Source: Lutibacter sp. HS1-25 (lineage in GTDB: Bacteria; Bacteroidota; Bacteroidia; Flavobacteriales; Flavobacteriaceae). Taken from it: 64,000 bases of DNA. A program made the translations under genes and the position numbers. Each line of letters starts with the position of its first letter. The stretch's first letter is position 1. The notes under the pieces are model-generated. The model worked only from the letters and a program-made list of their open reading frames with translations, had not been told where the DNA came from and ran no database searches. Below, piece after piece: positions 1-64,000 of the stretch. Where the stretch lies: the NCBI RefSeq assembly GCF_004121075.1, contig NZ_RHLN01000005.1, forward strand, positions 1 to 64,000, in the 5' to 3' direction.

Positions 1-515
1 AAAAAGCCATCAGAAACAGTGTAAGTAAAAGTATCTTCACCAGTAAAATCAGCTTTAGGAGTGTAAGAGAACAAACCATCCGATTTTAAAACAATTGTTC
101 CACCTTTAGTAGTAGAGAAAGTTCCAGCAGTAACGGTTAAAGCATCACCATCTACATCAGAATCATTTTTCAATAAACTTACCGTTGCATTGAATACCGT
201 ATTTTCAGGAGTTGAAATTTGATCATTAGTAGCCACAGGAGCCACATTTACATTGCTTACTGTGATAGTTAAAATTGCTGTTGAAGTTAAAAAGCCATCA
301 GAAACAGTGTAAGTAAAAGTATCTTCACCAGTAAAATCAGCTTTAGGAGTGTAAGAGAACAAACCATCCGCTTTTAAAACAATTGTTCCACCTTTAGTAG
401 TAGAGAAAGTTCCAGCAATCACAGTTAAAGCATCACCATCTACATCTGAATCATTTGCTAATAAACTTACCGTTGCATTGAATACCGTATTTTTAATTGC
501 AGATATAGAATCGTT
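1..515 (-). repeat. Tandem 288-bp coding repeat
   Basis: The segment from 1 reappears at 289 with period 288 bp (96 codons) and only a handful of base differences, for example gat versus gct in the codon at about 80/368 and gcagta versus gcaatc near 130/418. It encodes the Ig/cadherin-like repeat of the secreted protein. More copies probably lie to the left of the window. The near identity at DNA level points to recent duplication or gene conversion. Confidence 0.9.
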
Positions 516-2528
516 AACAGCTAGCGGCGCATTTGATATATTGTCATTTTTTTTTTTGAACAGCATTTTTGAGGTAAATGGTTCAAGTGAAAAACTAGAA
601 GGGCTATATGTACCATTTACGTCGACATAACTCTCAGAAAGGTTAATTACTTTGGAATTTCCTGTGCCGTTAAGAGGAAGTGACATCCAATCTTTATAAT
701 TTGATTGTGTTTTAGAATCTAAAGCAATTGGAGCAGTTTTTGTAAGTAAATCAAGTTTGTGGTTAGATCTCCACTGAGTTAGTGTGTACTGGTATGCAGC
801 GTAACCACTACCATTATTATACCATAATTTTATAATATTACCCGTTGTGTAAGGAGTACAGTAATAATTGTTTTCAAAAGTGTTTTTCAAAAAATCACCA
901 TTTTGTGAATGAGCAAACAATATTAATTGAGAAGTGTTGGTTGTAACTAAAGTGTTATTTTTAATTGTACAGCCTGTGATAGTATTTGGATGTAAAGAAT
1001 CATTGTATAAAAACATTTGATACATCCCCGCGTTAAATATGGTATTGAATTGAGCATCTATATTGTTAGCGTTGTGAAGATATATCCCAGTTGTAGCTAC
1101 ATTACTTACTGTATTGTATTTAATTTCAACGTTATTTGTTCCATCATCCATATAAATACCATTTGCAGAAGCTTTTTTATCTGAACTTCCTTCTGCGGCA
1201 CCTACACCATTAGAAACTATATTGTAAAGTACTTTTGAAGGTCTGGTATTTGGGTATTTATCAATACCATCATAAGTGTAAATCCCAGAACCGTCATCTA
1301 AAACAGAACAATAATTATCAACTGTATTATGTTGTACTGAAGCATTATCTCCTTTCCAAGAAATTCCAATATAGCCAAGGTTTTTTAATATATTATTTTC
1401 AAAAATAGCATTAGATCCGTCGATACTAAAAGCTGCAGTTGCAGAAACTCCAGAAATTCCCATTCCAGCGACTAAAGAAATTTTTTCTACAAGATTATTA
1501 GAAATATTAGCACTTTGATAGTTGTTTCTAGATGCAACACCATTTGCGTAAAGGTCGTGAATGTGATTTCCAGTTATTGTAGCATTTGTTCCTGTTTCTA
1601 AATGTATACCTCTTCCTCCAGAATAGGCCAGTTCACAATTTTTAACTTCAATATAATTACAAGCTTTTTCTGAAATAAGATTTACACCTGCACCTTTTAA
1701 ACTTAAATTGATAATTGAAATATAATGACTGTAATAATTTAAGCTAATGAGGTTGTCGTGTCCTGTAATTTTTATATCCAAAGTATTTGGATCTATTGTT
1801 GAATAAATACTTAACAATCTTGTGGTTTTGTTAAAACTCCATTCACCTTGAACGGTACATGCTTTTGGGTCGTGTTGAAAGAAAAAACCACCATTTACTC
1901 TTGATTGATAAGATGTTGCAGTTTTCAATGTTACACTACTACCTGAGTGGCTTGATATTTCTCTCATTTCAAAAACCCAAGGAACAGTTCTAATAACTGC
2001 TTCAGCACCAGTCCAATTAGGAGATGAAGGTAAGCTACTACTTGTAATAGAATTTGAAGTTGAACTATTTACTAAATAATAACCTTTATTAGGGGCATTT
2101 ACTTTTGGATATCTTCCTACTATTTGCGGAACTCCTTTAATTTGTAAAGCAGCAACTTGATGTGTTCCTGAAATTGTTTTAGACCAAATATTATTCCCTT
2201 TATTTACCCATCCAGATACAGGAATAAAACCAGAGATTATTGGTTTTGATCCAGATCCATAACTAGTAAAATTAATTGGAGAACCACTAGTTCCTGCAGT
2301 AGTAATTTCTAAACTACCATAAAATGTATCACCACTTTTAAATAACACAGCATCACCTGGACGTAATGTTTTTATAATTGAATTTAATTTTGAAATAGTT
2401 TTCCACGCTGTAGAAGCTGACTTCCCATCGTTACTGTCATTTCCAGTAGAAGATGAAATATAATAATCAGTTGCATATATGTTTACGAAGCATAATAGAA
2501 ATGCTATGCTTAAAAAGCCTTTTTTCAT
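1..2528 (-). CDS. Secreted right-handed beta-helix protein with tandem Ig/cadherin-like repeats (3' end outside window)
   Basis: The reading frame is open from an ATG at 2528 through to the window edge (842 codons seen, C-terminus missing). It starts with a signal peptide (MKKGFLSIAFLLCFVNIYA), followed by a stretch typical of surface polysaccharide-binding or lyase-like proteins (YYISSSTGNDSNDGKS, WKTISKL, LRPGDAVLFKSGDTF). About residues 200-560 are rich in short N/T-containing strands (NNTLV, NTF, GCTIKN) as in right-handed parallel beta-helices (DUF1565/pectate-lyase fold). From about residue 672 there are repeats of about 96 residues containing DVDGDALTV and DTFTYTVSDGF, the bacterial cadherin-like/tandem-95 type. 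The missing end probably carries a type IX secretion sorting domain (inference). No catalytic residues can be assigned, so enzyme versus adhesin is open. Confidence 0.85.
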   Translation of the reverse strand, partial: MKKGFLSIAFLLCFVNIYATDYYISSSTGNDSNDGKSASTAWKTISKLNSIIKTLRPGDAVLFKSGDTFYGSLEITTAGTSGSPINFTSYGSGSKPIISGFIPVSGWVNKGNNIWSKTISGTHQVAALQIKGVPQIVGRYPKVNAPNKGYYLVNSSTSNSITSSSLPSSPNWTGAEAVIRTVPWVFEMREISSHSGSSVTLKTATSYQSRVNGGFFFQHDPKACTVQGEWSFNKTTRLLSIYSTIDPNTLDIKITGHDNLISLNYYSHYISIINLSLKGAGVNLISEKACNYIEVKNCELAYSGGRGIHLETGTNATITGNHIHDLYANGVASRNNYQSANISNNLVEKISLVAGMGISGVSATAAFSIDGSNAIFENNILKNLGYIGISWKGDNASVQHNTVDNYCSVLDDGSGIYTYDGIDKYPNTRPSKVLYNIVSNGVGAAEGSSDKKASANGIYMDDGTNNVEIKYNTVSNVATTGIYLHNANNIDAQFNTIFNAGMYQMFLYNDSLHPNTITGCTIKNNTLVTTNTSQLILFAHSQNGDFLKNTFENNYYCTPYTTGNIIKLWYNNGSGYAAYQYTLTQWRSNHKLDLLTKTAPIALDSKTQSNYKDWMSLPLNGTGNSKVINLSESYVDVNGTYSPSSFSLEPFTSKMLFKKKNDNISNAPLAVNDSISAIKNTVFNATVSLLANDSDVDGDALTVIAGTFSTTKGGTIVLKADGLFSYTPKADFTGEDTFTYTVSDGFLTSTAILTITVSNVNVAPVATNDQISTPENTVFNATVSLLKNDSDVDGDALTVTAGTFSTTKGGTIVLKSDGLFSYTPKADFTGEDTFTYTVSDGF

Positions 2529-2757
2529 TTTGGTTGGGGTTAGGAGGGGACTGTGGGGAATCTACATAATTTATTTTTTTGATATTTAAGTTTGAAACAA
2601 TTATAAAATAACTTAATTGTAACTTTTAAATGATTAAAGTTGAGTCGATTTTAACTTCAGGAAGTAAGAGAAGTTTAATTAGGTGGTATTTGGCTTTTCA
2701 TAATAATATATTTTAGGGGTTAGGGGTTTAATAATCAAAACAATATGTTTTATACTG

Positions 2758-2787
2758 CAAATATAAATAGACATGTTTAATACGCAA
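2758..2787 (-). promoter_or_regulatory. Flavobacterial promoter for the beta-helix gene
   Basis: On the minus strand TTG (2787-2785) is followed after 19 nt by TATATTTG (2765-2758), a full match to the Bacteroidetes TTG/TAnnTTTG consensus. Transcription would begin near 2753 and leave a leader of about 225 nt that contains several C4 runs before the ATG at 2528. Confidence 0.6.
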
Positions 2788-3518
2788 AATATTTTACCAT
2801 TTATTTTAAAAAAATTACCATTTATTTATGTTTTAACTCCTTTTGTATGTGTCAGTTAACTATCTTACTCTAAGTCGTTACTTAACAATTAATGGTAGTT
2901 TGACTGTACTATTACGTAATAACTTTAATATTTATATTTTAGTATAAATCTTGAATTTATGTAGTTATTTTTTTTAATCACACTTTAAATACTGAAAATA
3001 CATAGGTTCTGTGAAATAACAATATAGATATAAGATTGTAGGATTGTTAAAAAGAAGATTCAAAATTTTTATTTTTCAATTTGAATTTATTGAAAAAATG
3101 TATTTTTCATAAATAACAACTTAATTAATTAATAATTTCAGTTATTTTTTTTTAATTAGAAATATATATCTATATTTGCTATAACAATTTAACTCATTGA
3201 AATTAAAATTTTTTATTGAGTTTGTTACCCCACAAAAATAAGATGTTTTAATTTGAATGAAAATTTTGAAGTTAACATCACCCCACATTAATTTTTAAAA
3301 AATTTATTACCCCACGATTTTAGTATTTATCCCCATATTTACTAAACAATTACAGCTCTGTTTTTTTTGAGATGTAATATCTGTACACCCCAAGTTTATT
3401 TATTAAAATTTCATTTTCATTGTTTTTACTTTTATTAAATAAAAATAAATTCAATTGTAGAATTTGAATAGAAAGAATTAAATGCTTAAATGTATAAAAT
3501 ATTTAAAATTAGAATGTT

Positions 3519-3611
3519 ATGGAAACTTTAAGAGTAACTTTATCAATAGTATTATTTGTTGCGTCTGTATTAATATTTTTGGGCTTTTTAGCTAGAATAA
3601 TGATTTATTAA
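3519..3611 (+). CDS. Possible 30-residue single-pass membrane peptide
   Basis: An ATG at 3519 opens 30 codons ending in TAA. The peptide starts METLRVTLSIVLFVASVLIF and is one hydrophobic helix with basic residues on both sides (R5 and R26), so it would be a single-span inner-membrane peptide. It lies in an otherwise empty spacer and is followed about 90 nt later by a terminator-like hairpin. There is no family assignment. A hydrophobic short frame can arise by chance in T-rich DNA, so this is tentative. Confidence 0.3.
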   Translation: METLRVTLSIVLFVASVLIFLGFLARIMIY

Positions 3612-3698
3612 TTTTTATTGACTTAACTGTAATTAGAAACCGATTATATATTTGCAAATTCAATTATTTAAGAAATTTGCACATGATACTTAATTTTT

Positions 3699-3736
3699 AA
3701 AAAAAAATGTAGTTTTTTTAAGCTACATTTTTTTTT
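3699..3736 (+). terminator. Hairpin with A/T arms, terminator-like
   Basis: The arms AAAAAAAAATGTAG (3699-3712) and CTACATTTTTTTTT (3723-3736) pair over 14 bp around a 10-nt loop and end in a T run. It could end a transcript of the small peptide or a short RNA starting after the TATATTTG element at 3647-3654, or sit in the leader of the rml operon. Confidence 0.5.
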
Positions 3737-3873
3737 AAAGATTTTTTTTTAAATATAACATAAAAATAATTACATATTACAGTGTGTTGTTTTCATTTTA
3801 ATATATTTTTGTTAAAATCAAATATTTATTAATAATATTGATATTTAATAAAGTACTTACAAACTAAACAATT

Positions 3874-4767
3874 ATGAAAGGAATTATATTAGCAGGCGGA
3901 TCAGGTACAAGGTTGTATCCACTAACCAAAGGAACTTCTAAACAGTTATTGCCAATTAGTGATAAGCCAATGATTTATTATCCACTGTCTGTACTAATGC
4001 TTGCCGGAATTAGAGAAGTTTTAATAATCTCAACACCAATAGATTTACCACGATTTGAACAATTATTAGGAGATGGAGCAGATTTGGGAATGAAATTTAG
4101 TTATAAAGAGCAGCCATCTCCTGATGGTTTAGCTCAAGCCTTTATCATTGGAGAAGAATTCATTGGAGATGATAATGTTTGCTTGATATTGGGTGATAAT
4201 ATTTTTTATGGTTATGGTTTTTCAAAAATATTGGAAAATGCTGTAAAAGGTGTGGAAAATAATGGTAATGCAACTGTATTTGGATATTATGTGAAAGACC
4301 CAGAACGATATGGTGTTGTACAATTTGATGCTAAAGGAAATGCTTTGAGTATTGAAGAAAAACCTGAGAATCCTAAAAGTCATTTTGCAGTAGTTGGTCT
4401 CTATTTCTACCCAAATAGTGTTGTTGAAATAGCTAAAAATGTAAAGCCAAGTAAGCGAGGAGAATTGGAAATTACTTCAGTTAATCAAAAATATCTTTTA
4501 GATGCTAACTTGAAGGTTGAAATTATGGGAAGAGGATTTGCTTGGTTGGATACAGGTACGCACGAAAGTTTGTTAGAAGCATCAAACTATGTACAAGCCA
4601 TTGAGCATAGACAAGGATTAAAAATTGCCTGTATTGAAGAAATTGCATACGAAAAAGGGTACATTAATAAAGAACAATTGTTAGTACTTGCCGAACCTTT
4701 AAAAAAGAATGGTTATGGACAGTATTTAATAGAATTAGCAAAAGAGAAATCAATTTATGAAGTTTAA
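3874..4767 (+). CDS. rmlA: Glucose-1-phosphate thymidylyltransferase
   Basis: Makes dTDP-glucose from glucose-1-phosphate and dTTP, the first step to dTDP-rhamnose, in the cytoplasm. The 297-residue protein has the normal family length. The nucleotide-binding loop GGSGTRLYP lies at residues 8-16, LGDNIFYG at about 106-113 binds metal and base, and EEKPENP at about 161 and the [10 protein letters not shown] segment near residue 220 complete the active site. It overlaps rmlC by 11 bp and opens the polysaccharide locus. A TATTTTTG element at 3804-3811 may be its promoter, although a good -33 TTG is lacking. Confidence 0.97.
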
Positions 4768-5329
4768 AAGAACCAATATTAAAGATGTTGTAATTTGTGA
4801 GCCTAATGTTAGAGGCGATGATAGGGGGTATTTTGTAGAAACATTTAGACAAGATAAATTGGAAGATTTTTTAGGGTATAAAATCAATTTTTGTCAGGAT
4901 AATGAATCAAAATCTTCTTTTGGAGTTTTGAGAGGAATGCATTATCAATTACCTCCATTTGCACAAACTAAATTAGTTAGGGTTATAAAAGGTAAAGTGT
5001 TAGATGTTGCTGTAGATATTAGAAAAGGATCTTCAACATTTGGTAAATATGTTGCTATAGAATTATCTGAAGAAAATAAAAAACAATTATTGATTCCAAG
5101 AGGGTTTGCTCACGGTTTTATAGTTTTAAGTGATGAAGCTATTTTAGCGTATAAAGTAGATAATTATTACAGTCCAAATCATGATAGGGGATTTGCTTTT
5201 GATGATAAAACAATAGGCATTGATTGGCAATTGATTACAAAAGATTTACAACTGTCTCAAAAAGATGCGCAACAACCTTTATTTAAAGATGTGGAGTATT
5301 TTGATAATAAAATAAATTTATATGTATAA
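4757..5329 (+). CDS. rmlC: dTDP-4-dehydrorhamnose 3,5-epimerase
   Basis: Epimerises dTDP-4-keto-6-deoxyglucose at C3 and C5. It is a 190-residue cupin of the normal RmlC length. The catalytic His is in LRGMHYQ (H62), the basic dyad and acid partner lie in the [10 protein letters not shown] strand, and PRGFAHGF is the conserved C-terminal half motif. The start overlaps rmlA and the end overlaps rmlD by 8 bp, so the three are translated as a coupled unit. rmlB, which makes its substrate, is not in the window. Confidence 0.96.
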
Positions 5330-6179
5330 TATATTGGTTACAGGAGCAAATGGGCAATTGGGTTCAGAAATAAGAGAGCTTGCATCTAATTATAAAAATT
5401 ATACGTTTTTGTTTACAGATGTTGCTGAATTAGACATTACAAATCATAAAATTGTTGAAGATTTTATCAAGGTCAATAACATAAATACAATTTTTAATTG
5501 TGCAGCTTATACAGCTGTTGATAAAGCTGAAAGTGATACTGAGATAGCTGATAAAATAAATAATTTAGCAACTGAAAATTTTGCAAGAATTGCGAAAGAA
5601 AAAAAAATAAAGTTGATTCACATATCAACAGATTATGTTTTTGATGGTATTTCTAATATACCATATAAAGAAAATGTGATTCCAAATCCGCAAAGTGTTT
5701 ATGGAAAAACAAAGCTAGATGGTGAAAATGCGATGTTAAAAATAAATCCAGAGAATTCCATCATAATCAGAACATCTTGGGTTTATTCTAGTTTTGGTAA
5801 TAATTTTGTAAAAACAATGTTGCGTTTAGGAAATGAAAGAGATGAACTAAATATTGTAGCAGATCAAATTGGTACTACAACTTATGCAAAAGATTTAGCT
5901 ACTGTAATGCTTGAAATTTTACCAAAAATAAAAAATGAAACGGTGGAGATATTTCATTTTTCAAATGAAGGTGTTTGTAGTTGGTTCGATTTTGCGAAAG
6001 CTATTTTTGAATTAAAAGAAATCTCTATTAAATTAAATCCTATTGAGTCAACTCAATATCCAACACCAGCTAAAAGACCATATTATAGTGTGTTAAGTAA
6101 AAATAAAATTAAAGAAAAATATCAAATAGAGATTCCGTATTGGAAAGATAGTTTGATTGAATGTTTAAATAAAATTTAA
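5322..6179 (+). CDS. rmlD: dTDP-4-dehydrorhamnose reductase
   Basis: Reduces the 4-keto intermediate with NAD(P)H to give dTDP-L-rhamnose. The 285-residue short-chain dehydrogenase has the nucleotide loop GANGQLGSE at residues 8-16, the STDYVFDG segment at 102-109 and the catalytic Y127-x3-K131 in VYGKTK. It overlaps rmlC and is followed after 2 nt by the flippase gene. Its presence implies L-rhamnose in the polymer, which fits the DUF1972 rhamnosyltransferase-like genes downstream. Confidence 0.95.
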   Translation: MYNILVTGANGQLGSEIRELASNYKNYTFLFTDVAELDITNHKIVEDFIKVNNINTIFNCAAYTAVDKAESDTEIADKINNLATENFARIAKEKKIKLIHISTDYVFDGISNIPYKENVIPNPQSVYGKTKLDGENAMLKINPENSIIIRTSWVYSSFGNNFVKTMLRLGNERDELNIVADQIGTTTYAKDLATVMLEILPKIKNETVEIFHFSNEGVCSWFDFAKAIFELKEISIKLNPIESTQYPTPAKRPYYSVLSKNKIKEKYQIEIPYWKDSLIECLNKI

Positions 6180-6181
6180 AA

Positions 6182-7546
6182 TTGAAAGAACTAATTTCAA
6201 AAATTTATAGCAAACTTGGGATAAAAAGTCAACGTACCCAAGGTATAACAAAACATGTGTTACTCTCTTTTATTTATAGGGGAGGAAGCATAGCTTCAAG
6301 TTTTTTATTAGTTCCGTTAACAATTAATTATTTAGATACCGAAAATTACGGAATTTGGTTAACGCTAAGTTCTTTTATAGGTTGGTTTGCATTTTTTGAT
6401 ATTGGTCTTGGACATGGTTTAAGAAACAAGTTTTCCGAATCTAAAGCACAAGATAAATTAGAACTAGCTCAAGCTTATGTTAGTACAGCTTATTTTACTA
6501 TTGGCAGCATTTGTTTAGGTTTAATTTTTCTCTTTTTAGGACTCAATTCTTTTGTAGATTGGACAGTAGTTTTTAATACCGACAGATCATTACAAACACA
6601 GTTAAGTATTTTAATGCCTGTGGTTTTTTCTTTTTTCTGTTTACAAATGGTTGTAACCTTAATAACCACTATTTATATTGCAGATCAAAAACCATCTGTA
6701 CAAGGTAAGGTTGGTTTTTTTACCCAAGTAAGTTCATTAATATTTATTTACTTATTAACACAAACAAATGAAAGTTCATTACTAATATTTGGAACTATTT
6801 TTTCGGCTTTACCAGTTATTATATTATTGTTTTTGAATTTTTTCGCATTTTCTAAAACATATAAAGATTTTAAGCCTAAATTTTCTTTATGGAAAAAAAT
6901 CTACCTTAAAGATATTTTTGGTTTAGGGTTTAAATTTTTCATCATTCAAATGTGTGGAATTATATTGTTTTCAACAGATAACTTAATTATTTCAAATATT
7001 TTTAATCCAGAAAAAGTAGTTCCGTATAATATAGCATTTAAGTATTTTAGTGTTGCAAATATGGTTGCTTCTATTATTTTAATGCCTTATTGGTCTTCTA
7101 TTTCTGAAGCATTTACAAAAGGAGAGTACGATTGGATAAAAAAATCTATGAACAGCTTGATTAAAATAACATTTGGTCTAATCGGATTGTTGTTTGTGAT
7201 GCTAATTGTTTCACCAATAGTGTATAAAATTTGGATTGGTGATAGTGTAATAATTTCGTTTACATTGTCTATTTTTATGGCGTTGTATTTTGCTGTTACT
7301 ATTTTTTATGGACCTTATACTTATTTTATTAATGGAACAGGAAAAGTAACAATTCAGTTATACTCATTATTAGCAACTGCTATAATAAATATACCATTGT
7401 CAATATTTTTGGCAAAAAATTTAAATTTAGGGGTAACAGGTGTTATTTTGGCAACTATTATTTGTTTAATACCACATGTTATTTTATCACCGTTACAATA
7501 TTTAAAAATAATAAATCATCGTGCTTATGGGATTTGGAATAAATAA
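6182..7546 (+). CDS. Polysaccharide flippase, Wzx family
   Basis: A 454-residue polytopic membrane protein with about 12-14 hydrophobic helices. It belongs to the MATE/MOP polysaccharide translocase group, which moves undecaprenyl-linked repeat units across the inner membrane. The N-terminal YRGGSIASSFLLVPLTINYL segment and ENYGIWLTLSSFIGWFAFFD are typical of Bacteroidetes Wzx proteins. The only suitable start is the TTG at 6182, two nt after the rmlD stop; there is no upstream ATG in frame. Its end overlaps the acetyltransferase gene, so it is part of the same transcript. Function is by family and context. Confidence 0.9.
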   Translation: MKELISKIYSKLGIKSQRTQGITKHVLLSFIYRGGSIASSFLLVPLTINYLDTENYGIWLTLSSFIGWFAFFDIGLGHGLRNKFSESKAQDKLELAQAYVSTAYFTIGSICLGLIFLFLGLNSFVDWTVVFNTDRSLQTQLSILMPVVFSFFCLQMVVTLITTIYIADQKPSVQGKVGFFTQVSSLIFIYLLTQTNESSLLIFGTIFSALPVIILLFLNFFAFSKTYKDFKPKFSLWKKIYLKDIFGLGFKFFIIQMCGIILFSTDNLIISNIFNPEKVVPYNIAFKYFSVANMVASIILMPYWSSISEAFTKGEYDWIKKSMNSLIKITFGLIGLLFVMLIVSPIVYKIWIGDSVIISFTLSIFMALYFAVTIFYGPYTYFINGTGKVTIQLYSLLATAIINIPLSIFLAKNLNLGVTGVILATIICLIPHVILSPLQYLKIINHRAYGIWNK

Positions 7547-8213
7547 AATATTAAGTAACTATGGTCCGTTAGGAATTGCGCGCAATATTAAGCGTAGCTT
7601 GGATTTAAGAAAATATAAAAATCTTAATTTAAGACTTCCACTTAAATACGGAATAAGCAATACTGTTTTTGGAAAAAATAATTGTATTGGTGAAAGTGTT
7701 ATGATTTCAAATTCAAAAATTGGAGATTATACTTATATCAATAACAATACAGTTATACAAGATACTACTATTGGTAAATTTTGCTCAATTGGAGAAAATG
7801 TTAGAATGGTATTAGGTACTCATCCTATAAATTTTGTTTCAACACATCCTGCATTTTACTCTAATAATAAGCAATTTAAGACTTTTTCAGACAAAACATA
7901 TATTGAAGAGTTTAAAGGTGTAACTTTAGGTAATGATGTTTGGGTTGCAGATGGTGCTGTAATTATGGGAGGGGTTACAATTGGTAACGGAGCTATTGTT
8001 GCGGCTAGATCAGTTGTAACAAAAGATGTAGAACCATTTTCTATTGTTGGTGGTGTGCCAGCAAAACATATTAAATACCGTTTTGATAAAGAAACGATCG
8101 ATAAAATTAATAATTTAGAATGGTGGAATTGGGATGAAAGTATTTTTTTAGAAAAGTTTAAAATTTTTCAGGATACTCAAGAGTTTATTAAACATTTTTC
8201 TAATCATAAATAA
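7527..8213 (+). CDS. Left-handed beta-helix O-acetyltransferase (CatB/WbbJ type)
   Basis: The protein consists largely of hexapeptide repeats (ISNSKIGDYTYI, TTIGKFCSIGENV, GVTIGNGAIVAARSVV), the fold of acetyl-CoA dependent sugar acetyltransferases. The catalytic His is probably in LGTHP, and the closing SIVGGVPAKHIKYRF is a hallmark of the CatB/maltose-acetyltransferase group. It would acetylate a sugar of the repeat unit. I chose the ATG at 7527; a GTG at 7521 in the same frame is possible. The start lies inside the end of the flippase gene, suggesting translational coupling. Confidence 0.88.
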   Translation: MGFGINKILSNYGPLGIARNIKRSLDLRKYKNLNLRLPLKYGISNTVFGKNNCIGESVMISNSKIGDYTYINNNTVIQDTTIGKFCSIGENVRMVLGTHPINFVSTHPAFYSNNKQFKTFSDKTYIEEFKGVTLGNDVWVADGAVIMGGVTIGNGAIVAARSVVTKDVEPFSIVGGVPAKHIKYRFDKETIDKINNLEWWNWDESIFLEKFKIFQDTQEFIKHFSNHK

Positions 8214-8263
8214 TATTTTAAATTACGAATAAAATTATTGCTTTTTAATATCTAGGTTTTTCA

Positions 8264-9526
8264 ATGAAAATTAATATATACATAAAATATTTTTTGTTTT
8301 TATATTTACTTGCTATTTCAAGTTTTGAATTCTTTTATAGAGTAAATCAGCTAGCTATATATTTATTATTTCCATTGGTCACATTTGGTTTTTTCTATTA
8401 TCAAAAAAAAATTGACTACACGGTGTTTTTAGTTATACTGCCTTTTATGTTGGTATATATGCTGCAAACATTTTTATTTGGAAGTCCTTTTTATTTTGCA
8501 TTAACATTAGGTATTCGGCTAATTACCATATACTTTACTGTTAAATTAATAGGGCAAGATTTTGTAAAAATATTTATTCAATCAATTAAAATAATTTCAA
8601 TAGTATCTTTGGCAATATGGTTATTTCAAACTTTTGGAGGATATGGAGTGTTAATGACTATTGCAAGTAAATTTAATAATTTAGGTGTTGAAGCAAATGA
8701 TGTTTTGGTTTTAAATCGTCCTTCTTTTATTATTTATACAATTCAAACATTAGATAAAGGACAGTTATTTGTGCGAAATTCTGGCCCTTTTTGGGAGCCA
8801 GGTTTATTTGCATTGTACTTAAATATTGTTTTATTTATAAATTTATTTATCAATAAAAAGATTTTCGATAAAACAAATCTGCTTTTTATAATATGTATTG
8901 TTACAAGTTTTTCAACAATGGGATTTGTAACATTAATATTAAATTTAACATTCGTAGCTCTTTTAAATAAAGCAGTTAGCTTACCTAAAAGAATTTTTAT
9001 GATAACTTTTTTAATTGTAAGTGTACCTATTATATTTTCTTTACCTTTTATGCACGACAAAATTGAAGAAAACTATAGCAAATCCAATTTAAGTTATTCT
9101 AGATTTGGAGCTGCTATTGTACATTGGAATATTGTGCAAGATTTTCCATACACAGGTATGCCATCGGGTGAAGAATTGATGTCCAAATTTTATAGTAAAT
9201 ATGCCAATAATATTTCACCTAACGGAATCACAGCAATGTTTACAAAGTATGGTGTTTTTGTTGGGTTTTTTTATTATTTTTTATTGTATAGGTGTTGCTT
9301 AACCATTATGGAATTATTAGGCGAAAAAAAGAAAGGTTATGCGCTATTTATTATTTTGGTAGTTGTATTGTTTTCTGAAACCCAAGGAGATCAACCAATG
9401 TACTGGGCCATAATTTTTTCGCAGTTCCCGTTGGAAAATTATTTAGTCAGATGGAAACAATATAAAAGAATAAAATTATACAATCGCTACTTGGAAAATA
9501 AGCGTTTAAGTTTAGCAAAAATTTGA
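8264..9526 (+). CDS. O-antigen/exopolysaccharide polymerase, Wzy-like
   Basis: The 420-residue protein has about 10-12 membrane helices and a large periplasmic loop in the middle containing RNSGPFWEPGLFALYLN, a motif common in Wzy-type polymerases of Bacteroidetes. The periplasmic loop near residues 270-330 (SRFGAAIVHWNIVQDFPYTGM) is also typical of the O-antigen ligase/polymerase superfamily. It would join repeat units at the periplasmic face. Sequence conservation in this family is low, so the call rests on topology, the motif and the flippase two genes upstream. Confidence 0.82.
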   Translation: MKINIYIKYFLFLYLLAISSFEFFYRVNQLAIYLLFPLVTFGFFYYQKKIDYTVFLVILPFMLVYMLQTFLFGSPFYFALTLGIRLITIYFTVKLIGQDFVKIFIQSIKIISIVSLAIWLFQTFGGYGVLMTIASKFNNLGVEANDVLVLNRPSFIIYTIQTLDKGQLFVRNSGPFWEPGLFALYLNIVLFINLFINKKIFDKTNLLFIICIVTSFSTMGFVTLILNLTFVALLNKAVSLPKRIFMITFLIVSVPIIFSLPFMHDKIEENYSKSNLSYSRFGAAIVHWNIVQDFPYTGMPSGEELMSKFYSKYANNISPNGITAMFTKYGVFVGFFYYFLLYRCCLTIMELLGEKKKGYALFIILVVVLFSETQGDQPMYWAIIFSQFPLENYLVRWKQYKRIKLYNRYLENKRLSLAKI

Positions 9527-9572
9527 TTTTTTGATTGTTAAAAATCATTTATCATTTAAAACAAAAAAATAA

Positions 9573-10430
9573 ATGTTATATCCAAAAATATCAATAATAA
9601 CACCAGCCTATAATCAGGTAGATTATATTGAACAAACTATTTTGTCTGTTTTAAACCAAAATTACCCAAATCTTGAATATATTATTTTAGATGCAGGAAG
9701 TACTGATGGAACTATTGATATTATAAAAAAATATGAGGATAAATTATCTTATTGGATAAGCGAAAAAGACAATGGCTTATATGACGCTGTTTATAAGGGT
9801 TTTGAAATGGCAACAGGTGATATTTTAGCATGGCTTAATTCAGATGATGTATATTTACCATATGCGCTATTTACAGTAGCAGAAGTGTTTTCAGAGTTTA
9901 ATGAAGTTCAATGGTTACAAGGTGCAAATTCGCATATAGATGAAAAAGGTCGAATTGTTTCTGTTTTTCCTAGTTCATACTGGACCAAATTTGATATGTT
10001 TGCTGGAAGCCAAATTACCATTCAGCAAGAGTCTACTTTTATAAGAGCATCACTTTGGAAACAATCGGGTAAACCTTTAGATAGAAATTCACAATTAGCA
10101 GGAGATTATGGTTTGTGGCTGTCTTTATTTTTATATGCAGATTTACACATAATATCGGCAGCTTTGGGATGTTTTAGAATGAGAGCTTCTAATCAAAAAT
10201 CATATACACACAAAGAGGCTTATTATGATGAAAAGAAAAGAATATATATTGAAAATAAACATTTATTCAAACAGAAAGTTAAACTATTTTTGTATGCTTT
10301 TTTATTAAAATCTCAACTTTTTTATTTTTTAAAATGTATAAAATTAGATGTTTTTATAAAGAAAACTTTCTTTTTAGGGCCTAAAAGGTTATTTTTCAAC
10401 AGAAAATCTCAAAAATTTGAATTAAAGTAA
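9573..10430 (+). CDS. Glycosyltransferase family 2
   Basis: A GT-A enzyme of 285 residues. The fold start [18 protein letters not shown], the [13 protein letters not shown] segment at about 64-77 and the metal-binding LNSDDVY (D91-D92) are the standard WcaA-like pattern. It would transfer one sugar from a nucleotide donor to the lipid-linked repeat unit in the cytoplasm. The last 60 residues are hydrophobic and basic and may attach it to the membrane. Acceptor and donor cannot be told from sequence. Confidence 0.92.
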
Positions 10431-10509
10431 TTTGTAATTAACAATATTTAAAGCTTTGTTAATATGAATATGCTTATTTTTACACAGTTGAACTATTTAA
10501 TATAATTTG

Positions 10510-11676
10510 ATGAAAGAATTTAATTTTGTTTTTTGGAATGGAATTGCGTTTCCTAAAGGTTATGCAATGACAAAACGAAGAAAGTATATTGTAGACCATC
10601 TAAATAATAAGAATATAACAAGTGCCTTTATTCAAACGCGCTCTGAAATTGATATTTTCGACAATCCAAAATCTGGAACATATGGACTTGCAAAATATGT
10701 AAATCATAGCTATTTATTTTATGAAAGTTTTTTTGGGAAAATAAAATTTGTAATTGAGTTATTTCGATATTTAAATTTGTTTTTCGATAAAAACAAACTT
10801 AACATTCTAATTTTTACGACTGTAAATTTAGAAGATTTGCCATTTTACTATTATGCAAAATTAAAAGGATATAAAATTGTTTTTGAAATTGTAGAAAACA
10901 ACATGGCTAAAGGTACTCGCATATCAATGTACGGTAAAGCGTCTACACGTTTAAGCAGGAAATTTTATAAAAGTGCTTTTGGGATATTTGTAATTTCAAC
11001 AAAATTAAAAGAATTAATTAACGAAATAGCACCAAATACACCCGTTTGTATTTTACCAAACTCGGCACCAATAACTGCTAAAAGTGAAAAGACAAATTTT
11101 AGCAATCCTATTAGAATTTTATATGCAGGTACATTTGCCGCTAAAGACGGAGTTGAGTTTTTTGTAAAAGGGTATATACAATTTCTTAAAAACGCTTCTG
11201 TAAACACGGAACTTATTTTAACAGGTAAAGGTTATAAAGGTGATATGGATACAATTTTTAAATTAATTGAAAATTGTCCAAATATAAAATATCAAGGTTT
11301 TCTTTCTGATGAAGAGTTGGAAGAAATTATTTTGAAAAGCGATATTTTAACAATGACACGTTGTAATTCTCAATTTGCTAATTTTGGTTTTCCATTTAAA
11401 TTATCAGAATATTTAGCAAGTGGAAATACTGTATTGGCCACTAAAGTAGGCGATGTTGAATCTTATTTGGATCATAAAAAAAATGCATATTTAATTGAAC
11501 CTGAAAATATTGATGATGTTGAAGAAGCTTTAAATTTTTTGGTTTCAAATGAAAAAGAAGCGATTGAAATAGGTAGAAATGGATTAAAAGTTGTTGAAGA
11601 ATATTTTGATGTTACTAAAAATGGAAGCTTATTTGTTAATTTTATGAAGAAATGCGCAACTAATAAAAAAGAATAG
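10510..11676 (+). CDS. Glycosyltransferase family 4 (GT-B)
   Basis: A 388-residue GT-B enzyme. The C-terminal donor-binding half shows ILYAGTFAAKDGVEFFVKGY at about 200, then FPFKLSEYLASGNTVLATKVGDVESYL, which includes the E of the EX7E motif. The N-terminal acceptor half is divergent. The ATG at 10510 is preferred over an immediately preceding TTG. The gene sits after a 79-nt gap and 16 nt before the DUF4910 gene. Its specific sugar is unknown. Confidence 0.9.
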   Translation: MKEFNFVFWNGIAFPKGYAMTKRRKYIVDHLNNKNITSAFIQTRSEIDIFDNPKSGTYGLAKYVNHSYLFYESFFGKIKFVIELFRYLNLFFDKNKLNILIFTTVNLEDLPFYYYAKLKGYKIVFEIVENNMAKGTRISMYGKASTRLSRKFYKSAFGIFVISTKLKELINEIAPNTPVCILPNSAPITAKSEKTNFSNPIRILYAGTFAAKDGVEFFVKGYIQFLKNASVNTELILTGKGYKGDMDTIFKLIENCPNIKYQGFLSDEELEEIILKSDILTMTRCNSQFANFGFPFKLSEYLASGNTVLATKVGDVESYLDHKKNAYLIEPENIDDVEEALNFLVSNEKEAIEIGRNGLKVVEEYFDVTKNGSLFVNFMKKCATNKKE

Positions 11677-11692
11677 ATTAAAAGATTTGGCT

Positions 11693-13003
11693 ATGAAATC
11701 AAAAGATTTAGATAAAAATAAAATTGGAAGCGATATTACAAGTTTAATTAAACGTCTTTTTCCAATATGTAGAAGTATTACAGGAAATGGCGTGCGAGAA
11801 ACATTGGCTATTTTATCAGAAAAAATTCCTTTAAATATAACAGAAACTCCAAGTGGAACTGTAGTAAATGATTGGGAAGTGCCAGACGAATGGAACATTA
11901 ACGAAGCTTGGATAAAAGATAGTAAAGGAAATAAGATTATTTGTTTTAGTAATTCGAATTTACATGTGTTAAATTATAGTGCGCCTATAAATAAAAAAGT
12001 AACACTTTCAGAATTAAAAGAACACGTTTTTACATTGCCTGATCAACCAGATTTAATTCCATATAGAACTTCATATTACAATAAAAATTGGGGATTTTGT
12101 ATGGCTCATAATCAATTAATAAAATTAAAAGATGATGAGGAATATACCGTTTTTATTGATTCAACTATTGAACCTGGTAGTTTAACCTATGGAGAATATT
12201 TATTAAAAGGAGATATAAATCAAGAAGTTATACTTATTTGTCATATTTGTCACCCTTCTTTAGGTAATGATAATTTATCAGGAATTGCTGTTGCAACTGC
12301 TTTGTACAACTGTTTAAAAGATCAAAAATTAAAATATTCTTATCGTTTTTTATTTACACCTGCTACTATTGGTTCTATAACTTGGTTAAGTCAAAACGAG
12401 GAAACTATAAAAAATATCAAGCACGGACTGGTACTAACATTACTTGGTGATGAAGGAAAGTTTAATTATAAAAAATCACGTGAAGGAAATACACAAATAG
12501 ATGAAATAGTTCAAAATGTTTTAAAACTTACAACTAAAGAATATAAAATTCTTGAGTTTTCACCCTATGGATATGATGAACGTCAATTTTGTTCTCCTGG
12601 CTATAATTTACCAGTAGGAAGATTGTCTAGAACCCCTTTTGCTGAGTATCCAGAATATCATACTTCAGCTGATAATCTAGATTTTATTAAAGAAGACAAG
12701 ATGGTTGAATCTCTTGAAAAATTATTAAACATCGTTTCAATTATAGAAAACAATAAAAATTACATAAATTTAAAACCAAAAGGAGAACCCCAATTAGGTA
12801 AAAGAGGTTTATTTAGAAGTATAAGTGGTCAAAGTAATATGAAAAATTATCAAATGGCTTTACTTTGGATTCTAAATCAATCGGATGGAAATCATTCATT
12901 ATTAGATATTTCAAACAAATCAGGTATTGATTTTGATGAAATTAAATTTGCAGCTGATGCCTTAGAAAATGTACAATTAATTCAAGATATTAACGTAAAT
13001 TGA
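11693..13003 (+). CDS. DUF4910 protein with M28-like aminopeptidase domain (COG4310)
   Basis: The 436-residue protein has the COG4310 layout: an N-terminal DUF2172-like domain, a zinc-peptidase-like core and a C-terminal winged helix (about residues 375-435). Putative metal ligands appear in order as CHICHPSLGNDNLSG (H and D), LTLLGDEG (E/D) and EYPEYHTSADNLDF (H). Proteins of this type recur in polysaccharide clusters, where the substrate is unknown; cleavage of an amide on an amino sugar is conceivable (inference). I start it at the ATG at 11693; a TTG 6 nt earlier is in frame. The following 94-nt gap is unusually C-rich. Confidence 0.85.
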   Translation: MKSKDLDKNKIGSDITSLIKRLFPICRSITGNGVRETLAILSEKIPLNITETPSGTVVNDWEVPDEWNINEAWIKDSKGNKIICFSNSNLHVLNYSAPINKKVTLSELKEHVFTLPDQPDLIPYRTSYYNKNWGFCMAHNQLIKLKDDEEYTVFIDSTIEPGSLTYGEYLLKGDINQEVILICHICHPSLGNDNLSGIAVATALYNCLKDQKLKYSYRFLFTPATIGSITWLSQNEETIKNIKHGLVLTLLGDEGKFNYKKSREGNTQIDEIVQNVLKLTTKEYKILEFSPYGYDERQFCSPGYNLPVGRLSRTPFAEYPEYHTSADNLDFIKEDKMVESLEKLLNIVSIIENNKNYINLKPKGEPQLGKRGLFRSISGQSNMKNYQMALLWILNQSDGNHSLLDISNKSGIDFDEIKFAADALENVQLIQDINVN

Positions 13004-13097
13004 CCCCAATAAGCAACCCCTAACAAGTAACCCCAAACCCCAGCATTAAGTAAATAGTTTATAAATTAATTTATAATTAAAAACTAAAGTTATTGAT
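13004..13097 (+). promoter_or_regulatory. C4-rich intergenic segment (template-strand G-quadruplex potential)
   Basis: Between the DUF4910 and SDR genes four CCCC runs at 13017-13020, 13031-13034, 13038-13041 and 13004-13007 lie within 40 nt in DNA that is otherwise about 70 % A+T. The complementary strand therefore carries four G4 runs with loops of 3, 10 and 10 nt or so. No hairpin terminator was found here. Function is unknown. Confidence 0.35.
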
Positions 13098-14024
13098 ATG
13101 GAAGTTTGTGAAAAGAAAATTTTGGTGACAGGAGCAAGTGGCTTTATAGGAAGCGCTTTATCTAGAAAATTATTAAAATTAGGAGCAACTGTTTATGCAG
13201 TTTCTCGTAGAGATATAAATACAGATGATGAAATTATATGGTATAAGGGAGATTTATCTAGTTTAGATTTTGTGACCTCCTTAATAAAAGAAATTCAACC
13301 AGATTATATTTATCATTTAGCGAGTCATGTATGTGGATCAAGAGAATATAAAAACATGATTCCTACATTTAATGATAATTTTGTTACGGCATTTAACCTG
13401 CTATTAACAGTACATAAATACCCAGTTAAAAGATTAATTCTTGCGGGTTCATTTGAAGAGATAAATTCACATAAAGATTTATCTATTCCAAGTTCGCCTT
13501 ATGCAGCGGCTAAATTTGCAGCATTAAATTACGCACTGTTGTTTCATAAATTATATAAAACACCAGTTTGTATTGCGTCACTTTATATGGTTTATGGACC
13601 TGGGCAAAAAGATTTAACCAAATTAATTCCATATGTTACACTTTCAACATTAAAGAAAAAAACGCCAAAATTAACAAGTGGAAATAGAAATGTTGATTGG
13701 GTATATGTGGATGATGTTGTATCGGCATTAATAAAAATGCACAATGCACCTAATATTGATGGGCATTCTATAGATATTGGATCAGGAGCGTCAATTAAAA
13801 CAAAAAACATAGTAACTAATTTGGTTAATAGTATTAATCCAAGTATTGAGCCTCACTTTGGAGCACTCGATGACAGAAAAATGGAACAAGAAAAAATTGC
13901 AAATGTAGTTGAAACTTATAAAAAAATTGGATGGAAACCTACAACTTCATTAAAAGAGGGGTTGTTAAATACAGTTAAATATTACAGTAATTTTGCTTAT
14001 AGTTTGTTTTTAGTAATTTATTAA
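13098..14024 (+). CDS. NAD-dependent epimerase/dehydratase (extended SDR)
   Basis: The 308-residue extended short-chain dehydrogenase has the Rossmann loop GASGFIGSAL at about residues 12-21 and the active-site Y-x3-K in SPYAAAKF at about 135-142. NVDWVYVDDVVSALIKM is the usual substrate-domain motif of nucleotide-sugar dehydratases and epimerases. It is probably a dTDP/UDP/CDP-sugar 4-reductase or epimerase, but the exact reaction cannot be read. The Ser/Thr expected near residue 115 occurs as AGSFEE. It follows the C-rich gap and precedes the CapK-like gene. Confidence 0.88.
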   Translation: MEVCEKKILVTGASGFIGSALSRKLLKLGATVYAVSRRDINTDDEIIWYKGDLSSLDFVTSLIKEIQPDYIYHLASHVCGSREYKNMIPTFNDNFVTAFNLLLTVHKYPVKRLILAGSFEEINSHKDLSIPSSPYAAAKFAALNYALLFHKLYKTPVCIASLYMVYGPGQKDLTKLIPYVTLSTLKKKTPKLTSGNRNVDWVYVDDVVSALIKMHNAPNIDGHSIDIGSGASIKTKNIVTNLVNSINPSIEPHFGALDDRKMEQEKIANVVETYKKIGWKPTTSLKEGLLNTVKYYSNFAYSLFLVIY

Positions 14025-14110
14025 AATCGCGTAATTTGTAAAGGTTAATAATTTGAATTATTTAAAAATAATTATATTAGCTTAAAATTACAACTTCACC
14101 CCACACAGTT

Positions 14111-15433
14111 ATGAAAATCTACGAATCATTAATCTCTACTTTTTATTCCCTAGTTAAGGGCGATAATCGGTATAAATTTTACAAAAAACTTCGCTTAAAT
14201 TTAAAATTAAGCAGAGAAGAGCTTGTTGTAAAACAAAACGAGAGTATTTGTAAGTTAATTAACCATGCATACTACCATACAGAATATTATAGAGCGTTAA
14301 TGGATTTTAATAATCTAAAACCAGAAGATATTAAAACCAGCGCAGATTTAATGAAACTTCCTGTTTTAACAAAACAGTTAGTTAAAAATAATATTTCTAA
14401 ATTAACGTCTAATGATGAGTATAGTAAACATTTAATAAAAATAACTTCAAGTGGATCAACAGGAGAGCAAGGCGTAATATACCGATCTCGTATGTCTGAA
14501 GATATTTCAAGGGCTTCATGGTTAAGAAACAACTCTATGATAGGTTGGATGCCTCTTGATAAAACTGCTTGGATTTGGGCTTCTCCATTGCAAAATAAAA
14601 CATATAAAAAAGGACTTTTAGTGCGATTTAAAATGTTTTTAAATCGCAAAATTATATTGAATTCTTTTAATTATTCTGAATCAGATTTTCCGATTTGGTA
14701 TGAAAATATTTTAAGATTCAAACCAAAAGTATTGTATGGAAATTCAAGTATTATAGGTGAATTTGCTAATTTTTTAATTAAAACTAACCTAAGTTTGCCA
14801 ACAATAAAAAAAGTAGTTTGTACTACAGAGCAATTGAGAAATAGAGAACTTATTGAAAAGGCTTTTAAATGTAAAGTATTTGATCAATACGGAAGTAGTG
14901 AAATTGTTGCAATTGGTATTGAAATAAATGAAAATGAAATGCTGTTTACAGATGATGTGGTTGTTTTAAATATAAATGAAAGCCAAGAATTTTTATTTAC
15001 ACCTTTATTTTCGTTTGGCTTTCCATTGATTAATTATAAACTTGGAGATACAGGAGATAGTGCAGATATTCATGATATTAGCAAAACATATCCATTTCCT
15101 ATTATGAATTTAAAAATTGGTAGAACAACAGATAAATTTTTAACTGAAAACAATCGAAAAATATCAACTTCATCTTTAGGAAGCTATATGGCAAAATTTG
15201 ATTTAGGGATAAAAGAACATAAAGTTATTCAAACCAATTATAAAGATTTTGATATTTATTTTATTCCAGAGGACACAACAAATGTTGAGACTTATTGTAA
15301 AAAAGTTTCAGATTGTTTAGAAGAGTATTTTGGAAATAATTTAAATATTAAATGTTACAATGTTAATCGTTTACCTCTTGAAAAAAGCGGGAAACAATTG
15401 ATGTTTAAACGAACATTTAACCTAGAAATTTAA
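14111..15433 (+). CDS. Phenylacetate-CoA ligase/CapK-family adenylating enzyme
   Basis: A 440-residue member of the AMP-forming enzyme group COG1541. The phosphate loop is TSSGSTGEQG at about residues 113-122, the AMP-binding motif QYGSSEIVAIG follows at about 260, and the C-terminal lid contains LPLEKSGKQLMFKR with a plausible catalytic Lys. Such CapK-like proteins are frequent in capsule loci and may activate an acyl or amino-acyl group for sugar decoration (inference). The leader ends in CACCCCACAC 5 nt upstream of the ATG, resembling the C-rich motifs near 3228-3315. Confidence 0.85.
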   Translation: MKIYESLISTFYSLVKGDNRYKFYKKLRLNLKLSREELVVKQNESICKLINHAYYHTEYYRALMDFNNLKPEDIKTSADLMKLPVLTKQLVKNNISKLTSNDEYSKHLIKITSSGSTGEQGVIYRSRMSEDISRASWLRNNSMIGWMPLDKTAWIWASPLQNKTYKKGLLVRFKMFLNRKIILNSFNYSESDFPIWYENILRFKPKVLYGNSSIIGEFANFLIKTNLSLPTIKKVVCTTEQLRNRELIEKAFKCKVFDQYGSSEIVAIGIEINENEMLFTDDVVVLNINESQEFLFTPLFSFGFPLINYKLGDTGDSADIHDISKTYPFPIMNLKIGRTTDKFLTENNRKISTSSLGSYMAKFDLGIKEHKVIQTNYKDFDIYFIPEDTTNVETYCKKVSDCLEEYFGNNLNIKCYNVNRLPLEKSGKQLMFKRTFNLEI

Positions 15434-15462
15434 TTTAAAATTTATTTAAGATAAAACATATT

Positions 15463-16407
15463 ATGAAAATACTCCATATTACTAATAATTATCCAACAGA
15501 TAATTTACCAATTTTTGGAATATTTGTAAAAGAACAAATAGAATCACTTAATAAAGTGGGGCTTCAAAATGATGTTTTGTTTATAAATGGTAGAGAAAAA
15601 GGAAAAATAGCCTACCTAAAATCTATAGCCAATATTAGAAAAAAATTAAATAAAAATAATTACGATGTGATTCATTGTCATCACGCACTTAGTGCAATAT
15701 GTTTAATTTTAAGTGGTAAGGCAAAAAAAAATAAAGTATTGGTTTCATTTCAAAATGATCCAATATATGAGTTGGGAACAAAAGTATTTAACTTTATAAA
15801 AAGAAATACAAATGCTTGGATATTTAAAAATAATTCGGACTTGATAACCGATGAATATTCATTTTACCTCCCAAATGGCGTAAATACTGATTTTTTCAAA
15901 CCTATTGAAAGAAATTCAGCAAGAGAATCATTAAATTTAAACAATGAACCAATTTATATATTATTTGTAAGTTCAAATTTTATTAGACAACAAAAAAGAT
16001 ATGATTTGTTTTCTGAAACGTTGAAAATACTCAAAGAAGCGTATAATTATCAAAACATTCAAGAAATTAAATTAATAAATACAAGTAGAGAAAAAGTTCC
16101 TTTGTATTTTAACGCAGCAAATTTACACCTATTAAGTTCAGATTTTGAAGGTTCACCCAATTCAGTAAAAGAAAGTATGGCTTGCAATACGCCAGTAGTT
16201 TCAACAAATGTTGGTAATGTTGCAGAATTACTTAAAAATGTAAACGGAAGCTATGTGTCTAAAACAAATGACCCTAAAGAATTAGCTAAATTGGTTGATT
16301 GTGCTTTGAAAGAAAAAAATAATGGCTTGGAGAAATTACTTCAACAAGAATTAGATATCAATTCTGTAGCCAATAAATTAAAAAATATTTACACTAAAAT
16401 TAAATAA
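15463..16407 (+). CDS. Glycosyltransferase family 4 (GT-B)
   Basis: A 314-residue GT-B enzyme. The N-terminal half has MKILHITNNYPTDNLPIFGIF and the acceptor-side DVIHCHHALSAI; the donor half has ADN/SSDFEGSPNSVKESMACNTPVV, containing the EX7E-type loop, and STNVGNVAELL. It is somewhat short for the family (usually 350-400) but shows no frameshift. It lies 29 nt after the CapK-like gene and 1 nt before an SDR gene. The donor is unknown. Confidence 0.9.
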   Translation: MKILHITNNYPTDNLPIFGIFVKEQIESLNKVGLQNDVLFINGREKGKIAYLKSIANIRKKLNKNNYDVIHCHHALSAICLILSGKAKKNKVLVSFQNDPIYELGTKVFNFIKRNTNAWIFKNNSDLITDEYSFYLPNGVNTDFFKPIERNSARESLNLNNEPIYILFVSSNFIRQQKRYDLFSETLKILKEAYNYQNIQEIKLINTSREKVPLYFNAANLHLLSSDFEGSPNSVKESMACNTPVVSTNVGNVAELLKNVNGSYVSKTNDPKELAKLVDCALKEKNNGLEKLLQQELDINSVANKLKNIYTKIK

Positions 16408-16408
16408 C

Positions 16409-17308
16409 ATGAAAAAACGAATTTACATTGCCGGATGTGGCGGAATGCTAGGAGAAGCTTTTTACAAACAGTTTAAAGATGATTATGAAATTAAATGTAC
16501 TGATAAAGATGTTAATGAAGATTGGTTGACCTTTTTAGATTTTAGAGATTTTGAGGCTTACAAAAAAGATGTAGAAGCTTTTAAACCCGATTATTTATTT
16601 CATTTAGGTGCTTATACCGATTTAGAATTTTGTGAAGAAAATAAAGATGATACTTATGCTACAAACACCATGTCTGTAGAGAATGCTGTTTATATTGCAA
16701 ATAATTTAAATATTCCATTATTATACATAAGTACTGCTGGTATTTTTGATGGTAAGCAAGATTTATACGATGATTGGGATTTGCCAAATCCGCTAGGAGC
16801 ATATGCTCGTGCAAAATATATGGGCGAGCGTTTTGTTTGTGAAAATGCCAATAGATTTGTTGTTTGTCGTGCTGGTTGGATGATGGGTGCTGGTCCTAAA
16901 AAGGATAAGAAATTTATTCAAAAATTAATGAAACAATTGAAAAATGGTAATAAAGAATTGTTTATTGTAAATGATAAAGATGGTACGCCAACTTACACGC
17001 ACGATTTTGCAAAAACAGTGAAAGAATTAATTGAAAAAGAATATTGGGGATTGTATAATTGTGTTTGTGGAGGACAAACAAGCAGACTTGAGGTAGCGCA
17101 AGAATTGGTGAAATTAGTTGGTAAAGAAAACGAAATCAAAATAACATCGGTAAGTTCTGATTATTTTAAAGATGTATATTATGCTGAAAGACCACCTTCT
17201 GAAAGATTGCTTACTAAAAAATTAGAGCTGAGAGGTGTTAATAAAATGCGTGATTGGAAAATATCTTTAAAAGAATATATTGATAATTATTATCAGAATT
17301 ATTTATAA
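16409..17308 (+). CDS. RmlD-like sugar nucleotide reductase (SDR)
   Basis: A 299-residue SDR related to RmlD. The nucleotide loop is AGCGGMLGEAF at residues 8-18, the central ISTAGIFDGKQDLYDDWD segment corresponds to the STDYVFDG region of RmlD, and AYARAKYMGER supplies the Y-x3-K dyad. It is a second, divergent RmlD-type enzyme in the locus and so probably acts on another keto-deoxy sugar rather than on the rhamnose precursor (inference). Its stop codon overlaps the next start by one base, which implies coupled translation. Confidence 0.88.
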   Translation: MKKRIYIAGCGGMLGEAFYKQFKDDYEIKCTDKDVNEDWLTFLDFRDFEAYKKDVEAFKPDYLFHLGAYTDLEFCEENKDDTYATNTMSVENAVYIANNLNIPLLYISTAGIFDGKQDLYDDWDLPNPLGAYARAKYMGERFVCENANRFVVCRAGWMMGAGPKKDKKFIQKLMKQLKNGNKELFIVNDKDGTPTYTHDFAKTVKELIEKEYWGLYNCVCGGQTSRLEVAQELVKLVGKENEIKITSVSSDYFKDVYYAERPPSERLLTKKLELRGVNKMRDWKISLKEYIDNYYQNYL

Positions 17309-18390
17309 TGGTGAATAAAAAGAAAGTTGCTATAGTAGGCTCAGTGGGTTTACCTGCCAATTATGGCGGCTTTGAAACTATGGTTTATTATTTAACAAAG
17401 CACAAAAACGCTGAAGTAGATTTTACAGTTTATTGCCAGTCTATTCCAAAAGAACAACGTTTAAAAGAATACAATGGTTCTAAATTAATTTATTTACCAC
17501 TTAAGGCAAATGGAGCTCAAAGTATTATTTACGATGTAGTTTCAATAATGCTAAGTTGGTTTAAGTATGATTCTATTTTAATTTTAGGAACAGGAGGTTC
17601 TTTGGTTTTACCATTCTTAAAAATTTTTAAGAAAACTAAAACCATTATAAATTTTGGAGGTTTAGAATGGAAAAGAGATAAATGGAGCAAATTTGGACAG
17701 TGGTTTTTAAAATTGACCGAAAAAGTAGCCATTAAAAATGCAACAGTTATTGTAGCTGATAATCAGCATTTTTGTGATTATATATTTGAACAATATGGTA
17801 AAAAAAGTGTTTTAATTGAATATGGAGGTGATCATACAACTAAAAAGGAGATAACTAAAGACCTTATAGAGAAATATCCATATTTAAATAAACCATATGA
17901 CGTAAGTGTTTCAAGAGCTCAAGTAGATAATAATTTACACATGGTTTTAGATGCTTATGTTAAGCTACCAAATCGTAATTTGGTTTTAATCTCAAATTAC
18001 GACAAGTTTGAATACGGTAGAGATTTGAAAGTTAAATATGCCAATTATCCGAATATTTTTTTACAAGATGCGGTTTATAATTTACACGAGTTAGATGTAA
18101 TTAGAAGTAATTCAATTGTTTATATTCATAGTCATACTTTTTGTGGTACAGCACCATCATTAGTAGAAGCAATGAATTTATCGTTACCTATTATTTCATT
18201 TAAAGTGGAAACAAATCTTAAAACAACTGAAGAAAAAGCACTCTTTTTTTCAGATTCAACAGAATTGAAAAAAATTATAGAAGGTCTTACTTCAGAAAAA
18301 GAAAAGGAATTGGCAATAAGCATGAAAGAAATTGCAAGTAGAAGATATACATGGGAAAGAATTAGTTCAAAGTATGTTGAAGTATTTTAA
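17308..18390 (+). CDS. DUF1972 glycosyltransferase, probable rhamnosyltransferase (copy 1)
   Basis: A 360-residue GT-B protein with the N-terminal DUF1972 signature GLPANYGGFETMVYYL and C-terminal YIHSHTFCGTAPSLVEAM. Members of this family, such as the streptococcal Cps2T/WchF type, transfer rhamnose to the initiating sugar. The adjacent gene at 18454 is a clear paralogue with the same motifs in the same positions. With rmlACD in the locus, transfer of rhamnose is a reasonable inference, not shown by sequence. Confidence 0.88.
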   Translation: MVNKKKVAIVGSVGLPANYGGFETMVYYLTKHKNAEVDFTVYCQSIPKEQRLKEYNGSKLIYLPLKANGAQSIIYDVVSIMLSWFKYDSILILGTGGSLVLPFLKIFKKTKTIINFGGLEWKRDKWSKFGQWFLKLTEKVAIKNATVIVADNQHFCDYIFEQYGKKSVLIEYGGDHTTKKEITKDLIEKYPYLNKPYDVSVSRAQVDNNLHMVLDAYVKLPNRNLVLISNYDKFEYGRDLKVKYANYPNIFLQDAVYNLHELDVIRSNSIVYIHSHTFCGTAPSLVEAMNLSLPIISFKVETNLKTTEEKALFFSDSTELKKIIEGLTSEKEKELAISMKEIASRRYTWERISSKYVEVF

Positions 18391-18453
18391 ATATTGTAAC
18401 AATTAGAGTAATTGCATAATCTCTAGAAAAAATAAATTTATTAAAGCTGTTTT

Positions 18454-19539
18454 ATGAAAAAGAAAATTGCAATTATTGGCACCAATGGTATTCCTGCTCG
18501 CTATGGGGGCTTTGAAACATTGAGCGAGTTTTTGGTTGAGAATTTAAATGATCAATTTGATTTTATTGTTTTTTGCAGTAAAAATCAAAAAATTAATGAA
18601 AAAGGATTGAAAAATTATAAAGGTGCAACATTGATCTATTTGCCTTTTAACGCAAACGGATATCAAAGTGTTTTTTATGATGCATTTTCTATTGTAATTT
18701 CATTATTTAAATACAACACTCTTTTAGTTTTAGGAGCCTCAGGGAGTTTTACATTTTTTTTAAATTCAATATTTAAAAAAAATATTATTTTAAATCACGG
18801 TGGATTAAATGAATGGGAAAGAGAAAAATATGGTAAAATAGGTAAGTTATGGGCTTATTATTCTCGTAAAATTGCAACAAAATTTACAACTAATGATATA
18901 GGAGATAACCCTTTGATTATTGAGAGTTTAAATAAGTCTTTTGGTGTAAATGCAAAATTAATAGCTTATGGTGGAGACCATGTGTTTGATGTTGAAACAA
19001 ATGATTTGCTACTTGCTAAATATCCGTTTTCAAAAGATGATTATTTTGTAAGCGTTTCAAGAGCGCAGCCAGATAACAATATTCATTTGTTAATAAACGC
19101 ATTTAAGTCACTTCCAAATAAAAAATTAGTGATAATTTCTAATTGGCATGTTTCTGAATACGGTAAAAATATTAGAGAAAATTTTAAAGATAAAATTGAT
19201 AATATAATTTTATTAGACGCTGTTTACGATAAAAAAGAATTGCATTATTTGCGAAGTAAATCGTTGGTTTACATCCATAGTCATTCATTTTGTGGCACAG
19301 CACCTTCTCTTGTAGAAGCTATGGCTTTGGGTTTGCCAATTGTTAGTTTTGATGTGCCAACAAATAGATATACCACCAATAACAAAGCCTTGTATTTTAA
19401 AACTGAAGAAGATTTAAAAAATATTATTGACACTTTAAATGATCAAATATTAGGTGAAAATAAATTTGAAATGCGCAAACTTTCTAATGAAAGATATACT
19501 TGGAAAAAAATAGCACAATTATATGCTGAAATTTTTTAA
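18454..19539 (+). CDS. DUF1972 glycosyltransferase, probable rhamnosyltransferase (copy 2)
   Basis: A 361-residue paralogue of the preceding protein. It has the same signature blocks: GIPARYGGFETLSEFL near residue 12, VSVSRAQPDNNIHLLINA near 210 and YIHSHSFCGTAPSLVEAM near 275. The two differ in the linker that precedes the nucleotide-binding half (GLNEWEREKYG versus GLEWKRDKWS), so they probably act at different steps of the repeat unit. The gap of 63 nt to copy 1 shows no terminator. Confidence 0.88.
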   Translation: MKKKIAIIGTNGIPARYGGFETLSEFLVENLNDQFDFIVFCSKNQKINEKGLKNYKGATLIYLPFNANGYQSVFYDAFSIVISLFKYNTLLVLGASGSFTFFLNSIFKKNIILNHGGLNEWEREKYGKIGKLWAYYSRKIATKFTTNDIGDNPLIIESLNKSFGVNAKLIAYGGDHVFDVETNDLLLAKYPFSKDDYFVSVSRAQPDNNIHLLINAFKSLPNKKLVIISNWHVSEYGKNIRENFKDKIDNIILLDAVYDKKELHYLRSKSLVYIHSHSFCGTAPSLVEAMALGLPIVSFDVPTNRYTTNNKALYFKTEEDLKNIIDTLNDQILGENKFEMRKLSNERYTWKKIAQLYAEIF

Positions 19540-19548
19540 AATTATAAG

Positions 19549-20715
19549 ATGATTAAAGTAGGTTTACTTGACGGACAAACAATTCAGGCATTGATATTTG
19601 CCAAACAGCTTAAAAAAGCTGGATATAGTGTTACGTTATTTTGTGACACTAAATTGTCTTATGGATACCATACAAGATATGCGGCTCATAAAGTTTTAGC
19701 GCCTTCAACACAACATGAAACTTTAGAGTTTCATAAATTTCTTTTAAACTTTTTGAATAATAATAAATTGGATGTAATTGTTCCAATGAACGATTATTCA
19801 GCAAAATATTTAAGCGAAAATAAAGAAGAATTACAAAAATTAGTTCGTTTTTTAATACCTGATAAAGATGTATTTATGAAAGGTTATGATAAAAATAAAT
19901 TGATGAAAATTTGTAATCAAAATCATTTTCCACATCCAAAAACAATAGATCTTTCAGCTTTAAATAAAGGTGAAGTAGTCTCAAATTTTACATTTCCAGC
20001 TTTAATAAAACCCAATGAAACTACAGGTGCTCGTGGATTTATGAAAGTAAATTCTTTTGACGAATTGTGGTTAAATTACGATGCTATTTTTAATGAATTT
20101 GGTCATTGCCATTTGCAAGAATTTATTCCGCCAGGTGGAAAGCAATATAAAGTTCAAATTTTAATAAAAGATCAATTAGTTATAGATAGCACAGTAATAG
20201 AAAAAATACGATTTTACCCAATTCAGGGTGGTAGTAGTTGTTTTAATAAAACTATTATAAACCACAATTTGGTAACTATTTGTACAAATGTTTTGAAAGT
20301 AATTAATTGGGAAGGTTTTGCTGATTTTGATTTGATTGAAGACCCTAGAAATGGCGATATTAGTATTATGGAAATAAACCCTAGAGTACCTGCTTGTATA
20401 AAAGCTTCGGTAGTTTCAGGAATCGATTTTCCAAATGCAATTGTAGCTTTATCTTTAAATAAAAATACAACAAAATACACCTATAAACCAGATAAGTATT
20501 TGAGGTATTTTAGTATGGATTTACTTTGGTTGTTTTCAAATAAAAATAAATTACCAGCATTTAAAAACTGGGCTAAAAAACTATTTTCAGCAAAACATTA
20601 TTTGCAAGATGGCGATTTATTGGATCCATTGCCATTTGTAATTGGATCTTATGCAGGTTTGGTAAAGCAGTTAAATCCTAAATTTAGGGAACAAAAAAAA
20701 GGAATGAATATATGA
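19549..20715 (+). CDS. ATP-grasp ligase (carboxylate-amine ligase type)
   Basis: The 388-residue protein has the three parts of an ATP-grasp fold: an N-terminal Rossmann-like domain (KVGLLDGQTIQALIFAKQL), the ATP lid with FPALIKPNETTGARGF at about 150-165 (binding Lys), and the metal-binding MEINPRVPACIKASVVSG at about 280. These enzymes form an amide or ester through an acyl-phosphate. In a polysaccharide locus it may attach an amino acid or other acid to a sugar (inference). It overlaps the deacetylase gene by 4 bp (ATGA), suggesting that the two act together. Confidence 0.87.
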   Translation: MIKVGLLDGQTIQALIFAKQLKKAGYSVTLFCDTKLSYGYHTRYAAHKVLAPSTQHETLEFHKFLLNFLNNNKLDVIVPMNDYSAKYLSENKEELQKLVRFLIPDKDVFMKGYDKNKLMKICNQNHFPHPKTIDLSALNKGEVVSNFTFPALIKPNETTGARGFMKVNSFDELWLNYDAIFNEFGHCHLQEFIPPGGKQYKVQILIKDQLVIDSTVIEKIRFYPIQGGSSCFNKTIINHNLVTICTNVLKVINWEGFADFDLIEDPRNGDISIMEINPRVPACIKASVVSGIDFPNAIVALSLNKNTTKYTYKPDKYLRYFSMDLLWLFSNKNKLPAFKNWAKKLFSAKHYLQDGDLLDPLPFVIGSYAGLVKQLNPKFREQKKGMNI

Positions 20716-21560
20716 ATATTTTAACATTTGATATTGAAGATTGGTTTCATTTATTGGATAATGACTCTACCAAAACAGAAGTAGAATGGGAGAGGTATGA
20801 AACTCGTATATACCAAAATATGGATAAAATATACAACGTTTTAGAAAAAAAGAATACCAGAGCTTCCTTTTTTGTAGTTGGATGGATGGCAAAAAAATAT
20901 CCTGATGTTGTAAAAGAAATTTCAGATAGAGGATACGATATTGGTAGTCATACGCATTTACACCAACTAGTTTATGAACAAAGTAGGATTTCTTTTTTTA
21001 ACGATGTAGAAAAATCAATTAAAACCATTGAAGATTGCACTGGTAAAAAAGTTAAAATGTTTAGAGCCCCAGGATTTTCTATAACCGAAAAAAATAAATG
21101 GGCATTTGAAGTTTTATATGAATTAGGAATTGAAATTGACTCGTCGGTTTTTCCAGCTAAAAGATCACACGGAGGTATGCCTTCGTATGGTGTTTCAGAA
21201 CCTTCAATTTTAACGTATAACGGAATTTCATTAAAAGAGTTTCCTATCAATATTTATAATTGTTTTGGTAAAAATATTATATTTTCTGGAGGTGGTTATT
21301 TTAGAATTATGCCTTATATGTTGTTAAAAAAATGGACAAAACAAAGCAATTATGTAATGTCATATATGCACCCAAGAGATTTAGATCCGGATCAACCAAT
21401 GATTAAAGAACTGTCTATTCCAAGAAAAGTAAAGTCTTATGTAGGTTTAAAATCGGCTCAAAGAAAATTTGAAAATTGGTTGTCAGATTTTGAATTTATT
21501 GATATTTGTGAAGCAAATTCTAAAATTGATTGGAATATTGCTAAGAAAGTGATAATTTAA
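20712..21560 (+). CDS. Polysaccharide deacetylase (NodB domain, XrtA/PEP-CTERM-type)
   Basis: A 282-residue carbohydrate esterase 4 protein. The first catalytic motif is FDIEDWFH at residues 5-12 (Asp pair and His), the metal-binding His motif is GSHTHLH at about 77-83, and the later motifs are FRAPGFS at about 116 and SYMHPRDLDPDQP near 215-227. This arrangement with the DUF3473 tail is that of exopolysaccharide-locus deacetylases. No signal peptide is visible, so the substrate is probably a lipid-linked precursor or sugar intermediate on the cytoplasmic side. It overlaps the ATP-grasp gene. Confidence 0.93.
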   Translation: MNILTFDIEDWFHLLDNDSTKTEVEWERYETRIYQNMDKIYNVLEKKNTRASFFVVGWMAKKYPDVVKEISDRGYDIGSHTHLHQLVYEQSRISFFNDVEKSIKTIEDCTGKKVKMFRAPGFSITEKNKWAFEVLYELGIEIDSSVFPAKRSHGGMPSYGVSEPSILTYNGISLKEFPINIYNCFGKNIIFSGGGYFRIMPYMLLKKWTKQSNYVMSYMHPRDLDPDQPMIKELSIPRKVKSYVGLKSAQRKFENWLSDFEFIDICEANSKIDWNIAKKVII

Positions 21561-21579
21561 TGTTTTAAAATAAATAAAG

Positions 21580-22677
21580 ATGTTTGATCAAATAGTATTA
21601 AATACCGAAATGATGGGAGGTGTAATTATACTAATTTCCTTCTTTTTAGTATATTTTATAATTCCAAAGGTAATTTGGATCAATCAGTATCGTAATTTAA
21701 TGGATGATCCTGACTATAGGAGTTCGCATAAAAGATCAACACCTACAATGGCTGGTTTTTCTTTTTTTATATCTCTTCCTATTGTTTTATTTTTTATATC
21801 AAATTGGGATCAGGATTTAATAGGTGTAAACTACTTGGCAAGTATTACTATTATGTTTGCTATTGGGTTAAAAGATGATTTGGCCAGATCTACACCTAGT
21901 GCAAAAATTGCAGGAGAAGTAATTGCTATATTTTTTATTCTTTTTAATACAAATATGCATATTTCATCATTAGAAGGCTTTTTAAATATTTATGAAATAC
22001 CAAAATTTCTTGCCAATATTTTAATTGTCTTAACTATTTTAACAGTTATAAATGCATACAATTTAATTGATGGTATAGATGGTTTAGCAGCCTCCATAGG
22101 AGTTACTATTTTTAGTATTTATGCACTAATTTTTTATGTAATAGGTTTGTATTTTTATTTTCTATTAAGTTTAAGTTTAATAGGTATGTTAATTGCATTT
22201 TTGAGGTATAATATATCCAATTCTGATAAAATTTTTATGGGAGATACAGGCTCATTAATTGTAGGTTTTAGTATTGGTTTTTTAACGCTTAAGTTCTTGT
22301 CAATGAATCCTTTAGAATTTAATCATTTTACATTTTTACCTGAAAATAAAATAATTATTGTTGTAGCTATATTGTGTATACCTTTATTTGATACATTTAG
22401 AGTTATTGTTATTAGACTACTTCAAAAGAAAAGTCCATTTTACCCAGATAGAAACCATATGCACCATGTATTAATAGACAATGGTTTTTCACATTTTAAT
22501 GCAAGTTTTTTTCTTGCAGGCTCAAATTACATAATTGTACTTATACTAATTTATGGATCGTCATTATTTAATAGTTTTATTATGCTTGGTGTTTTAATAT
22601 TGATATATACTTTATTTATATTGATGTTTTATAAATTAAAACAAGTAGTTTTGATGAAAAATAAACAGAATAGCTAA
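21580..22677 (+). CDS. Undecaprenyl-phosphate N-acetylhexosamine-1-phosphate transferase (MraY/WecA family)
   Basis: A 365-residue protein with about 10-11 membrane helices. The cytoplasmic loops carry the family motifs: DDLARSTPSAKI (Mg-binding Asp pair) near residue 103, NAYNLIDGIDGLAAS near 165, MGDTGSLIVG near 220 and PDRNHMHHVLID near 295. It transfers an N-acetylhexosamine-1-phosphate to undecaprenyl phosphate and would start assembly of the repeat unit. It is the only initiating transferase seen in the locus. A TagO or WecA substrate preference cannot be chosen. Confidence 0.95.
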   Translation: MFDQIVLNTEMMGGVIILISFFLVYFIIPKVIWINQYRNLMDDPDYRSSHKRSTPTMAGFSFFISLPIVLFFISNWDQDLIGVNYLASITIMFAIGLKDDLARSTPSAKIAGEVIAIFFILFNTNMHISSLEGFLNIYEIPKFLANILIVLTILTVINAYNLIDGIDGLAASIGVTIFSIYALIFYVIGLYFYFLLSLSLIGMLIAFLRYNISNSDKIFMGDTGSLIVGFSIGFLTLKFLSMNPLEFNHFTFLPENKIIIVVAILCIPLFDTFRVIVIRLLQKKSPFYPDRNHMHHVLIDNGFSHFNASFFLAGSNYIIVLILIYGSSLFNSFIMLGVLILIYTLFILMFYKLKQVVLMKNKQNS

Positions 22678-22741
22678 TTATGAAATAAATACCGTACAAT
22701 CAATAAATTATCAAATAATATAAATTTAACACAATCAACAA

Positions 22742-23497
22742 ATGAAAAAGTCAAGAATACATTATTTAGCATTAATTGGGGTAATTTTACTCTTATCATC
22801 TTGTGCATCGCCAAAAAAAATAGTTTATTTTTGGGATCAAGAGGGTGAAGTAAAAAGTGCCGATTTAATTGATTACCAACCTCGTATACAGCCAGGAGAT
22901 GAACTTAAAATAAATATTTCTGGTTTAAATATGGAAGCTGCTTTGCCATTTAATTTATATGAAGTTTCTAATAGTACCAATGCACAACCAGTAACATATA
23001 TAGTAAGTGAAGAAGGTAAAGTTAATTTTCCTGTTCTTGGTGAAATATTGGTGAAAAATAGTACGACTAAAGAAATTTCAGACAAACTTACAGAATTATT
23101 GGTGTCTTATATTAAAGATCCTATTGTAACCGTAAGACTGGTTAATTTTAAAATAGCTGTTTTGGGTGAAGTAGAGAATCCAGGTACATATCCTGTAACA
23201 AATGAACGCGTTTCAATTTTAGATGCACTTGGTATGGCTGGTGATTTAACAATTCATGGTAAAAGAGAAAATGTTTTATTAATTAGAGAAAAAGATAAAA
23301 AAAGGACATATATAAAATTAGATTTGACCAAGCACAATTTTTTTAACTCACCTTATTTTTATTTAGCTCAAAATGATGTTCTTTATGTTGAACCAAACAA
23401 AACTAAAGTAAACTCATCAAGTGTTGGTGCAAATACAGGTGTAATTATTTCATCTATTTCAATTTTAATTTCATTAGTAGCAATACTTTTAAGATAA
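22742..23497 (+). CDS. wza: Polysaccharide export lipoprotein, Wza type
   Basis: An outer-membrane export protein of 251 residues. It has a lipoprotein signal with the lipobox LLSSCASP (Cys21), the polysaccharide export domain (QPGDELKINISG, FPVLGEILVKNSTTKEISDKL) and one SLBB domain (FKIAVLGEVENPGTYPVTNERVSILDALGMAG). A C-terminal hydrophobic helix (TGVIISSISILISLVAILLR) ends the protein, as in other Bacteroidetes versions that are shorter than Escherichia coli Wza. It is adjacent to wzc with an 10-nt gap, the usual export pair. Confidence 0.95.
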   Translation: MKKSRIHYLALIGVILLLSSCASPKKIVYFWDQEGEVKSADLIDYQPRIQPGDELKINISGLNMEAALPFNLYEVSNSTNAQPVTYIVSEEGKVNFPVLGEILVKNSTTKEISDKLTELLVSYIKDPIVTVRLVNFKIAVLGEVENPGTYPVTNERVSILDALGMAGDLTIHGKRENVLLIREKDKKRTYIKLDLTKHNFFNSPYFYLAQNDVLYVEPNKTKVNSSSVGANTGVIISSISILISLVAILLR

Positions 23498-23507
23498 TAT
23501 TTACCAT

Positions 23508-25856
23508 ATGAGAAATGAAAATCCTATTGATTTTTTGTTAAGTGAAGATAAGCCTGTTAATTATAGAGCAATCATACAAAAATACCTGCAAAATTGGAAG
23601 TGGTTTGCATTAGGTTTATTTGTAACTATAACAATTGCATTTATTGTTTTAAGATATTCTCAAAATCAATATTTAGTTTCAACTACTATTTTAATTGATG
23701 ATTCAGAAAAAGGTGGAACACCAGCAGAACTTGCTGCCTTTGAAGATTTAGGATTGGTTACAAGTTCTAAAAAATCCATTGATAATGAATTAGGTATTTT
23801 AAATTCTCGAAACTTAATGGAAAGTGTCGTAGAGGATTTAGGTATAAATGTTACTTATTATACAAAAGGTAAGGTGAATACAATAGAACATTATAAAAAT
23901 AATGTACCATTTAAAATTAACTTTTTTATACAAGATTCTTTATTATTTAAAATCGATACTTCTTTTGCTATTAGTGCTATTTCTGAGTCAAAGTTTTTGT
24001 TAATAAACACAACAACAGAACAAGAAAAAGAGTACTTATTTGGGGAAACTATTAAAACTAAATTTGGAGAAATAAATATTACACCTAATTTACTTAACAA
24101 TGTTGAATTAAAAGATGATTTAATTGTTGTAATATCACCCGTTAGCGAAGTTGCCGAAGGTATTCGAAAAAATGTTAAAATGGAGTTATTAGACAATTCA
24201 AATTTAATTGAAATTAGTTTAACGGGGCCTTTAAAACAAAAATCAATAGATATATTAAATACTCTGGTAAAAATATACAATCAAAATGCTGTTGATGATA
24301 AAAGAAAAATTGGTGAAAATACAAGTGCTTTTTTAAATGAAAGACTGGCTTTAATTGAAAAAGATTTATCAAATACAGATAAGGATATTGAGTTGTTTAA
24401 AACTACAAATCAATTGACTGATATTACATCAGAAGCTTCATTGGTAGTTGGTAATAATGATAAAATTGAGAAAGATATTTTACAAATTAAAACACAATTG
24501 CGTTTAGCCGATTATGTTGCAGATTATTTAAAAACCAATAACGACCAGTTAATTCCTTCAAATTTAGGCTTAAATGATGGTGCTGTAAGTTTAAATACTG
24601 AAAATTACAACAGATTATTGCTTGAACGTAACAGAATTTTGAAAGGTTCGGGACTTAAAAACCCTGTTGTACTTAATTTAGATGATCAATTAAATCAGCT
24701 AAGAGCTAGTATTTTGCAAGGTTTGGTAAATTTAAAATCATCTTTAAATATATCTTTACAAGAAGCTTACAATCAAAAATATGCAGCTTCATCTAGAATT
24801 GGAGATGTTCCAAAACACGAAACTCAATTTAAAGATATTCAACGTCAGCAAACTATTGTTGAAACTGTGTATTTATATTTATTACAAAAAAGAGAAGAAA
24901 ATTCAATTGCACTTTCTGTAACAGTTCCAAATTCTAAAATTATAGATACTGCTGGAGGTAGTGATACACGTGTATCTCCTAAACCAATTTTAATTCTTTT
25001 AATTGCGGGTGTAATGGGGCTAGTTATTCCGTTTTTAGTGTTGTTTGTTATATTTATGCTCGACGATAAAGTACATACAGCAAAGGAAATTGAAGCTGCT
25101 ATTAGAGCTCCATATATAGGTGATATTCCTGAAATTAAAAATAAAAGTATAGTTCTTACAAAGCAAAATGTTGAAAATATTTCTGAAAGTTTTAGAATGT
25201 TAAGATCAAATATCTTATTCATGCTTTCTAAAATTAAAGATAGAGGAAAAGCAGTATTTGTAACTTCAACAATTAGTGGAGAAGGTAAATCTTTTATAAG
25301 CGCCAATTTGGCTGCAGTTTTAGCATTGTCTAATAAAAAGGTGTTGCTTATTGGTGCAGACATTCGAAAACCAAAATTGAAGGAATATTTAGAAATTAAA
25401 ATTGAAAAAGGTCTTACTCATTACTTAATGGATGAGGATTTAAATGAATCTGATATTATATTTCGTTCAAAAGAATTGAATATTGATGTTATTGACACAA
25501 CTGTTATTGCTCCAAATCCTTCAGAAGTTTTATTATTAAACGAAAGATTTGATCAGTTGATAGCTTTTGGTAAAGCAAATTATGACTTTGTAATTGTTGA
25601 TACGGCTCCTGTAAAAGTAGTTACGGATACTTTTTTAATAAGTGAAAATGCCGATTTATTTATTTATGTAATTCGTGCTAATTATTTGGAAAGACAATTG
25701 TTAGAATTACCTGAAAAGTTATATCAAGAAAAAAGGTTGCCACATATGACTACAGTTTTAAACTATGCTGAATTAAAAAAGGGATATGGATATGGCTACG
25801 GTTATGGTGAACATTTTAACAAAGAACCTTGGTATAAACGTATTTTTTCAAAATAA
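23508..25856 (+). CDS. wzc: Polysaccharide co-polymerase with tyrosine autokinase domain, Wzc type
   Basis: A 782-residue inner-membrane protein. The N-terminal Wzz domain has a first helix at about residues 30-50, a long periplasmic coiled coil (about 250-440) and a second helix near 490-515. The cytoplasmic BY-kinase has Walker A ISGEGKSFISANLA, Walker A' VLLIGADIRKPKLK and Walker B FVIVDTAPV. The C-terminus has a Tyr cluster (KGYGYGYGYGEHF), the autophosphorylation tail. It controls chain length and export together with Wza. It ends the locus, followed by a strong terminator. Confidence 0.97.
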   Translation: MRNENPIDFLLSEDKPVNYRAIIQKYLQNWKWFALGLFVTITIAFIVLRYSQNQYLVSTTILIDDSEKGGTPAELAAFEDLGLVTSSKKSIDNELGILNSRNLMESVVEDLGINVTYYTKGKVNTIEHYKNNVPFKINFFIQDSLLFKIDTSFAISAISESKFLLINTTTEQEKEYLFGETIKTKFGEINITPNLLNNVELKDDLIVVISPVSEVAEGIRKNVKMELLDNSNLIEISLTGPLKQKSIDILNTLVKIYNQNAVDDKRKIGENTSAFLNERLALIEKDLSNTDKDIELFKTTNQLTDITSEASLVVGNNDKIEKDILQIKTQLRLADYVADYLKTNNDQLIPSNLGLNDGAVSLNTENYNRLLLERNRILKGSGLKNPVVLNLDDQLNQLRASILQGLVNLKSSLNISLQEAYNQKYAASSRIGDVPKHETQFKDIQRQQTIVETVYLYLLQKREENSIALSVTVPNSKIIDTAGGSDTRVSPKPILILLIAGVMGLVIPFLVLFVIFMLDDKVHTAKEIEAAIRAPYIGDIPEIKNKSIVLTKQNVENISESFRMLRSNILFMLSKIKDRGKAVFVTSTISGEGKSFISANLAAVLALSNKKVLLIGADIRKPKLKEYLEIKIEKGLTHYLMDEDLNESDIIFRSKELNIDVIDTTVIAPNPSEVLLLNERFDQLIAFGKANYDFVIVDTAPVKVVTDTFLISENADLFIYVIRANYLERQLLELPEKLYQEKRLPHMTTVLNYAELKKGYGYGYGYGEHFNKEPWYKRIFSK

Positions 25857-25880
25857 AAACTTGAATTAAATTTTAACCTA

Positions 25881-25914
25881 AAAAAAACTCTCAATAATTT
25901 GAGAGTTTTTTTTT
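25881..25914. terminator. Bidirectional terminator between wzc and thrC
   Basis: AAAAAAACTCTCAA (25881-25894) pairs with TTGAGAGTTTTTTT (25899-25912) around a 4-nt loop, with T runs on both strands. It ends both the polysaccharide operon (+) and the threonine operon (-). Confidence 0.9.
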
Positions 25915-25952
25915 AGATTTTTTGATAAAAATATTTAACAAAGTATAGTCAA

Positions 25953-27248
25953 TTATTTCAATAAAAAATCTTTTAATTCATTGTAAGTAGAAATTTCTAT
26001 CGCTATTTTATCCTTTTCAATAACTTCTAAAATTTGTGGAGGAAATTCAATTGTTTCATTTAAAACAGGTTCAACAACATCTAAAAATTTTACAGGATGC
26101 GCTGTTTCTAAAAATATACCTTGCGCACTGTTAGCGTGTAAATATTTTTTCAATCCTAAATAACCAACTGCACCATGTGGATCTGCAATATAACCTGAAA
26201 TTTTCTTAATTTCTTTCATTGCATCACGTGTTTCATCATCAGTAAAAGCATAAGAAGAAAGGTGTTTTTTCAACAATTCATCATTGTTTCCATAAATTTC
26301 TTGAATACGAATAAAATTACTTGGATCACCAACATCCATCGCATTTGAAATAGTTTGTTTAGATGGTTTTGGAGTGTATATGCCTGTTTCTAAGTAATTT
26401 GGAACAATGTCGTTGATATTTGTTGAAGCTACAAAATGTTCAATAGGCAATCCTAGTTGTTGAGCCATCATACCTGCACAAATATTACCAAAGTTTCCGC
26501 TTGGTATAGAAAAAACTAATTTTTTCTTTTTATTTTTAAGTTGCTTGTACGCAAAAAAGAAATAAAACATTTGTGGTAACCAACGAGCAACGTTAATTGA
26601 GTTTGCTGAAGTTAAATTTTTAGAATTGATTAATTCAGGATCTAAAAAGGCTGTTTTAACCATAGCCTGACAGTTGTCAAATGTGCCATTAACCTCTAAA
26701 GCTTTGATATTTTGACCTAAAGTTGTTAACTGTTTTTCTTGTACATCACTAACTTTTCCGCTTGGATATAAAATAACCACATCAACACCATCAACACCTA
26801 AAAAACCACTAGCAACTGCACCTCCAGTATCTCCTGAAGTAGCAACTAAAACAGTAACTTTTGTAGCATCTTTGGCTTCTTTATTAAAATAGCCAAAACA
26901 ACGAGCCATAAATCTAGCCCCAACATCTTTAAAAGCCATTGTTGGGCCGTGGAATAATTCTAAACTAGAAATATTTTTTTCAATTTCAACAACAGGAAAA
27001 TCAAAACACAATGTTTCATTAATTATTTCTTTTAATTCTTTTTCAGGAATTTCATCACCCACAAACTGTTTAATTACTTCATAAGCAATTTCTTCATTTG
27101 AAAAATATTCAATATGGTTGAAAAAATCTTTTGATAAAGGTGTAATACTTTCAGGAAAATACAAGCCTTTATCAGGAGCTAATCCTTTAATTACGGCATC
27201 TTTAAAAGATACATTAGGTGCTTTTTTATTTAAACTATAATAGTTCAT
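25953..27248 (-). CDS. thrC: Threonine synthase
   Basis: Converts O-phosphohomoserine to threonine, the last step of the pathway. It is a PLP enzyme of 431 residues. FHGPTMAFKDVGARF carries the cofactor Lys (K107), ATSGDTGGAV is the PLP phosphate-binding segment and SIPSGNFGNICAGMMAQ the second conserved block. It follows thrB after 82 nt; in the gap GAGTCTA and TAGACTC (27273-27279 and 27300-27306) form an inverted repeat that may control processing or translation. The terminator at 25881 ends the operon. Confidence 0.97.
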   Translation of the reverse strand: MNYYSLNKKAPNVSFKDAVIKGLAPDKGLYFPESITPLSKDFFNHIEYFSNEEIAYEVIKQFVGDEIPEKELKEIINETLCFDFPVVEIEKNISSLELFHGPTMAFKDVGARFMARCFGYFNKEAKDATKVTVLVATSGDTGGAVASGFLGVDGVDVVILYPSGKVSDVQEKQLTTLGQNIKALEVNGTFDNCQAMVKTAFLDPELINSKNLTSANSINVARWLPQMFYFFFAYKQLKNKKKKLVFSIPSGNFGNICAGMMAQQLGLPIEHFVASTNINDIVPNYLETGIYTPKPSKQTISNAMDVGDPSNFIRIQEIYGNNDELLKKHLSSYAFTDDETRDAMKEIKKISGYIADPHGAVGYLGLKKYLHANSAQGIFLETAHPVKFLDVVEPVLNETIEFPPQILEVIEKDKIAIEISTYNELKDFLLK

Positions 27249-27330
27249 AACTTATTTTTTAATCGTTGTTTAGAGTCTAGTTTTTTTACTCAACAGATTT
27301 AGACTCCACTAAATCAATATATTAATTATT

Positions 27331-28254
27331 TTAACTAAGAACTTTAATTCCTTGTTTATTTATTTTTGAAATATGAATATCGTAATCAATTCCAACTTTT
27401 TCATAGACAGATTTCATAGATTCTGCTACTTTAATAGCTGTTTCTTCGCCTTTGCTCAATGCAAAAATTGAAGGTCCCGAACCAGAAATACCACAACCCA
27501 ATGCGCCAGCTTTTAAAGAATTTTGTTTAACAGCGTCGTAAGCAGGAATTAATATTGAGCGAATTGGTTCAATAATATAATCTTCTAACGATCTTCCAAT
27601 TAAATCGTAATCTTCAGTATATAAGCCACTTATCAATCCTCCAACATTTCCCCATTGTTTAATTGCATCTTTTAAAGGAATATTGGTTTTTAAAATTTCA
27701 CGAGCATCAGAAGTTTTAACTTCAATTTGAGGGTGAATTACAGTTGCATACAATTCACTTGGTGTATTTATGCTTATAATATCTAAAGGTTGAGAACTTC
27801 TAACCAAAGTAAAACCGCCAAAAAGGGCAGGAGCTACGTTATCTGCGTGAGCAACACCTGTAGCTAAACGTTCACCTTCCATAGCAAAACGAACCAAATC
27901 TGTGTTACCAAAAGGTTTTCCAAGTAATTCATTAATAGCCCAAACAGCGCCTGCAGAACTTGCAGCGCTACTACCAATACCACTTCCAGGTTTTATACGT
28001 TTGTCTATTTCAATTTCAAAACCAAAATCGGTTTCAGTTTCAGCTAGTAGTGCCAAAGCTGCTACTCCAGCTACGTTATTTAAAGTTTCTAAAGGTAATT
28101 TTTGACCAATAATTTTGGTAATTACAACACCTTTTTTTGAGACTTTACGAATGGTCATTTCATCACCAACTGTATCTAAAGCCAAACCCAAAACATCAAA
28201 ACCACACGAAACATTCGCTATAGTTGCAGGGCAAAATATTTTTAGTTCATTCAT
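27331..28254 (-). CDS. thrB: Homoserine kinase
   Basis: Phosphorylates homoserine with ATP. A 307-residue GHMP kinase with the phosphate loop PGSGIGSSAASSAGAVWA at about residues 89-106, the N-terminal ATIANVSCGFDVLGLA and the C-terminal GALGCGISGSGPSIFAL, all at the family positions. It begins 3 nt after the thrA stop and is coupled to it. It lies in the order thrA-thrB-thrC known from enterobacteria. Confidence 0.97.
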   Translation of the reverse strand: MNELKIFCPATIANVSCGFDVLGLALDTVGDEMTIRKVSKKGVVITKIIGQKLPLETLNNVAGVAALALLAETETDFGFEIEIDKRIKPGSGIGSSAASSAGAVWAINELLGKPFGNTDLVRFAMEGERLATGVAHADNVAPALFGGFTLVRSSQPLDIISINTPSELYATVIHPQIEVKTSDAREILKTNIPLKDAIKQWGNVGGLISGLYTEDYDLIGRSLEDYIIEPIRSILIPAYDAVKQNSLKAGALGCGISGSGPSIFALSKGEETAIKVAESMKSVYEKVGIDYDIHISKINKQGIKVLS

Positions 28255-28257
28255 AAT

Positions 28258-30702
28258 TTAATTGTTTCCAATTCTAATAATATCTGCAAATAAACCAGAG
28301 GCAGTTACATCTGCACCTGCTCCGGCACCTTTTATAATTAAAGGTTGTTTGCTATACCTTTCAGTAAAAAACAGTACAATATTATCGCTTCCATCTAAAT
28401 TGTAAAATGGATGATCTGACGGAATTTCTTTTAAACTAACATTTGCAGTTCCATTGTCAAATTCAGCAACTACTTTTAATCTGCAATTATTTGCTGCAGC
28501 TTTTTGTTGAATTTTATTGAAATGATCTGCTTCAGATACTAAAGTTTCTAAAAAATCAGGAACAGAAACAGCATCTAATGAAGCTTGAGGTAAAAACGAA
28601 TTATTTTTAATATCGCTCAATTCTAATTTTGTTCCGCTTTCACGTGCTAAAATTAAAATCTTTCTCATTACATCAATTCCACTTAAATCAATTCGTGGAT
28701 CTGGTTCAGTATAACCTTCAATACCAGCTTGTTTTACAACTTCAGAAAAAGAATTTTTTTCATCAAAATTATTAAATATAAAGTTTAAGCTACCCGACAG
28801 AACTGCCTGTATTTTAGTTACTTTATCTCCAGATGCAACTAAGTTTTTAAGTGTGTCAATTATTGGTAAACCTGCACCTACATTTGTTTCAAATAAGAAA
28901 GGAGCATCATATTCTCTAGCCAATTGTTTTAAATGTTGATAGTTTGTATATTCTGATGAACAAGCAATTTTATTACACGTTACAACAGCAACACTTTCTT
29001 TTAAATAAGTCGCATATAAACTAGCAACACTTTCATTTGCAGTATTGTCTACAAAAACACTGTTTCTAAAGTTTAATTCGGTAACCTTATTATGAAATAA
29101 ATCCATATCCAAAGTTTCACCTTTATCTAATGCAGCTTTCCAATTATCTAAATCAATGCCATCTTCATTAAAAGCCATTTTTCTAGAATTTGTTAAAGCT
29201 ATAACACGTACCTGAAGTTTTAAATTCTCTAATAAATATTGTTGTTGTTTTTTAATTTGCTCAATTAATTTACCACCAACATTACCAACACCAACAACAA
29301 ATAAATTCAATTGTTTGGTTTGATTTTCAAAAAAAGTAGCGTGTAATGCGTTTAATGCTTTTTTAATGTCTTTATGTAAAATAACTGCTGAAATATTTTT
29401 TTCTGATGCACCTTGCGCAATTGCTCTTATGTTTACGTTATTACGTCCTAAAGTGCTAAACATTTTACCGCTAATACCTTGGTGACTTTTCATATTATCG
29501 CCAACCAAGGCAATAATTGCGTTGTCTTTTTCAATTTTTAATGGATCAATTTTGTGCTGTTCCATTTCATAATTAAACTCATTTTCTATGGCTTCTTTAG
29601 CTTTTTCAACATCTGTAGTGCTAATTGCAATACAAATTGAATGTTCTGAAGATGCTTGTGTTATTAATGAAATATTTATTTTTTGTTCAGAAAGTGCCCC
29701 AAATAATCGTCTGGAAAAACCAGGAATACCAACCATTCCGCTACCTTCTAAAGTAATTAATGTCATATTTTCAATATGACTAATACCTTTTATAGGATTT
29801 TTATTTGAAGAAACCTTTGTAATTAAAGTACCTTCAGCATTGGCATCAAATGTATTTTTAATACAAATTGGAATTTCTTTTTTTAATACCGGTTGAATAG
29901 TAGGAGGATAAAGTACTTTTGCTCCAAAGTGAGAAAGTTCCATAGCCTCTTGGTACGAAATATTTTTGATTGGAAATGCTTCTTTTACAACTTTTGGATT
30001 TGCTGTAAACATACCGCTTACGTCTGTCCAAATTTCTAAAACTGTTGCATTTACTGCAGCGGCAATAATTGCAGCAGTGTAATCTGAACCACCACGACCT
30101 AAAGTAGAGACTTCACCACTTTCAGTTTTCGCAACAAAACCAGGTAAAATAATGATTTTATGCTCATTTTGTTTGAAAAAAGATTCTATTGCAATGTTTG
30201 TTTTATCAAATTTTACAGCAGCATTAGAAAAATGATCATTGGTAACAATTAGTTCTTGTGTATTTTTTAATTGAGCATCTAAGTTGTTGTTTTTAAATGC
30301 CTCAGAAATAATGTAAGACGATAGCAATTCACCATAACTTACAATTTTATCTGAAGTTTTTGATGACAATTCGTTGATTAAAAAAACACCTTCTAGCGTT
30401 GTTTCTAACTTATTCAACATTTTTTTAACCTGCCCCAATACACCACTTTGATTGTTGATAGGAATTAACTCTCTAACAATTTGCAAGTGTCTTTCTTCAA
30501 TAGCTTTGAAACAGTTTTTATAGCTTTCATCACCTTTACAAGCTAAATTTCCTGCATCTAATAACAAATCTGTAACACCTCCTAAAGCAGAAACCACAAC
30601 AGCTACATTGTTTTTTAATGCGCTGTCTTTTACAATACTTATTACGTTATCAATACTTTCTGATGACGCAACGGATGAACCTCCAAATTTTAATACTTTC
30701 AT
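28258..30702 (-). CDS. thrA: Bifunctional aspartokinase / homoserine dehydrogenase
   Basis: An 814-residue fusion that supplies homoserine for Thr and Met. The aspartokinase part (about 1-290) begins MKVLKFGGSSVAS and has GRGGSDYTAA; two ACT regulatory domains (about 310-450, including GSGMVGIPGFSRRLFGALS) follow; the homoserine dehydrogenase part starts with the Rossmann motif VVGVGNVGGKL at about 470 and includes the NKIA, GLPIIDTLK and GYTEPDPRIDLSG segments. ACT domains suggest feedback inhibition by threonine. The leader region upstream contains a Thr-rich leader peptide and a terminator-like stem. Confidence 0.97.
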   Translation of the reverse strand: MKVLKFGGSSVASSESIDNVISIVKDSALKNNVAVVVSALGGVTDLLLDAGNLACKGDESYKNCFKAIEERHLQIVRELIPINNQSGVLGQVKKMLNKLETTLEGVFLINELSSKTSDKIVSYGELLSSYIISEAFKNNNLDAQLKNTQELIVTNDHFSNAAVKFDKTNIAIESFFKQNEHKIIILPGFVAKTESGEVSTLGRGGSDYTAAIIAAAVNATVLEIWTDVSGMFTANPKVVKEAFPIKNISYQEAMELSHFGAKVLYPPTIQPVLKKEIPICIKNTFDANAEGTLITKVSSNKNPIKGISHIENMTLITLEGSGMVGIPGFSRRLFGALSEQKINISLITQASSEHSICIAISTTDVEKAKEAIENEFNYEMEQHKIDPLKIEKDNAIIALVGDNMKSHQGISGKMFSTLGRNNVNIRAIAQGASEKNISAVILHKDIKKALNALHATFFENQTKQLNLFVVGVGNVGGKLIEQIKKQQQYLLENLKLQVRVIALTNSRKMAFNEDGIDLDNWKAALDKGETLDMDLFHNKVTELNFRNSVFVDNTANESVASLYATYLKESVAVVTCNKIACSSEYTNYQHLKQLAREYDAPFLFETNVGAGLPIIDTLKNLVASGDKVTKIQAVLSGSLNFIFNNFDEKNSFSEVVKQAGIEGYTEPDPRIDLSGIDVMRKILILARESGTKLELSDIKNNSFLPQASLDAVSVPDFLETLVSEADHFNKIQQKAAANNCRLKVVAEFDNGTANVSLKEIPSDHPFYNLDGSDNIVLFFTERYSKQPLIIKGAGAGADVTASGLFADIIRIGNN

Positions 30703-30720
30703 TTTATGTTGTTTATTTTC

Positions 30721-30842
30721 AAAAAATCGGTTATTTAAAACCTATTTTATCAATTTAATTTTTAAATATTGTGCAATATTCTTTGGTTTCAAATTTATGA
30801 AAACGAATATAGATATACGGATAATATGATAGAATATAACCC
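30721..30842 (-). promoter_or_regulatory. Threonine attenuator: alternative hairpins and terminator ahead of thrA
   Basis: On the minus strand the arms AATAGGTT (30746-30739) and AACCGATT (30732-30725) form a stem with one A/G mismatch and a run of six T, a weak intrinsic terminator 20 nt before thrA. Two alternative partners exist: GGTTAT at 30841-30836, right after the leader stop, is complementary to ATAACC of the right arm (30734-30729), and GAAACC at 30790-30785 can pair with GGTTTT of the left arm. There are also palindromes at 30888-30904 and 30765-30780. This fits ribosome-controlled attenuation; pairing energies were not computed. Confidence 0.6.
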
Positions 30843-30938
30843 CTAAAGGGTTGTTGTGGTAGTTGTAGTAGTAACAATAGTTAAGTTATGCAATAATATT
30901 GCATTTTGTAATAACTTATATACGCTTGTTTTTTTCAC
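30843..30938 (-). CDS. thrL: Threonine operon leader peptide
   Basis: On the minus strand a GTG at 30938 opens 31 codons closed by TAG (30845-30843), 140 nt ahead of thrA. The peptide begins MKKTSVYKLLQ and its tail reads Ile-Val followed by eight consecutive Thr codons (ACT, ACT, ACA, ACT, ACC, ACA, ACA, ACC) and Leu. A run of eight Thr codons is the layout of an attenuation leader that senses charged tRNA-Thr, as in enterobacterial thrL. An in-frame TGA lies two codons upstream of GTG, which fixes the start region. It is too short for usual gene callers. Confidence 0.85.
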   Translation of the reverse strand: MKKTSVYKLLQNAILLHNLTIVTTTTTTTTL

Positions 30939-30942
30939 AATT

Positions 30943-30950
30943 CAAAAATA
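30943..30950 (-). promoter_or_regulatory. -7 element of the thr operon
   Basis: TATTTTTG on the minus strand matches TAnnTTTG and ends 4 nt before the GTG of the leader peptide, so the transcript may be leaderless. A clear TTG 17-20 nt upstream is missing, so this is moderate evidence. Confidence 0.4.
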
Positions 30951-31058
30951 GCTATTTTTTTTAAAAACTGTATAATTTTAATGAAATTTATTAAAAGTTA
31001 CATGTTTTTCTACAAAAACTACATTCTAATCAATATTTTAAAGAACTTTTATGAAATC

Positions 31059-31092
31059 AAAAAGACTCCGAATATGAGGTCGGAGTCTTTTT
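31059..31092 (-). terminator. Terminator of lysA
   Basis: AAAAAGACTCCGA (31059-31071) and TCGGAGTCTTTTT (31080-31092) form a 13-bp stem with an 8-nt loop and T runs on both strands. It stands directly downstream of lysA on the minus strand. Confidence 0.92.
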
Positions 31093-31100
31093 TAACACTA

Positions 31101-32306
31101 CTATAAATCTATGATTATTTGATTTTTTAATAAATCATCAAAAGTCTCACGTTTTCTAATTAAATAATCTTCACCTTTATAAACCAAAACTTCAGCAGGT
31201 CTATATCTAGAGTTGTAATTTGAAGCCATAGAGAAACTATATGCTCCTGCATTGTGGATACAAAGCAAATCATTTTCTGAAATTTTACTGATACTTCTGT
31301 TAGATCCAAAAGTGTCATTTTCACAAATATAACCTACAATATCGTATATTTTTTCATCTCCATCTGGATTTGAAATATTTGTAATATGATGGTAAGCATC
31401 GTACATCATAGGACGAATTAAATGGTTTAAACCACTATCAACACCTATAAAAAGAATATTTGGAGTTGGTTTTACAACATTTACTTTAACAATTAAACTT
31501 CCAGATGCACTTACTAAAAACTTTCCTGGTTCAAAAATAAGAGTTAAATCTCTACCATATTCAACACAAAAATCATTAAAACGTTTGCTTAAAGTTTCTC
31601 CCATTTCTTCGATATTGGTTTCAATATCACCTTCTTTATAAGGTACTTTAAAACCACTTCCAAAGTCAACAAACTCAATAGAATCAAACTCTTTAACAGT
31701 GTTTAATAAAATTTCTGTTGCATTTAAAAATGCTTCAATGTTATAAATATCAGAACCCGTATGCATGTGAATACCGTTGATTTTTAAACCAGTTTCATTC
31801 ACAATGTTTTTTACACTCTCAATTTGATGGATAGAAATACCAAATTTAGAATCGATATGACCTACAGAAATTTTATGATTTCCACCAGCCATTACGTGAG
31901 GATTGATACGCAAACAAGCTGGAGTATTTGGATATTTATTTCCGAATTTTTTTAAAACAGAAAGACTGTCTAGTGTAATTTGAACTCCCAAAGCATTGGC
32001 ATCTTCCATTTCTTCAAAAGAAATACCACTAGGCGTGAAGAAAATGTCTTTAACGTTAAAACCGGATTCAATAGCCAATTTTACTTCTTGAATAGAAACA
32101 CAATCTACACCTGCATTTAAGTTATTTAACAACTTTAAAATCGAAATATTTGAATTTGCCTTTACAGCATAGTTGATTTTTAGTTGTTTTACTGTTGAAA
32201 ATGCATTTTTCATACGATTGTATTGCGCTTCAATTTTTTGCGCATCGTATACATATAAAGGGCTTCCGTATTTTTCTGCAAGCCTTAGAAGTGATTGATT
32301 GTTCAT
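31101..32306 (-). CDS. lysA: Diaminopimelate decarboxylase
   Basis: Decarboxylates meso-diaminopimelate to L-lysine. A PLP barrel enzyme of 401 residues: the cofactor Lys is in INYAVKANSN at about residue 49, GIHMHTGSDI at about 180 and FGSGFKVPY at about 220 bind the phosphate, EPGKFLVSASG at about 265 is next, and CIHNAGAYSFSMASNYN near 360 closes the active site. It stands alone with its own terminator; TACATTTG at 32334-32327 upstream may be its -7 box. Proximity to thrA is notable because both start from the aspartate pathway. Confidence 0.97.
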   Translation of the reverse strand: MNNQSLLRLAEKYGSPLYVYDAQKIEAQYNRMKNAFSTVKQLKINYAVKANSNISILKLLNNLNAGVDCVSIQEVKLAIESGFNVKDIFFTPSGISFEEMEDANALGVQITLDSLSVLKKFGNKYPNTPACLRINPHVMAGGNHKISVGHIDSKFGISIHQIESVKNIVNETGLKINGIHMHTGSDIYNIEAFLNATEILLNTVKEFDSIEFVDFGSGFKVPYKEGDIETNIEEMGETLSKRFNDFCVEYGRDLTLIFEPGKFLVSASGSLIVKVNVVKPTPNILFIGVDSGLNHLIRPMMYDAYHHITNISNPDGDEKIYDIVGYICENDTFGSNRSISKISENDLLCIHNAGAYSFSMASNYNSRYRPAEVLVYKGEDYLIRKRETFDDLLKNQIIIDL

Positions 32307-32451
32307 TCTTTATTTTTTAGAAGTCCCAAATGTATAAAATCAATGTTGGTTTTTGAAATATAATTTTGGAAAATAACAACATCTTACAGAATGTTAAATA
32401 TGGATAAGATAAGATTGTATTTTGTTAAGATATTATGTATTAAAAAGTAGG

Positions 32452-33765
32452 CTATAAACCTTTATTTTTAGCTCTGCTATTTTTAATTTGAGATAATGAA
32501 AGTCCTTTCTCTTTTGTGAAAAAAGGAAGTTTAGGACTGCCAATAATTTGAGAACTATAAACACCTGAATGTCCAGAAAATAAATAGGCAGCACTACAGG
32601 CTATGGCTATAAAAACACCAGATTCTATTCCAAACAGTTCAATACCCATAACTGTACAAGCAATAGGTGTGTTGGTAGCACCTGCAAAAACAGCTACAAA
32701 TCCCATTCCGGCTAGTAAACCCATAGGTAATGGAATAAACCATATTAAAACGTTGCCCAATGCAGCGCCAATATAAAATAGGGGAGTTACTTCACCACCT
32801 TTAAAACCAGCGCCTAAGGTGAAAGAAGTAAATACTATTTTTAATAAAAAATCGTAAGAATTTAAATTGTTATTAAACGACTCAACAATTGTTGGAATTC
32901 CTAAACCTATGTATTTGGTAGTTCCTAAGGCATAAATAGCAATAGCCAAAATAACACCACCAATAACAGGTCGCAATGGTGGATATTTAATTTTAGAATT
33001 GAACAAATTAGCCCAAAAATGAGTTGATTTTGAAAAGAAATTGGCTGTAAGTCCAAAAATAATTCCTGCTAACAATGCCCATAATAAATTGATAGGGTTC
33101 ATTTCTGCAACAGTAGAAATGCTATAGTGAGTATGCGAAACACCCCAGATTTCACAAAAATAATTGGCAAAAACGGCTCCTATAAAACTTGGTACAATGG
33201 CGTCTAATCTAATTCGGCCTAAAATCAAAACTTCAAGCGCAAATATTCCACCTGCTAAAGGAGTTCCAAAAACTGCTGCAAAACCAGCGCTAATTCCAAC
33301 AATCAATACAATTTGACGATCTCTGTTTGAGAGTTTTAATAATTTTGTAAATCTATCGGCAATAGCGCCACCCATTTGTACTGCAGTACCTTCTCGACCT
33401 GCAGAACCACCAAATAAATGTGTTAAAATTGTTCCAAATAGTACCAAAGGAACCATTCTAAACGGAATTATTTTTTTTGGTGAATGAAATTCTTCAAGCA
33501 ATAAATTATTGCCCTTAACTACGCTGTCTCCATATAAATAATAAGACAAACCTATTATAAAACCGCCAACAGGTAATAAGGCAATAATCCATAAATGACT
33601 TTCTCTAAAATTAGTAGCCCAATTTAAACTTAATAAGAAAAATGCAGAAATACTACCAACAAGCGAACCTATTAAAATACAAATTAATAGCCATTTAACC
33701 AGATATACCAATGCAGGTATTTGTTCAAAGGAAGAAATTGATTTTTTTATGGTTTCGAAATTCAT
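32452..33765 (-). CDS. CLC-family anion/proton antiporter, possible fluoride exporter
   Basis: A 437-residue protein with about 10-12 membrane helices of the CLC family. GSAGREGTAVQMG contains the gating Glu of the GREGx motif. Where chloride CLCs have GSGIP, this protein has GNNLL (GNNLLLEEF), and where they have GREGP it has GREGT. From memory, Asn at the serine position and GREGT are marks of the fluoride-exporting CLC-F clade. The central Tyr is kept in SGVYSSQ near residue 415. It begins 19 nt after pepT and is probably co-transcribed. Chloride transport is the alternative. Confidence 0.8.
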   Translation of the reverse strand: MNFETIKKSISSFEQIPALVYLVKWLLICILIGSLVGSISAFFLLSLNWATNFRESHLWIIALLPVGGFIIGLSYYLYGDSVVKGNNLLLEEFHSPKKIIPFRMVPLVLFGTILTHLFGGSAGREGTAVQMGGAIADRFTKLLKLSNRDRQIVLIVGISAGFAAVFGTPLAGGIFALEVLILGRIRLDAIVPSFIGAVFANYFCEIWGVSHTHYSISTVAEMNPINLLWALLAGIIFGLTANFFSKSTHFWANLFNSKIKYPPLRPVIGGVILAIAIYALGTTKYIGLGIPTIVESFNNNLNSYDFLLKIVFTSFTLGAGFKGGEVTPLFYIGAALGNVLIWFIPLPMGLLAGMGFVAVFAGATNTPIACTVMGIELFGIESGVFIAIACSAAYLFSGHSGVYSSQIIGSPKLPFFTKEKGLSLSQIKNSRAKNKGL

Positions 33766-33784
33766 TTGCTAAAACTACACAAAA

Positions 33785-35017
33785 TTATTTAGCTCGTTCT
33801 GTAGTAATTTGCGCTATTTTTACAATTACATCTGTTGCTAATTGTAAAGATTCTGCAGCTACATACTCATAACGTCCATGAAAATTGTGACCACCAGCAA
33901 AAATATTAGGACAAGGTAAACCTTTGTAAGATAATTGAGAACCATCTGTACCACCTCTAATAGCTTTAATTATAGGTTTGATATTTAGTTGTTTCATAGC
34001 TTCTTCAGCAATATCAACAATATGCATTACAGGTTCAATTTTTTCACGCATGTTAAAATATTGGTCTTTAATTTCAACTTCAATCAAGGTTGAACCTAAT
34101 TTTTTATTTATAGCGTCTGCAGTTTTTTGAAAAGTAGCTTTGCGCTCTTCAAATAATTTTAAATCGTGATCACGAATAATATATTCTAATGTGGTTTTTT
34201 CAACTTCACCAGACATTCCGTGTAAATGGTAAAACCCTTCATATCCTTCCGTTTTTTCAGGAACCTCATTTTTAGGTAATGCAGCAATAAAATCACTGGC
34301 AATTAACATAGAGTTGATCATTTTTCCTTTTGCATAACCTGGATGCACAATTTTTCCGTTGATGGTTACTTTTGCGCCAGCTGCATTAAAATTTTCATAT
34401 TCCAATTCGCCAACTTGGCTACCATCCATTGTATAGGCCCATTCTGCTCCAAATTTTTCAACATCAAACATGTGAGCACCTTTACCAACTTCTTCGTCTG
34501 GCGTAAAACCTATTCTAATTTTACCGTGTTTAATTTCAGGATGCTTAATTAAATACTCCATTGCCGAAACTATTTCAGTAACACCAGCTTTGTCATCGGC
34601 GCCCAATAGGGTAGTACCGTCGGTAGTAATTAATGTTTGACCTTTGTATAATAACAAATCGTCAAAATAACTAGGAGACAAAACAATATTTTGATCTGCG
34701 TTTAAAACAATGTCTTTTCCGTTATAATTTGGATGAAATTGTGGATTTACATTGGTTCCTGTATAATCTGGACTAGTATCTATGTGTGCAATAAACCCAA
34801 TTGTTGGAACATCAAAATCTACATTTGAAGGTAAAGTAGCCATGATATAGCAATTATCGTCTAAGGTTACATCACTCATTCCAATTTCTTTCAATTCTTC
34901 AACAAGTAAATGTGCTAAGTCCCATTGTTTTTTTGTACTAGGAAAAGCTGGATTTTCTGGATCAGATTGTGTGTCTATTTTGATATATTTAACGAAACGG
35001 TCTATGATATTTTGCAT
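33785..35017 (-). CDS. pepT: Peptidase T (tripeptide aminopeptidase, M20B)
   Basis: A cytoplasmic zinc aminopeptidase of 410 residues. Metal-binding residues follow the M20 pattern: [11 protein letters not shown] (His, Asp), LGADDKAG (Asp), [11 protein letters not shown] (catalytic Glu and metal Glu), YTMDG (Asp) and the C-terminal [12 protein letters not shown] (His). The lid domain is about residues 205-315. It is one of the best matches in the window and shows no oddity. A TTG-N20-TACTTTTG promoter lies at 35065-35035. Confidence 0.97.
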
Positions 35018-35034
35018 AATTTCTAAAATTTTAA

Positions 35035-35065
35035 CAAAAGTAAGTATTCAAACAAGGATGTACAA
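35035..35065 (-). promoter_or_regulatory. Promoter for pepT-clc
   Basis: Minus strand: TTG (35065-35063), 20-nt spacer, TACTTTTG (35042-35035), 17 nt before the pepT ATG. The -7 element is a perfect match; the spacer is one longer than usual. Confidence 0.5.
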
Positions 35066-35079
35066 TTAAGTAGTGTAAT

Positions 35080-35637
35080 TTATTTTACAAACTCTAAACT
35101 TTCTAAAATTGCAATTGATTCACAAATACGTTCATCTATATTTTTATCTCCATAAATTTCAGAATAACTATTAAAATAAGTGTTTTCTGATAGTTTTAGC
35201 GTAATATTAAATTGATGATAATTGTAGTTGTTTTTTTTGCCTTTAGCAACATACCAATAAGCAGGTTTGTTATTAAAATCTAAATTGCCAGAATTTATCT
35301 TTTGAAGTTTGGATACTTCTAAAACAGAATCAATTTTAATATAATAAGCTTCATCAAAATTTAAAATTCCAAAATTAAAAGAAGCATCTAAAATATAGGT
35401 TGATAATAACTGTTTTGTAGTATCTGCTGTAAATAATTCAGATTGATATTGATCAAAGTACAAGTCAGTTTTCCAATTATTTGGAATAGATAACTTAAAG
35501 TTTTTATTAAAATCGGAAACGGCTTTTGTGTTTTTTATTGAAGTTGAACTACAATTGAATATTTTACTTAATTCAGACTGTTTTGAGCATCCAATTATGC
35601 TAAAAATAACAATAATAAGTAGGCCTGTTTTTTTCAT
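35080..35637 (-). CDS. Lipoprotein of unknown function
   Basis: A 185-residue protein with a lipoprotein signal (IIVIFSIIGCSKQ, Cys17). The mature part has NNWKTDLYFDQYQSELFTAD and SFNFGILNFDEAYY, which resembles PsbP-like/DUF1795 outer-membrane lipid-anchored proteins but I could not assign a family. There is no operon partner within 60 nt on either side. The function is not known. Confidence 0.75.
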   Translation of the reverse strand: MKKTGLLIIVIFSIIGCSKQSELSKIFNCSSTSIKNTKAVSDFNKNFKLSIPNNWKTDLYFDQYQSELFTADTTKQLLSTYILDASFNFGILNFDEAYYIKIDSVLEVSKLQKINSGNLDFNNKPAYWYVAKGKKNNYNYHQFNITLKLSENTYFNSYSEIYGDKNIDERICESIAILESLEFVK

Positions 35638-35774
35638 TAATTTGAAGATTTTTAACGGTATTTTTATTATTTAAAATAAATTCAATTTAAAAATTTAAAT
35701 GTATTTATGCTTAGATTTTAATCAGTGAAAAATTAAATTACACCAACTTTTGTTTGTTGAAAAGTGTGCAAAAA

Positions 35775-35816
35775 AATATTGGTTATTCCATACAAATATA
35801 TAGAATAACCAATATT
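35775..35816 (-). terminator. Terminator downstream of the 174-residue lipoprotein gene
   Basis: AATATTGGTTATTC (35775-35788) and GAATAACCAATATT (35803-35816) form a 14-bp perfect stem around a 14-nt loop. On the minus strand it is followed by TTTTTT, so it ends the gene at 35843. Confidence 0.85.
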
Positions 35817-35842
35817 GATTAAAATTTAAATAGATTTAAAAT

Positions 35843-36367
35843 CTACAATACGCCAGCAGTTACTGTAAGATCTACTGTAATTTCTACTTTAAAACTCATA
35901 GCACTATCACTTGTAGATGTTCCAACCATACTCAATACAACTGTAGAACCGTTTTTAAGTTTTGAAGCAATTGAATTTAAAGTTGTTGTGTCTGCTATGT
36001 CAAAAACAACTTGGTTATCTGCAGTAGTTTTTACAACAACTGAATGACTAGCAAGTGTTACACCGTCTGCTTTAAAATCAACATCAATACTTCCATTTGC
36101 ATCTCCTGAAAAATTAATGATTTTGTATGTAAAACTATTGATAGTGACTTTTTTAATTAATTTTAAATAGTCATGTGTATCATCATTATCAATGTTTATA
36201 GTTGCAGTTTGGTTGAAAGGTAAGTTAGTTCCTGCAGAAACTTGAGCATTGATAGTTTGCTTTTGTACAGTATCAATATCAATATTTGTAGCATCTTTTA
36301 TTTCTTCACAAGATGAGAAACTAAATACCAAAATAAAGATTGATAATAATTGGATTGTTTTTTTCAT
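35843..36367 (-). CDS. Lipoprotein with beta-sandwich-like domain
   Basis: A 174-residue protein with lipobox FSFSSCEE (Cys20). The mature part is rich in V/T/I strands (TINIDNDDTHDYLKLI, SFTYKIINFSGDANGSIDVDF, ADNQVVFDIADTTTLNSIASKL, GSTVVLSMVGT) and has almost no helix, like a beta-sandwich. Similar proteins are common in Flavobacteriaceae but no function is known to me. The gene has its own terminator. Confidence 0.75.
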   Translation of the reverse strand: MKKTIQLLSIFILVFSFSSCEEIKDATNIDIDTVQKQTINAQVSAGTNLPFNQTATINIDNDDTHDYLKLIKKVTINSFTYKIINFSGDANGSIDVDFKADGVTLASHSVVVKTTADNQVVFDIADTTTLNSIASKLKNGSTVVLSMVGTSTSDSAMSFKVEITVDLTVTAGVL

Positions 36368-36508
36368 AATTTTTGTTTTTTAAATTTTTTAGTTAATAAA
36401 GTTAGTAAATAAATATTAGTTTTTCAACCAATACTTTAGCAAAGAAACGTTATATCTATTGAAAATAACAATATTTTTACCATAAATTTAAAAAATCGTA
36501 TAAACAAA

Positions 36509-36533
36509 AAAAGACGGAATATACCCGTCTTTT
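36509..36533 (-). terminator. Terminator downstream of the S41 peptidase gene
   Basis: AAAAGACGG (36509-36517) and CCGTCTTTT (36525-36533) form a short stem with a 7-nt loop; on the minus strand a T run follows. It stands about 25 nt after the stop of the S41 gene. Confidence 0.8.
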
Positions 36534-36555
36534 AATAAAATTTAAAATATTTCAA

Positions 36556-38034
36556 TTAATTTCTTAAACCTGAAGGGAGTTTTTTATCGATATACATCTG
36601 ATTTTGAAACAATGATTCTTCTTTAAATCCTCGTACTTCAATTGGTCTTATTCCGTCTTTAGAAATGGTTTTTTTAGCCGAAACTCCCGTAATTAAAGCC
36701 AATGCTTGTGCTAACAAAGGTTCGTTTTGATCGCCTAGTGGCTTCATTTCATCTATATATTCAATAACTTCATAATTTGGATCAAAACCGTCCTTATCAT
36801 TTTCTCCAATTTTATTTGTTTCTTGTAAAACAATAGGTTGCATAGCCCAAAGACTGAAAGCGTCTGTTGGTTTGTCTGGACTGTTAAAAGTTTCAGTATC
36901 GTATAAAGTAATTGATGCAGTGTATTTTCCTGCTGTTTTTGTTCCAATAGTTACCACATCAATATAAGGTCTTAAACCATTTATAATCAATTCACTGGCT
37001 GATGCTGAACTACTTGTTGTAATTACATATAATCTTGTTAAGTTTAGACTATTTATAGGCTCTTTAGTTGTTCCGTTATTTATTTCATTTACAAAATTAT
37101 TAACCAACCAATCTGGATGATTTTTTTCAAACCAATCTTGCAACTCATTGTTCCATTTTTCTTTTGTAAATAATTCGCCATTAAACTGACCTGTTATCAT
37201 ACCTGCTAAATAAGTTGCAGTTGTAACAGATCCGCCGCCATTATAACGTAAATCAAGTACTAAATCTGTAACTCCTTCAGATTTTAACTGCGCAAATGCA
37301 GCATTTAATTCTTTGTCGTAATTACTGGTAAAACTATTGTACATTAAATAACCTATTTTTTTTGAATCTATATCAAAAGTCTTTGTAATATAAACAGGGT
37401 TTTCATGGTATTCACTTTTTGTTAACTCGACAGATTTTCCATTTGAAACAAAATCGCCGTTAACAATGTCAGCAAAACTCATTGTGTAAGTTTCTTGCGC
37501 TAATAATGAGCGATAATTGGAAACAGTAAGTTGTTGTCCGTCAATAGCATCAAAAAAATACCCGCGTTTTACATCTTTATTAGAAGCATCAGAATTGTTT
37601 TCAATAAACCTAACATACCCAATAACATCAACATTATTGCTGCTTTCATAAGTTAATCGGTAATCAACACCATTGCTTGTGCTTATACCTGCAAAAGAAT
37701 TTTCTAAGGCAACATAATCGTCAACAATCCAGGACCACTTATCTACATTGTTTCTGTCATATATAAGGCTTTCAAAAAAATCATCAGGATTTGTTTTGGA
37801 ACTCAACAAGTTAAGATAGCTAGCATCGTTATTATCTTTAGAATTGTTTAAATTTGGAACATTATCTTTCCATAAATAATAGGTATTTAAACCTTTCCAT
37901 ATAAAATTTTGAACTTCAACTTCAGAAAAATCTACGTCATCACCTCTTTTATCATCATTATCATCTTTATTGCAACTAACAACAGTTATACCTATTATTA
38001 AAAAAGCTGCAATTAAATAGCTTAATTTTTTCAT
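36556..38034 (-). CDS. S41 family serine peptidase, lipoprotein
   Basis: A secreted C-terminal-processing-type protease of about 492 residues. The lipoprotein signal ends at VVSCNKDD, and a PDZ-like region follows (SFAGISTSNGVDYRLTYE, residues about 110-200). The catalytic part has DLVLDLRYNGGGSVTTA, then the Ser of the Ser-Lys dyad in SSSASASELI and the Lys in GTKTAGKYT. I start it at the ATG at 38034, which gives the typical MKKLSYLI signal start; a further ATG lies 9 nt upstream. It is transcribed divergently from the ECF sigma gene. Confidence 0.9.
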   Translation of the reverse strand: MKKLSYLIAAFLIIGITVVSCNKDDNDDKRGDDVDFSEVEVQNFIWKGLNTYYLWKDNVPNLNNSKDNNDASYLNLLSSKTNPDDFFESLIYDRNNVDKWSWIVDDYVALENSFAGISTSNGVDYRLTYESSNNVDVIGYVRFIENNSDASNKDVKRGYFFDAIDGQQLTVSNYRSLLAQETYTMSFADIVNGDFVSNGKSVELTKSEYHENPVYITKTFDIDSKKIGYLMYNSFTSNYDKELNAAFAQLKSEGVTDLVLDLRYNGGGSVTTATYLAGMITGQFNGELFTKEKWNNELQDWFEKNHPDWLVNNFVNEINNGTTKEPINSLNLTRLYVITTSSSASASELIINGLRPYIDVVTIGTKTAGKYTASITLYDTETFNSPDKPTDAFSLWAMQPIVLQETNKIGENDKDGFDPNYEVIEYIDEMKPLGDQNEPLLAQALALITGVSAKKTISKDGIRPIEVRGFKEESLFQNQMYIDKKLPSGLRN

Positions 38035-38172
38035 ATAAAACATTTATTTTTTTAGGATTTTTGGCAAGTTATGAATTTTAAATAGAAATTTATAAAAACT
38101 ATTGTTACAAAAAAGTAACTTGCTCGTCATAATACAAACGGCAACAAAAATAGTGCCGCAAAAGGTTTAAAA

Positions 38173-38682
38173 ATGAATCAGTCTGAGTTTTTAAAAACAG
38201 TAATGCCATTTAAAGATAAAGTGTTTCGATTTGCGAAAAGATTACTGGTGTCAAATGATGAAGCTGAAGATGCAACACAAGAATTATATTATAAATTATG
38301 GAACAATAAAGAAAAGTTAAAAGATTATAACAATGTTGAAGCTTTTGCAATGACAATGACTAAAAATTACTGTTTTGATAGGTTAAAATCCAAACAAGCA
38401 AGTAATTTAACTTTGATTCATAGTAATTATAAAGAAAAAGGAGCATCGTTAGATCATATTGTTGAAACGAATGACAGCGTAGATTTGGTACATCAATTGA
38501 TAGAAAATTTACCTGAACAACAAAAAATAATAATACAGCTTAGAGATATAGAACAATATGAGTTTGATGAAATTGCAGAAATGCTAGATTTACAACCAAC
38601 CGCCATTAGAGTTTCATTATCAAGAGCACGAAAAACAATTAGAGAACAATTAATAAAACAACACAGTTATGGAATTAAATAA
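38173..38682 (+). CDS. ECF-type RNA polymerase sigma factor
   Basis: A 169-residue sigma factor with only regions 2 and 4. Region 2 has EDATQELYYKLWNN and the promoter-melting LKDYNNVEAFAMTM at about 55-75; region 4 has LPEQQKIIIQLRDIEQYEFDEIAEML and VSLSRARKTIREQL at the end, the helix-turn-helix that reads the -35 box. It overlaps the next gene, a membrane protein that probably inhibits it, by 14 bp. The inverted repeat CGGCA/TGCCG (38139-38158) lies directly upstream of the ATG. Confidence 0.93.
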   Translation: MNQSEFLKTVMPFKDKVFRFAKRLLVSNDEAEDATQELYYKLWNNKEKLKDYNNVEAFAMTMTKNYCFDRLKSKQASNLTLIHSNYKEKGASLDHIVETNDSVDLVHQLIENLPEQQKIIIQLRDIEQYEFDEIAEMLDLQPTAIRVSLSRARKTIREQLIKQHSYGIK

Positions 38683-39094
38683 CATTGAAAAGTTGTTGCA
38701 AAAATATTTAGATGCAGAAACTACAATTGCTGAAGAAAATGAGTTAAAAACTTATTTTTTAGGCAACAACGTGGCGCCGCATTTAGAGGAATACAAAGTA
38801 TTATTCAGTTATTTTTCAATAAGTAAAAAAGAAGAGCTTCAAAAACCAATCCGATTAAAAACTAAAAAGCAGGGTTGGAAATGGTTATATATTGCAGCCT
38901 CTATTGTGCTAGTTGTAAGTGTTTACACTGGATATCAAAAAAATGAACAGCAAAAAGCAGAGAAAATTTACAACGAAACTCGTTTGGCGTTGGCAATGCT
39001 TTCTAAAAATTTAAACAAAGGAAATGATGCAATTGCGCAATTGCAGTATTTTGAATACACAAAAAACAAAGTTTTTAAACAACCTAAAAATTAA
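38669..39094 (+). CDS. Putative anti-sigma membrane protein
   Basis: A 141-residue protein with one membrane helix (WLYIAASIVLVVSVYTGY, about 70-87). The cytoplasmic N-terminal half is charged (LLQKYLDAETTIAEENELKTYF), the periplasmic half is short. Overlap by 14 bp with the ECF sigma gene strongly suggests a cognate anti-sigma factor, but it lacks a clear zinc-finger HxxxCxxC motif. No database family is certain. Confidence 0.75.
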   Translation: MELNNIEKLLQKYLDAETTIAEENELKTYFLGNNVAPHLEEYKVLFSYFSISKKEELQKPIRLKTKKQGWKWLYIAASIVLVVSVYTGYQKNEQQKAEKIYNETRLALAMLSKNLNKGNDAIAQLQYFEYTKNKVFKQPKN

Positions 39095-39098
39095 AAAA

Positions 39099-39632
39099 AT
39101 GAAAAAAATAATTCTAATAATAGCAGTCGTAGTAGTAACATTTAGCGGTTACGCTCAAAGTTCCATTTTTGACAAATTTGAAGATATGGATGGGGTTTCA
39201 TCTGTAATAGTAAACAAAGAAGCTTTTAAAATGCTTGCCAAATTTAAAGGTGGTGGAGAAGAAGGGCAAGAATATTTAGAAATGGTGCAAAACTTAAATT
39301 CATTTAAAGTTTTTACTACTGAAGATGCTAAAATTGCCTCACAAATGGCAACAGTATTTACGCAATATTTGCAAGTTGCCAAATTAACAGAGTTAATGCG
39401 TGTAAAAGATGCAAGTACCAATGCTAAAATTTATGTACGCCAAGGTAAAGATGCAGACCACGTAAGTGAATTGTTAATGTTTGTAAATGGTGTTGGAAAA
39501 TACACAAAAAACGCAGGAAGCCCAGTGCAAGCTGAAACAGTGATTTTATCGTTAACAGGCGACATAGATTTGAATAAAATTTCAAAACTTACAGAATCTC
39601 ATATTCCAAATAGCGGACTTCCAAAAAAATAA
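39099..39632 (+). CDS. DUF4252 protein, exported
   Basis: A 177-residue secreted protein starting MKKIILIIAVVVVTFSGYAQ (signal peptide with cleavage after the Ala). The DUF4252 body follows (SSIFDKFEDMDGVSSVIVNKEAFKM and MVQNLNSFKVFTTEDAKI). I prefer the ATG at 39099; an in-frame ATG upstream at 39024 lies inside the previous gene and has no signal. The family is typical for Flavobacteria and unknown in function. It probably responds to the sigma factor encoded before it. Confidence 0.85.
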   Translation: MKKIILIIAVVVVTFSGYAQSSIFDKFEDMDGVSSVIVNKEAFKMLAKFKGGGEEGQEYLEMVQNLNSFKVFTTEDAKIASQMATVFTQYLQVAKLTELMRVKDASTNAKIYVRQGKDADHVSELLMFVNGVGKYTKNAGSPVQAETVILSLTGDIDLNKISKLTESHIPNSGLPKK

Positions 39633-39642
39633 AACATCAATT

Positions 39643-40188
39643 ATGAAATCAATTTTAAAAATAGCCGGATTTGTATTGTCATTTATTGTTTTAGTAAGCT
39701 GCGACAATTCAGCATCATTACAAAAATATTTTATAGACAGTAAAGAGAATGAGCAATTTATTAGTGTAGATCTTCCTGCAAGTATTCTTCAGTTAAAAAA
39801 TGAAAATGCATCAGAAGAAATTAAAAACACTTTTGAAACCATTAAAAATGTAAACTTTTTAGCTTTGCAATTAACAGATTCAAATGCGGATTTTTACACT
39901 TCAGAAAAAGAGAAAGTGAAGCAAATTTTAAAAAATTCAACTTATAAAGAATTGATGAGGATGAACCTTGGAAAAGCCAGTGTAAGTGTCAATTATTTGG
40001 GTGAAGAAGATGCTATTGATGAGATAATTGTTTTTGGCTCTGAAAATGAAAAAGGTTTTGCAATTGCAAGGTTGGTTGGAGATAATATGAATCCTCATAA
40101 AATTATGGAACTTATTCAGGAAATTAAAATGAATGATGATTCTAATGAAATGAAACAGTTAGAAGGTTTAATGAGTTTACTTCAATAA
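39643..40188 (+). CDS. DUF4252 lipoprotein
   Basis: A 181-residue DUF4252-type lipoprotein with lipobox IVLVSCDN (Cys20). The conserved part contains KYFIDSKENEQFISVDLPASIL, NVNFLALQLTDSN and IVFGSENEKGFAIARLVGDNM. It is the paralogue of the gene 10 nt upstream and closes the ECF operon. A strong terminator follows at 40209. Confidence 0.85.
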   Translation: MKSILKIAGFVLSFIVLVSCDNSASLQKYFIDSKENEQFISVDLPASILQLKNENASEEIKNTFETIKNVNFLALQLTDSNADFYTSEKEKVKQILKNSTYKELMRMNLGKASVSVNYLGEEDAIDEIIVFGSENEKGFAIARLVGDNMNPHKIMELIQEIKMNDDSNEMKQLEGLMSLLQ

Positions 40189-40208
40189 AAAAAACTTCCA
40201 TATTTAAT

Positions 40209-40250
40209 AAGCTTGTTTAAAAATTAAACCTTTTAAACAAGCTTTTTTTT
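40209..40250 (+). terminator. Terminator of the ECF operon
   Basis: AAGCTTGTTTAAAA (40209-40222) pairs over 14 bp with TTTTAAACAAGCTT (40231-40244) around an 8-nt loop, followed by T6. Confidence 0.92.
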
Positions 40251-40318
40251 AACTAAGCATTAACTAGTAAAAGCAATTAATATGCTATTTTTGAATCTTT
40301 AAAATTTAAATTGAATAC

Positions 40319-42757
40319 ATGAAGAATTTATTGCTAATATATTTGTTGTTATTTTCAATAATAACACAATCGCAAAACACAGCATACCGAGGTGAAAATG
40401 AAAAAATAAACAGCCTGGTACATACAAAATTAAAAGTAGCTTTTGATTTTAATAAAAGTCAATTAAATGGTGAAGCCTGGATTACATTAACACCCTATTT
40501 TTACGACACAAATACCGTGGTTTTAGATGCAAAATCTTTTGATATTCATGAAGTTAAAATGAATTCTAAAAATGTAGGTTATACTTATAAAGACAATAAA
40601 TTAACTGTTGAATTGGGTAAAACTTATAAAAAAACAGAAGCGTATACGGTTTATATAAAATACACTGCAAAGCCTGAAGAAATAAAACAAAAGGGTAGTG
40701 CTGCAATACAAGACGCAAAAGGATTGTATTTTATTGATCCGCTGGAAACAGATCCAGACAAGCCAACACAAATATGGACACAGGGCGAAACAGAATCTAA
40801 TAGTTGTTGGTTTCCAACCATTGATAGTCCAAATCAAAAAACAACTCAGGAAATATACATGACTGTTCCAGATAAGTTTGTGACTTTATCTAACGGATTG
40901 CTAATTAGTCAAACAAAAAATGCTGATGGAAGTAGAACTGATTATTGGAAAATGGACAAAAAACACGCGCCATATCTAGTGTTTATGGGGGTAGGTGAGT
41001 TTAGTGTTGTTAAAGATACTTGGAAAAATTTAGCAGTAGAATATTTTGTAGAACCTGATTATAAGGATGTTGCTATGGATATTTTTGGAAATACTCCTGA
41101 AATGATGACCTTTTTCTCTAATTTAACTGGCATTCCGTATCCTTGGGACAAATACAGTCAGATAGTGGTTAGAGATTATATTAGTGGCGCTATGGAAAAC
41201 ACAACAGCGGTTGTTCATGGTGAAGGTGCGCAGCAAAAAAAAGGACAGCTTATTGATAGTAATGACTGGGAGGAAACAATTGCACATGAATTATTTCATC
41301 ATTGGTTTGGGGATCTGGTAACTACCGAAAGTTGGTCTAATTTAACTGTTAACGAATCTTTTGCAACTTACAGTGTTTACTTATGGTTTCAATATAAATA
41401 TGGTCAAGATAGGGCAAATGCGCATATGTACGACGATATACAGGTGTATTTACAAAGTTCAAGTGAAGATAAGGATTTGGTTCGTTTTTATTATGAAGAC
41501 AAAGAGCATATGTTTGATCCTGTAAGTTACCACAAAGGAAGCGCCATTTTAAATATGTTAAGAGATTATTTGGGTGATGAAGCTTTTTTTGAAGGATTAA
41601 ATACTTATTTAACAACACATAAATATGGAACTGCAGAAGCTCATGATGTACGTTTGGCTTTTGAAAAAGTAAGCGGAAAAGATTTAAACTGGTTTTTTAA
41701 TCAGTGGTATTTTGGAAATGGGCATATTAAATTAAATGTTTCGTACGACTATAACACTATAAATAAAACAGTTACTGTAAATTTAAATCAACAAGGTAAA
41801 GTGTTTAGTTTCCCTATTTCAATCGATATTTACGAAGGAAAAACCAAAAAAAGACATGATGTTTGGGTAGATAAAACTCAAAACTCATTCAAATTTTCAT
41901 ATGAAACTCAGCCTAGCTTGATAAATGTTGATGCAAAACATATTTTATTGGCCGAAATTAACGATACTAAATCGTTAGACAATTATATTTTTCAATTTAA
42001 CAATGCAACACATTACTTAGATAGAAAATTAGCTTTAGAAGAAATTGTAAAACATCAGCAAACAAATAAAGAAGCTCAAAATGCAGTGGTGAAAGCATTT
42101 AAAGATCCTTATTTTGAAATCAGAGTTTTTGCTTTAGAAAATGTAGATTTATTTCAAAAGTATACAAAAAAAGACATTATTGAAAAAATTGAATACTTGT
42201 CTCAAAATGATTCAAATACCTTGGTTAAAGCTGCTGCAATAAGTGTTTTAGGTAAATTAATAGATCCTATTTATAAGCCAATTTTTACCAGAGGATTGAA
42301 TAGCGAATCCAATGCTATTACTGGTAACTCATTGGTAGCAATGTATCAAATAGACAAGCCTGCGGCTTTAAAAGCTTTAAATGAAATTGATGACGATGTT
42401 AAAAATGAAATATCTGAAGCAGTAACAACAATTTATATTACAGAAAATGACAAATCGAATTTGCCATTTATTGCAAAAAATCTTTTAAAAGGAATGTTTT
42501 TATCTCAAGACGCTCGTACACAGCAATTATACGCACAAGCATTTGATTGGATTGCAGGGTCTGATAATAAAGAAGCTATTTCTAACTTAACAGATGATTT
42601 TGTAACCTTAGGAAAGCAGTATAAAAAATACAATTTCGATAAAATGGCTGTTAATATGTTAAATAAAATGGTTTATACACAACAGCAAACAAGTAATGCT
42701 AATAAAGATGAGTTGATTATTATATTAAAAACAGGAATTGCAGCGTTGATAGAATAG
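40319..42757 (+). CDS. M1 family metallo-aminopeptidase
   Basis: An 812-residue zinc aminopeptidase with a signal peptide ending near QSQN. The N-terminal beta domain (about 25-210) precedes the catalytic domain with GAMENTTAVV (substrate exopeptidase motif) and the zinc motif HELFHHWFGDLV with the third ligand in NLTVNESFA. A C-terminal helical-repeat domain (about 570-812) follows, with ALEEIVKHQQ and RVFALENVDLF segments like HEAT repeats. It is likely periplasmic and cleaves N-terminal residues of peptides. TATTTTTG at 40286-40293 may be the -7 box. Confidence 0.95.
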   Translation: MKNLLLIYLLLFSIITQSQNTAYRGENEKINSLVHTKLKVAFDFNKSQLNGEAWITLTPYFYDTNTVVLDAKSFDIHEVKMNSKNVGYTYKDNKLTVELGKTYKKTEAYTVYIKYTAKPEEIKQKGSAAIQDAKGLYFIDPLETDPDKPTQIWTQGETESNSCWFPTIDSPNQKTTQEIYMTVPDKFVTLSNGLLISQTKNADGSRTDYWKMDKKHAPYLVFMGVGEFSVVKDTWKNLAVEYFVEPDYKDVAMDIFGNTPEMMTFFSNLTGIPYPWDKYSQIVVRDYISGAMENTTAVVHGEGAQQKKGQLIDSNDWEETIAHELFHHWFGDLVTTESWSNLTVNESFATYSVYLWFQYKYGQDRANAHMYDDIQVYLQSSSEDKDLVRFYYEDKEHMFDPVSYHKGSAILNMLRDYLGDEAFFEGLNTYLTTHKYGTAEAHDVRLAFEKVSGKDLNWFFNQWYFGNGHIKLNVSYDYNTINKTVTVNLNQQGKVFSFPISIDIYEGKTKKRHDVWVDKTQNSFKFSYETQPSLINVDAKHILLAEINDTKSLDNYIFQFNNATHYLDRKLALEEIVKHQQTNKEAQNAVVKAFKDPYFEIRVFALENVDLFQKYTKKDIIEKIEYLSQNDSNTLVKAAAISVLGKLIDPIYKPIFTRGLNSESNAITGNSLVAMYQIDKPAALKALNEIDDDVKNEISEAVTTIYITENDKSNLPFIAKNLLKGMFLSQDARTQQLYAQAFDWIAGSDNKEAISNLTDDFVTLGKQYKKYNFDKMAVNMLNKMVYTQQQTSNANKDELIIILKTGIAALIE

Positions 42758-42772
42758 TGTTTAAAGCACAAT

Positions 42773-42815
42773 AAAAAAGAGGTTTAAGATTTTGGTCTTA
42801 AACCTCTTTTTTTTT
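42773..42815 (+). terminator. Terminator of the M1 peptidase gene
   Basis: AAAAAAGAGGTTTAAGA (42773-42789) and TCTTAAACCTCTTTTTT (42796-42812) form a 17-bp stem with a 6-nt loop and a T run. Confidence 0.93.
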
Positions 42816-42973
42816 AATCAAATAAATTATTTTTTAATTTGAAAATATTTCTAGCATCACAAATAAGTTAATTTACTTGTTAATATTAAAACATTTCACT
42901 TCTTACTAAAAAAAATATTTGATGGTAATCGAATTTTAAACGATGCATTGCTTTAGAGGAAATTTCACGTTTA

Positions 42974-43408
42974 TTAAGGAATGTAATTTTTAAATGTGCC
43001 ATCTTTAAAAAAAATAACAATCCTATCTATTTCAGATAAATTCTCTGAAGAATTTCCTAAATCGGTTTTAACGGTAGCTTCAGTTGCTTTAGTTACAGAT
43101 TTAACTTGATCTGTAGTTGAAGTATTTTCTTTTACAATTTCTTTTATAGTAGGGGTTGAAATATTTGTAATGTTACTTAAATTTTTAGGAAAACTTCCAA
43201 CGCCATTTAACAACCAATACAATTCAACATCAGGAAAAGCCTTTAAAATTTTAAGCACAAAGTCTAAGCTAGGCTTGTTTCTTCCAGATAGTAAATGAGA
43301 AATACTTGAACGTTGCACATCAACTTTTTCAGCTAATTGTGCTGCTGAAATTTCGTAATAATCCATTAAGATTGTGAGTCGTTTAGAGAATTCTTCAACA
43401 TTTACCAT
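42974..43408 (-). CDS. XRE-family transcriptional regulator
   Basis: A 144-residue DNA-binding protein. The N-terminal helix-turn-helix (about residues 5-60) reads FSKRLTILMDYYEISAAQLAEKV and SSISHLLSGRNKPSLDFVL, followed by a short linker (VELYWLLNGVGSFPK) and a Ser/Thr/Lys-rich tail ending RIVIFFKDGTFKNYIP, as in other flavobacterial regulators of this type. I start it at the ATG at 43408. Seven or more TTTACAWWTGTAAA palindromes lie in front of it and in front of the divergent peptidase gene, so autorepression is likely (inference). Confidence 0.9.
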   Translation of the reverse strand: MVNVEEFSKRLTILMDYYEISAAQLAEKVDVQRSSISHLLSGRNKPSLDFVLKILKAFPDVELYWLLNGVGSFPKNLSNITNISTPTIKEIVKENTSTTDQVKSVTKATEATVKTDLGNSSENLSEIDRIVIFFKDGTFKNYIP

Positions 43409-43763
43409 TGTAAACAAATTTATGTTTTACAAATGTAACTTATAATTTTACAATATGCAACACTGCTTTGTATTTTTGTTATTTACATTCATAAATATTA
43501 AACAAATTATTTACATAATACTATATAAATAATTTAATAACAGTTTATTAGTGAATTAAGATAGATTATTGCTATTTGTATTTTTGCATAAGTAGTAACC
43601 AGGAGCTAGGTGTTTACAAATGTTGTTTACATTTGTAACATTTGGACGCATTTCCATTGTTTACAATTGTAAATTACAAAAGTAAACACTTAACAATTAC
43701 AATAGTTTTGTTAATTTTTAATACACTTTTTTGGTATGAATTTTATTGACTTACATTTGTGAA
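43401..43763. promoter_or_regulatory. Array of TTTACAWWTGTAAA-like palindromes in the divergent promoter region
   Basis: Copies read at 43401-43414 (across the XRE start), 43426-43438, 43613-43625, 43625-43639 (GTTTACATTTGTAAC), 43659-43673 (GTTTACAATTGTAAA), 43675-43688 and 43751-43763. Several overlap -7 elements: TACATTTG (43437-43430, minus) and TACATTTG (43752-43759, plus). The repeated palindrome is too frequent for chance and suggests a dimeric regulator, most likely the adjacent XRE protein. Confidence 0.7.
43731..43759 (+). promoter_or_regulatory. Promoter of the M14 carboxypeptidase gene
   Basis: TTG (43731-43733), 18-nt spacer, TACATTTG (43752-43759), a perfect consensus promoter. 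The ATG at 43764 comes 4 nt after it, so the mRNA would be leaderless or nearly so. Confidence 0.65.
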
Positions 43764-44876
43764 ATGAAAGCATTAGATACAAATAATTTAGAGAGCTGGT
43801 ACGCTTCAAATTTTGAAAAAAGTTTAAAAGGAAGACGAATATTATTTGACGATATTCAACCGATAATTGAAAAACTTACCGCTAAGTTTGAAAAAAATAT
43901 TCTTGGTTATTCAGAATCTGGTATTCCTATTTACAAAATAAGTATAGGATCTGGTCATAAAAAAGTGTTGATATGGTCTCAAATGCACGGAAATGAAAGT
44001 ACGGGTACAAAAGCTGTATTTGACCTATTTAAATTTATAGCATCAAATAATATTGATAATAAAGAAATAACTACTCAAATTCTGTCTAATTGTACGCTTG
44101 AGTTTATTGTATTATTAAACCCTGACGGAGCCATAAAATTTACGCGTGAAAATGCCAACAACATCGATTTAAATAGAGATGCGGTTAATAGAGCAGCTGT
44201 TGAAAGTAATTTATTAAGAGATACTTTAGATAGCTTTAATCCGCAATTTTGCTTTAATTTACATGACCAACGAAGTATTTTTAATGTTGAAGGAACTCCA
44301 AATCCTGCTACAATTTCGTTTTTAGCTCCTTCAGAAGATATTGATAGAACATTAACCAATGGTAGAAAAGAAACAATGAGTGTTATTGTTGCAATGAATG
44401 AGTTATTGCAGCAACTAATACCTAACCAAATAGGGCGTTATACTGATGAATTTTACCCAACAGCAACAGGCGATAATTTTCAAAAGTTAGGTCACAATAC
44501 CATTTTAATTGAAGCGGGACATTTTAAAGATGACTATGATAGAGATATTACTAGAAAATATAACTTTTACGCATTACTACAAGGTTTACTTTTTATAGCC
44601 AATAACTCAACCTTTAGCAATTATCTTCCGTATTTTGATATACCTAATAACGATAATAAATTTTTAGATATTATTTATGAAGATGTATCTACGGGTACTG
44701 AGGCTGAAAATAAACTTGAAGATATAGGTATTCAGGTGAAATTTAAAGTTGAAAATGGAAAACTTATTAGTTATGAAGATATTGAGCAAAAAGGAGATTT
44801 ATCAAATTTTTACACTTATAATCGCATAAAAAAAGATAATCTAAAATTTTTTGATTTAAAATTATCAAATTCGTAA
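43764..44876 (+). CDS. M14 family zinc carboxypeptidase
   Basis: A 370-residue metallopeptidase without a signal peptide. Zinc ligands: MHGNES (His, Glu) near residue 80 and FNLHDQR (His) near 165; substrate Arg in NNIDLNRDAVNR; catalytic Glu in LIEAGHFKDDYDR near 250. It resembles M14-like cytoplasmic peptidases that process D-amino or cell-wall peptides, but substrate is not readable. The ATG at 43764 is preferred; an upstream TTG at 43746 would place the start inside the promoter. It is transcribed divergently from the XRE gene. Confidence 0.9.
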   Translation: MKALDTNNLESWYASNFEKSLKGRRILFDDIQPIIEKLTAKFEKNILGYSESGIPIYKISIGSGHKKVLIWSQMHGNESTGTKAVFDLFKFIASNNIDNKEITTQILSNCTLEFIVLLNPDGAIKFTRENANNIDLNRDAVNRAAVESNLLRDTLDSFNPQFCFNLHDQRSIFNVEGTPNPATISFLAPSEDIDRTLTNGRKETMSVIVAMNELLQQLIPNQIGRYTDEFYPTATGDNFQKLGHNTILIEAGHFKDDYDRDITRKYNFYALLQGLLFIANNSTFSNYLPYFDIPNNDNKFLDIIYEDVSTGTEAENKLEDIGIQVKFKVENGKLISYEDIEQKGDLSNFYTYNRIKKDNLKFFDLKLSNS

Positions 44877-44885
44877 ATTATTTGT

Positions 44886-44914
44886 TTGGTTTTCAGTTTT
44901 TTTTTATAAATTTG
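44886..44914 (+). promoter_or_regulatory. Promoter of the Lrp-type gene
   Basis: TTG (44886-44888), 18-nt spacer, TAAATTTG (44907-44914), the full Bacteroidetes consensus, 26 nt before the ATG. Confidence 0.7.
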
Positions 44915-44940
44915 TACGGTATTTTACTAAAAACACATAC

Positions 44941-45420
44941 ATGAAAAAATTTGTACTTGATGAAGTTGATCATCAAATATTAGATATTTTAATCGAGAAC
45001 GCAAGAACTCCTTTTACTGATATAGCTAAACAACTTGTTGTTTCTGCGGGAACCATTCATGTTCGCGTAAAAAAAATGGAAGATGAAGGTATTATTAAAG
45101 GTTCAACCCTTACTTTAGATTATGAAAAAATGGGTTACTCATTTATTTCACATGTAGGGATTTATTTGGATAAAACTTCAAAAACAAAGCAAGTTATAAA
45201 CGATCTAAAAAAGATTCCAAATATCACTGTAGCTTTTATTACTGCAGGAAAATTTAACATTTTTTGTAAAATTAGAGCTCGTGATACAACGCACGCAAAA
45301 GAAATTATTTTTGAAATAGACGATATAGATGGTGTTTCTAGAACAGAAACAATGATTTCTTTAGAAGAAAGTATCAATGATAAAACTCGCTTAATGCATT
45401 CAATTTTTAGAGAAATATAA
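44941..45420 (+). CDS. Lrp/AsnC family transcriptional regulator
   Basis: A 159-residue regulator. The N-terminal HTH (about 1-60) reads LDEVDHQILDILIENARTPF and TDIAKQLVVSAGTIHVRVKKME, and the C-terminal RAM ligand domain (about 70-150) has YEKMGYSFISHVGIYLDKTS, NITVAFITAGKFNIFCKI and DIDGVSRTETMISL. These proteins bind amino acids and control amino-acid metabolism. The gene next to it encodes a branched-chain-type keto-acid dehydrogenase, a plausible target (inference). It has its own promoter and terminator. Confidence 0.96.
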   Translation: MKKFVLDEVDHQILDILIENARTPFTDIAKQLVVSAGTIHVRVKKMEDEGIIKGSTLTLDYEKMGYSFISHVGIYLDKTSKTKQVINDLKKIPNITVAFITAGKFNIFCKIRARDTTHAKEIIFEIDDIDGVSRTETMISLEESINDKTRLMHSIFREI

Positions 45421-45446
45421 ATCTTTCTAAAAGTTTCGATATATAC

Positions 45447-45484
45447 AAAACACCTTATCTAATAATTAAATAAGGTGTTTTTTT
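45447..45484 (+). terminator. Terminator of the Lrp-type gene
   Basis: AAAACACCTTA (45447-45457) and TAAGGTGTTTT (45471-45481) form an 11-bp stem followed by T3. Confidence 0.9.
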
Positions 45485-45516
45485 GGCTCTTTACGTAAAA
45501 TTTTTTCAAATAAAAG

Positions 45517-47520
45517 ATGGAATCACAAAATTTCAATATTGAACCACTTGTATATAACCGTACAAATTATACAGATATACAACTTGTAAATTTGTATAAA
45601 TCACTTATAAAACCAAGGCTTATTGAAGAAAAAATGTTGGTTCTTCTGCGTCAGGGTAAAATTTCTAAATGGTTTTCTGGATATGGGCAAGAAGCAATTG
45701 CAGTAGGAGTTACAAAAGCGTTGAATTTTGATGAATATATTTTACCAATGCATCGTAATTTGGGCGTTTTTACTTCAAGAGAAATCCCTTTACATCGTCT
45801 TTTTTCTCAATGGCAAGGTAAAATGGGTGGTTTTACAAAGGGAAGAGATCGGTCTTTTCATTTTGGCACACAGCAATACAAGATAATTGGAATGATTTCT
45901 CATTTAGGACCTCAATTGGGTGTAGCAAATGGTATTGCATTGGGTCATTTATTAAAAAATGAACAAAATGTAACGGCTGTGTTTACTGGTGAAGGAGCCA
46001 CAAGTGAAGGTGATTTTCACGAAGCCTTAAATATTGCCTCGGTTTGGAATTTGCCTGTTTTGTTTTGTGTTGAAAATAATGGATACGGACTTTCTACACC
46101 TGAAAATCAGCAATATAAATGTAAAAATATAGCTGATAAAGGGATTGGATATGGTATGGAAAATTACATTATTGATGGTAATAATATTTTAGAAGTACAT
46201 TCAAAAATAACTGAAATTGCAAATAGTGTTAGAGAAAATCCCAGACCAGTTTTAATTGAATTTAAAACATTTAGAATGCGTGGTCATGAAGAGGCTAGTG
46301 GTACAAAATATGTACCTGCTAATTTATTAGAACAATGGGCTTCTAAAGATCCTATTGATAATTTTCAAGCATTTTTGAAAAAGGAAAATATACTTTCTGA
46401 AGAAATGGATCTGTTAATAAAAGAAGAAATTAACATTGAAATTAATGATAATTTAACCATTGCTTTTAATGAAAACGAAATTTCTTCAACAAAAAATATT
46501 GAATTAGCGGATGTTTATAAACATGTAAATTTTATTGAAACTAAACCTTCAACAAACAAATCAAATATTAGGTTTGTAGACGCTATCTCTCAGTCACTTG
46601 AACAATCTCTCGACAAATATAAAAACCTAATAATAATGGGGCAAGATATTGCATCGTATGGTGGTGTTTTTAAAATTACAGAAGGATTTTTAGACAAATT
46701 TGGGAAAGATAGAATTAGAAATACACCGATTTGTGAATCGGGAATTATTGAAGCTGCTTACGGACTTTCCATCAACAATTTTAAATCTGTAGTTGAATTG
46801 CAGTTTTCAGATTTTATAAGCTCCGGTTTTAATCCTGTAGTTAATTTATTGGCAAAATCTTATTATAGATGGGGACAACAAGCATCTGTTGTATTGCGAA
46901 TGCCTTGTGGAGCAGGCGTAGGAGCGGGACCATTTCACAGTCAAACCAATGAGGCTTGGTTTACCAAAACGCCAGGCTTAAAAGTAGTTTACCCTGCATT
47001 TCCTTTTGATGCAAAAGGTTTATTGGCAACTGCTATTGAAGATGAAAACCCAGTGTTATTTTTTGAACACAAAGCATTGTATAGATCCGTATATCAAGAT
47101 GTTCCAAATGATTATTACACCATTCCTTTTGGCAAAGCTTCACTAATTACAGAAGGGTTTGATATTACAATTATTTCATATGGAGCAGGGGTTCACTGGG
47201 CTTTAAATGTTATTGAAAAACATTATATCTCAGCCGATTTAATTGATTTAAGAACATTACAACCTTTAGATTTGGAAACCATCTATAGATCGGTTAAAAA
47301 AACAGGAAAAGTCTTAGTTTTACAAGAAGACACACTATTTGGAAGTTTGGCTTCTGAAATTTCTGCTTTGATTCATGAAAATTGTTTTACCTATTTAGAT
47401 GCTCCGGTTGCTAGGGTTGGAAGCTTAGAAACACCCATTCCTTTTGCTAAAAATTTAGAAAAATTGTATTTACCAGTAGATAGATTGTATGATGAAATAA
47501 TGAAACTACTTAGTTTTTAA
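45517..47520 (+). CDS. Fused 2-oxoacid dehydrogenase E1 alpha-beta (branched-chain type)
   Basis: A 667-residue fusion of both E1 chains. The alpha part (about 1-330) has TPP motif GEGATSEGDFHEALNIAS ending in VENNGYGLSTP, and the beta part (about 345-667) has GQDIASYGGVFKITEGF, CESGIIEAAYGLS, and PCGAGVGAGPFHSQ. It decarboxylates 2-oxo acids (probably branched-chain) and transfers the acyl group to lipoyl-E2; the E2 and E3 genes are not here. The alpha-beta fusion occurs in many Bacteroidetes. The start ATG at 45517 follows the Lrp terminator. Confidence 0.95.
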   Translation: MESQNFNIEPLVYNRTNYTDIQLVNLYKSLIKPRLIEEKMLVLLRQGKISKWFSGYGQEAIAVGVTKALNFDEYILPMHRNLGVFTSREIPLHRLFSQWQGKMGGFTKGRDRSFHFGTQQYKIIGMISHLGPQLGVANGIALGHLLKNEQNVTAVFTGEGATSEGDFHEALNIASVWNLPVLFCVENNGYGLSTPENQQYKCKNIADKGIGYGMENYIIDGNNILEVHSKITEIANSVRENPRPVLIEFKTFRMRGHEEASGTKYVPANLLEQWASKDPIDNFQAFLKKENILSEEMDLLIKEEINIEINDNLTIAFNENEISSTKNIELADVYKHVNFIETKPSTNKSNIRFVDAISQSLEQSLDKYKNLIIMGQDIASYGGVFKITEGFLDKFGKDRIRNTPICESGIIEAAYGLSINNFKSVVELQFSDFISSGFNPVVNLLAKSYYRWGQQASVVLRMPCGAGVGAGPFHSQTNEAWFTKTPGLKVVYPAFPFDAKGLLATAIEDENPVLFFEHKALYRSVYQDVPNDYYTIPFGKASLITEGFDITIISYGAGVHWALNVIEKHYISADLIDLRTLQPLDLETIYRSVKKTGKVLVLQEDTLFGSLASEISALIHENCFTYLDAPVARVGSLETPIPFAKNLEKLYLPVDRLYDEIMKLLSF

Positions 47521-47593
47521 ATACATTACTGATTAATATCATATGAAAGCGATTGCGTAAGTTCTAAATTTATCAATTGCATATTTATTTTAT

Positions 47594-48778
47594 ATGATTT
47601 TAAACACAAAAACTTCGTTTTATAAGGTTTGCTTTGATTCCATGCAACTTGGTATCTTGGTTTTTGACCGTAACAAAAACATTGTATTAGCAAACAATCC
47701 TTCAGCAAAAATTTTTGGATTTAAGCCAGATATTATTTTAAATATAAAAATTGACGATTTATTTAAAAATACGAATGTTATAAGTGATTTTATAAAAAAT
47801 CCACAATTAAAAAAATACAAATCCGCTATTGAACTTACTGGATGTAAAAAAAATGGAGATCCCATTTTTGTTGAATTAACCTTTGGTAAGATGGAATATG
47901 AAGGAGAATTATATTTCAAAATTTTGTTAAGTGATATTTCTTTAAGAAAAGAAAAAGAAAAGCAAATATCTCATTTAAACGCACATTTAGAAAGTGAATT
48001 AGAAATTAGAAATATAGAATTGCAAAAACTAATTGATCAACTTCAAAAATCACTTGACAAAGAAAAGGAGCTAAATAATTTAAAATCAACATTTTTAGCT
48101 TTAGCATCTCATGAATTTAAAACACCTTTAAGCGCTATTTTGTCTTCAACTGAATTAATGAGTAAATATGCTGATAATGGCAATCTTGAAAAAAGAAAAG
48201 AGCATTTAAGTAAGATTAAACTCATGATTCAACGTCTAAATGGTATGCTTGATGATTTCTTAACCCTTGAAAATATTGAAAAAGGAATTATTCAGCCAGC
48301 ATATAATTGGTTTAAGTTGAGTTATTTATCAAATCAAATTTCAAAAAATACAATTCCTTTTTTAAAAGATCATCAAGTTTTAAATGTAAAAATTTTAAAT
48401 GATGAAGAAGTTTATCATGATATTAAAATTATAACTATTATTTTAAATAATTTACTATCCAATTCGATCAAGTATTCTAATAAAAACGGTGTTATTAATG
48501 TTAAAATCAGCAGTAAAAAATCTGCGATTATTATTACAGTTGAAGATTATGGAATTGGAATTCCTAAAAGTGAACAAAACTTAATTCTGAATCGTTTTTT
48601 TAGAGCAAAAAACGCTATGTATTACCCAGGAACAGGCATTGGATTAAATATTATACAAGGATATATAGCCAATTTAAATGGTGTTATTTCATTCGAAAGT
48701 ACTGAAAATAAAGGAACTACCTTCAAAATAGAATTACCTAAAATAATTTGCAATGAAAAAAAAGATATTACTAATTGA
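47594..48778 (+). CDS. PAS-domain histidine kinase
   Basis: A cytoplasmic sensor kinase of 394 residues with no membrane helix. The PAS domain (about 10-120) has LGILVFDRNKNIVLANNPSAKIFG, a coiled coil joins it at 120-160, and HisKA has the phosphorylated His in ALASHEFKTPLSAI (about H173). The ATPase has the N box LNNLLSNSIKYS, G1 VEDYGIGIP and G2 YPGTGIGLNI. Its last 26 bp overlap the regulator gene, its evident partner. The signal sensed is not readable; PAS with redox or ligand control is likely. Confidence 0.95.
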   Translation: MILNTKTSFYKVCFDSMQLGILVFDRNKNIVLANNPSAKIFGFKPDIILNIKIDDLFKNTNVISDFIKNPQLKKYKSAIELTGCKKNGDPIFVELTFGKMEYEGELYFKILLSDISLRKEKEKQISHLNAHLESELEIRNIELQKLIDQLQKSLDKEKELNNLKSTFLALASHEFKTPLSAILSSTELMSKYADNGNLEKRKEHLSKIKLMIQRLNGMLDDFLTLENIEKGIIQPAYNWFKLSYLSNQISKNTIPFLKDHQVLNVKILNDEEVYHDIKIITIILNNLLSNSIKYSNKNGVINVKISSKKSAIIITVEDYGIGIPKSEQNLILNRFFRAKNAMYYPGTGIGLNIIQGYIANLNGVISFESTENKGTTFKIELPKIICNEKKDITN

Positions 48779-49790
48779 AGATGATAAAATAGTAAGAGAA
48801 AATACTTCTGAAATTTTAGAATTGGCAAATTACGATGTTAAAACTGCTGAAAATGGCAAGAAAGGTATTGAGCTGGCTAAAGCATTTTTACCCGACATTA
48901 TTATTTGTGATATTTTAATGCCTATTTTAGATGGGTATGGAGTGTTGCAAATCACATCTAAATTACCTGATTTAGAGCATATTCCATTTATTTTTTTAAC
49001 AGCTAAAACACATCACACTGACTTGCGAAAAGGTATGGAGTTAGGTGCTGATGATTATATAACAAAACCTTTTGAAGAGTCGGAATTGTTAAGAGCTATT
49101 GAAATTAGATTGAAAAGGGCAGAAGTATTTGAGCAAAAGTCAGCCAATAAATTAACGGCAACAAGTCCAAAAAGCATTGATAATCTTGAGCAATTTTTAC
49201 AAAAAAAGAAAGCATTTACATATCAAAAAGGAGAAACTATTTATTGTAATGGGAGTAAAAGCGATGTTCTATTTTTAGTTAAATCAGGCATTGTTAAAAC
49301 ATACAAATACAACGAGTTAGGAAAAGAATACAATACAGGTTACTATGGCGATAAAGAATATTTTGGGTATGTTTCTTTTTTAAATAACACAATGCATTTT
49401 GACAATGCAAAAGCCATATCAACAACCCGGTTGTATAAAATTAGTAAAGAAGAAATTTCAGAAATTTTTAATAACAATCATCAAATTCTCTTATCATTTA
49501 TTCATCTTTTAGCAAATAATTTATCCCACTCTAAAGAGCAATGTTTGTTACTTGCTTATGGATCAGTAAGAGAAAAAACGGCTAGAATGTTACTTTATTT
49601 ATTAGAAAATTACCCTTCTAAATCAGGATATGAAATTTTTATAGATCGTAATAATTTATCCAATTCTATAGGTGTTGCCAAAGAAACCTTAACCAGAACT
49701 TTAAACGATTTTAAAAAAGAAAGTTTTATTGAGATAACCAAGAAAGGTGTTAAAATTTTAAATAAAGAAAAGTTGTTAGAAGTAAAATAA
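48753..49790 (+). CDS. Response regulator with fused CRP/FNR effector (REC-cNMP-HTH)
   Basis: A 345-residue fusion. The receiver domain (about 1-122) has the acidic pair EDD at 9-11, the phosphorylated Asp in IICDILMPILDGYGV (D53), T/A in FLTAKTHH and Lys in DYITKPF. A cyclic-nucleotide-like beta-barrel follows (about 145-240, FTYQKGETIYCNGSKSDVLFLVKSG) and then a CRP-type winged helix (REKTARMLLYLLENYP, NNLSNSIGVAKETLTRTLNDFKKE). The CRP part has no obvious ligand-binding Arg or Cys cluster and may be controlled by phosphorylation instead. An FNR/CRP-like site lies 13 nt after its stop. Confidence 0.93.
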   Translation: MKKKILLIEDDKIVRENTSEILELANYDVKTAENGKKGIELAKAFLPDIIICDILMPILDGYGVLQITSKLPDLEHIPFIFLTAKTHHTDLRKGMELGADDYITKPFEESELLRAIEIRLKRAEVFEQKSANKLTATSPKSIDNLEQFLQKKKAFTYQKGETIYCNGSKSDVLFLVKSGIVKTYKYNELGKEYNTGYYGDKEYFGYVSFLNNTMHFDNAKAISTTRLYKISKEEISEIFNNNHQILLSFIHLLANNLSHSKEQCLLLAYGSVREKTARMLLYLLENYPSKSGYEIFIDRNNLSNSIGVAKETLTRTLNDFKKESFIEITKKGVKILNKEKLLEVK

Positions 49791-49802
49791 CTGTTTAATA
49801 GA

Positions 49803-49816
49803 ATGATAACAATCAT
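49803..49816. promoter_or_regulatory. CRP/FNR-like inverted repeat
   Basis: ATGATAACAATCAT is an inverted repeat with 5-bp arms and a 4-nt spacer, the layout of FNR/CRP sites (TTGAT-N4-ATCAA). It is a candidate target of the REC-CRP protein and would lie upstream of the gene at 50041. Confidence 0.45.
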
Positions 49817-49988
49817 TAATTAGAGTGACGCGCATCATTGCTTATATTGTAATATACCTGTAATTTAGTTGGTGTAAACATTTGAATGTTTGGTTAAGTT
49901 TTAATTGTATAAAGTTTTTAAAAAGAAGATTTAAGATTATTTAAGCGTTAAACACAATAAAGTTTTATAAACCAAATCTTCTATTAGG

Positions 49989-50025
49989 TCCGAGAAATTA
50001 AGTCTTCTTAACTTCTCGGATTTTT
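49989..50025 (+). terminator. Intrinsic terminator in the leader of the 148-residue gene
   Basis: TCCGAGAA (49989-49996) pairs with TTCTCGGA (50013-50020) with an inner TTAAG/CTTAA extension (49998-50002 and 50007-50011), followed by TTTTT. It stands about 200 nt after the regulator stop and only 16 nt before the next ATG. It could end a short RNA or act as an attenuator. Confidence 0.65.
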
Positions 50026-50040
50026 AAACAAAAAGATATT

Positions 50041-50487
50041 ATGAAAAAATCAATCTTAACAAGTAAAGAACCCTTATTTGGTAGTTGCATTGAATGTCTA
50101 TTAGAAAAAACCAAAACATGGTTGTCTGAAATGGATTTTATTAAAGTTGAACAACACTTTTTAAAAGAACTACTTTCTCAGCATATTATAGGTTTGTGTG
50201 AAACCGATAATTTTAAAAATGCGAAGCTGTTAATTAATGGAATTGAGCATGAAAGTAAATTAAGCGATGAATTGATAAAAAATATAAAAGAGCATACAGC
50301 AAATCTTGTTTTACTACGCGAACATATTTATGTAAATAAAGTAGGTAATTTAAAAGATAACCAAGAATATTTAGAAACTGAAGTCGAAAATTATATTGAA
50401 AATTTTAAATATATAAAATCTCAAATTTTTGAACTGGTTTTATACATTATGAAAAAGGATAAAAATCAAAAATTGCTAGCTTCTTAA
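50041..50487 (+). CDS. Unknown helical protein, possible target of the adjacent two-component pair
   Basis: A 148-residue protein with no signal or membrane segment that I cannot assign. It is probably all-helical: charged stretches such as SELLS/HIIGLCETDNFKNAKLLINGIEHES, LKDNQEYLETEVENYIENFKY and a basic tail (MKKDKNQKLLAS). One CxxC (SCIEC, residues 15-19) is near the N-terminus and could bind metal. It is preceded by the FNR/CRP-like site and a terminator-like stem and is likely regulated by the upstream two-component pair (inference). Confidence 0.7.
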   Translation: MKKSILTSKEPLFGSCIECLLEKTKTWLSEMDFIKVEQHFLKELLSQHIIGLCETDNFKNAKLLINGIEHESKLSDELIKNIKEHTANLVLLREHIYVNKVGNLKDNQEYLETEVENYIENFKYIKSQIFELVLYIMKKDKNQKLLAS

Positions 50488-50547
50488 AAATTGTTATTGT
50501 TTAATACCGTTTTTAGATTTAAAATCTTGAAATAAATTGTATGGATA

Positions 50548-50586
50548 TTTTAAATAAAATGAATGATATCGTTATTTTATTTAAAA
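50548..50586. repeat. 13-bp AT-only inverted repeat
   Basis: TTTTAAATAAAAT (50548-50560) and ATTTTATTTAAAA (50574-50586) are perfectly complementary around a 13-nt loop containing GATATC. No T run follows, so it is a weak terminator at best. It lies in a 228-nt gap with no other signal. Confidence 0.4.
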
Positions 50587-50715
50587 ATATAGCTAAGAAT
50601 CACAATAATTGAATTAATTTTTTTGGGGTGAAATTAATTGAGTTTAAAAAGATTCTTATTTACAAATCCATTATTGCAATGAAATAAAAAGAAAAAGAAT
50701 TTGAAAACGGTTTTT

Positions 50716-51408
50716 TTATGTTTCCCATTTAAACAAGTCCATTATTTTAATCCAATCTACTGGTAAACTTGCCTTTACATTAATTTTTATTGTTGAAATT
50801 GGGTGCGTAAAATTTAGTTGGTGCGCATGTAAAAATAAATTACAACAATTAAATTCCTGCTCAAACATACGATTGTGAAAACGATCTCCATATTTATAAT
50901 CACCAACAATAGGGTGACTTATTTTGTTCATATGAATTCGTAATTGATGCATTCTTCCTGTTTTAGGTGTTAATTTCACCAAGCTATAACGCGAATTTTC
51001 GTAAGGATGTACAGCAATATCTAACAGCTTTGTATTTAAAGGTTCGCAATTTGTTTCAGCATCTTTATAAACTTGGGTGTCTGGATTTTTAACTGGAGAT
51101 GTAATTAATTTAGTTTCTTGAACAAACCCTCTTACAATTCCAAGGTAAATTTTTTCAATTTCATTAGTATTAAACAATTCCTGAAAAATAGCTACATTTT
51201 CCTTTTGTTTTGCCAATACCAAAACTCCAGAAGTTTTTCTATCCAATCTGTGTACAGGATAAAAATCATACCCAAACTGTTCATTCAAAAGATCTAATAA
51301 AGTAGGTTCTTTGATGTTTCTGGCATAATAAGAGTTATGAATCAAGCTATTATTAGGTTTGTTTACAATTATAATATAATCGTCTTCAAATAAAATTTCA
51401 ATTTTCAT
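50716..51408 (-). CDS. RluA-family pseudouridine synthase
   Basis: A 230-residue RNA-modifying enzyme without an S4 domain. The catalytic Asp lies in VHRLDRKTSGVLVLAK at about residue 55, followed by LTPKTGRMHQLRIHMN and HPIVGDYKYGD. The small size and single domain fit the TruC/RluA subgroup, which modifies tRNA or 23S rRNA; the site cannot be named. A TATATTTG box (51420-51413) lies 4 nt before the ATG, so the mRNA may be leaderless. Confidence 0.93.
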   Translation of the reverse strand: MKIEILFEDDYIIIVNKPNNSLIHNSYYARNIKEPTLLDLLNEQFGYDFYPVHRLDRKTSGVLVLAKQKENVAIFQELFNTNEIEKIYLGIVRGFVQETKLITSPVKNPDTQVYKDAETNCEPLNTKLLDIAVHPYENSRYSLVKLTPKTGRMHQLRIHMNKISHPIVGDYKYGDRFHNRMFEQEFNCCNLFLHAHQLNFTHPISTIKINVKASLPVDWIKIMDLFKWET

Positions 51409-51579
51409 CCTGCAAATATACGAGTAAATGAAGTATTTTGATCATCTAACTTTTTCCTTTATCATTAAAAATACAGCACGCAATGTTCGACAATTTAAGA
51501 GATTTTTTTAGCAAATTTTCGAATTTAAATTGTGTAAATTTTAACAAAAAATATTTAATTTTTAATTGATATGATTTCA

Positions 51580-51587
51580 TAGATTTG
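51580..51587 (+). promoter_or_regulatory. -7 element for the lipocalin-like lipoprotein gene
   Basis: TAGATTTG matches TAnnTTTG and lies 37 nt before the ATG at 51625. A TTT replaces TTG at the -33 position with 17-nt spacing. Confidence 0.4.
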
Positions 51588-51624
51588 TATTCAATAACTT
51601 CAAAAATTAAAAAAAATAACAGAA

Positions 51625-52101
51625 ATGAAAAAAGTTGTAATATTTGTGTTTTTGGCTTCCATATTTATATCATGTGGAACGTCAAAAGTTGTAAAAGAAT
51701 CAAAAAAAGTAATTAAAGGCGAATGGCTTTTAAATAACATCACATTTAGTGAATATGGAACTTTTAAAGTAATATTTTTTAATGATGCCTCTAAAAATTG
51801 TTTAGAAGGGAGCAATTGGAAATTTATACCAAATAATAATACAGGGAAATATACCGTAACAAATGAAGGGTGTTTACAAGGTGAAAGAAATTTTATTTTT
51901 ACTATAAAAGAAGTAGATTCTGAAACAGGATTGTATGATTTTATGTTAAAACCAACAAATGAAAAAAATAAATCTGAAGACAATAAAGGTTATAAAATTC
52001 ATTTAGCTCAATTAACAGAAAATACAATGGTTTGGGAGCAAACAGCTTCTATAGATGGAAAAAATATTAAAATTAACATGAACTTTACAAAAACAAACTA
52101 A
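51625..52101 (+). CDS. Lipocalin-like lipoprotein
   Basis: A 158-residue lipoprotein with lipobox IFISCGTS (Cys17). The mature part begins KGEWLLNNITFSEYGTFKVIFFND, with a Trp-based strand like lipocalin-like domains, followed by SNWKFIPNNNTGKYTVT and ending in the N-rich tail. Such proteins sit with OmpA-like partners in Flavobacteria. It is 3 nt upstream of the OmpA gene and is co-transcribed. Ligand is not known. Confidence 0.82.
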   Translation: MKKVVIFVFLASIFISCGTSKVVKESKKVIKGEWLLNNITFSEYGTFKVIFFNDASKNCLEGSNWKFIPNNNTGKYTVTNEGCLQGERNFIFTIKEVDSETGLYDFMLKPTNEKNKSEDNKGYKIHLAQLTENTMVWEQTASIDGKNIKINMNFTKTN

Positions 52102-52104
52102 AAT

Positions 52105-52815
52105 ATGAAATCAATTTTTAAAAATATAGCGTTAATTACATTGTCATTAATGGTGGTTGTTAGTTTAACCAATTGTAGTGCCACACAAAATGCAAACAAT
52201 CAGCAAAAAGGTGCTGTAATTGGTGCTGCAGGTGGTGCAATATTAGGTGCAATTATTGGAAATAACTCGGGTAAAAAAGGTAACGGAGGCGGATTAGGAG
52301 CCGTAATTGGTGGGGTAGTTGGAGGAACTGCAGGTGTATTAATTGGTCAAAAAATGGACAAACAGGCTCAAAAAATAGAGGAAGAAATACCAGGAGCCGT
52401 TGTAGAAAGAATTGATGACGGAATTGTAATTACTTTTGATGAAAATAGCGGTGTGTATTTTGAAACCAATAAATACAATATCAATACTGCATCTAATACA
52501 TTATTAACAAAACTGTCTAGTATTTTAAAAGAATATCCTGATACCAATGTATTAGTTGTTGGACATACTGATAGTTCTGGTGATGACGCATATAACATGA
52601 CACTTTCTAAAAACAGAGCAGAATCTGTAACAAACTTTTTTGTTTCCAAAGGTATAGCTTCTAATCGTTTTACAACCAAGTGGTTTGGTGAAGAACAACC
52701 TGTAGCAGACAACACAACACCTGAAGGTAGAGCAAAAAACAGAAGAGTTAACTTAGCAATTATTCCTAATGACAAAATGAAGAATGATGCTAAAATTGAA
52801 AGTGGCGAAAACTAA
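52105..52815 (+). CDS. OmpA-family lipoprotein with glycine zipper
   Basis: A 236-residue lipoprotein with lipobox LTNCSATQ (Cys24). A Gly-rich zipper follows at about 35-75 (GAVIGAAGGAILGAIIGNNSG, shortened here), then the OmpA C-terminal peptidoglycan-binding domain at about 110-230 with VVGHTDSSGDDAYNMTLSKN, RAESVTNFFVSKG and PEGRAKNRRVNLAI. It links the outer membrane to the cell wall. It follows the lipocalin-like gene with a 3-nt gap and is ended by a strong terminator. Confidence 0.94.
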   Translation: MKSIFKNIALITLSLMVVVSLTNCSATQNANNQQKGAVIGAAGGAILGAIIGNNSGKKGNGGGLGAVIGGVVGGTAGVLIGQKMDKQAQKIEEEIPGAVVERIDDGIVITFDENSGVYFETNKYNINTASNTLLTKLSSILKEYPDTNVLVVGHTDSSGDDAYNMTLSKNRAESVTNFFVSKGIASNRFTTKWFGEEQPVADNTTPEGRAKNRRVNLAIIPNDKMKNDAKIESGEN

Positions 52816-52830
52816 TCAACATATTTATCT

Positions 52831-52869
52831 AAAAAAAAGCTGCTCGATTTATTTCGAGCAGCTTTTTTT
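52831..52869 (+). terminator. Terminator of the lipoprotein/OmpA pair
   Basis: AAAAAAAAGCTGCTCGA (52831-52847) and TCGAGCAGCTTTTTTT (about 52854-52869) form a perfect stem of about 16 bp. The ATG of the next gene comes 3 nt after it, so that gene needs readthrough or its own start within the stem. Confidence 0.93.
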
Positions 52870-52871
52870 AT

Positions 52872-53669
52872 ATGTACTTTTATCGGATTAATAATATTGA
52901 CTTGAGTTATTTTTTAAATTTAATAGAAACATATCATTTAACATTTTTTAGCTTTTTAATTGCATTTTCAGGAGCATTTTTATTGGGTGTTGGCAAAGCA
53001 GGAGTGAAGGGTTTGGGTGTTTTAATAGTGCTTCTTATGGCAATTGTATTTGGCGGCAAAACATCTACAGGTGTCTTAATTCCTTTAATGGTAGTGGCAG
53101 ATATTTTTGCAGTAATATATTATCACAGACATACACAATGGGCATTTTTATTAAAGTTATTGCCAACAATGGTTTTAGGTGTTTTGATAGGTGTGTGGTT
53201 AGGTAACGATATTTCTGAAGTTGTTTTTAAAGAATTAATGGCTGTGTTAATTTTAGTTACATTGGTAATTATGATTGTAATGGAACGAAAAAAATCAACT
53301 GAAATACCAACTCATTGGGCATTTTCAAGTAGTATGGGTTTGATATCTGGAATTACATCAATGATAGGAAATTTAGCAGGTTCGTTTACAGATATTTATT
53401 TTTTAGCAATGCGTTTACCTAAAAACGAATTTATTGGTACAGCTGCGTGGTTGTTTTTTATTATCAATGTTTTTAAATTGCCATTTCACATATTTATATG
53501 GAAAACAGTAACTTTTGAAAGTCTTGGTTTAAACCTAATTTTAATACCAGGAATTGTTTTGGGTTTTTTTACAGGTGTAAAAATTGTAAAGCAAATTAAC
53601 AATAGCACCTACAGAAAATTTATTTTTATAGCTACAGCATTTGGTGCGCTCTTAATTTTATTTAAATAA
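52872..53669 (+). CDS. TauE/SafE-family anion permease
   Basis: A 265-residue membrane protein with about 8 helices in two inverted halves. The family signature GKAGVKGLGVLIVLLM follows the first helix, and GLISGITSMIGNLAGSFTDIYFL in the second half repeats it. Members export sulfite, sulfoacetate or related organosulfur anions, and some import; substrate is open here. The ATG at 52872 lies directly after the terminator stem; the small CPXCG gene follows 7 nt downstream. Confidence 0.9.
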   Translation: MYFYRINNIDLSYFLNLIETYHLTFFSFLIAFSGAFLLGVGKAGVKGLGVLIVLLMAIVFGGKTSTGVLIPLMVVADIFAVIYYHRHTQWAFLLKLLPTMVLGVLIGVWLGNDISEVVFKELMAVLILVTLVIMIVMERKKSTEIPTHWAFSSSMGLISGITSMIGNLAGSFTDIYFLAMRLPKNEFIGTAAWLFFIINVFKLPFHIFIWKTVTFESLGLNLILIPGIVLGFFTGVKIVKQINNSTYRKFIFIATAFGALLILFK

Positions 53670-53676
53670 TAAAGTA

Positions 53677-53856
53677 ATGCTTGAACATTTTTTTCAATGC
53701 CCATATTGTTGGGATGAAATTTCAATATTGTTAGACACTTCAGTAAATAATCAAACGTATATTGAAGATTGTGAAGTGTGTTGTAATCCTATAGAAATAC
53801 AGGTTAAATTTGAAAATTTAGAATTAAGTTCTATAAATATTAACCTAATAGATTAA
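53677..53856 (+). CDS. CPXCG-motif cysteine-rich small protein
   Basis: A 59-residue protein, opening MLEHFFQCPYCWDEISILL and then DTSVNNQTYIEDCEVCCNPIEIQV. Four conserved cysteines in two pairs (CPYC and CEVCC) suggest a zinc ribbon. The Gln-x-Tyr-x-Glu-Asp-Cys segment matches the small CPXCG protein family. It starts 7 nt after the permease stop and is probably co-transcribed. The role of the family is unknown. It is below the length cutoff of many gene callers. Confidence 0.88.
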   Translation: MLEHFFQCPYCWDEISILLDTSVNNQTYIEDCEVCCNPIEIQVKFENLELSSININLID

Positions 53857-53998
53857 TATAAATATTACTATTTTAAAGTATTTTAACTTTAAAACTTATA
53901 AAAATCAGCAAAAAAATAAAATATTCCACAGAAATGAAGCATTTTGTTTTTGCTAAATTTACTGTAGAACATTTTAAGATTAAGGAAAATTAAAGTAA

Positions 53999-54265
53999 TT
54001 ATTTATTCAATAACTCTGATTTAGCTGATATTTTATCATCTGAAAATAACGATAAAGGATTGTATACAGTAAAAATATACTTATCTAAATCCTTTAATTG
54101 TTCAGGTTTTGCTTTTTTATAAGCTTCTGCAACAATGTGATTATTAGTAACATTATTAAAAGTAATTTTGTTCTCAGATGTAACAATTACAGCTTCTTTA
54201 GTTTTTTCCTGTGAATAGCTTACAGCTCCTATAAGCAACATCATTATAATTAACATTTTTTTCAT
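53999..54265 (-). CDS. Small exported protein of unknown function
   Basis: An 88-residue protein with an N-terminal signal peptide (MKKMLIIMMLLIGAVSYSQ) and a mature part with KEAVIVTSENKITFNNVTNNHIVA and EQLKDLDKYIFTVYNPLSLF. No family was recognised. It is separate from the thioredoxin gene by 112 nt, with a poly-T rich spacer. Translation start and length look normal. Confidence 0.6.
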   Translation of the reverse strand: MKKMLIIMMLLIGAVSYSQEKTKEAVIVTSENKITFNNVTNNHIVAEAYKKAKPEQLKDLDKYIFTVYNPLSLFSDDKISAKSELLNK

Positions 54266-54377
54266 AAGTCTAATTTAAAAAAAAACTAAAATATTTTTAG
54301 TAAAAATTATATTTTTTTTTGTTTATAATTTATAAAATGATAAATAAATATTATTGTTAAAATTTAAAAAGAAGTTA

Positions 54378-54671
54378 TTATATTGATATAGCTTGTTTTA
54401 ACTGAGAAACTGTTTGCATACCAGATTGTCTCCAAGTTTGCTTTCCGTTTTTAAAAATTATAAAAGTAGGAACACCCTGAACTTGATATTTTGAAGCCAA
54501 ACTTTGATTGTTATCTACATTAATTTTTATAATACTAATTTTATCTTGTAATTCAGATTTTAATTGTTTTAAAATCGGAGCCATAGATTTACAAGGTCCG
54601 CACCAATCAGCATAAAAATCTATTAATACAGGTGTTTCTTGATTGATAATTTCGCTAAAAGATTTTTTCAT
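54378..54671 (-). CDS. trxA: Thioredoxin
   Basis: A 97-residue thioredoxin fold with the active site DWCGPCKS at about residues 22-29 (Cys23, Cys26) and the cis-Pro segment VQGVPTFIIF at about 65-74. No signal peptide, so it is a cytoplasmic disulfide reductase. It is slightly shorter at the N-terminus than E. coli thioredoxin 1 (108). It stands alone and is transcribed toward the small exported protein gene. Confidence 0.94.
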   Translation of the reverse strand: MKKSFSEIINQETPVLIDFYADWCGPCKSMAPILKQLKSELQDKISIIKINVDNNQSLASKYQVQGVPTFIIFKNGKQTWRQSGMQTVSQLKQAISI

Positions 54672-54862
54672 AATAATATATTTTTACTTTTAAAATTACA
54701 AAAACTACAATAATTAGTATGTTAAATATTTTAAAAATAAATACTTAATTACCAATTATTGCATTGATTTAACTTTTAAAACTTTAAATATTAAAGTATA
54801 ATTATTGAAAGTAAACTGTAAAAGAATTTAATTTGTAATTTGGTATATTTTAAAAATATTAT

Positions 54863-55465
54863 ATGAATTTAAAATTGTTAAAAGACGCCATAGACGGAAC
54901 AGATATTTATATTTTAGATCAAATTTTAAAAGGTAACTTTAAAACAGGAGGGAAGGTATTAGATGCTGGCTGTGGTAATGGAAGAAACTTAAAATGGTTT
55001 TATAATACTGATTTTGAAATACATGGAATAGATGTAGATGCCGCTAAAATTGTTTATTGTAAAGAATTATTTAAGTTACAAGAACAAAATTTTAGGATGG
55101 TTAGTACTGAAAAAATGCCTTATAAAGATAATTATTTTGATGCTGTAATTTGTAATGCTGTTTTACATTTTGCGCTAAATTTAAATCATTTTTATACAAT
55201 GTTTGAACAATTATTAAGAGTTTTAAAGCCAGAAGGAATATTATTTATTCGTATGGCTTCAAATTTTGGAATAGCATCTCAAATTGAATTTATTGAAGAT
55301 GGTATTTATAAACTACCTGATAATTCATCACGTTTTTTATTAACAACTAAAATTATTAATGACATACAAAATAATTACAATTTAGAATTTATAGAGGATT
55401 TAAAAACAACAATAGTTCATCAAAAAAGAAGTATGACTACATTAATTATAAAAAAATCGAAATAA
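54863..55465 (+). CDS. SAM-dependent methyltransferase
   Basis: A 200-residue class I methyltransferase. SAM-binding motif I is VLDAGCGNGRNLKWF at about 36-50, motif II has EIHGIDVDAAKIVYC, and motif IV is FDAVICNAVLHFAL. The C-terminal part (QLLRVLKPEGILFIRMASN) is the usual post-III helix-strand. Substrate cannot be assigned. It precedes a Dabb gene by 12 nt and they are likely co-transcribed. Confidence 0.9.
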   Translation: MNLKLLKDAIDGTDIYILDQILKGNFKTGGKVLDAGCGNGRNLKWFYNTDFEIHGIDVDAAKIVYCKELFKLQEQNFRMVSTEKMPYKDNYFDAVICNAVLHFALNLNHFYTMFEQLLRVLKPEGILFIRMASNFGIASQIEFIEDGIYKLPDNSSRFLLTTKIINDIQNNYNLEFIEDLKTTIVHQKRSMTTLIIKKSK

Positions 55466-55477
55466 CACAATATTTAT

Positions 55478-55807
55478 ATGGAGAAAACAAATAACATAGA
55501 AGAAAAATTTATTCACCTGGTTTATTTTTGGTTAAAGCATCCTGAAAACACAAACGACAGAAAAGCTTTTGAACAAGCTATGCAAAAATTTTTAAATACA
55601 ACTAAGTTTGCTCACAACAAACATTTTGGAAAACCTGCAGCAACAAAACGACCTGTTGTTGACGATAGTTATACCTATTGTTTAAAAGTTACGTTTAAAG
55701 ATATTGATGAACATAATAATTATCAAATAGAACCAGCACATAAATTATTTATTGAAGAAGCAAAACCATTATGGGAGCGTGTGCTAATTTACGATTCTGA
55801 AATGTAA
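55478..55807 (+). CDS. Dabb (stress-responsive A/B barrel) protein
   Basis: A 109-residue protein of the Dabb family, an alpha/beta ferredoxin-like barrel found in small enzymes and stress proteins. HLVYFWLKHPEN, KAFEQAMQKFL and YTYCLKVTFKDIDEHNNYQ are the family motifs, followed by the usual PAHKLFIEEAKPLWERVLIYD tail. It follows the methyltransferase with a 12-nt gap. The activity in this family is mostly unknown. Confidence 0.88.
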   Translation: MEKTNNIEEKFIHLVYFWLKHPENTNDRKAFEQAMQKFLNTTKFAHNKHFGKPAATKRPVVDDSYTYCLKVTFKDIDEHNNYQIEPAHKLFIEEAKPLWERVLIYDSEM

Positions 55808-56204
55808 ATAACAGATATACAAGTATTTATAATTTACTATTTAACATAATATAAATTATAATACAAATATACAGTAATTGCTGTATAGCCGTTTTTCAGG
55901 CTATTTATACATAATATCAGATATAGTGCCTTTAGGTCTATATTGTCATACAAATCGACTTTAGGAGATTCATGAACTCCTATATAGCAAATAAAATTCA
56001 CGTGAATAATTATGTTAAAACCAATTTGCGACACGTAAGTTTCTTTTGTAGTTATAATTGTATATTATGCTAAATATCCCAGAAGCATTTTATTTCTATA
56101 CGATATTCAGTACTTGGGTCTAGAAAATTTTAAATATGCGATTCTAAGGATAGTAACATTCTAACTCAATAACTACATAACAACTTTAATTAATAAAAAA
56201 AGCG
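55808..56204. other. Gene-free region with a cluster of hairpins
   Basis: No coding frame or promoter was recognised here, but four inverted repeats lie within 125 nt: ATAGCC/GGCTAT (55885-55904), an imperfect TATAG..CTATA (55922-55943), AGGAG/CTCCT around TTCATGAA (55963-55981) and the 12-bp palindrome ATTCACGTGAAT (55996-56007). The region may be a structured RNA or remnant of a repeat family. Confidence 0.4.
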
Positions 56205-56238
56205 TACTAATAAAGAATAAATTCAGTTTTAGTACGCT
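56205..56238 (-). terminator. Terminator of the carbonic anhydrase operon
   Basis: GCGTACTAA (56212-56220) and TTAGTACGC (56229-56237) form a 9-bp stem with an 8-nt loop; on the minus strand TTTTTTTAT follows. It stands 24 nt after the carbonic anhydrase stop. Confidence 0.88.
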
Positions 56239-56260
56239 CATAATATTTAAGCTAGTTTAT

Positions 56261-56896
56261 TTAGCAAATAGCTACTTTTCCGTCGGATAACTTATAAATT
56301 CCACCCGTAATTTCAATTTCTCCATTTTCTTTCATTTCTCTAAGAATTGGACTTTTTGTTAAAATTCTATCAATAGTTAACATCACATTGTTTTCTATTG
56401 TTTTGTTAACAAACTCAGTATTTGACGAATCATGTGGACCACAAACTTCAGATTCAGAAACATTTACAGCTGGTTTAATTTTTTCTACCAGTGATGTTAT
56501 ATTACCCAATTCTACACCATCACATGCGGCTTTTATTGCGCCACAACTTTCGTGTCCTAATACAAAAATCAACTTACTTCCTGCAACTTTACAGGCATAC
56601 TCCATACTTCCAATAATATCTGTATTTTCAAAATTTCCGGCAACTCTTGCTACAAATATATCTCCAATTGTTTGATCAAATATTGTTTCTACCGGGACTC
56701 TTGAATCTATACACGATAAAACGATTGCTTTTGGATATTGACCTTCAATGGTTTGTTTAACCAAAGCATTTGTTTCTACTGTATTTACTTTATTTTCTGC
56801 AAAGCGTGTATTTCCTTTTATTAAATCATCTAACACACATTTTGCTGTTAAATTAGTTTGTGTGTATTGGTCTATGGCGTTATTAATATGTTTCAT
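56261..56896 (-). CDS. Beta-carbonic anhydrase
   Basis: A 211-residue zinc enzyme that interconverts CO2 and bicarbonate. Zinc ligands follow the beta-class order: C62 and D64 in SCIDSRVP, then H115 and C118 in GHESCGAIKAA; R66 keeps the Asp/Arg dyad. There is no signal peptide, so it is cytoplasmic. It is encoded 12 nt after a SulP transporter on the same strand, a pairing that suggests bicarbonate uptake and hydration in one module (inference). Confidence 0.94.
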   Translation of the reverse strand: MKHINNAIDQYTQTNLTAKCVLDDLIKGNTRFAENKVNTVETNALVKQTIEGQYPKAIVLSCIDSRVPVETIFDQTIGDIFVARVAGNFENTDIIGSMEYACKVAGSKLIFVLGHESCGAIKAACDGVELGNITSLVEKIKPAVNVSESEVCGPHDSSNTEFVNKTIENNVMLTIDRILTKSPILREMKENGEIEITGGIYKLSDGKVAIC

Positions 56897-56908
56897 AATT
56901 TTTCAATT

Positions 56909-58501
56909 TTAACTTAAACTTAAACTCGATTTTGGATTTTTACTAAAAAACTCAACAAAACTTGGAGGGTTTTCAACAATTCCCCTCTTAGACACTAACT
57001 TAATTTCTATATTTCTTTCTTTAGCTTTGTAAATAAAATCTTCAAGAATCTCTATAATATCGTTATCTAAATACCTTGTTTTAAGCAGGTTAATTTCTAA
57101 ATATGTTTCATTTGGTAAACGATCTAATTCTTTTAAAATAGCACCTTTGTTAAAAAATGTCACTTCTTCAGCTAAGGTCATTTTAATTTTATGTTTGCCA
57201 TTGCTATTATCTTCTATATGTAAAAAGTGCGAATTTTGATAACTTTTTAATAAAATAACTACAATTCCAACCAATAAACCTAAACTAATACCAACCAATA
57301 AATCGGTAAAAACAATACCAACTACTGTAACAATAAAAGGTACAAACTGTTTCCATCCTAATTTATACATTTGTTTAAATAAGGTTGGTTTGGCCAATTT
57401 ATATCCAACAATTATTAGGATTGATGCCAATACAGAAAGTGGAATTTTATTTAAAAAGTCTGGTATTAATATCACTGAAACTAACAACAATAAACCGTGT
57501 AAAATTGCGCTCATTTTTGATTTACCTCCAGATTGTATATTGGCCGAACTTCTAACAATAACTTGCGTTATTGGCAAACCACCAATTAAACCAGAAACAA
57601 CATTACCTGTTCCTTGTGCTATTAACTCTCTATTTGTTGGTGTTACATTTTTTTCTGGATCAATTTTATCTGTAGCTTCTACACATAAAAGCGTTTCTAA
57701 ACTTGCAATTAATGCAATTGTAAAGGCTACAACCCAAACATCTGGATTTGTAATTACTGAAAAGTTTGGAAAACTAAATTGATTGATAAATGAACTAACG
57801 TCTTTAGGTATAGGCACATTTACTAAATGCGTTTGTGATATAGAAAGTGCTTCATTAGTTTTGGTAAATAAGTAATAAACAATACCTAATACTACTGCCA
57901 CTAATGGCCCTTGAATTACTGTAAAAAACTTTGCTTTTTTTGCTAAAATATTATCCCAAAACAAAATTAAAAGCAATGTAATTACACCAATAATTAACGA
58001 TCCTAATGTTATATTATCAACAATATTAAAAATTGCAGAAAATGTATTTTCTCCAGAAGCTTCTATAAAACTATCAGCTCCTACAGGTTCAAGATCATAG
58101 CCAAAGAAATGTGGAATTTGTTTGAAAATAATAATAATTCCAATACCCGTTAGCATTCCTTTAATTACTGATGAAGGAAAATAATATCCAATAACTCCGG
58201 CTTTTAAAACACCAAAAACCATTTGAATTATTCCACCTAAAACTAAGGCAACTAAAAAGTTTTCATAACCACCCAATGAGGCTATTGCTGTTAATACAAT
58301 TGCTGCCAAACCGGCTGCAGGTCCACTCACTCCTACTTTAGATCCACTAAGGGCTCCAACTACTACTCCACCAACAATTCCTGATATTACCCCTGAAAAT
58401 AATGGAGCGCCACTTGCTAATGCAATACCTAAACACAAAGGTAATGCTACAAAAAACACTACTATACTAGCAGGAAAATCGCTTTTAAGATTTTTAAACA
58501 T
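56909..58501 (-). CDS. SulP-family anion transporter with STAS domain
   Basis: A 530-residue transporter with about 11-14 membrane helices. The N-terminal FFVALPLCLGIALASGAPLF and the VGVSGPAAGLAAIVLTAIAS segments are SulP signatures, and CVEATDKIDPEKNVTPTNRELIAQG is the conserved cytosolic loop. The C-terminal STAS domain lies at about 430-525. By context with the carbonic anhydrase it is likely to carry bicarbonate, like cyanobacterial BicA, though sulfate is possible. CTCTAAAC/GTTTAGAG (58520-58541) lies just upstream of the ATG. Confidence 0.92.
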   Translation of the reverse strand: MFKNLKSDFPASIVVFFVALPLCLGIALASGAPLFSGVISGIVGGVVVGALSGSKVGVSGPAAGLAAIVLTAIASLGGYENFLVALVLGGIIQMVFGVLKAGVIGYYFPSSVIKGMLTGIGIIIIFKQIPHFFGYDLEPVGADSFIEASGENTFSAIFNIVDNITLGSLIIGVITLLLILFWDNILAKKAKFFTVIQGPLVAVVLGIVYYLFTKTNEALSISQTHLVNVPIPKDVSSFINQFSFPNFSVITNPDVWVVAFTIALIASLETLLCVEATDKIDPEKNVTPTNRELIAQGTGNVVSGLIGGLPITQVIVRSSANIQSGGKSKMSAILHGLLLLVSVILIPDFLNKIPLSVLASILIIVGYKLAKPTLFKQMYKLGWKQFVPFIVTVVGIVFTDLLVGISLGLLVGIVVILLKSYQNSHFLHIEDNSNGKHKIKMTLAEEVTFFNKGAILKELDRLPNETYLEINLLKTRYLDNDIIEILEDFIYKAKERNIEIKLVSKRGIVENPPSFVEFFSKNPKSSLSLS

Positions 58502-58589
58502 AAAATAAATTTTTTACCACTCTAAACTTGTGTGTTTAGAGCTAAGATTTTAATTTTTTGATACTAATTTTTAATTTTGAAATATAGAA

Positions 58590-58892
58590 TTATGACAAAT
58601 ACTCAGGCGGTTGAGTTTGTACTTTTGGATATTGAGAAATGTAGTTTTTAGTATAAAAACGCATACATTTTTCTTTCTCAACATCAGTGTCAAAATCTGT
58701 TATAAAATATGAAGTATAAAGTTTTATTTCTTTTAAATTAACTTCCTCACTATTTTCTTTTTCGTGCTCATTTTCATTCAAATTAAAAAAAACAGAAACA
58801 TCTGAATTTTTATTTGATAAACCTACAACAGTAGGTATAGCTATAGAAGCTATAAAGATGATTGAGAAAAAAATGGTAATTCGTATTTTCAA
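58590..58892 (-). CDS. Small exported protein upstream of the SulP gene
   Basis: A 100-residue protein with a TTG start and one N-terminal hydrophobic segment (ITIFFSIIFIASIAIPTVVG), either a signal peptide or a membrane anchor. The rest is acidic (NENEHEKENSEEV) and ends QPPEYLS. No family was recognised. TATATTTG at 58924-58917 upstream is the probable -7 box of this gene and maybe of the whole SulP-carbonic anhydrase unit. Confidence 0.65.
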   Translation of the reverse strand: MKIRITIFFSIIFIASIAIPTVVGLSNKNSDVSVFFNLNENEHEKENSEEVNLKEIKLYTSYFITDFDTDVEKEKCMRFYTKNYISQYPKVQTQPPEYLS

Positions 58893-59105
58893 AAGCTATA
58901 ATAATTTATTGTTTTGCAAATATATTAACATAAAACTTAAATAAATATTAAAATTAACCTAAATAGATGTTAAATAATTATTAAATCATCTTTTTTAATG
59001 AATTAATCAAATTTTAAATATCAAGTTATCGTAATATAAAAACCCATCATCACTACCCTATTTTTATCAATTCATTTAAAAATTTGTAAATAAAATATGT
59101 GTTTT

Positions 59106-59127
59106 AATAGTATTACTATTATATTTG
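59106..59127. promoter_or_regulatory. TetR operator overlapping a promoter
   Basis: AATAGTATTACTATT (59106-59120) is a perfect 7-1-7 palindrome that directly abuts TATATTTG (59120-59127), the -7 box, 19 nt before the TetR ATG. This is the position of an autoregulatory operator. Confidence 0.6.
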
Positions 59128-59146
59128 CGTATAAAATATTTACAAA

Positions 59147-59827
59147 ATGGATAAACTACTATCAAATATTAGAATAGAAATTCCGCAGGGTATTTATTTA
59201 AAAGATCCCGAATCTTCATCCCTTGGAAAAAAAATTATTAAAAATAGTATTGTTTTAATTGAAGAAATTGGATTTGAAGATTTTAATTTTAAAAAATTAG
59301 GACAATTTATTAATTCCAATGAAAGCTCTATTTACAGGTATTTTGAAAGTAAACACAAACTTTTAATGTATCTTACCTCTTGGTATTGGAGTTGGATAGA
59401 ATATCAACTTGTTATGGAAACTTATAGTGTAAATAATGCTGAAGAAAAATTACTTAAAGCCATAAATGTAGTTACCAGAACTACTGAGCAAGACAATAAA
59501 TACAGTCATATTAATGAGGTTTTACTTAATTTAATTATGATAAATGAAAGTTCTAAATCTTTTTTGACTAAAAATGTTGATATAGAAAATAATGAAGGAT
59601 ATTTTTCGCCTTATAAAAGGGTGGTTCAAAGAATTTCAGATATTATTAAAGGGTGTAACAATAGCTATCCATTTCCGCTTAGTTTGGCAAGTACTGTTAT
59701 TGAAGGAGCCTTGCATCAACAGTTTTTAAAAGTTCATTTTAAGTCTATAACAAATTGTGATAATAACACAAAACCAACAGATTTTTTTACTAATTTAATC
59801 CTAAATACATTAAGTAATGGAGCATAA
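59147..59827 (+). CDS. TetR/AcrR family regulator
   Basis: A 226-residue repressor. The HTH at about residues 30-70 reads SIVLIEEIGFEDFNFKKLGQF and SNESSIYRYFESKHKLLMYL, and the C-terminal helical part has the usual ligand-binding length but no known ligand signature. It overlaps the ABC transporter gene by 11 bp, so it belongs to the same operon and most likely controls the exporter, probably through the operator at 59106. Confidence 0.92.
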   Translation: MDKLLSNIRIEIPQGIYLKDPESSSLGKKIIKNSIVLIEEIGFEDFNFKKLGQFINSNESSIYRYFESKHKLLMYLTSWYWSWIEYQLVMETYSVNNAEEKLLKAINVVTRTTEQDNKYSHINEVLLNLIMINESSKSFLTKNVDIENNEGYFSPYKRVVQRISDIIKGCNNSYPFPLSLASTVIEGALHQQFLKVHFKSITNCDNNTKPTDFFTNLILNTLSNGA

Positions 59828-61487
59828 AACATTATCACCTTGGAAACGATTTACAAAGTTGTTAGAATTAGAACGTAAAGATGTTTACCAAATAAGCTAT
59901 TATGCTATTTTTGAGGGGATTATAGCATTGTCTTTACCTTTAGGAATTCAAGCCATTATTAATTTATTACAAAGCGCCGTTATATCAGCTTCTTGGGTTG
60001 TTTTAATTTTATTGGTAACCACTGGTGTTGCTTTTGCAGGTATTTTAAAACTGATGCAAATGCGTATTATTGAAACCATTCAACAACGTATTTTTACCAG
60101 AGCTTCGTTTGAGCTAAGTTATCGTTTTCCAAAAATCAAAATGGACGAGTTAAACAATTACTATCTTCCAGAATTGGCCAACCGTTTTTTTGACACTTTA
60201 ACTATCCAAAAAGGATTGTCTAAAATTTTAATAGATGTACCTTCGGCATTATTGCAAATCATATTTGCATTGATTTTATTGTCATTTTATCACGCATTTT
60301 TTATCATTTTTGGCTTATTACTCCTATTATTAATATTCATTATTTTTAAATATACAGCACAAAAAGGATTGGATACAAGTTTAAGTGAATCTAAAAGTAA
60401 ATATAAAGTAGCGCATTGGCTTCAAGAAGTTGCTCGTGCTGTAATAAGCTTTAAACTCTCTGGAAGAACCAGTTTAGCCTTACAAAAAACAGATATTTTG
60501 GTAAATGATTATATAAACTCTCGTGAAAATCACTTTAAAATATTGATTTTTCAGTTTGCACAAATGATTGGGTTTAAAGTTTTAATTACTGCTGGTTTGT
60601 TGGTTATTGGTGGGTTTTTAGTATTAGAACAACGTATGAATATTGGTCAATTTGTTGCTGCAGAAATCATTATTCTTTTAGTAATTAATTCTGTCGAAAA
60701 ATTAATTTTAGGTTTAGAATCATTATATGACGTGTTAACTTCAATTGAAAAATTAGGTCAAATTGTAGACAAGCCAATTGAAGCTCAAAATGGTGAAATA
60801 ATAGCAGAAAATACCGATTTTACTGTAGAACTTCAAGATTTAACATACACGGTAGCTGAACGAAAAAAACCTATTTTAAATAACATCTCTTTTACTATAA
60901 ATCCAAAAGACAGAATTTTGTTAAACGGTGAAAGTGGTTCTGGCAAATCTAGTCTTTTTCAACTTCTTTGTGGATTGATAATGCCTTCCTCGGGTCATAT
61001 TTTTGTCAATAATCTTTCAATAGAAAGTTTATTTATCAATGATTACCGTTCAAAACTAGGAATATCTCTAACTTTAGAAACACCTTTTGAAGGTACTATT
61101 AGAGAAAACGTCACCTTTGGAAACAAAGATATTACTGATGAAGCTATTTTTAAAACTTTTGAAGAGTTAGAATTGATAGATTTTTTAAGGCAACAACCCA
61201 AAGGTTTAAATACCATTATGAATCCTGAAGGTAAAGAAATTCCATACACTGTTTCTAAAAAAATAATTTTAGCAAGAGCTATTATTAAAAAACCTAAAAT
61301 GCTGATTTTAGAAAATCCTTTAGATCAATTTCATAAAGATGAAGCTAAAAAAATAACTTCATTCTTAACCGATAGTTCTCAGCCTTGGAGCTTAATTGTA
61401 ATTAGCAATAATGAAAACTGGAAACTTAATTGTAACAAACAAATTACAATTAAAAATGGGGCTATTATTAATGTTGATAAAATTTAG
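59817..61487 (+). CDS. ABC exporter with a degenerate nucleotide-binding domain
   Basis: A 556-residue half-transporter: a six-helix membrane domain (about 1-310) and a C-terminal ATPase domain (about 330-556). Walker A is intact (NGESGSGKSSLF). The other motifs are not: the signature LSGGQ is replaced by YTVSKK, the Walker B DE by EN (LILENPLD), the switch His by Asn (VISNNENW), and the Q-loop Gln by Thr (ISLTLETPFEGTI). It lies between TetR and HlyD genes and probably is the inner-membrane part of a tripartite exporter. Lack of a C39 peptidase domain argues against bacteriocin processing. Confidence 0.9.
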   Translation: MEHKTLSPWKRFTKLLELERKDVYQISYYAIFEGIIALSLPLGIQAIINLLQSAVISASWVVLILLVTTGVAFAGILKLMQMRIIETIQQRIFTRASFELSYRFPKIKMDELNNYYLPELANRFFDTLTIQKGLSKILIDVPSALLQIIFALILLSFYHAFFIIFGLLLLLLIFIIFKYTAQKGLDTSLSESKSKYKVAHWLQEVARAVISFKLSGRTSLALQKTDILVNDYINSRENHFKILIFQFAQMIGFKVLITAGLLVIGGFLVLEQRMNIGQFVAAEIIILLVINSVEKLILGLESLYDVLTSIEKLGQIVDKPIEAQNGEIIAENTDFTVELQDLTYTVAERKKPILNNISFTINPKDRILLNGESGSGKSSLFQLLCGLIMPSSGHIFVNNLSIESLFINDYRSKLGISLTLETPFEGTIRENVTFGNKDITDEAIFKTFEELELIDFLRQQPKGLNTIMNPEGKEIPYTVSKKIILARAIIKKPKMLILENPLDQFHKDEAKKITSFLTDSSQPWSLIVISNNENWKLNCNKQITIKNGAIINVDKI

Positions 61488-61490
61488 ACT

Positions 61491-62843
61491 ATGTTAAACA
61501 TTTCAAATAATAAAGTTGCAACCAATATAGACTTAAAATCATTTAAGTCTGGAAAAGAAATATTCTCAAAGCAATACCATAAAGGATTTAAACGATTTTT
61601 ACTGTTTTTTTCTATCATTTTGCTAATAATAACCTTTTTACCTTGGACACAAAATATATCTAGCAATGGATTTGTTACAACCTTAAAGCCAGATCAACGT
61701 CCGCAAACTTTACAATCTCAAATACCAGGTCGCATTGAGCAATGGTACGTACAAGAAGGTGATTTTGTAAAAAAAGGTGATACCATTTTGCGCATTTCTG
61801 AAGTGAAAAGCGAATATTTTGATGAGAAATTAGCTGAAAGAACCGACAATCAGCTTACCGCTAAATCGTCATCTGTTGAAGCTTATAAAAACAAGGTTAT
61901 AGCCTTAAACAATCAAATTTCAGCCTTACAACAAGAACGAAATTTAAAATTAGAACAGGCAAAAAACAAAGTGATACAAGCGCAATTAAAAGTTAAAAGT
62001 GATAGTATTGACTTAGAAGCTGAAAAAATAAAAGCCAACATAGCCAACATACAATACAATCGTGCTGTTAAATTGCAACAAGAAGGCTTAAAATCGGTTA
62101 AAGATGTTGAAGATATTGGAAATAAATTACAAGAGGCAAATGCTAAATTAATATCTCAGCAAAATAAATTTTTAAGCACTAAAAATGAAGCTTTAAATAG
62201 TGTGCTTTCAATTGCTACTATAGAAGCAACGTATCAAGATAAATTAGCAAAATCAAAAAGTGATTTGTTTACAGCGCAATCAAGTGGTTTAAATACTGAA
62301 GTTGAAGTGTCTAAACTTGAAACTGATCTTGTTAATTATAAAAAACGTAGCAGTTTATTATACGTTACAGCACCTCAAGATGGTCAAATTAACAAAGCCA
62401 TTAAATCTGGTATTGGAGAAACTTTTAAAGAAGGTGAACAATTGGTAAATATTATGCCTTCAAATTACGAATTGGCTATAGAAATATATGTAAATCCAAT
62501 AGATTTACCATTGATTCATATTGGCGAAAAAGTGCGTGTGCAGTTTGACGGTTGGCCGGCAATTGTTTTTAGCGGATGGCCAAATTCTTCTTACGGAACT
62601 TATGGTTCTAAAATTGTAGCCATTGAAAATTTTATTAGTGATAATGGTAAATATCGTGTGCTTTTATCTCCCGATACCAACGATGTGAAATGGCCAGATG
62701 CCATTCGTGTTGGTTCTGGAGCAAGAACTATTGCTTTGTTAGAAAATGTCCCAATTGGATTCGAAATATGGCGACAAATAAACAGCTTCCCTCCTAACTT
62801 TTACCAGCCAAAAAATAAAAACGAAAGTTCAAAAAAGAAATAA
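61491..62843 (+). CDS. HlyD-family periplasmic adaptor
   Basis: A 450-residue membrane fusion protein with one N-terminal helix at about residues 33-55 (LLFFSIILLIITFLPW), a biotinyl-lipoyl-like domain split in two (SQIPGRIEQWYVQEGDFVKKGDTIL and APQDGQINKAIKSGIGETFKEGEQL), a long coiled coil at about 115-285 (VIALNNQISALQQERN and LKVKSDSIDLEAEKIKANIAN) and the C-terminal beta-barrel. It joins the ABC and TolC proteins. It starts 3 nt after the ABC stop, in one operon with it. Confidence 0.93.
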   Translation: MLNISNNKVATNIDLKSFKSGKEIFSKQYHKGFKRFLLFFSIILLIITFLPWTQNISSNGFVTTLKPDQRPQTLQSQIPGRIEQWYVQEGDFVKKGDTILRISEVKSEYFDEKLAERTDNQLTAKSSSVEAYKNKVIALNNQISALQQERNLKLEQAKNKVIQAQLKVKSDSIDLEAEKIKANIANIQYNRAVKLQQEGLKSVKDVEDIGNKLQEANAKLISQQNKFLSTKNEALNSVLSIATIEATYQDKLAKSKSDLFTAQSSGLNTEVEVSKLETDLVNYKKRSSLLYVTAPQDGQINKAIKSGIGETFKEGEQLVNIMPSNYELAIEIYVNPIDLPLIHIGEKVRVQFDGWPAIVFSGWPNSSYGTYGSKIVAIENFISDNGKYRVLLSPDTNDVKWPDAIRVGSGARTIALLENVPIGFEIWRQINSFPPNFYQPKNKNESSKKK

Positions 62844-62851
62844 AAGGCATT

Positions 62852-64000
62852 ATGAAAAGATTGGTTACTATTTCGTTATTTTTAATTTGCAGTGCTGCTT
62901 TTACACAGGTAAGCGACAATATTTTAACCTTAGAAGAATATTTAGGTTATGTAAAAAAATACCATCCTGTTGTAAAACAAGCACAATTAATTACCAGCGA
63001 AAGTGAATATAAATTATTAAAATCTAGAGGCGCTTTTGACCCCAAATTAGAGGTTGATTACAGCAATAAAAAGTTTAAAGGCACGGATTATTACGATAAG
63101 TTAAATGCTTCTTTTAAAATTCCAACTTGGTATGGCGTAGAATTTAAAGCCAATTACGAAAATAATGATGGAACTTATTTAAATCCTGAAAATAAAACAC
63201 CAGAAGATGGTTTGTACAGTTTTGGTGTTTCGGTATCATTAGCAAAAGGTTTGTTAACCAACAATAGAATGATTACCTTAAAACAAGCCAAATTATATGT
63301 TGATCAGGCTGAAGCAAAACAAAAAATTGTAATTAACGAAATTTTATATACCGCCATTAATACTTACTTTAATTGGTTAAAAAACTATCAGGCAACATTG
63401 GTTTTTGACAATTATATGTTGAATGCCAAAACAAGACTTCAAAATGTAAAAAGAAGCTATATTGAAGGCGATAAACCTGCTATTGATACGCTTGAAGCTA
63501 GTATCAATTTTAAAGACAGGTTGCTGGATTTAGAAAAAGCCAAAATCGGATTGATAAAATCTAAATTAGAATTGTCTAACTATTTATGGCTAGAAAACGA
63601 TTTGCCTTTAGAATTAGAGGAAAATATGATTCCTGATAATTTAACAATTCAAAAAATTGATATTGTTTTAAATAGTTCTATTTTAAATATAGATGATGAA
63701 CTTATAAATAACAATCCTAAACTTCAACAGCTTCAACTTAAAAAAGAAAGTTTAATTTTAGATAAAAGATTAAAAACAAACAACTTACTACCTGTAATTG
63801 ATTTTCAATACAACTTTTTATCTTCAAATAATACCGAAACTTTTAATACTTCAAACTATAAAACAGGCTTAAATATGAGCTATCCTTTATTTTTAAGAAA
63901 GGAACGCGCAGACTTAAAATTGGCAAAACTAAAATTACAAGATATAGAGTTTGATATTTCGGCCAACAAAGTATTTTTAAAAAACAAGATTCAAAGTACT
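62852..64000 (+). CDS. TolC-family outer membrane channel (3' end outside window)
   Basis: The frame is open from the ATG at 62852 to the window edge (383 codons, C-terminus missing). It starts with a signal peptide (MKRLVTISLFLICSAAFTQ) and a TolC-like repeat with YLGYVKKYHPVVKQAQLI, SEYKLLKSRGAFDPKLEV and RNSYIEGDKPAIDTLEASI-type helices. It is the outer-membrane exit duct for the ABC-HlyD pair encoded immediately before it with 8 nt spacing. Confidence 0.9.
   Translation, partial: MKRLVTISLFLICSAAFTQVSDNILTLEEYLGYVKKYHPVVKQAQLITSESEYKLLKSRGAFDPKLEVDYSNKKFKGTDYYDKLNASFKIPTWYGVEFKANYENNDGTYLNPENKTPEDGLYSFGVSVSLAKGLLTNNRMITLKQAKLYVDQAEAKQKIVINEILYTAINTYFNWLKNYQATLVFDNYMLNAKTRLQNVKRSYIEGDKPAIDTLEASINFKDRLLDLEKAKIGLIKSKLELSNYLWLENDLPLELEENMIPDNLTIQKIDIVLNSSILNIDDELINNNPKLQQLQLKKESLILDKRLKTNNLLPVIDFQYNFLSSNNTETFNTSNYKTGLNMSYPLFLRKERADLKLAKLKLQDIEFDISANKVFLKNKIQST

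Follow-up and report, generated by a model that had tools for sequence, protein, structure and literature searches.

In Escherichia coli, thrABC is preceded by thrL, a short leader open reading frame (ORF) in which Thr and Ile codons immediately precede the stop codon, and a classical switch of this type requires competing helices. We take the number of the corresponding Rfam family, Thr_leader, to be RF00506. Other upstream ORFs (uORFs), namely mgtL, corL, and tnaC, are Rho-dependent attenuators. An excerpt of PMC12121999 describes toiL, a uORF at which ribosome stalling governs expression and termination by Rho is premature; its signal is ribosome-targeting antibiotics, and its effect runs via translation of the next gene. 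In its excerpted text, PMC2965389, a 2010 report of a screen based on Rho-independent terminators, counts no leader peptide systems as known outside Proteobacteria and Actinobacteria besides its own Firmicutes case. Leader-like short ORFs in Bacteroides are mentioned in a passage of PMC7366714, and one of PMC4833913 refers to modelling work published in 2007 by Lyubetsky and co-workers, which may contain Bacteroidetes cases.

The window analyzed here, a 64,000-nt stretch of a Lutibacter genome, carries a leader peptide ORF of 31 codons plus TAG on its minus strand (30843..30938), which extends from GTG 30938 to TAG 30843 and reads MKKTSVYKLLQNAILLHNLTIVTTTTTTTTL before the stop. Near its end are eight consecutive Thr control codons (30849..30872, minus), which direct codon reading gives in the order ACT ACT ACA ACT ACC ACA ACA ACC from 30872 to 30849. 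The gap from the ORF to the thrA ATG at 30702 is 140 nt, and the downstream gene order is thrA, thrB, thrC, all on the minus strand. thrA (28258..30702), encoding a bifunctional aspartate kinase/homoserine dehydrogenase I, matches NF006959 with 1064.9 bits (cut-off, 726); thrB (27331..28254), encoding homoserine kinase, matches NF002288 with 410.8 bits and TIGR00191 with 231.7 bits, both above the cut-off; and thrC (25953..27248), encoding threonine synthase, matches TIGR00260 with 296.9 bits (cut-off, 167.1). The leader peptide itself matched no NCBIfam family. As at enterobacterial thrL, a short leader with Thr (or Thr and Ile) codons at its very end thus precedes thrABC. The earlier note had described a threonine-operon leader peptide with eight Thr codons in a row, from GTG 30938 to TAG 30843 and 140 nt before thrA, and the sequence confirms this. 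In a scan for runs of at least five Thr codons, the run of eight occurs once in the 64-kb window; the other run found, five ACN codons at 20241 on the minus strand, has no leader-like arrangement in its surroundings as read through. Directly upstream of the leader, also on the minus strand, lies a 401-aa ORF (31101–32306) resembling diaminopimelate decarboxylase (lysA), which is closed by a strong, bidirectional-looking terminator at about 31058–31092 (−14.4 kcal/mol).

The −7 promoter box TATTTTTG (TAnnTTTG; 30943..30950, minus) ends 4 nt before the leader GTG. As the TAnnTTTG element is placed at T−12 to G−5 in an excerpt of PMC6847099, this spacing predicts +1 on the G of the GTG, and, going by the predicted +1, the leader mRNA of the window may be leaderless. 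According to the same paper, 87% of predicted F. johnsoniae transcripts have more than 10 nt before the start, and Shine-Dalgarno sequences are naturally missing in Bacteroidota. At 27 of 30 Lutibacter loci, a TAnnTTTG box is followed at exactly 4 nt by an in-frame start codon (25 ATG and 2 GTG, the latter in the window and in L014), and this shared spacing supports the GTG as the start codon. Across the 157 loci with a leader described below, a perfect box lies no more than 30 nt from an in-frame ATG or GTG in 147; the spacing between box and start is exactly 4 nt in 35 loci and 16 to 22 nt in 76.

To assess conservation, we compared 176 thrA upstream regions, comprising 30 from Lutibacter (the window's own included), 17 that were left of 18 after L031 was dropped as the same stretch as L002, and 129 from a family search, which gave a thrA match at the cut-off in 202 of 249 genomes and from which the loci were taken among the matches listed. 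Over the last 200 nt, all 176 regions differ from one another, though many come from close relatives. The earlier note had suggested aligning this region among relatives, and the Thr-rich leader frame proved to be conserved: 157 of 176 loci have a Thr/Ile-rich frame ending at the hairpin sequence ACCC(C/T)...GGG, hereafter hairpin B. Counted over the last 13 leader codons, these 157 loci average 5.6 Thr and 2.05 Ile, against 0.17 and 0.03 Thr when the same stretch is read in the two other frames, a comparison that is partly circular because the loci were picked by a Thr/Ile score of at least 3 in the tested frame. None of the 157, selected on this frame, has a stop in the last 13 codons. Above hairpin B, the leader frame is open for at least 22 codons at 153 of the 157 loci, versus 34 and 88 for the other frames. 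The median leader length is 32 codons (147 loci with an assigned start), and the leader stop lies within +20 of the hairpin B start in 151 of 157. Only marginal sensing of Ile, as proposed before, fits this genome; at least one Ile codon is present among the last 13 in 128 of 157 loci and at least two in 97. By eye, hairpin B is still present in five (L138, L159, L163, L203, and L211) of the 19 loci that were not anchored; L046 seems to have diverged, L167 uses another platform, and no leader of this type was recognized in the other twelve. Judged by comparative sequence evidence, the leader peptide is real, since its conservation puts it far beyond chance; the same conservation lends no support to the terminator proposed in the earlier note. 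Three loci come from metagenome-assembled genome records (L036, L046, and L033) titled Klebsiella pneumoniae, Chitinophaga pinensis, and Lentimicrobium, respectively; these titles look wrong, and the thrA loci are Flavobacterium-like, with 61 to 63% identity to the query.

The earlier note had further claimed a weak terminator stem with six T just before thrA. The stem exists as sequence on the minus strand (30721..30746) and is weak, with −3.3 kcal/mol alone and −4.9 kcal/mol in 40 nt. What did not hold up is its conservation: no close copy occurs in the 29 other Lutibacter loci, the best match in each having at least 7 mismatches in 23 positions, and the stem is probably not functional. We then scanned for any hairpin directly before a T-rich stretch, scored in kcal/mol, with dinucleotide shuffles as the control. 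A score of −8 kcal/mol or better was reached by 3 of 157 thr regions, compared with 1.7% of 237 shuffles, and −10 by no thr region (157) and no shuffle (237). Between the leader and the first gene, hairpins that score as intrinsic terminators are therefore about as frequent as in shuffles. We also considered hairpin B as an intrinsic terminator and rejected it, given its weak stem and the 3 of 157 loci in which any hairpin plus T-rich stretch scores −8 or better; in L030, L137, L143, and a few others, hairpin B is the best terminator-scoring place, at about −6.

The scan readily detected terminators elsewhere in the same genomes. The controls came from eight genomes, four of Lutibacter (among them that of the window) and four of Flavobacterium, in which all eight his leaders (−16.5 to −18.2 kcal/mol) and all eight trp leaders (−12.8 to −19.8 kcal/mol) were followed by a terminator; in the window, the same scan gives −14.4 between the 401-aa ORF and the thr leader. 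Upstream of hisG (L089 to L096), an HHHH leader precedes the strong intrinsic terminator in 8 of 8 operons, an arrangement that we read as the classical His attenuator in Lutibacter and Flavobacterium. Upstream of trpE (L235 to L242), a WWW leader and a strong terminator likewise occur in 8 of 8. The his and trp leaders thus resemble the thr leader in having control codons near the stop (four His or three Trp) and differ from it in their strong intrinsic terminators (16 of 16). In the Flavobacterium trp loci, the leader stop region looks, by eye, complementary to the terminator arm. At ilvD, 2 of 9 loci (L232 and L233) clearly have a Val/Ile leader and a strong terminator immediately before the gene, the Lutibacter loci L228, L229, and L234 have a possible Val/Ile leader further upstream, and in the other four of the 9 no leader was recognized. 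One alternative reading of the thr leader is that it is constitutive, tuning translation or marking a short 5′ ORF without sensing threonine. Two observations speak against this reading, which we regard as highly improbable: in 157 of 176 loci, Thr and Ile codons are enriched immediately ahead of the stop, and parallel His and Trp leaders stand before the corresponding operons, each in 8 of 8 genomes.

In place of a terminator, a set of RNA features was found around the leader stop, all on the minus strand. Hairpin A (ATGCAAT/ATTGCAT; 30888..30904) is a fold inside the leader ORF. Hairpin B (AACCCT/GGGGTT; 30838..30852), which emerged from folds and alignments, has the stop UAG in its loop and 3′ arm; family-wide, it holds the leader stop codon or directly precedes it, and its arms are complementary to one another (z, −6.9). 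It is followed by the motif ATCATATTATCCGTA (30816..30830), with the family consensus YATATNNTYC or, in its longer form, T(A/T)YATATNNTYC, after which G is the commonest next base (42%). The motif starts at a median of +20 nt from ACCC, the hairpin B start (5th to 95th percentile, 19 to 23), and holds 9.8 bits of information versus 3.7 to 3.9 in shuffled sequence, a control that shuffled single bases and had fewer restarts than the real run. Its pairing with both neighbors is below that of permuted partners (z, +12.3 for the hairpin B 3′ arm and +7.6 for hairpin C), and it is therefore probably read single-stranded. Hairpin C (ATATTCGTTTTCA...TGAAACCAAAGAATAT; 30776..30810), identified by fold, covariation, and permutation, has no U-run after it. 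Where it was found (132 of 157 loci), its start lies at +41 (quartiles, 39 and 42) and its end a median of 41 nt upstream of thrA (quartiles, 39 and 44); in the window, it ends 74 nt before thrA. A usable hairpin C is missing in 25 of 157 loci, and it may thus be dispensable. Compared with dinucleotide shuffles, a test independent of the choice of hairpins, all three regions fold more stably over the 157 loci (mean z, −1.23 for A, −1.33 for B, and −1.14 for C).

Covariation was evaluated in alignments of subgroups. Alignments A3 (26 sequences) and A4 (13 sequences) were drawn from 63 nonredundant loci by hairpin type, a choice that favors hairpin C pairing. In A3, hairpin C showed 18 double-change cells versus 6.8 in shuffled data, and 92.0% of its cells were paired versus 31 to 53% in slid arrangements; pairs with a double change numbered 5, a value that 55 of 500 shuffles matched or exceeded, which makes this measure indecisive when taken by itself. 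In 15 Flavobacterium-type sequences (A2; 15 of the 17 loci, with L043 and L046 left out), RNAalifold gave all three hairpins (A, B, and C), and 5 of the 17 predicted pairs had changed on both sides. In 27 Lutibacter sequences (A1; 27 of the 30 loci, with L019, L022, and L028 left out as near duplicates), it predicted hairpin B only, with no counterpart of hairpin A, which either speaks against A and C in Lutibacter or reflects poor alignment. Single folds show both A and C in most of the 27 sequences, and the Lutibacter C arms match better than permuted arms, for hairpins that were chosen by fold. A DNA operator in place of an RNA hairpin C is disfavored, because the hairpin C arms change together. 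By these comparisons, what is conserved is hairpin B at the stop, the YATATNNTYC motif, and a covarying hairpin C, none of which featured in the earlier note.

To see how far this arrangement extends, we searched 198 Bacteroidia genomes, found a thrA match at E 1e-180 in 40, and read 27 loci, mostly by eye. Five of the 27 (L260, L272, L273, L274, and L278) have a Thr/Ile leader and a strong terminator, with scores of −16.0 to −22.5 kcal/mol for the last four; L276 is like the L260/L272 type with few Thr, and L270 has a terminator and no recognized leader. Hairpin B without a strong terminator after it occurs in L257, L261, and L265. By eye, L267, L268, and L269 have a hairpin of ACGGG and CCCGU with the loop GUAA or GUGA, which places the leader stop UAA or UGA inside a GNRA-like hairpin loop. 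L275 was ambiguous, and nothing was recognized in the rest of the 27. Within the Flavobacteriaceae, L167 combines the Thr leader MKHIITNTTTTTTGTS with a canonical terminator (−14.2 kcal/mol), and hairpin B in its usual sequence was not seen there. The thr leaders of L272, L273, L274, L278, and L167 thus share with ours a Thr/Ile codon leader before thrA and differ from it in having a GC hairpin plus U-run (−14.2 to −22.5 kcal/mol). The sensor appears to be kept while the platform differs between lineages.

These observations bear on whether the locus is a classical attenuator of the thrL type, in which a terminator stem before thrA competes with an antiterminator formed by segments after the stop. 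The window has the leader and the stems, strong terminators follow some other Bacteroidia thr leaders (L272, L273, L274, and L278), and the his and trp leaders of related genomes and of this one have strong terminators too. The competing partners named earlier, 30841–30836 and 30790–30785, likewise exist as sequence; in relatives they do not recur, GAAACC (30790–30785) being found after hairpin B in 0 of the 29 other Lutibacter loci. Among the thr leader segments, we looked for a competing pairing conserved across clades and found none. The Thr end pairs with the hairpin C 5′ arm with a z of −2.1 in a clade of 42 loci, which was picked by hairpin shape so that hairpin C pairing is favored, versus +1.1 in Lutibacter. 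Pairing of the leader start with the motif is suggestive in single loci only and was rejected as a general rule (z, −3.0 in a mixed group of 112, +0.8 in Lutibacter, and +0.1 in the Flavobacterium group). Pairing of the hairpin B 3′ arm with hairpin C, with a z of −5.6 over all loci, is weak within clades (−0.9 and +0.5 in the clade of 42; −1.6 and −1.5 in Lutibacter) and was taken as relatedness. With competing pairings that are not conserved, a stem without a close copy in the 29 other Lutibacter loci, and terminator scores of 157 loci that resemble shuffles, a thrL-type attenuator seems quite unlikely here. The enterobacterial terminator/antiterminator design that had been assigned to the locus is accordingly not supported, whereas the his and trp leaders of eight of these genomes do have strong terminators. 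Compared with thrL, the locus has no terminator above shuffle level and no conserved antiterminator that we could find, and it has instead a conserved hairpin at the stop and a sequence motif; it matches no Rfam family at the gathering threshold.

We consider it likely that thrABC is governed by a ribosome-mediated attenuator, in which a Thr/Ile-sensing leader is coupled to a conserved RNA output without a recognizable intrinsic terminator. The leader would sense charged tRNA-Thr and, in many relatives, tRNA-Ile as well; this sensing half is deduced from the control codons and their conservation. With enough threonine, the ribosome would run into hairpin B, end at the stop, and leave, and transcription or the transcript would be lost between hairpin C and early thrA. 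With threonine short, the ribosome would stall on the Thr run, which would change downstream folding or binding and allow thrABC to be expressed.

As to how expression would be lost, we rank factor-dependent termination as the most likely output and RNA processing next. Termination by Rho/Nus on hairpin B, the motif, and hairpin C is put forward tentatively, its chances being somewhat short of even. The appeal of Rho lies in the base composition of the 60 nt that follow hairpin B, which are rich in C (17.0%) and poor in G (9.3%). YC dinucleotides number 6.2 per 60 nt versus 2.5 in window controls, and C-minus-G maxima per 78 nt are 5 to 14 in his and trp leaders, with a median of 12 in thr leaders. 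Since these maxima are much the same in his and trp leaders, whose terminators are normal, we do not take the Rho-type signature as specific. Systems of the toiL type resemble the thr leader in their control by uORF stalling, Rho dependence of the thr leader being a candidate feature only; toiL differs in sensing ribosome-targeting antibiotics and in its output via translation of the next gene.

Alternatively, control could be posttranscriptional, with stalling on the Thr run altering cleavage, stability, or translation of the thrA message and the AU-rich motif serving as a processing or binding site. The conservation of the motif, its reduced pairing with neighbors relative to permuted partners, its position between hairpins B and C, and the lack of any terminator that stands out are all compatible with this reading. 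Against it, the median distance of 41 nt from hairpin C to the thrA ATG leaves the start codon unsequestered; for the same 132 loci, with hairpin C ending that far upstream, we did not find the start region in a conserved hairpin as in an ermC-type translational attenuator. Overall, posttranscriptional control appears rather unlikely, and attenuation with factor-dependent loss of transcription remains our preferred account. Extending it to the family, there is close to an even chance that in Flavobacteriaceae the thr terminator was replaced by a fixed-geometry element (hairpin at the stop codon, single-stranded YATATNNTYC motif, and second hairpin) by which a stalled ribosome would control thrABC via a trans-acting factor, with his and trp staying classical; this would be a new, lineage-wide type of amino acid attenuator.

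The element seems specific to thr leaders within the genomes searched. In the window and the loci of 19 relatives, no Rfam family, Thr_leader included, was found at the gathering threshold, and a search to E 10 returned a single match, to another family. A covariance model (R2) covering hairpin B and the following stretch (70 positions) was run on 20 genomes, the 150 best candidates being scored in each. In 15 genomes, the thr leader came out with an E of at most 0.05; the training sequences of the model came from 8 of the 20, 7 of them among the 15, and the nontraining genomes among the 15 were G135, G125, G185, G019, G172, G036, G011, and G032. The thr leader was weak in two further genomes (E 0.19 and 1.75) and not found in three. 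Elsewhere in the 20 genomes, the best place among the 150 best candidates per genome reached E 0.176. Other copies were also sought by pattern in 10 genomes, an approach that gave 95 matches versus 82 for the reversed control and was rejected. In the open-access literature, which leaves most subscription journals outside, we recognized no description of this element.

Searches based on terminators, such as the one in the excerpted text of PMC2965389, would be expected to miss an element of this kind, and the annotation of amino acid control in Bacteroidota is therefore probably incomplete. Our data suggest that a sensing principle can stay before the same operon while the output device is exchanged, and they provide a defined RNA element for studying the link between translation and gene expression in Bacteroidota.
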